NCBI GenBank assembly: GCA_011524785.1 | Contig: WTJQ01000510.1 | Location: 1 to 11,483 of the forward strand | Length of the DNA: 11,483 bases | Direction of reading: 5' to 3' | From: Planctomycetota bacterium | GTDB lineage: Bacteria > Planctomycetota > UBA1135 > GCA-002686595 | Part shown: in pieces, positions 1-11,483 of the stretch | Position numbering within the stretch: the first letter of the stretch is position 1 | Layout: each line of letters starts with the position of its first letter | Notes under the pieces: model-generated | What the model was told of the DNA's origin: nothing | The model's database searches: none | The model's input: the letters and a program-made list of their open reading frames with translations, nothing else | Translations under genes and position numbers: made by a program

Positions 1-370
1 CCTCGGGCGTGCTGGGTTCGGGGGTCGGCGGGGCCGTCTCGCCCGCGCCGACGCCGGCGGGGGCGCCCGTGGAGGCGGTCGCAGGAGCCGCAGCTCCCGT
101 CGGGCCTGGCCGCGGCGCCGGAGCCTCCGAGGTGCTCTCGTTCTCCGGGTCCGTCTCCCCGGAGGCCCTCGCGGGCGGCTCCTCGACGGCGGGAGCTCCT
201 CCGGTGTCCGTTCCGGGCTGGGGCGCGGCGGCCTCCGCTGGGGCCCCCTCGGTCGCCCCCGCGGTGGCCCCCGCGCGGGTCGGCTCGGGGCCCGTCAGGC
301 TGGGCGCGGTCGCGCAGCTCGACCAGGCGAGGCAGCTCGCGAGGACGAGGGGCCAGGGACCGTGGCTCAC
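1..370 (-). CDS. Ala/Pro-rich lipoprotein, 5' part only (runs off the left edge)
   Basis: The frame opens with GTG at 370-368, overlapping the TGA of the upstream redox gene (GTGA, 4-nt overlap), and stays open for 123 codons to the window edge. The N-terminus reads MSHGPWPLVLASCLAWSSC: a short hydrophobic stretch with two candidate lipobox cysteines, C13 (LASC) and C19 (WSSC). C19 fits the length of a signal peptide better. Residues 20-123 are low complexity, dominated by Ala, Pro, Gly, Thr and Glu, as in flexible linkers that hold a folded domain away from the membrane. Third codon positions are GC-rich, as in the neighbours. The functional domain would lie beyond the window, so no function is assigned. 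An Ala/Pro-rich frame on the opposite strand (9-401) is treated as its shadow. The coupled start and the signal sequence support the call; the lack of any recognised domain limits it. Confidence 0.72.
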   Translation of the reverse strand, partial: MSHGPWPLVLASCLAWSSCATAPSLTGPEPTRAGATAGATEGAPAEAAAPQPGTDTGGAPAVEEPPARASGETDPENESTSEAPAPRPGPTGAAAPATASTGAPAGVGAGETAPPTPEPSTPE

Positions 371-717
371 GCGAGCTGCTCCTGCAGGCTGGCGACCGTG
401 ATGGCCCCGTGGCTCGCGTGCCAGCTGAGTCCGCCGTCCCGGAACCAGAGCGCCTGGGGAGACTCGTGCTGCACCCCGAGCTCGGCGGTCAGTCCGCGCG
501 CCAGGGCTCGCTCCGCGATCACGTCGATCGAGGCGGTGCGCAGCGCGGCTTCGTCGTCGAGCTGCTCGAGGAACAGGCGCAGCTGGCGCTCCGCCGTGAA
601 CGAGGTCGGGCAGATGGGGCTGCGCTTGAAGACGAGGACCGGTGCATCCGCGGACGCCGCCTGGAGGACGGCGACCGCAGCGGCCGGATCCTCGGGCAGG
701 TCGAGGGTGCGGTCCAT
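367..717 (-). CDS. Bacillithiol-system-type monothiol redox protein (YtxJ/BrxC family)
   Basis: This 116-residue cytoplasmic protein has a thioredoxin-like fold. The N-terminal strand VLVFKRSPICPTS (residues 27-39) carries a single cysteine, C36, in a C-P-x-S motif like the monothiol CPIS-type site of BrxC/YtxJ. HESPQALW (84-91) supplies the cis-proline loop at P87, and WHASHGAIT (99-107) matches the conserved family C-terminus. Family members reduce mixed disulfides with bacillithiol (de-bacillithiolation); whether this organism makes bacillithiol cannot be seen here. Length is typical of the family. The ATG at 717 lies 3 nt after the TGA of the zinc-ribbon membrane gene, and its own TGA overlaps the GTG of the lipoprotein gene, so the three are probably co-transcribed and translationally coupled. 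No clear Shine-Dalgarno sequence precedes the start. The family call is secure; the physiological thiol is inferred. Confidence 0.86.
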   Translation of the reverse strand: MDRTLDLPEDPAAAVAVLQAASADAPVLVFKRSPICPTSFTAERQLRLFLEQLDDEAALRTASIDVIAERALARGLTAELGVQHESPQALWFRDGGLSWHASHGAITVASLQEQLA

Positions 718-720
718 GGC

Positions 721-1359
721 TCAGACGCGGATGTGCTTGAAGTGGACGAGCTCGACGCCGCGCGTGTAGGCGACGCCAGGCAGGTTGGTGGGGTAGGGCT
801 CCTCGTTGACCCCACGGCCCGGCCACAGGAACTCACCGCGCACCCCGCTCTCGAACTCGAGCAGGAAGTAGTAGTCGGTGTTCCCTCCGAGCCCCTTCAG
901 GTTCGTCTCGGAGCGCCGGTCCACGATCACGCCGGGACGGCGCAGGAGCTCGGCCTGCACGCTCTGCTGGATGACGCGCTTGCCCTGGAGGAGGAGCCAG
1001 ACGCCGCCGGCGATGATCGCGTACCCGATGGCCGCGACGGCGCTGACCGGACCCCCGGAGAGGATCCCAGCGGTCGCGGCCAGGGCCCCAACCGTGAGGG
1101 CGAGCTTGCCGCGGAACACCAGCTGGCCGCCCCGGACGAACTCCGGTCCCTCGGGCGGCGACCACTCCATGGCGGGCCCCAGGTCCTTGTGCTCGAGCAG
1201 GCGCGCGATCCGGCCCGCGAACGGCGACTCCCCGCTCTCCTCCTTGCCCGCGTCGAGCCCCAGGGGGGTCACGCAGTACGGGCAGATCGAGAGCGCGACG
1301 TCGGGCAGCTTCGCCCCGCATCCGGGGCAGTTCTTGGGGGCGGTCTGGGGGTCAGCCAT
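721..1359 (-). CDS. Zinc-ribbon membrane protein of unknown function
   Basis: This protein of 212 residues starts MADPQTAPKN. A zinc ribbon follows at once: CPGC at residues 11-14 and CPYC at 26-29. Residues 30-83 are a polar linker. A hydrophobic hairpin (about 84-101 and 105-125) looks like two membrane helices. The soluble C-terminal part (about 140-212) is beta-rich, with a TDYYFLLEFESG strand and a closing GVAYTRGVELVHFK strand. That order recalls small membrane-anchored DUF2500-like proteins, but I cannot assign the family firmly. The frame is open far upstream to 2184, but that part is antisense to the aminopeptidase gene and lacks domain-like sequence. The Met directly before the zinc ribbon is therefore the chosen start. 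It is the first gene of a minus-strand unit with the YtxJ-like protein and the lipoprotein, suggesting a role at the envelope. Confidence 0.85.
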   Translation of the reverse strand: MADPQTAPKNCPGCGAKLPDVALSICPYCVTPLGLDAGKEESGESPFAGRIARLLEHKDLGPAMEWSPPEGPEFVRGGQLVFRGKLALTVGALAATAGILSGGPVSAVAAIGYAIIAGGVWLLLQGKRVIQQSVQAELLRRPGVIVDRRSETNLKGLGGNTDYYFLLEFESGVRGEFLWPGRGVNEEPYPTNLPGVAYTRGVELVHFKHIRV

Positions 1360-1483
1360 GGCCGGGCGCGCGCTGGGGAACGCGTGCTGAAAGGTAGCCC
1401 CCGGCACCCTGCGGTTGGAAGCCCGGAGCCTGATCCCCTGCTCCGTGCATCGGACCGGGAGGGACCTCCGCTCGCCGCGGCCC

Positions 1484-1499
1484 TGGCACGGGCTGGGCC
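1484..1499 (+). promoter_or_regulatory. Possible sigma-54-type promoter upstream of the M1 aminopeptidase
   Basis: TGGCACGGGCTGGGCC has a complete TGGCACG -24 element, and its GG and GC dinucleotides sit at the correct spacing for a sigma-54 site. The two T residues and the final A/T of the -12 element are missing. It would place transcription start near 1510, about 30 bp before the ATG. In DNA this GC-rich a partial match can arise by chance, and no activator-binding site was recognised. The rest of the 180-bp divergent gap (1360-1539) shows no convincing -10/-35 pair. Confidence 0.2.
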
Positions 1500-1539
1500 G
1501 AGGAGCCGCTCGGGTCGGGGCCTCTGGCAGCATGGGCCC

Positions 1540-3432
1540 ATGCGTGCCCTGCTCCTCCTCGCTCTCATCCCCTCCTGCGCTGCGCCGGCTTCCTCGCCGG
1601 ACGCAGCCGGCGCTGGATCTCCGGGGACGGCTCCCCCGGCCAGTGCCCTGGCCCCACGGGACCAGCACAGCCGGAGCGAGCCCCATCGGGTCCGGGTCCG
1701 CCACATGGACCTCGAGCTCGAGGTCGACCACGGCGCGAGGGTGCTGCACGGGAAGGTGACGCATCGCCTGGAGCGGCCCGATCCCAGCGCCCCCCTCGTG
1801 CTGGACACGGCCGCGCTGGAAGTGCTCGAGGTCGTGGGGGAGGACGGCGATCCGCGCGCCTGGTCCCTCGGCCCGGAGGCGGGCCGCGAGGGCCGGGCCC
1901 TGCGCATCGACCTGCACGCCGACGATGCGGAGGTGACCGTGCGCTACCGGACCCTTCCGACGGGCGAGGCGGTCCAGTGGCTCGAGCCCCAGCAGACCGC
2001 TGAGGGGACGCACCCGTTCGTCTACACCCAGGGGCAGGCGATCCTCACGCGGTCGTGGATCCCCTGCCAGGACACGCCGGGGAACCGGGTGACCTGGTCG
2101 GCGTGGGTCACGGCACCCCGCGACCTGCGCGTCGTCATGAGCGGAGAGGGGACGGGGCCGCGCCCCGTTCCCGGCAGCGACCACCTCCTACGCTGGCGCC
2201 ACGAGCTGCCCCTGGCCGTGCCGCCCTACCTGATCGCGCTGGCGGTCGGGCGCCTGGAGCGCATCGCGATCTCGCCGCGCGTCGCCATCTTCGCGGAGCC
2301 CAGCGTCGTCGGACCCGCGGCCGAGGAACTCGCGGACACCGAGGCCATGCTCGCGGCGGCCGAGGAGCTCTTCGGCCCCTATCGCTGGGGCCGCTACGAC
2401 GTGCTCTTCCTGCCGCCGGCATTTCCCTACGGGGGCATGGAGAACCCGCTGCTGACCTTCGCGACGCCGACCATCCTCGCGGGCGACCGCTCGCTGGTGG
2501 CGCTGGTGGCCCACGAGCTCGCGCACTCCTGGTCCGGCAACCTCGTGACCAACGCCACCTGGGAGGACTTCTGGCTGAACGAGGGCTTCACGGTCTACTG
2601 CGAGAAGCGCATCGTCGAGGCGGTCTACGGCGACGAGCGCGCGCGGATGGAGATGGCCCTCGACCGCACGGGCCTCGAGGAGGAGCTGGCCGAGCTCGAG
2701 CCCTGGCAGACGGTCCTCGACATCGACCTCGAGGGGCACCACCCGGACGATGGCTTCTCGGGCGTTCCCTACGAGAAGGGGGCGCTGCTGCTGCGGCGGA
2801 TCGAGGAGCTGGTGGGGCGCGAGCTGCTCGACGAGTTCCTCGCGGCCTGGTTCGACGAGCACGCGTTCGAGAGCGCCACCACCTCCGAGTTCGAGGCCTT
2901 CCTCCAGGAGCGCCTCGCGTCCCGACGCCCGGGCGCTCTCCAGCAGCTGGACCTCGAGGAGTGGCTGCGCGAGCCTGGGCTGCCGGCCGACGCGCCCCGC
3001 GTCACGAGCGAGCCCCTGCTCGCGGTGGATCGCGAGGTCTCCCGGTGGGTGGCGGGCAGCGCCGCGAACGATCTCCGGACCGAGGGCTGGAACACCTTCC
3101 AGTGGCTCCGCTTCCTGCAGGGCATCGCGGCCGACGCGGACGCCGCTCGCCTCGCTGACCTGGACGCGACCTACGAGCTGACGCGCACGGGCAACGCGGA
3201 GATCCTCGCCGCGTGGCTCGCGCTCGCGACGCGACGGGGACACGCCGCGGCTCGCCCCGCGCTCGAGGCCTTCCTGGGCCGGATCGGACGCCGCAAGTTC
3301 CTCGTCCCGCTCTATCGCGCTCTCCTGGAGGCGGACGCGGAGGCCGCTCGGGCCCTGTACGCCCGCTTCCGGGGCCAGTACCACGCCGTCAGTCGCGAGA
3401 CCCTCGACGGCCTGTTGGGGTTCGAGGGGTGA
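1540..3432 (+). CDS. M1 zinc aminopeptidase, leukotriene-A4-hydrolase type, predicted lipoprotein
   Basis: This 630-residue protein would remove N-terminal residues from peptides. The N-terminus MRALLLLALIPSC ends in a lipobox-like IPSC, so export and lipid anchoring are likely. An M1 beta-sandwich domain follows (about 45-235) with the LTA4H-like stretch SWIPCQDTPGNR. The catalytic domain has GGMEN at 298-302 (E301 binds the substrate amino group), HELAH at 325-329 and E348 18 residues later, giving the HExxH-x18-E zinc site. Y411 in VPYEKG is the transition-state tyrosine. D403 and F406 align with human LTA4H D375 and Y378, from memory. The C-terminal helical domain (about 500-630) is of the LTA4H_C type and keeps the carboxylate-recognising Arg and Lys as R584 and K586 (GRRKF). 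Overall length matches LTA4H plus a signal sequence. The frame continues upstream to 409 but only antisense to other genes; the chosen ATG directly precedes the signal peptide. Its TGA overlaps the GTG of the DDAH gene. Confidence 0.95.
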   Translation: MRALLLLALIPSCAAPASSPDAAGAGSPGTAPPASALAPRDQHSRSEPHRVRVRHMDLELEVDHGARVLHGKVTHRLERPDPSAPLVLDTAALEVLEVVGEDGDPRAWSLGPEAGREGRALRIDLHADDAEVTVRYRTLPTGEAVQWLEPQQTAEGTHPFVYTQGQAILTRSWIPCQDTPGNRVTWSAWVTAPRDLRVVMSGEGTGPRPVPGSDHLLRWRHELPLAVPPYLIALAVGRLERIAISPRVAIFAEPSVVGPAAEELADTEAMLAAAEELFGPYRWGRYDVLFLPPAFPYGGMENPLLTFATPTILAGDRSLVALVAHELAHSWSGNLVTNATWEDFWLNEGFTVYCEKRIVEAVYGDERARMEMALDRTGLEEELAELEPWQTVLDIDLEGHHPDDGFSGVPYEKGALLLRRIEELVGRELLDEFLAAWFDEHAFESATTSEFEAFLQERLASRRPGALQQLDLEEWLREPGLPADAPRVTSEPLLAVDREVSRWVAGSAANDLRTEGWNTFQWLRFLQGIAADADAARLADLDATYELTRTGNAEILAAWLALATRRGHAAARPALEAFLGRIGRRKFLVPLYRALLEADAEAARALYARFRGQYHAVSRETLDGLLGFEG

Positions 3433-4247
3433 CGGGGGCGTCAGGAGCCGGATGGCGGGCGCTGCTGCGGGCTCCCGGGCCGGAGCTCGCGGCGTGCGAG
3501 CTCACGCACCTCGAGCGCGTGCCGATCGACATCGAGCGAGCCCGGGAGCAGCACGCGGCGCTGGCCTCGACCCTGGAGGGGCTCGGCGTGCAGGTCACGG
3601 TGCTGCCGCCGCTGGAGGGCCATGGCGATGCCTGCTTCGTCGAGGACGGTCTCCGCGTCCACGCCGAGGCCGCCATCCTCACGCGGCCCGGCGCCCTCTC
3701 CCGGCGCGCCGAGGTGGAGGCCCTCGAGCCGCACGCCCCGCGTGACCGCGCCAGGGTCCGGATCGAGGGGGAGCGAGCCACCCTGGACGGCGGAGACCTC
3801 GTCCTCCTCGACGACCTCGTCCTCTGCGGCCAGTCCACCCGGACGAACCATGCGGGCCTCAAGGAGCTCGCGCACGCGCTGCTGCCCCACGGCCTGCGCG
3901 TGAAGGCCGCTCCGGTGCGTGGCGCCCTGCACCTGCAGACCGCGGCGACCCGCGTGGGGCCCGAGACCCTGCTGGTCCAGCCCGAGTGGGTCGACCTCGG
4001 GCACGCTCCCGACTGCGAGGTGCTCACGGTCGATGGGCGCGAGCCCTTCGGGGCCAACGCGCTCCAGGTGGGGGAGCACCTCCTGGTCCCCGCGCACCAC
4101 CCTCGTGCGATCGAGCTCCTGCAGGCCCGCGGCTACGCGGTCGTCCCGGTCGAGGTGGACGAGTTCGCCAAGGCCGAGGGGTGCATCACCTGCCTCGTCG
4201 AGTGCTGGGAGGAGCGGCCTCCCTCGCGCTCCGAGTCAATCCCCTGA
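3429..4247 (+). CDS. Dimethylarginine dimethylaminohydrolase (DDAH)-family amidinohydrolase
   Basis: This protein of 272 residues from a GTG start overlaps the aminopeptidase TGA (GTGA), so translation is coupled. The family hydrolyses N-omega-methylated arginines to citrulline and a methylamine, through a covalent cysteine intermediate in a five-bladed propeller fold. Visible motifs are CFVED (69-73; E72 and D73), TLDGGDLVLLDDLVLCGQS with RTN after it (about 118-140), the catalytic histidine H168 in LHLQTAAT, and the nucleophile C255 in EGCITCLVE near the C-terminus. The VDEFAKAEG segment before it matches the usual DDAH ending. A related guanidine-modifying hydrolase with another substrate cannot be excluded, because substrate-loop residues were not compared. 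Pairing with an aminopeptidase suggests breakdown of peptide-derived arginine derivatives, which is inference. The last 12 bp overlap the end of the oppositely oriented sulfatase-like gene. Confidence 0.9.
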   Translation: MTGASGAGWRALLRAPGPELAACELTHLERVPIDIERAREQHAALASTLEGLGVQVTVLPPLEGHGDACFVEDGLRVHAEAAILTRPGALSRRAEVEALEPHAPRDRARVRIEGERATLDGGDLVLLDDLVLCGQSTRTNHAGLKELAHALLPHGLRVKAAPVRGALHLQTAATRVGPETLLVQPEWVDLGHAPDCEVLTVDGREPFGANALQVGEHLLVPAHHPRAIELLQARGYAVVPVEVDEFAKAEGCITCLVECWEERPPSRSESIP

Positions 4248-5609
4248 GCCGCCGCCGTACCCGAGGGCATCGAGCTCGCCCTGCATGGCCGCGTCCGGTT
4301 CGAACGGCTCGGCCGGCGGCGCAGGCTCCAGTTCGTCGTGCGCGCGGCGCGCGGCAGCGGCGAGGGGGTCGGCCTCCGCCGCCGGGAGGAGCTGAAGCTC
4401 CTCCGGGTCGGCCGTGAGGTCGTAGCTCTCGCTCGTCCCGTCGGAGGTCACGATCGTCTTCGTGCCGCCCTCGGCCAGCACCCGTCGGGTCCGGCGGAGT
4501 CGGGAGCCCCAGGGCTGCCGCAGGTCGTGGAGGCGGCTGTCGGTGTTCTCCGAGCGCGCCCGGCCCAGGGGCCAGTGGCGGACGAAGGTCGGAGGGGCCG
4601 TGTCGCGCGCGATGCCGGCGGCGTCGAGGAGGATGCCCGGCAGGTGGACGTGGGAGGCCCAGGCCTGCTCGACGGCTCCCTGCGACTGGCCACGGGCCTT
4701 GACGATCAGCGGGATCCCGAGCGTTCCCTGGTAGACGTCCTTGGAGTGCTCGATGAGGCCGTGCTCTCCCAGGAACTCGCCATGGTCGCTCGTGACGGCG
4801 AGGGTCAGCGCGTCCCAGTCGAGCTGGGCCCGGAGCCCGTCGAGGAGCACCCCGAGCCCCTCGTCCAGGTTCCCGATGGCGGTGTCGTACTGGTCGACGA
4901 GCGCCTCGAGCAGCGCCGGCTCAGCCTCGCGCTCGGGGTCCATGACCACGGGCACGAGTCGCTTGAGGAGGTTCCCCTCCGACGAGCGGTCCGGCAGGTC
5001 GGCGCGCGGCCGCGTGTTGTACGGCCGGTGCGTGTCCATGAAGTTGAGGACGAGCAGGAACGACTCCTCGCGGTGCGCCTCGACCCAGTCGAGGGCACGG
5101 CTCGTGACGTCGGTGACGTCCCCGCGGCGGCGATCGTAGTGCTCGAAGCCCTGGGCGACCCCGAAGCGGGGATCGAGGTAGGCGGTGTTGGCGACGATGG
5201 CCGCGGTGGCCCAGCCCTTCTCCCGGAGGTGCTCGGCCAGGGTCACGTGGCTCGCCGCGAGGGGCGCCGCGTTGTTCTGGCCCTGCCAGCCCTTGGCCTG
5301 CAGGGCGGCCAGCTCCTCGGCCGTCAGCGTCCTGGCCCCGTGCTCGGTCGGCTCGAGCCCCGTGAACATCGAGGCGTGGGAGGGCAGCGTCCAGGGCGCC
5401 GACGCCTGGAAGCGTCGGTAGAGGGTCGCGCCCTCGGCGAGCTCGGTCAGGACGGGGCTCGTGGGTCGGCCGTAGCCATAGGTGGAGAGGTGGTCCGCCC
5501 GGAGCGTGTCGCAGACGACCAGGACCACCTGCGTCGGTCCTTCGACCGTGCCGCAGCTGGACCCGGACAGGCCCAGCGCGAGCCCGAGAAGGACGAGGGG
5601 ACGGCGCAT
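4236..5609 (-). CDS. Sulfatase-like lipoprotein with Thr at the nucleophile position
   Basis: This 457-residue member of the alkaline phosphatase/sulfatase superfamily begins with a lipoprotein signal, MRRPLVLLGLALGLSGSSC (C19). Strand VVLVVCDTLRADH (28-40) supplies metal ligand D34. WTLPSHASMFTG (73-84) aligns with the sulfatase signature CxPSR. T74 replaces the Cys/Ser that is normally converted to formylglycine, and H78 replaces the Arg. TSDHGEFLGEHG (273-284) gives D275 and H276, and ESYDLTADPEE (394-404) is the common C-terminal sulfatase motif. Without Cys/Ser it is unlikely to be a classical sulfatase. Thr nucleophiles occur in phosphoglycerol and phosphoethanolamine transferases and in phosphodiesterases of this superfamily, so phosphoester transfer or hydrolysis at the envelope is a reasonable alternative. 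The C-terminus is Ala/Pro/Glu-rich with a GYGGGSGD tail. It is the last gene of a minus-strand unit, 31 bp after the rhomboid gene. Confidence 0.88.
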   Translation of the reverse strand: MRRPLVLLGLALGLSGSSCGTVEGPTQVVLVVCDTLRADHLSTYGYGRPTSPVLTELAEGATLYRRFQASAPWTLPSHASMFTGLEPTEHGARTLTAEELAALQAKGWQGQNNAAPLAASHVTLAEHLREKGWATAAIVANTAYLDPRFGVAQGFEHYDRRRGDVTDVTSRALDWVEAHREESFLLVLNFMDTHRPYNTRPRADLPDRSSEGNLLKRLVPVVMDPEREAEPALLEALVDQYDTAIGNLDEGLGVLLDGLRAQLDWDALTLAVTSDHGEFLGEHGLIEHSKDVYQGTLGIPLIVKARGQSQGAVEQAWASHVHLPGILLDAAGIARDTAPPTFVRHWPLGRARSENTDSRLHDLRQPWGSRLRRTRRVLAEGGTKTIVTSDGTSESYDLTADPEELQLLPAAEADPLAAAARRAHDELEPAPPAEPFEPDAAMQGELDALGYGGGSGD

Positions 5610-5640
5610 GGCTCGAGTCTAGGGAGTCGCAGGCGGGCGC

Positions 5641-6591
5641 TCACCCACGCAGCAGGGCGGCACTCCACGCCGTGACCAGGAGTCCGAGGGTCCCCATCGC
5701 CGCGGCCATCTGACCGCGGGCGCCCAGGCGCTCCGGCGCGCGAACGGCGCCCGCCGCCACGCCGGCCGCAAGGCCGACCACGAAGCCGAACACGTGCGCG
5801 CCGATGTCGACGTCGCCTGGTCCCTCCTCGCCGCCGCCCATGCCCAGGTAGCCGAGCAGGACCAGGGCGCCCAGCAGGGGGGCGAGGCGTCGAAGCGCCG
5901 ACAGCGCGAGCTCGCGCCGGCGGAGCCACTCGAAGCCGGCCTGCACGCCGAGCAGGGCGAAGACCGCCGTCGAGGCGCCCACGGACAGGTGGTCGGGGCC
6001 CGCGGCCAGGGCGTTCACGAGGTTGCCTCCCGCGCCCGCCACCAGGGCGAGCAGCCAGGCCAGGCCGGAGCCGAGGGTGTGGCTGGCCAGGACGCCGAAG
6101 AGGGAGCCGAACACGACGTTGCCCGCCAGGTGCGCGAGGTCGACGTGCAGGGTCAAGGCCGTGGCGAGACGCTCGACCTCTCCTGAGAGCACGCGCCCGC
6201 TGTCCATGCGCCCGGCGGTCCACCAGTTGATCCCCGCGAGCCCGAACTGGCCGATCGGGAAGAGGCCGATCACGACGGCCGCGTAGGCGAGCGCGCCTCG
6301 CCGGCCGTTGCTGCGGGGGACGAAGCGCGGACGGGGGGGCGGCCACGCCGCGTTCTCCTCCGCGTAGTCCGCGAGCTCGGCCTGAGCGCGCGCTCCGTGC
6401 GCGGCTGGGACCAGCAGCTGCCAGCCGTGCCCGCCTCCCACCAGCTCGTGGGGGACCCCTGCAGCGCGCAGCACCAGCGCGGCCTCGCGGGCGCGCGCGC
6501 GGTGTCGGGTGGCGAGCACCGCGAGCGCCGGGGGCATGGGCTGCTCGGCCCCTGCGCCATGGCCGGCGCCCTGCATGTCGGGAGCGTTCAT
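5641..6591 (-). CDS. Rhomboid-family intramembrane serine protease with N-terminal DUF2007-like domain
   Basis: This 316-residue integral membrane protein would cleave membrane-spanning substrates. Residues about 20-83 form a small soluble alpha/beta domain (LAVLATRHRARAREAALVLR..., WQLLVPAAHGARAQAELA) resembling the PF09413/DUF2007 signal-transducing domain. The rhomboid core then spans about 98-316 with roughly six or seven hydrophobic segments. H154 and N158 (HLAGN) correspond to the oxyanion-side His and Asn, S207 in VGASTAVF is the nucleophile, and H266 in GAHVFGFVVG is its partner. Numbering is close to E. coli GlpG (H150, N154, S201, H254). The frame is open to 7380 upstream, but that extension is Arg/Pro/Ser-rich noise across another gene, so ATG 6591 is chosen; M6 or M19 are alternatives. 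It lies 43 bp after the in-frame-UGA gene and 31 bp before the sulfatase-like gene, probably in one transcript. Confidence 0.93.
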   Translation of the reverse strand: MNAPDMQGAGHGAGAEQPMPPALAVLATRHRARAREAALVLRAAGVPHELVGGGHGWQLLVPAAHGARAQAELADYAEENAAWPPPRPRFVPRSNGRRGALAYAAVVIGLFPIGQFGLAGINWWTAGRMDSGRVLSGEVERLATALTLHVDLAHLAGNVVFGSLFGVLASHTLGSGLAWLLALVAGAGGNLVNALAAGPDHLSVGASTAVFALLGVQAGFEWLRRRELALSALRRLAPLLGALVLLGYLGMGGGEEGPGDVDIGAHVFGFVVGLAAGVAAGAVRAPERLGARGQMAAAMGTLGLLVTAWSAALLRG

Positions 6592-6634
6592 CGTGCGGCG
6601 GCAGGGAGCCGGGCCGAGCCGGCTCGGCCGTGGG

Positions 6635-6976
6635 TCAGAAGAGGCGCAGGCCGCAGCCGGGGCAGCGGCCCTGACCCCGCGGGATCGTGCCGAGGCAGGC
6701 CGGGCACTCGCTCGCGTCGGCGTCGAGGTCGACGACGGCATCGGCGGCCCGCCGCTCCTCGTCGCCCATCTCCCGGCGCTCGGCCTCGGCGAGCAGCGCT
6801 GCAGCCCGCTGTGCGTCCGGGCCCGCGACCGCGAGCCAGAGCTTGGGGCTTCACGAGGTGGTCTTGCAGCCCGGGGGGGCCACGAGCCGGGCCTCCAGCC
6901 CCTCGCGCTCGAGGAGGGCCCGGGAGCGCTTGAGGGTGCCCATGGGCCCCTCCGCAACGACGACGGTGTCCTGCAT
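6635..6976 (-). CDS. Putative selenoprotein: small alpha/beta (DUF2007/DUF3343-like) domain plus zinc ribbon, Sec at codon 42 (in-frame TGA)
   Basis: Reading from ATG at 6976 gives 113 residues if the TGA at 6853-6851 is decoded. Residues 1-62 look like a beta-alpha-beta-beta-alpha domain: VVVAEGPMGTLKRSRALLE, then LEARLVAPPGCKTTS, then U42, then SPKLWLAVAGPDAQRAAALL. A charged helix follows (63-78). A zinc ribbon ends the protein: CPAC at 91-94 and CPGC at 105-108, with GLRLF before the stop. DUF3343 (putative Se/S carrier-like) proteins carry a conserved Cys after the P-x-P region, and U42 falls about there; this is from memory. C37 could pair with U42. The next in-frame ATG (codon 70) would give only the zinc ribbon. 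A GGUC-loop hairpin follows the TGA. AAGGA sits 1 nt before the ATG, an unusually close Shine-Dalgarno. Alternatives are a fresh nonsense mutation or a base error. It heads the unit with the rhomboid and sulfatase-like genes. Confidence 0.72.
6817..6840 (-). promoter_or_regulatory. Candidate bacterial SECIS hairpin inside the in-frame-UGA gene
   Basis: In the mRNA, 6837-6831 (GGCUCGC) pairs with 6826-6820 (GCGGGCC) in 7 bp with one U-G wobble, closing the four-base loop GGUC (6830-6827). After one U/C mismatch, two further pairs (6839-6818 C-G and 6840-6817 U-G) extend the stem. Twenty nucleotides separate the UGA from the loop, within the spacing used for bacterial SECIS elements (about 16-37 nt), and the loop begins with G. 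The E. coli fdhF SECIS also presents GGUC in its apical loop, about 18 nt after its UGA, where the G and U contact SelB. No bulged U like that of fdhF is obvious. Hairpins are common in 70% GC sequence, so the weight comes from position plus loop sequence. Confidence 0.6.
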
Positions 6977-6985
6977 GTCCTTGCC

Positions 6986-7014
6986 CCAACCCTACCCCTG
7001 CGGGGCGGGGGTGG
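6986..7014 (-). promoter_or_regulatory. Imperfect hairpin in the leader of the in-frame-UGA gene
   Basis: Eleven of thirteen opposed positions pair (one T-G wobble) around a TGC loop at 6999-7001: CCCC (6995-6998) with GGGG (7002-7005), then TCCC-type pairs at 6990-6993 with 7007-7010, and CCA at 6986-6988 with TGG at 7012-7014. It ends 10 bp upstream of the ATG at 6976, so if transcribed it would sit next to the ribosome-binding region. C-tracts facing G-tracts arise easily at this GC content. Elsewhere in the 147-bp divergent gap (6977-7123) I see no convincing promoter. Confidence 0.25.
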
Positions 7015-7123
7015 TCGCGCACGGAGGGCCCAAGGGCCCGGCCTTCCCCCGGTGTGCGCGGGTGGACCCAGGGCCTGCGCCGGATCGATACAGTGCGTCG
7101 GTCGTGAGCCCCGTGCGTCGACG

Positions 7124-9463
7124 ATGACCCCCATGGACGCCCTCCTCCTGCTGCCCCTCCTCGCTCCCCTCTCCTCCCCGCAGGACGCACCCTGGTGGGG
7201 GGACGACACGGCTCGCTCCTTGGCTCGCGCCGGGGACGCGGCGGCCGCCTGGGAGGCCGCCCTGGCCGACGCTCCGCTGGAGCTGCGCGGCGGGCTCGAG
7301 CACCTCGTGGCGGCCATGCCGACCGCGGACCTGACGGCCCTCGCACCGGAGCGGATCGTCGAGGAGGTGCGACTCGCCACCGAGGTCCGCAGCCAGATGC
7401 CGTGGGGGCCGGGCCTCGACGACGCCCTGTTCTTCGAGCACGTGCTTCCCTACGCCCACGTCTCCGAGAGTCGCGACCCCTGGCGGGCCGAGCTGACCGA
7501 GATGTGCCTGCCGCTGGTGGCCGACTGCAAGACCCCGGGCGAGGCAGCGCAGCGCCTGAACGAGCAGCTCTTCGGCAAGGTCGGCGTGAAGTACTCGACC
7601 AAGCGCAAGCGCGCCGACCAGAGCCCGAAGGAGTCCATGGAGCAGGGCCTGGCCTCCTGCACCGGCCTCTCCATCCTGCTGGCCGACGCCTGCCGTGCGG
7701 TCTGTGTGCCGGCGCGCCTCGCGGGCACGGCCGACTGGGCCGAGAAGGACGGCAACCACACCTGGGTCGAGGTCTGGGACGATGGCTGGCACTTCACGGG
7801 GGCCTGTGAGCCCGACGCCCGCGGCCTCGACCACGGCTGGTTCGCGGGTGACGCGGCCCGCGCGGTGCTGGGGGATCCGCTCAAGGGCATCTGGGCCGTC
7901 AGCTGGAGCGCTCCCGGCGCCTTCACCATGGCCTGGGCCCCGGGCCGCCGCGTCGGCGGGGTCGAGGTGACGCGTCGCTACCTGCAGGACGAGCCCGTGA
8001 TCGACGACAAGCACGCGCGGCTCCTGGTCGTGCTGCGGGACGTCCCCGGCGGGGAGCGCATCGAGAGCCCCGTGCGGATCAGCCTGGCGGACGACACGCG
8101 GGCGGTCGAGGAGGGCACGACCCGCGGCGAGGGCGCCGACACCAACGACACCCTCGAGTTCGTGGTCCTGCGCGGGAAGATGTACATGGTGCAGGTGCCG
8201 GACGGCGCCGGCAGCTGGTCCTTCCCCTGGACCGTCACCGTGCCGCGCGACCAGAAGGTCGTGCGCTTCGAGCGCGACCTCTGGAGCGTCGAGAGCTTCG
8301 CCTCCGGCGGTGACCCGACCGCCACGGTCTCGGAGTGGTTCGTGCAGGCGGCTGGGGACCCGGGCGTGGTCTTCCCGGAGATGGCTCTCATGGGTCGCGA
8401 CGCCGACGGCGTGCGCCCCTGCATCGTGGAGGCCTGGCGCCGCTCCGTGATCCACGATGGCCTCCGCAAGGATCACCTCCAGCGCGTGGTGCGGACCGAG
8501 GATCGGGTCGCGCCCTACACCGTCAAGGCGGTGGGGGACCGTCCGCGCGCGGGCTGGCCCCTGGTCATCGCCATGCACGGCGGTGGAGGCGTGCCCAAGG
8601 AGGTCAACGACCAGCAGTGGCAGCACATGCAGGTCTACTACAAGGATCACCCGGAGGCCGGCGGGTACCTCTACGTCGCGCTGCGCGCGCCGAACGACAA
8701 CTGGGACGGCTTCTACGACGACGGGATCTCGCCCCTGGTCAGCCGGCTCATCACCCAGCTGCACCTCACGGAGGGCGTGGACACCGATCGGGTCCACATC
8801 ACGGGGGTGAGCCACGGCGGCTACGGGGCCTTCGTGATCGGTCCCAAGATCCCCTGGCGCTTCGCCTCCGTCCACGCCTCGGCAGCCGCTCCAACGCCCG
8901 GCCGCACCGAGGCCGTGAATCTGCGCAACACGCCCTTCTCCCTCATGGTCGGCGTGAACGACACGGCCTACGGGCGCCACGACCTGTGCGTGAAGTTCGA
9001 GGCTCGCATGAAGGAGCTGGCCGCGGCCGAGCCCGGCGCCTACCCCTTCCGCGCCTGGATCCTGCCGGAGACGGGGCACTTCGTCCCGGACAAGGACCTG
9101 GTCACCGAGCTCCTGCCCAACGTGCGCAATGCGGCCCCGGAGGCCCTGGTCTGGAAGCTCTCCGATGCCCGCCTGCGCCAGTTCTCCTGGCTCGAGGTCG
9201 ACGAGGCGCGGCCCGGCGCGCAGCTGCGTGCCGAGCGCAGCGGCAACCGCGTGACCGTCAGCGGCGAGGGCGTGCCCGGCGTGTGGCTCCACCTCGACAG
9301 CTCCTGGTTCGACGCCATCGAGCCGGTCGTGATCGCGGTGGGGGATCGCGAGGAGGAGGTGTGGGTCGAGGCCGACCCCGAGGCCCTCGCGCGCCACCTG
9401 CTGGCCGTGGGCGATCCGCGGCTGGCCTGCGACATGGCCGTGTACGTCCGACTCGAGGACTGA
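7124..9463 (+). CDS. Secreted fusion of transglutaminase-like domain and alpha/beta-hydrolase (esterase-like)
   Basis: This protein of 779 residues has a short hydrophobic N-terminus (MTPMDALLLLPLLAPLSS) suggesting export; M4 is an alternative start. Residues about 110-260 hold a transglutaminase-like core with C179 (ASCTGLS), H212 (NHTWVEVW) and D231 (CEPDARG), the papain-like triad of this superfamily. Bacterial members are often proteases or peptide-crosslinking enzymes. Residues about 285-400 look beta-rich and may be a spacer domain. The second enzyme domain (about 475-680) has an oxyanion HGGGG loop (IAMHGGGGVPKE), the nucleophile elbow GVSHGGYG (S563), D613 in GVNDTAYGRHD, and H652 in ETGHFVP. 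It resembles PHB-depolymerase/feruloyl-esterase-like or prolyl-oligopeptidase-like hydrolases. A beta-rich tail (about 690-779) follows. The substrate is unknown. It is divergent from the in-frame-UGA gene, and no clear Shine-Dalgarno is visible. Confidence 0.9.
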   Translation: MTPMDALLLLPLLAPLSSPQDAPWWGDDTARSLARAGDAAAAWEAALADAPLELRGGLEHLVAAMPTADLTALAPERIVEEVRLATEVRSQMPWGPGLDDALFFEHVLPYAHVSESRDPWRAELTEMCLPLVADCKTPGEAAQRLNEQLFGKVGVKYSTKRKRADQSPKESMEQGLASCTGLSILLADACRAVCVPARLAGTADWAEKDGNHTWVEVWDDGWHFTGACEPDARGLDHGWFAGDAARAVLGDPLKGIWAVSWSAPGAFTMAWAPGRRVGGVEVTRRYLQDEPVIDDKHARLLVVLRDVPGGERIESPVRISLADDTRAVEEGTTRGEGADTNDTLEFVVLRGKMYMVQVPDGAGSWSFPWTVTVPRDQKVVRFERDLWSVESFASGGDPTATVSEWFVQAAGDPGVVFPEMALMGRDADGVRPCIVEAWRRSVIHDGLRKDHLQRVVRTEDRVAPYTVKAVGDRPRAGWPLVIAMHGGGGVPKEVNDQQWQHMQVYYKDHPEAGGYLYVALRAPNDNWDGFYDDGISPLVSRLITQLHLTEGVDTDRVHITGVSHGGYGAFVIGPKIPWRFASVHASAAAPTPGRTEAVNLRNTPFSLMVGVNDTAYGRHDLCVKFEARMKELAAAEPGAYPFRAWILPETGHFVPDKDLVTELLPNVRNAAPEALVWKLSDARLRQFSWLEVDEARPGAQLRAERSGNRVTVSGEGVPGVWLHLDSSWFDAIEPVVIAVGDREEEVWVEADPEALARHLLAVGDPRLACDMAVYVRLED

Positions 9464-9523
9464 GGCCCCAGGGAGAAGCCTCGACCCGTTCGCGGTCCCT
9501 GCGTGTGACGGGAAGGCGTGGCG

Positions 9524-9591
9524 TCCTCGGGGCCACTGAGTGCTCAGGGGCTCAGGGTCCTCGGGGTCTCAGGGTCCTCGGGTCCATGAGG
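9524..9591. repeat. Imperfect 17-bp-period tandem repeat, four units
   Basis: Units start at 9524, 9541, 9558 and 9575. The best copy is TCCTCGGGGTCTCAGGG (9558-9574). The 9541 unit matches it at 14 of 17 positions, the 9524 unit shares its first nine bases, and the 9575 unit shares eight before diverging. The array fills much of the 147-bp gap between the convergent fusion-hydrolase and yciB genes. A short inverted repeat, CTGAG-TG-CTCAG, lies across the first junction (9536-9547). No strong intrinsic terminator is visible in the gap. Confidence 0.7.
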
Positions 9592-9610
9592 TCCCGTGGA
9601 CGGCCGCGCC

Positions 9611-10228
9611 TCAGGACTGCTCGCTCGCGGACTGGACCTTGTGACGCTCGAGCAGCGGGCCGAGCGTCAGCATGAACACGAAGGTCAGCACGGGCAGGCC
9701 GATCGTCTTGAAGGTCGTCCAGTCGTCCGTGCTGAGGAGCGCGCGGGTGAGCTCGTTGAGGACGGCCAGCGTGAGGAACCAGCCGATGAAGCGGCTCGTG
9801 ATCCGCTCCCAGCCCTGCTGATCCAGGGCGAAGGCCTCGCCGAACACGGCCTTGAGGAACAGCCTCCCCCGCAGGCGGCCGCCGAGGAGGATCCCGGCGA
9901 AGAGCAGGTTGACGATCGTCGGCTTGAGCTTGATGAAGGTCTCGTCCCGCAGCCAGAGCGTGAGGCCGCCCATGACCAGCACGAAGACCGCCGTGACCAG
10001 CGGCACCACGGGCCAGCGCCGCTCGAGGAGGCGCGCGGCCCCGACGCTCGCCGTGATCGCGACCATGAAGGCGATCGTGGCGTAGTACAGCCCGTCGAGG
10101 CCCGCGGGGTCGGAGTCGCGCGTCGCCCGCTGGGTCACGAAGAACGTGACCAAGGGCCCGAACTCGATGGCCAGCCGGAGCAGGGGGCTCGGTGCAGTGG
10201 CCTGGCTTGCGCTCTCGGGACCGGTCAT
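9611..10228 (-). CDS. yciB: YciB / intracellular septation protein A family inner-membrane protein
   Basis: This 205-residue polytopic membrane protein is in the YciB (IspA) family, linked in E. coli to envelope integrity and septation. Conserved blocks in order are LAIEFGPLVTFFVT (first helix), GLYYATIAFMVA, VMGGLTLWLRDETFIKLKPT (the family's hallmark G-x-T-L...D..FIK.KPT segment, about 101-120), then GWFLTLAVLNELTRALLSTDDWTTFKTIGLP (N...W..FK motif) and the last helix TFVFMLTLGPLLER. About five membrane helices are expected. ATG 10228 (MTGPESASQ) gives a short polar N-terminal tail of about 15 residues before the first helix; an ATG at 10264 would add 12 Arg-rich residues and is less likely. 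It sits 99 bp downstream of the serine hydrolase gene on the same strand; that gap holds no gene I can see. Confidence 0.92.
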   Translation of the reverse strand: MTGPESASQATAPSPLLRLAIEFGPLVTFFVTQRATRDSDPAGLDGLYYATIAFMVAITASVGAARLLERRWPVVPLVTAVFVLVMGGLTLWLRDETFIKLKPTIVNLLFAGILLGGRLRGRLFLKAVFGEAFALDQQGWERITSRFIGWFLTLAVLNELTRALLSTDDWTTFKTIGLPVLTFVFMLTLGPLLERHKVQSASEQS

Positions 10229-10327
10229 GGGGCGCAGCCTAGCGGAGGGAGCGCGCGACCTCACGCTCCGCCGCGCTGCTCCTGCCCGGCGAAGGAGGCC
10301 AGCGCGGTGGGGCAGCGAGATGGCGGC

Positions 10328-11473
10328 TCAGTCCCCCGCGGGTAGAGCCAGCGCGAGGAAGCGTCGGCGCACCTCGCGGATCCCAGTTCCTTCGCGCGAC
10401 GGGTGGACCCGGTTCGTCAGGAGCACCGCGTACTCACCCCGCACCGGGTCGATCCAGAGCGCGGTCCCCGTGAAGCCCGTGTGGTGGAGGAGGGTCTCGC
10501 GGCCCTCGACGCCGCGCCAGCCGAGCCATGGGGCACCCTCCAGGTCGCGCACCCGCGCGACGGTTGCCGACTCCAGGAGCCGGCCCTCGTCCCGGGCGGC
10601 TCGCAGCCACTCCCGAGCGAACAGGGCGAGGTCGATCCCGGAGGCGAAGAGGCCCGCGTGTCCCGTGCCGCCACCCGCGGCCCGCGCGTTCTCGTCGTGC
10701 ACGATGCCCTCCCAGAACCCACTCCCGTCTTTCCGAGCCTCGGTGGGGGCGGGTGCAGGCAGTCCAGCGGCGAGCGGTCTGCGGGTGGCCGTCACCATCC
10801 CGAGGGGCTCGAACACCCGGCGGCGCTCGAGATCGGCCAGCGCCTCCCCCGCGTGGCGCTCGACCGCGGCGCCCAGCAGGATCAGGCCCAGGTCCGAGTA
10901 GACCCGCTCCTCGCCCGGCGCGCGCTCCAGGGGAGCGCCAGCAGCGGCCGCGATCACCGCGTCCCGGCCCTCGTGCTCCCGGTACAGGGGCAGCCACGCG
11001 GGCAGCCCGGCCGTGTGGCGGAGCAGGTGGTGGAGGCGGACCTCGCTGCGACGAGGGTCCTCGCCCGCGAACGCTGGGAGGTGCTCCACGAGGCGATCCT
11101 CCAGCGACCAGCTCCCCTCCTGCTCCAGCAGCAGGGCGAGCATCGTCGAGGACACCACCTTCGTCAGGGAGGCGAGGTCGTAGAGGTGGGAGCGCTGGGT
11201 CACGGGTTCGTTGGAGGTGCTCGAGAGGGCTCCGCTCGTGGCCCAGTGCGTTGCGTCCAGCGAGCCCCACACGGCGACGGCCCCGGGGAAGGTGCCCGCG
11301 TCGACCGCCTCGTCGAGGAGCGTCGCGACCTCCGGGAATCGAGACTGCTCGCCGAGCTCGATCCGAGCGCGCTCCGCGAGGGGGGCTTCGGCGTCCCCGC
11401 CGCGGAGAGGGGCGCAGGCCGGTCCCAGGAGGGTCAGGCCGAGGAGGCCGAGGGCTCGCGTTCGGATCCGCAT
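10328..11473 (-). CDS. Serine beta-lactamase-fold hydrolase, predicted lipoprotein
   Basis: This 381-residue enzyme is in the beta-lactamase/class C-like family (PF00144: esterases, DD-peptidases, D-aminopeptidases). The signal MRIRTRALGLLGLTLLGPAC has a lipobox cysteine at C20. S102-x-x-K105 (LASLTKV) is the nucleophile and general base, Y192-S-D194 (VYSDLG) replaces the usual Y-x-N, and H331-TGFTG (HHTGFTG) stands where the K-T-G triad lies. HDENARAAGGGTGHAGLF (259-276) with DLALFA after it is typical of a subgroup of periplasmic serine hydrolases, some fused to family 3 glycosidases; that subgroup assignment is from memory. The role is probably cell-wall peptide or ester hydrolysis outside the cytoplasm, but the substrate is not predictable. 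A beta-lactam resistance role is not indicated. The ATG is 10 bp from the window edge, so its promoter lies outside. Confidence 0.93.
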   Translation of the reverse strand: MRIRTRALGLLGLTLLGPACAPLRGGDAEAPLAERARIELGEQSRFPEVATLLDEAVDAGTFPGAVAVWGSLDATHWATSGALSSTSNEPVTQRSHLYDLASLTKVVSSTMLALLLEQEGSWSLEDRLVEHLPAFAGEDPRRSEVRLHHLLRHTAGLPAWLPLYREHEGRDAVIAAAAGAPLERAPGEERVYSDLGLILLGAAVERHAGEALADLERRRVFEPLGMVTATRRPLAAGLPAPAPTEARKDGSGFWEGIVHDENARAAGGGTGHAGLFASGIDLALFAREWLRAARDEGRLLESATVARVRDLEGAPWLGWRGVEGRETLLHHTGFTGTALWIDPVRGEYAVLLTNRVHPSREGTGIREVRRRFLALALPAGD

Positions 11474-11483
11474 GGGGTGAGCC

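Follow-up and report, generated by a model that had tools for sequence, protein, structure and literature searches.

The 11,483-nucleotide planctomycete contig analyzed here as a whole (the window) carries on its reverse strand what we judge, with a probability of about 95%, to be the gene of a genuine selenocysteine (Sec)-containing protein that is common to many related planctomycetes. The preliminary description had proposed a selenoprotein candidate at this locus, and that reading is now supported by a UGA retained at the same codon in 101 of 112 genomes, by homologues with Cys at the corresponding position, by a SECIS hairpin past the UGA, and by the presence of selA, selB, selC and selD. 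The Sec assignment is the strong part of the interpretation, and it would add a wide selenoprotein lineage that gene callers reduce to its post-UGA piece and that NCBI's own model scores below its cut-off.

The 113-codon reading frame (6976-6638, reverse strand) is interrupted solely by the TGA at 6853-6851 and is closed by a second TGA, its own terminator; the coordinates, the interruption at codon 42, the stop at 6637-6635 and the terminal CPAC/CPGC zinc ribbon are all as first described (Table 1). Because just five in-frame codons separate the preceding stop from the ATG, a longer N-terminus in the same frame is impossible. Coding on both sides of the TGA, claimed initially from the letters of the window, is borne out by comparison with five same-genus genomes: dN lies below dS upstream of the TGA (0.38-0.47 against 0.82-1.12) as well as downstream of it with the LAVA stretch excluded (about 0.33 against 1.32-1.69), and purifying selection thus acts on both flanks.

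Table 1. Features of the selenoprotein locus and its neighbor, in window coordinates
Feature	Position	Strand	Details
Predicted selenoprotein gene	6635..6976	(-)	113 codons + stop; ATG 6976-6974, stop 6637-6635
In-frame TGA, codon 42, predicted selenocysteine	6851..6853	(-)	Codon in the 112 loci counted: TGA 101, TGG 8, Cys 3
DUF2007-like beta-alpha-beta-beta-alpha domain, residues 3-69	6770..6970	(-)	AlphaFold2; relative P0070
Putative bacterial SECIS apical hairpin, GGCUCGC-GGUC-GCGGGCC	6820..6837	(-)	Loop GGUC 6830-6827
CTC GCG GTC GCG (LAVA)	6824..6835	(-)	Unchanged in 90 of the 96 parsed TGA loci and in all 8 TGG loci
C-terminal zinc ribbon, CPAC-x10-CPGC (C91, C94, C105, C108)	6653..6706	(-)	Four Cys invariant in 30 aligned relatives
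Rhomboid protease gene, downstream of the selenoprotein gene	5641..6591	(-)	PF01694

Conservation of the interrupting codon was followed from close relatives outward. Among the window's own genome (3.43 Mb in 652 contigs, 79% complete) and 60 relatives, 40 of the 61 match the protein, 38 of them with one in-frame TGA, well beyond what chance would give, and a profile of the family matches 108 of the 154 genomes of the order. The relatives that bear a name are mostly metagenome-assembled genomes of Planctomycetota, and we accordingly take the window to be planctomycete DNA. The codon-42 counts are based on 112 loci, one per genome, comprising 104 of these 108 order genomes and eight from a scan of the phylum; a regular expression parsed 105 of them, and the other seven were read by eye (five TGA, two Cys). 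The matching order genomes that were left unread hold the ribbonless paralogue only (G299), a gene cut by a contig end, with TGA in the profile scan (G302), or weak hits confined to the ribbon (G008, G262), and six anammox-family Cys loci (L047-L050, L052, L069) together with L071 stand outside the count. The TGA column is invariant in 30 aligned loci, and the TGA form is spread over several families, extending to more remote groups of the phylum as well. An assembly error or a strain-specific mutation, both raised initially as possible sources of the TGA, is excluded by its recurrence in 101 of the 112 genomes.

Homologues with either TGA or Cys at position 42, which the preliminary description had suggested looking for, were both found. 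Five anammox-group loci, L047-L050 and L052 (a label taken from what their close homologues are called), have Cys at the column, as do L053, L054 and the database proteins P0001, P0002, P0003, P0006 and P0007; L071 has neither Sec nor Cys. The converse concern, that homologues might carry unrelated residues at this site, is answered only in part: the deep relatives have Cys, but the eight TGG genomes and 13 of the 29 database proteins studied have Trp at the column, P0048 has His, and ten further database proteins (P0004, P0005, P0008-P0015) show Ser, Pro or Ala in the gapless column, with a Cys placed one or two positions earlier, near but not at the site. Judging from these homologues, the residue at the Sec position is replaceable. 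The usual flanks in the planctomycete branch are G/S-U-G/S. The proposal that C37, five residues before the TGA, is a conserved partner does not hold, as a Cys lies within seven residues upstream of Sec in only 30 of the 96 parsed TGA loci, the window included, and within eight residues downstream in none of the 96.

The predicted hairpin places the start of its GGUC loop 20 nt past the UGA, and its upper part consists of the LAVA-coding bases CTCGCGGTCGCG. In the 105 machine-parsed loci, among them those with TGG or TGC, five codons separate UGA from LAVA in 101 and six in the other four (L098, L099, L100, L243), where the SECIS accordingly lies 3 nt farther off. The LAVA bases are the same in 90 of the 96 parsed TGA loci, whereas outside this stretch 42 of these TGA genes use a mixture of codons for Ala, Leu and Val (GCG 204 of 547, CTC 128 of 328, GTC 64 of 168), and codon choice also varies in the conserved zinc ribbon. 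As far as this codon pattern tells, it is the RNA hairpin and not the protein that freezes the silent sites of LAVA, a clear case of an RNA signal fixing the codons of a conserved stretch.

Hairpin statistics were computed on the 92 of the 96 parsed TGA loci with five-codon spacing. All 92 sequences have GGUC as their apical loop, and the stem pairs, counted from loop to base, form in 92, 91, 92, 89, 79, 82 and 69 of them. Altogether 92.2% of stem cells pair, 37 of the cells being altered on both sides; this percentage was reached by none of 500 shuffles, nor was the covariation score (0.230 versus 0.125 shuffled), and shifting the partner by one to three columns lowers pairing to 27-48%. Two further covariation measures are weak: three pairs changed on both sides, equaled by 56 of the 500 shuffles, and 11 further pair types, equaled by 44 of 500. 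In four genomes, CTT..GCA combines two silent changes that turn a C-G into a U-A pair and are therefore compensatory. Three pairs below the loop stands an invariant U, which faces A in 62, G in 27, C in two and U in one of the 92 sequences. The third pair from the hairpin base, beside this conserved U, is unpaired in 13 of the 92, and 11 of these 13 carry the 3' arm GCGAAG (L056, L060, L062-L064, L224, L228, L234-L237) in place of GCGAG or GCGGG; the extra A looks like a bulged base beside the conserved U. A scan of Rfam returned no SECIS model match. The element resembles the Escherichia coli fdhF SECIS in its GGUC apical loop, in the loop-to-UGA distance (18 nt in fdhF, 20 nt here) and in the U three pairs below the loop, and differs in the state of that U, which is bulged in fdhF but here lies opposite A or G in 89 of the 92 sequences. 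The sequence that we take to be the fdhF element matches 5,368 of 5,426 genomes, and the three matches listed are annotated as fdhF.

The machinery for Sec insertion is encoded in the same genome. The preliminary description had named selA, selB, selC and selD as genes to look for, and all four are present, with scores of 72.8 bits for tRNA-Sec (anticodon UCA), 366.5 bits for selB together with a neighboring piece, 463.7 bits for selA and 338.6 bits for selD, which contains a single in-frame TGA, so that the possible lack of selB or selC is not the case. In the relatives, selA is found in 59 of 61 genomes, the TGA form lacking a selA hit in G026 and G035, which are 67% and 80% complete; in the phylum sample it scores above the cut-off in all 14 genomes in which the TGA form was read, versus 135 of 199 overall. 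One genome (G052, L136) has a selD with no in-frame stop, though it keeps the TGA form of the zinc-ribbon gene; the other 31 selD matches in its family have one TGA each.

The eight TGG loci belong to the family of G045, in which 30 of 34 genomes match and eight (G045, G256, G257, G258, G259, G260, G275 and G278) have TGG at the column; all eight genes were examined as DNA, and the SECIS motif CTC GCG GTC GCG is exact in every one. On both of the trees used, parsimony needs four codon changes from a TGA root, one to TGC and three involving TGG, several node supports being weak; we read this as TGG having arisen three times, and the protein tree accommodates two origins plus one reversal at equal cost. 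These relatives have probably lost Sec by ordinary point mutation, and their SECIS would be either a remnant or a signal maintained by frequent interconversion of UGA and UGG. One transition suffices to turn UGA into UGG, a change that has occurred two or three times, the His in P0048 fits a residue drifting once Sec is lost, the frozen stretch of just four codons is a small target, and tRNA-Sec has the anticodon UCA wherever it was found. Less easily accommodated is the TGG clade of six genomes, in which the four LAVA columns have no silent change against 29 in 24 other fourfold columns (resampling p 0.004, Poisson 0.008, Fisher 0.010), whereas the nearby TGC relative, G255, has already altered one of its four LAVA codons and thereby broken a stem pair.

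This contrast leaves room for a more tentative interpretation, which we consider rather unlikely, namely that after two or three UGA-to-UGG changes the SECIS is still under selection through its continued use by SelB and tRNA-Sec(UCA) wobble-decodes the UGG, which would yield a mixture of Sec and Trp forms without truncation. In E. coli, according to Xu et al. (2013; PMC3834832), 75Se is incorporated at UGG in a SECIS-dependent manner, and a CCA anticodon lowered this incorporation, tRNA-Sec with UCA being the form that read UGG. Since E. coli inserts Sec at a UGG placed before a SECIS (PMC3834832), the TGG relatives are candidates for a natural Sec/Trp site. The two arrangements share the UGG directly before the SECIS and, in six of the eight TGG genomes, the tRNA-Sec(UCA); they differ in that the E. 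coli case was engineered and gave good yields only with selA, selB and selC overexpressed (PMC3834832), whereas the planctomycete arrangement is natural and known from sequence. If correct, a SECIS would be directing Sec to a tryptophan codon in nature by means of the ordinary tRNA-Sec, in genomes that retain an in-frame UGA in selD, and the TGG relatives would form a natural test of SECIS-directed Sec at a sense codon with an unchanged tRNA, which we found shown only in the engineered system (PMC3834832).

Two broader changes of the code were considered for the TGG genomes and set aside. That UGG has generally replaced UGA as the Sec codon is not supported, selD in all eight keeping one in-frame TGA somewhere within its match. 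A CCA-anticodon tRNA-Sec was not found: the anticodon is UCA in six of the eight TGG genomes, no tRNA-Sec being found in G275 and G278, and, although none was detected in five of the family's 34 genomes, the other 29 and the window's own genome all have UCA.

The same Trp residues could be taken to mean that UGA itself is decoded as tryptophan, by a local reassignment or near-cognate read-through. The eight TGG genomes and the Trp-bearing database proteins speak for this reading, which we nevertheless regard as highly improbable: the deeper relatives have Cys, the Sec genes occur together with a SECIS, the window gene itself terminates with TGA, and parsimony gives TGA as the root state from which TGG derives. 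An equally improbable division into two genes, a 41-residue peptide that stops at the TGA followed by a separate protein containing the zinc ribbon, is what gene callers make of the locus, with many C-terminal fragments of 55-79 residues in the databases and with entries P0016, P0022, P0028 and P0034 that begin just past the Sec codon and contain the post-UGA part only (as the preliminary description had foreseen in writing that standard callers would split or miss the gene), and it founders on the near-constant spacing from UGA to LAVA, the frozen silent sites past the TGA, the predicted fold running continuously through the site, and the Cys and Trp homologues, which are single proteins.

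That fold agrees with the alpha/beta domain initially proposed to run through the TGA: the AlphaFold2 model (mean pLDDT 89.2) spans the site and places Sec in a long loop, residues 33-45, between strands 2 and 3. In Pfam the window protein itself matches nothing at E values up to 10, falling short of the PF09413 gathering score and leaving DUF3343 unmatched. P0070, however, a relative lacking Sec, passes the PF09413 cut-off (28.2 versus 25.7) and aligns with the family over the same domain, and the window domain fits a DUF2007-like assignment. Of the two affinities first suggested, DUF3343-like or DUF2007-like, the latter therefore stands through P0070, and the former found no support in the Pfam search. 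What the window protein shares with DUF2007 (PF09413, putative prokaryotic signal transducing protein) is the domain aligned via P0070; what sets it apart is its predicted Sec, the fused ribbon and the lack of a Pfam hit of its own.

The sole NCBIfam match is NF049953.1, 'zinc ribbon-containing (seleno)protein DG' (68.8 bits, E 5e-19), in which residues 3-112 cover model positions 58-171 of 172. This score lies below the curated cut-off of 130 bits, which is reached by none of the 199 phylum genomes, although all 30 members of the alignment (A1) match the model at E values up to 1. Since the match begins at model position 58, the window protein lacks the N-terminal ribbon of the model (positions 1-57), which is present in the Cys-form relatives L047-L050 and L052; L047 and L049 match model positions 4-171, and the Sec/Cys loop and C-terminal ribbon of the window protein align with both. 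According to a 2025 report on deep-Sep, 'hypothetical protein DG' was predicted in Desulfosediminicola (PMC12013277), and a table in a 2026 review lists protein DG with the motif GUxG (PMC13188914). The planctomycete proteins thus share with (seleno)protein DG their homology, the Sec/Cys loop and the C-terminal zinc ribbon, and depart from it in the residues around Sec, where G/S-U-G/S is usual instead of the GUxG tabled there, as well as, in the window, in the missing N-terminal ribbon. Lacking the first ribbon and scoring below the cut-off, the planctomycete branch is not a DG member by NCBI's own test, and we call it a putative single-ribbon sister lineage of protein DG. The earlier statement that such a protein was not one recognized as described consequently needs qualifying: the branch does fall below the DG cut-off, but its homology to protein DG and NF049953 means that it is not wholly undescribed.

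No function is known to us for any protein of the family. In the model that we favor for synthesis, which draws on conservation, the SECIS and the machinery, SelB bound to the hairpin just past codon 42 would bring Sec-tRNA-Sec(UCA) to the UGA, and the ribosome would then read through to the zinc ribbon. The product would be a small protein in which an alpha/beta domain of DUF2007-like type, carrying Sec in the loop that links strands 2 and 3, is fused to the ribbon. As the domain has no conserved partner Cys, Sec would most likely act as a lone surface nucleophile or as a metal or thiol ligand, and the protein might serve as a one-Sec redox or ligand sensor-adaptor whose ribbon contacts a partner; in the window's lineage, this partner may be the rhomboid protease encoded alongside. 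These functional proposals, from the lone Sec to the rhomboid partner, are speculative, and we think them more probably wrong than right.

A rhomboid homologue, detected by tblastn with the window's rhomboid, lies directly downstream in nine of 61 neighborhood loci (L010-L015, L018, L020, L183), and an IspA homologue lies upstream in two (L015, L183), several of the 61 coming from the same genomes and their flanks differing in length. By eye, the first ~90 residues of the rhomboid resemble a DUF2007-type domain, whereas Pfam gives rhomboid only. The window also contains a homologue of BrxC-type monothiol bacilliredoxin (PF11009) at 367-717 on the reverse strand. Short ribbonless relatives, with an in-frame TGA in the same loop followed by LAVA, occur in L254 (near 384, reverse strand), L256 (near 414, forward strand) and L257 (near 411, forward strand), and G018, G301 and G025 probably hold a second, ribbonless selenoprotein; weak hits resembling this form were also seen in G297-G300.
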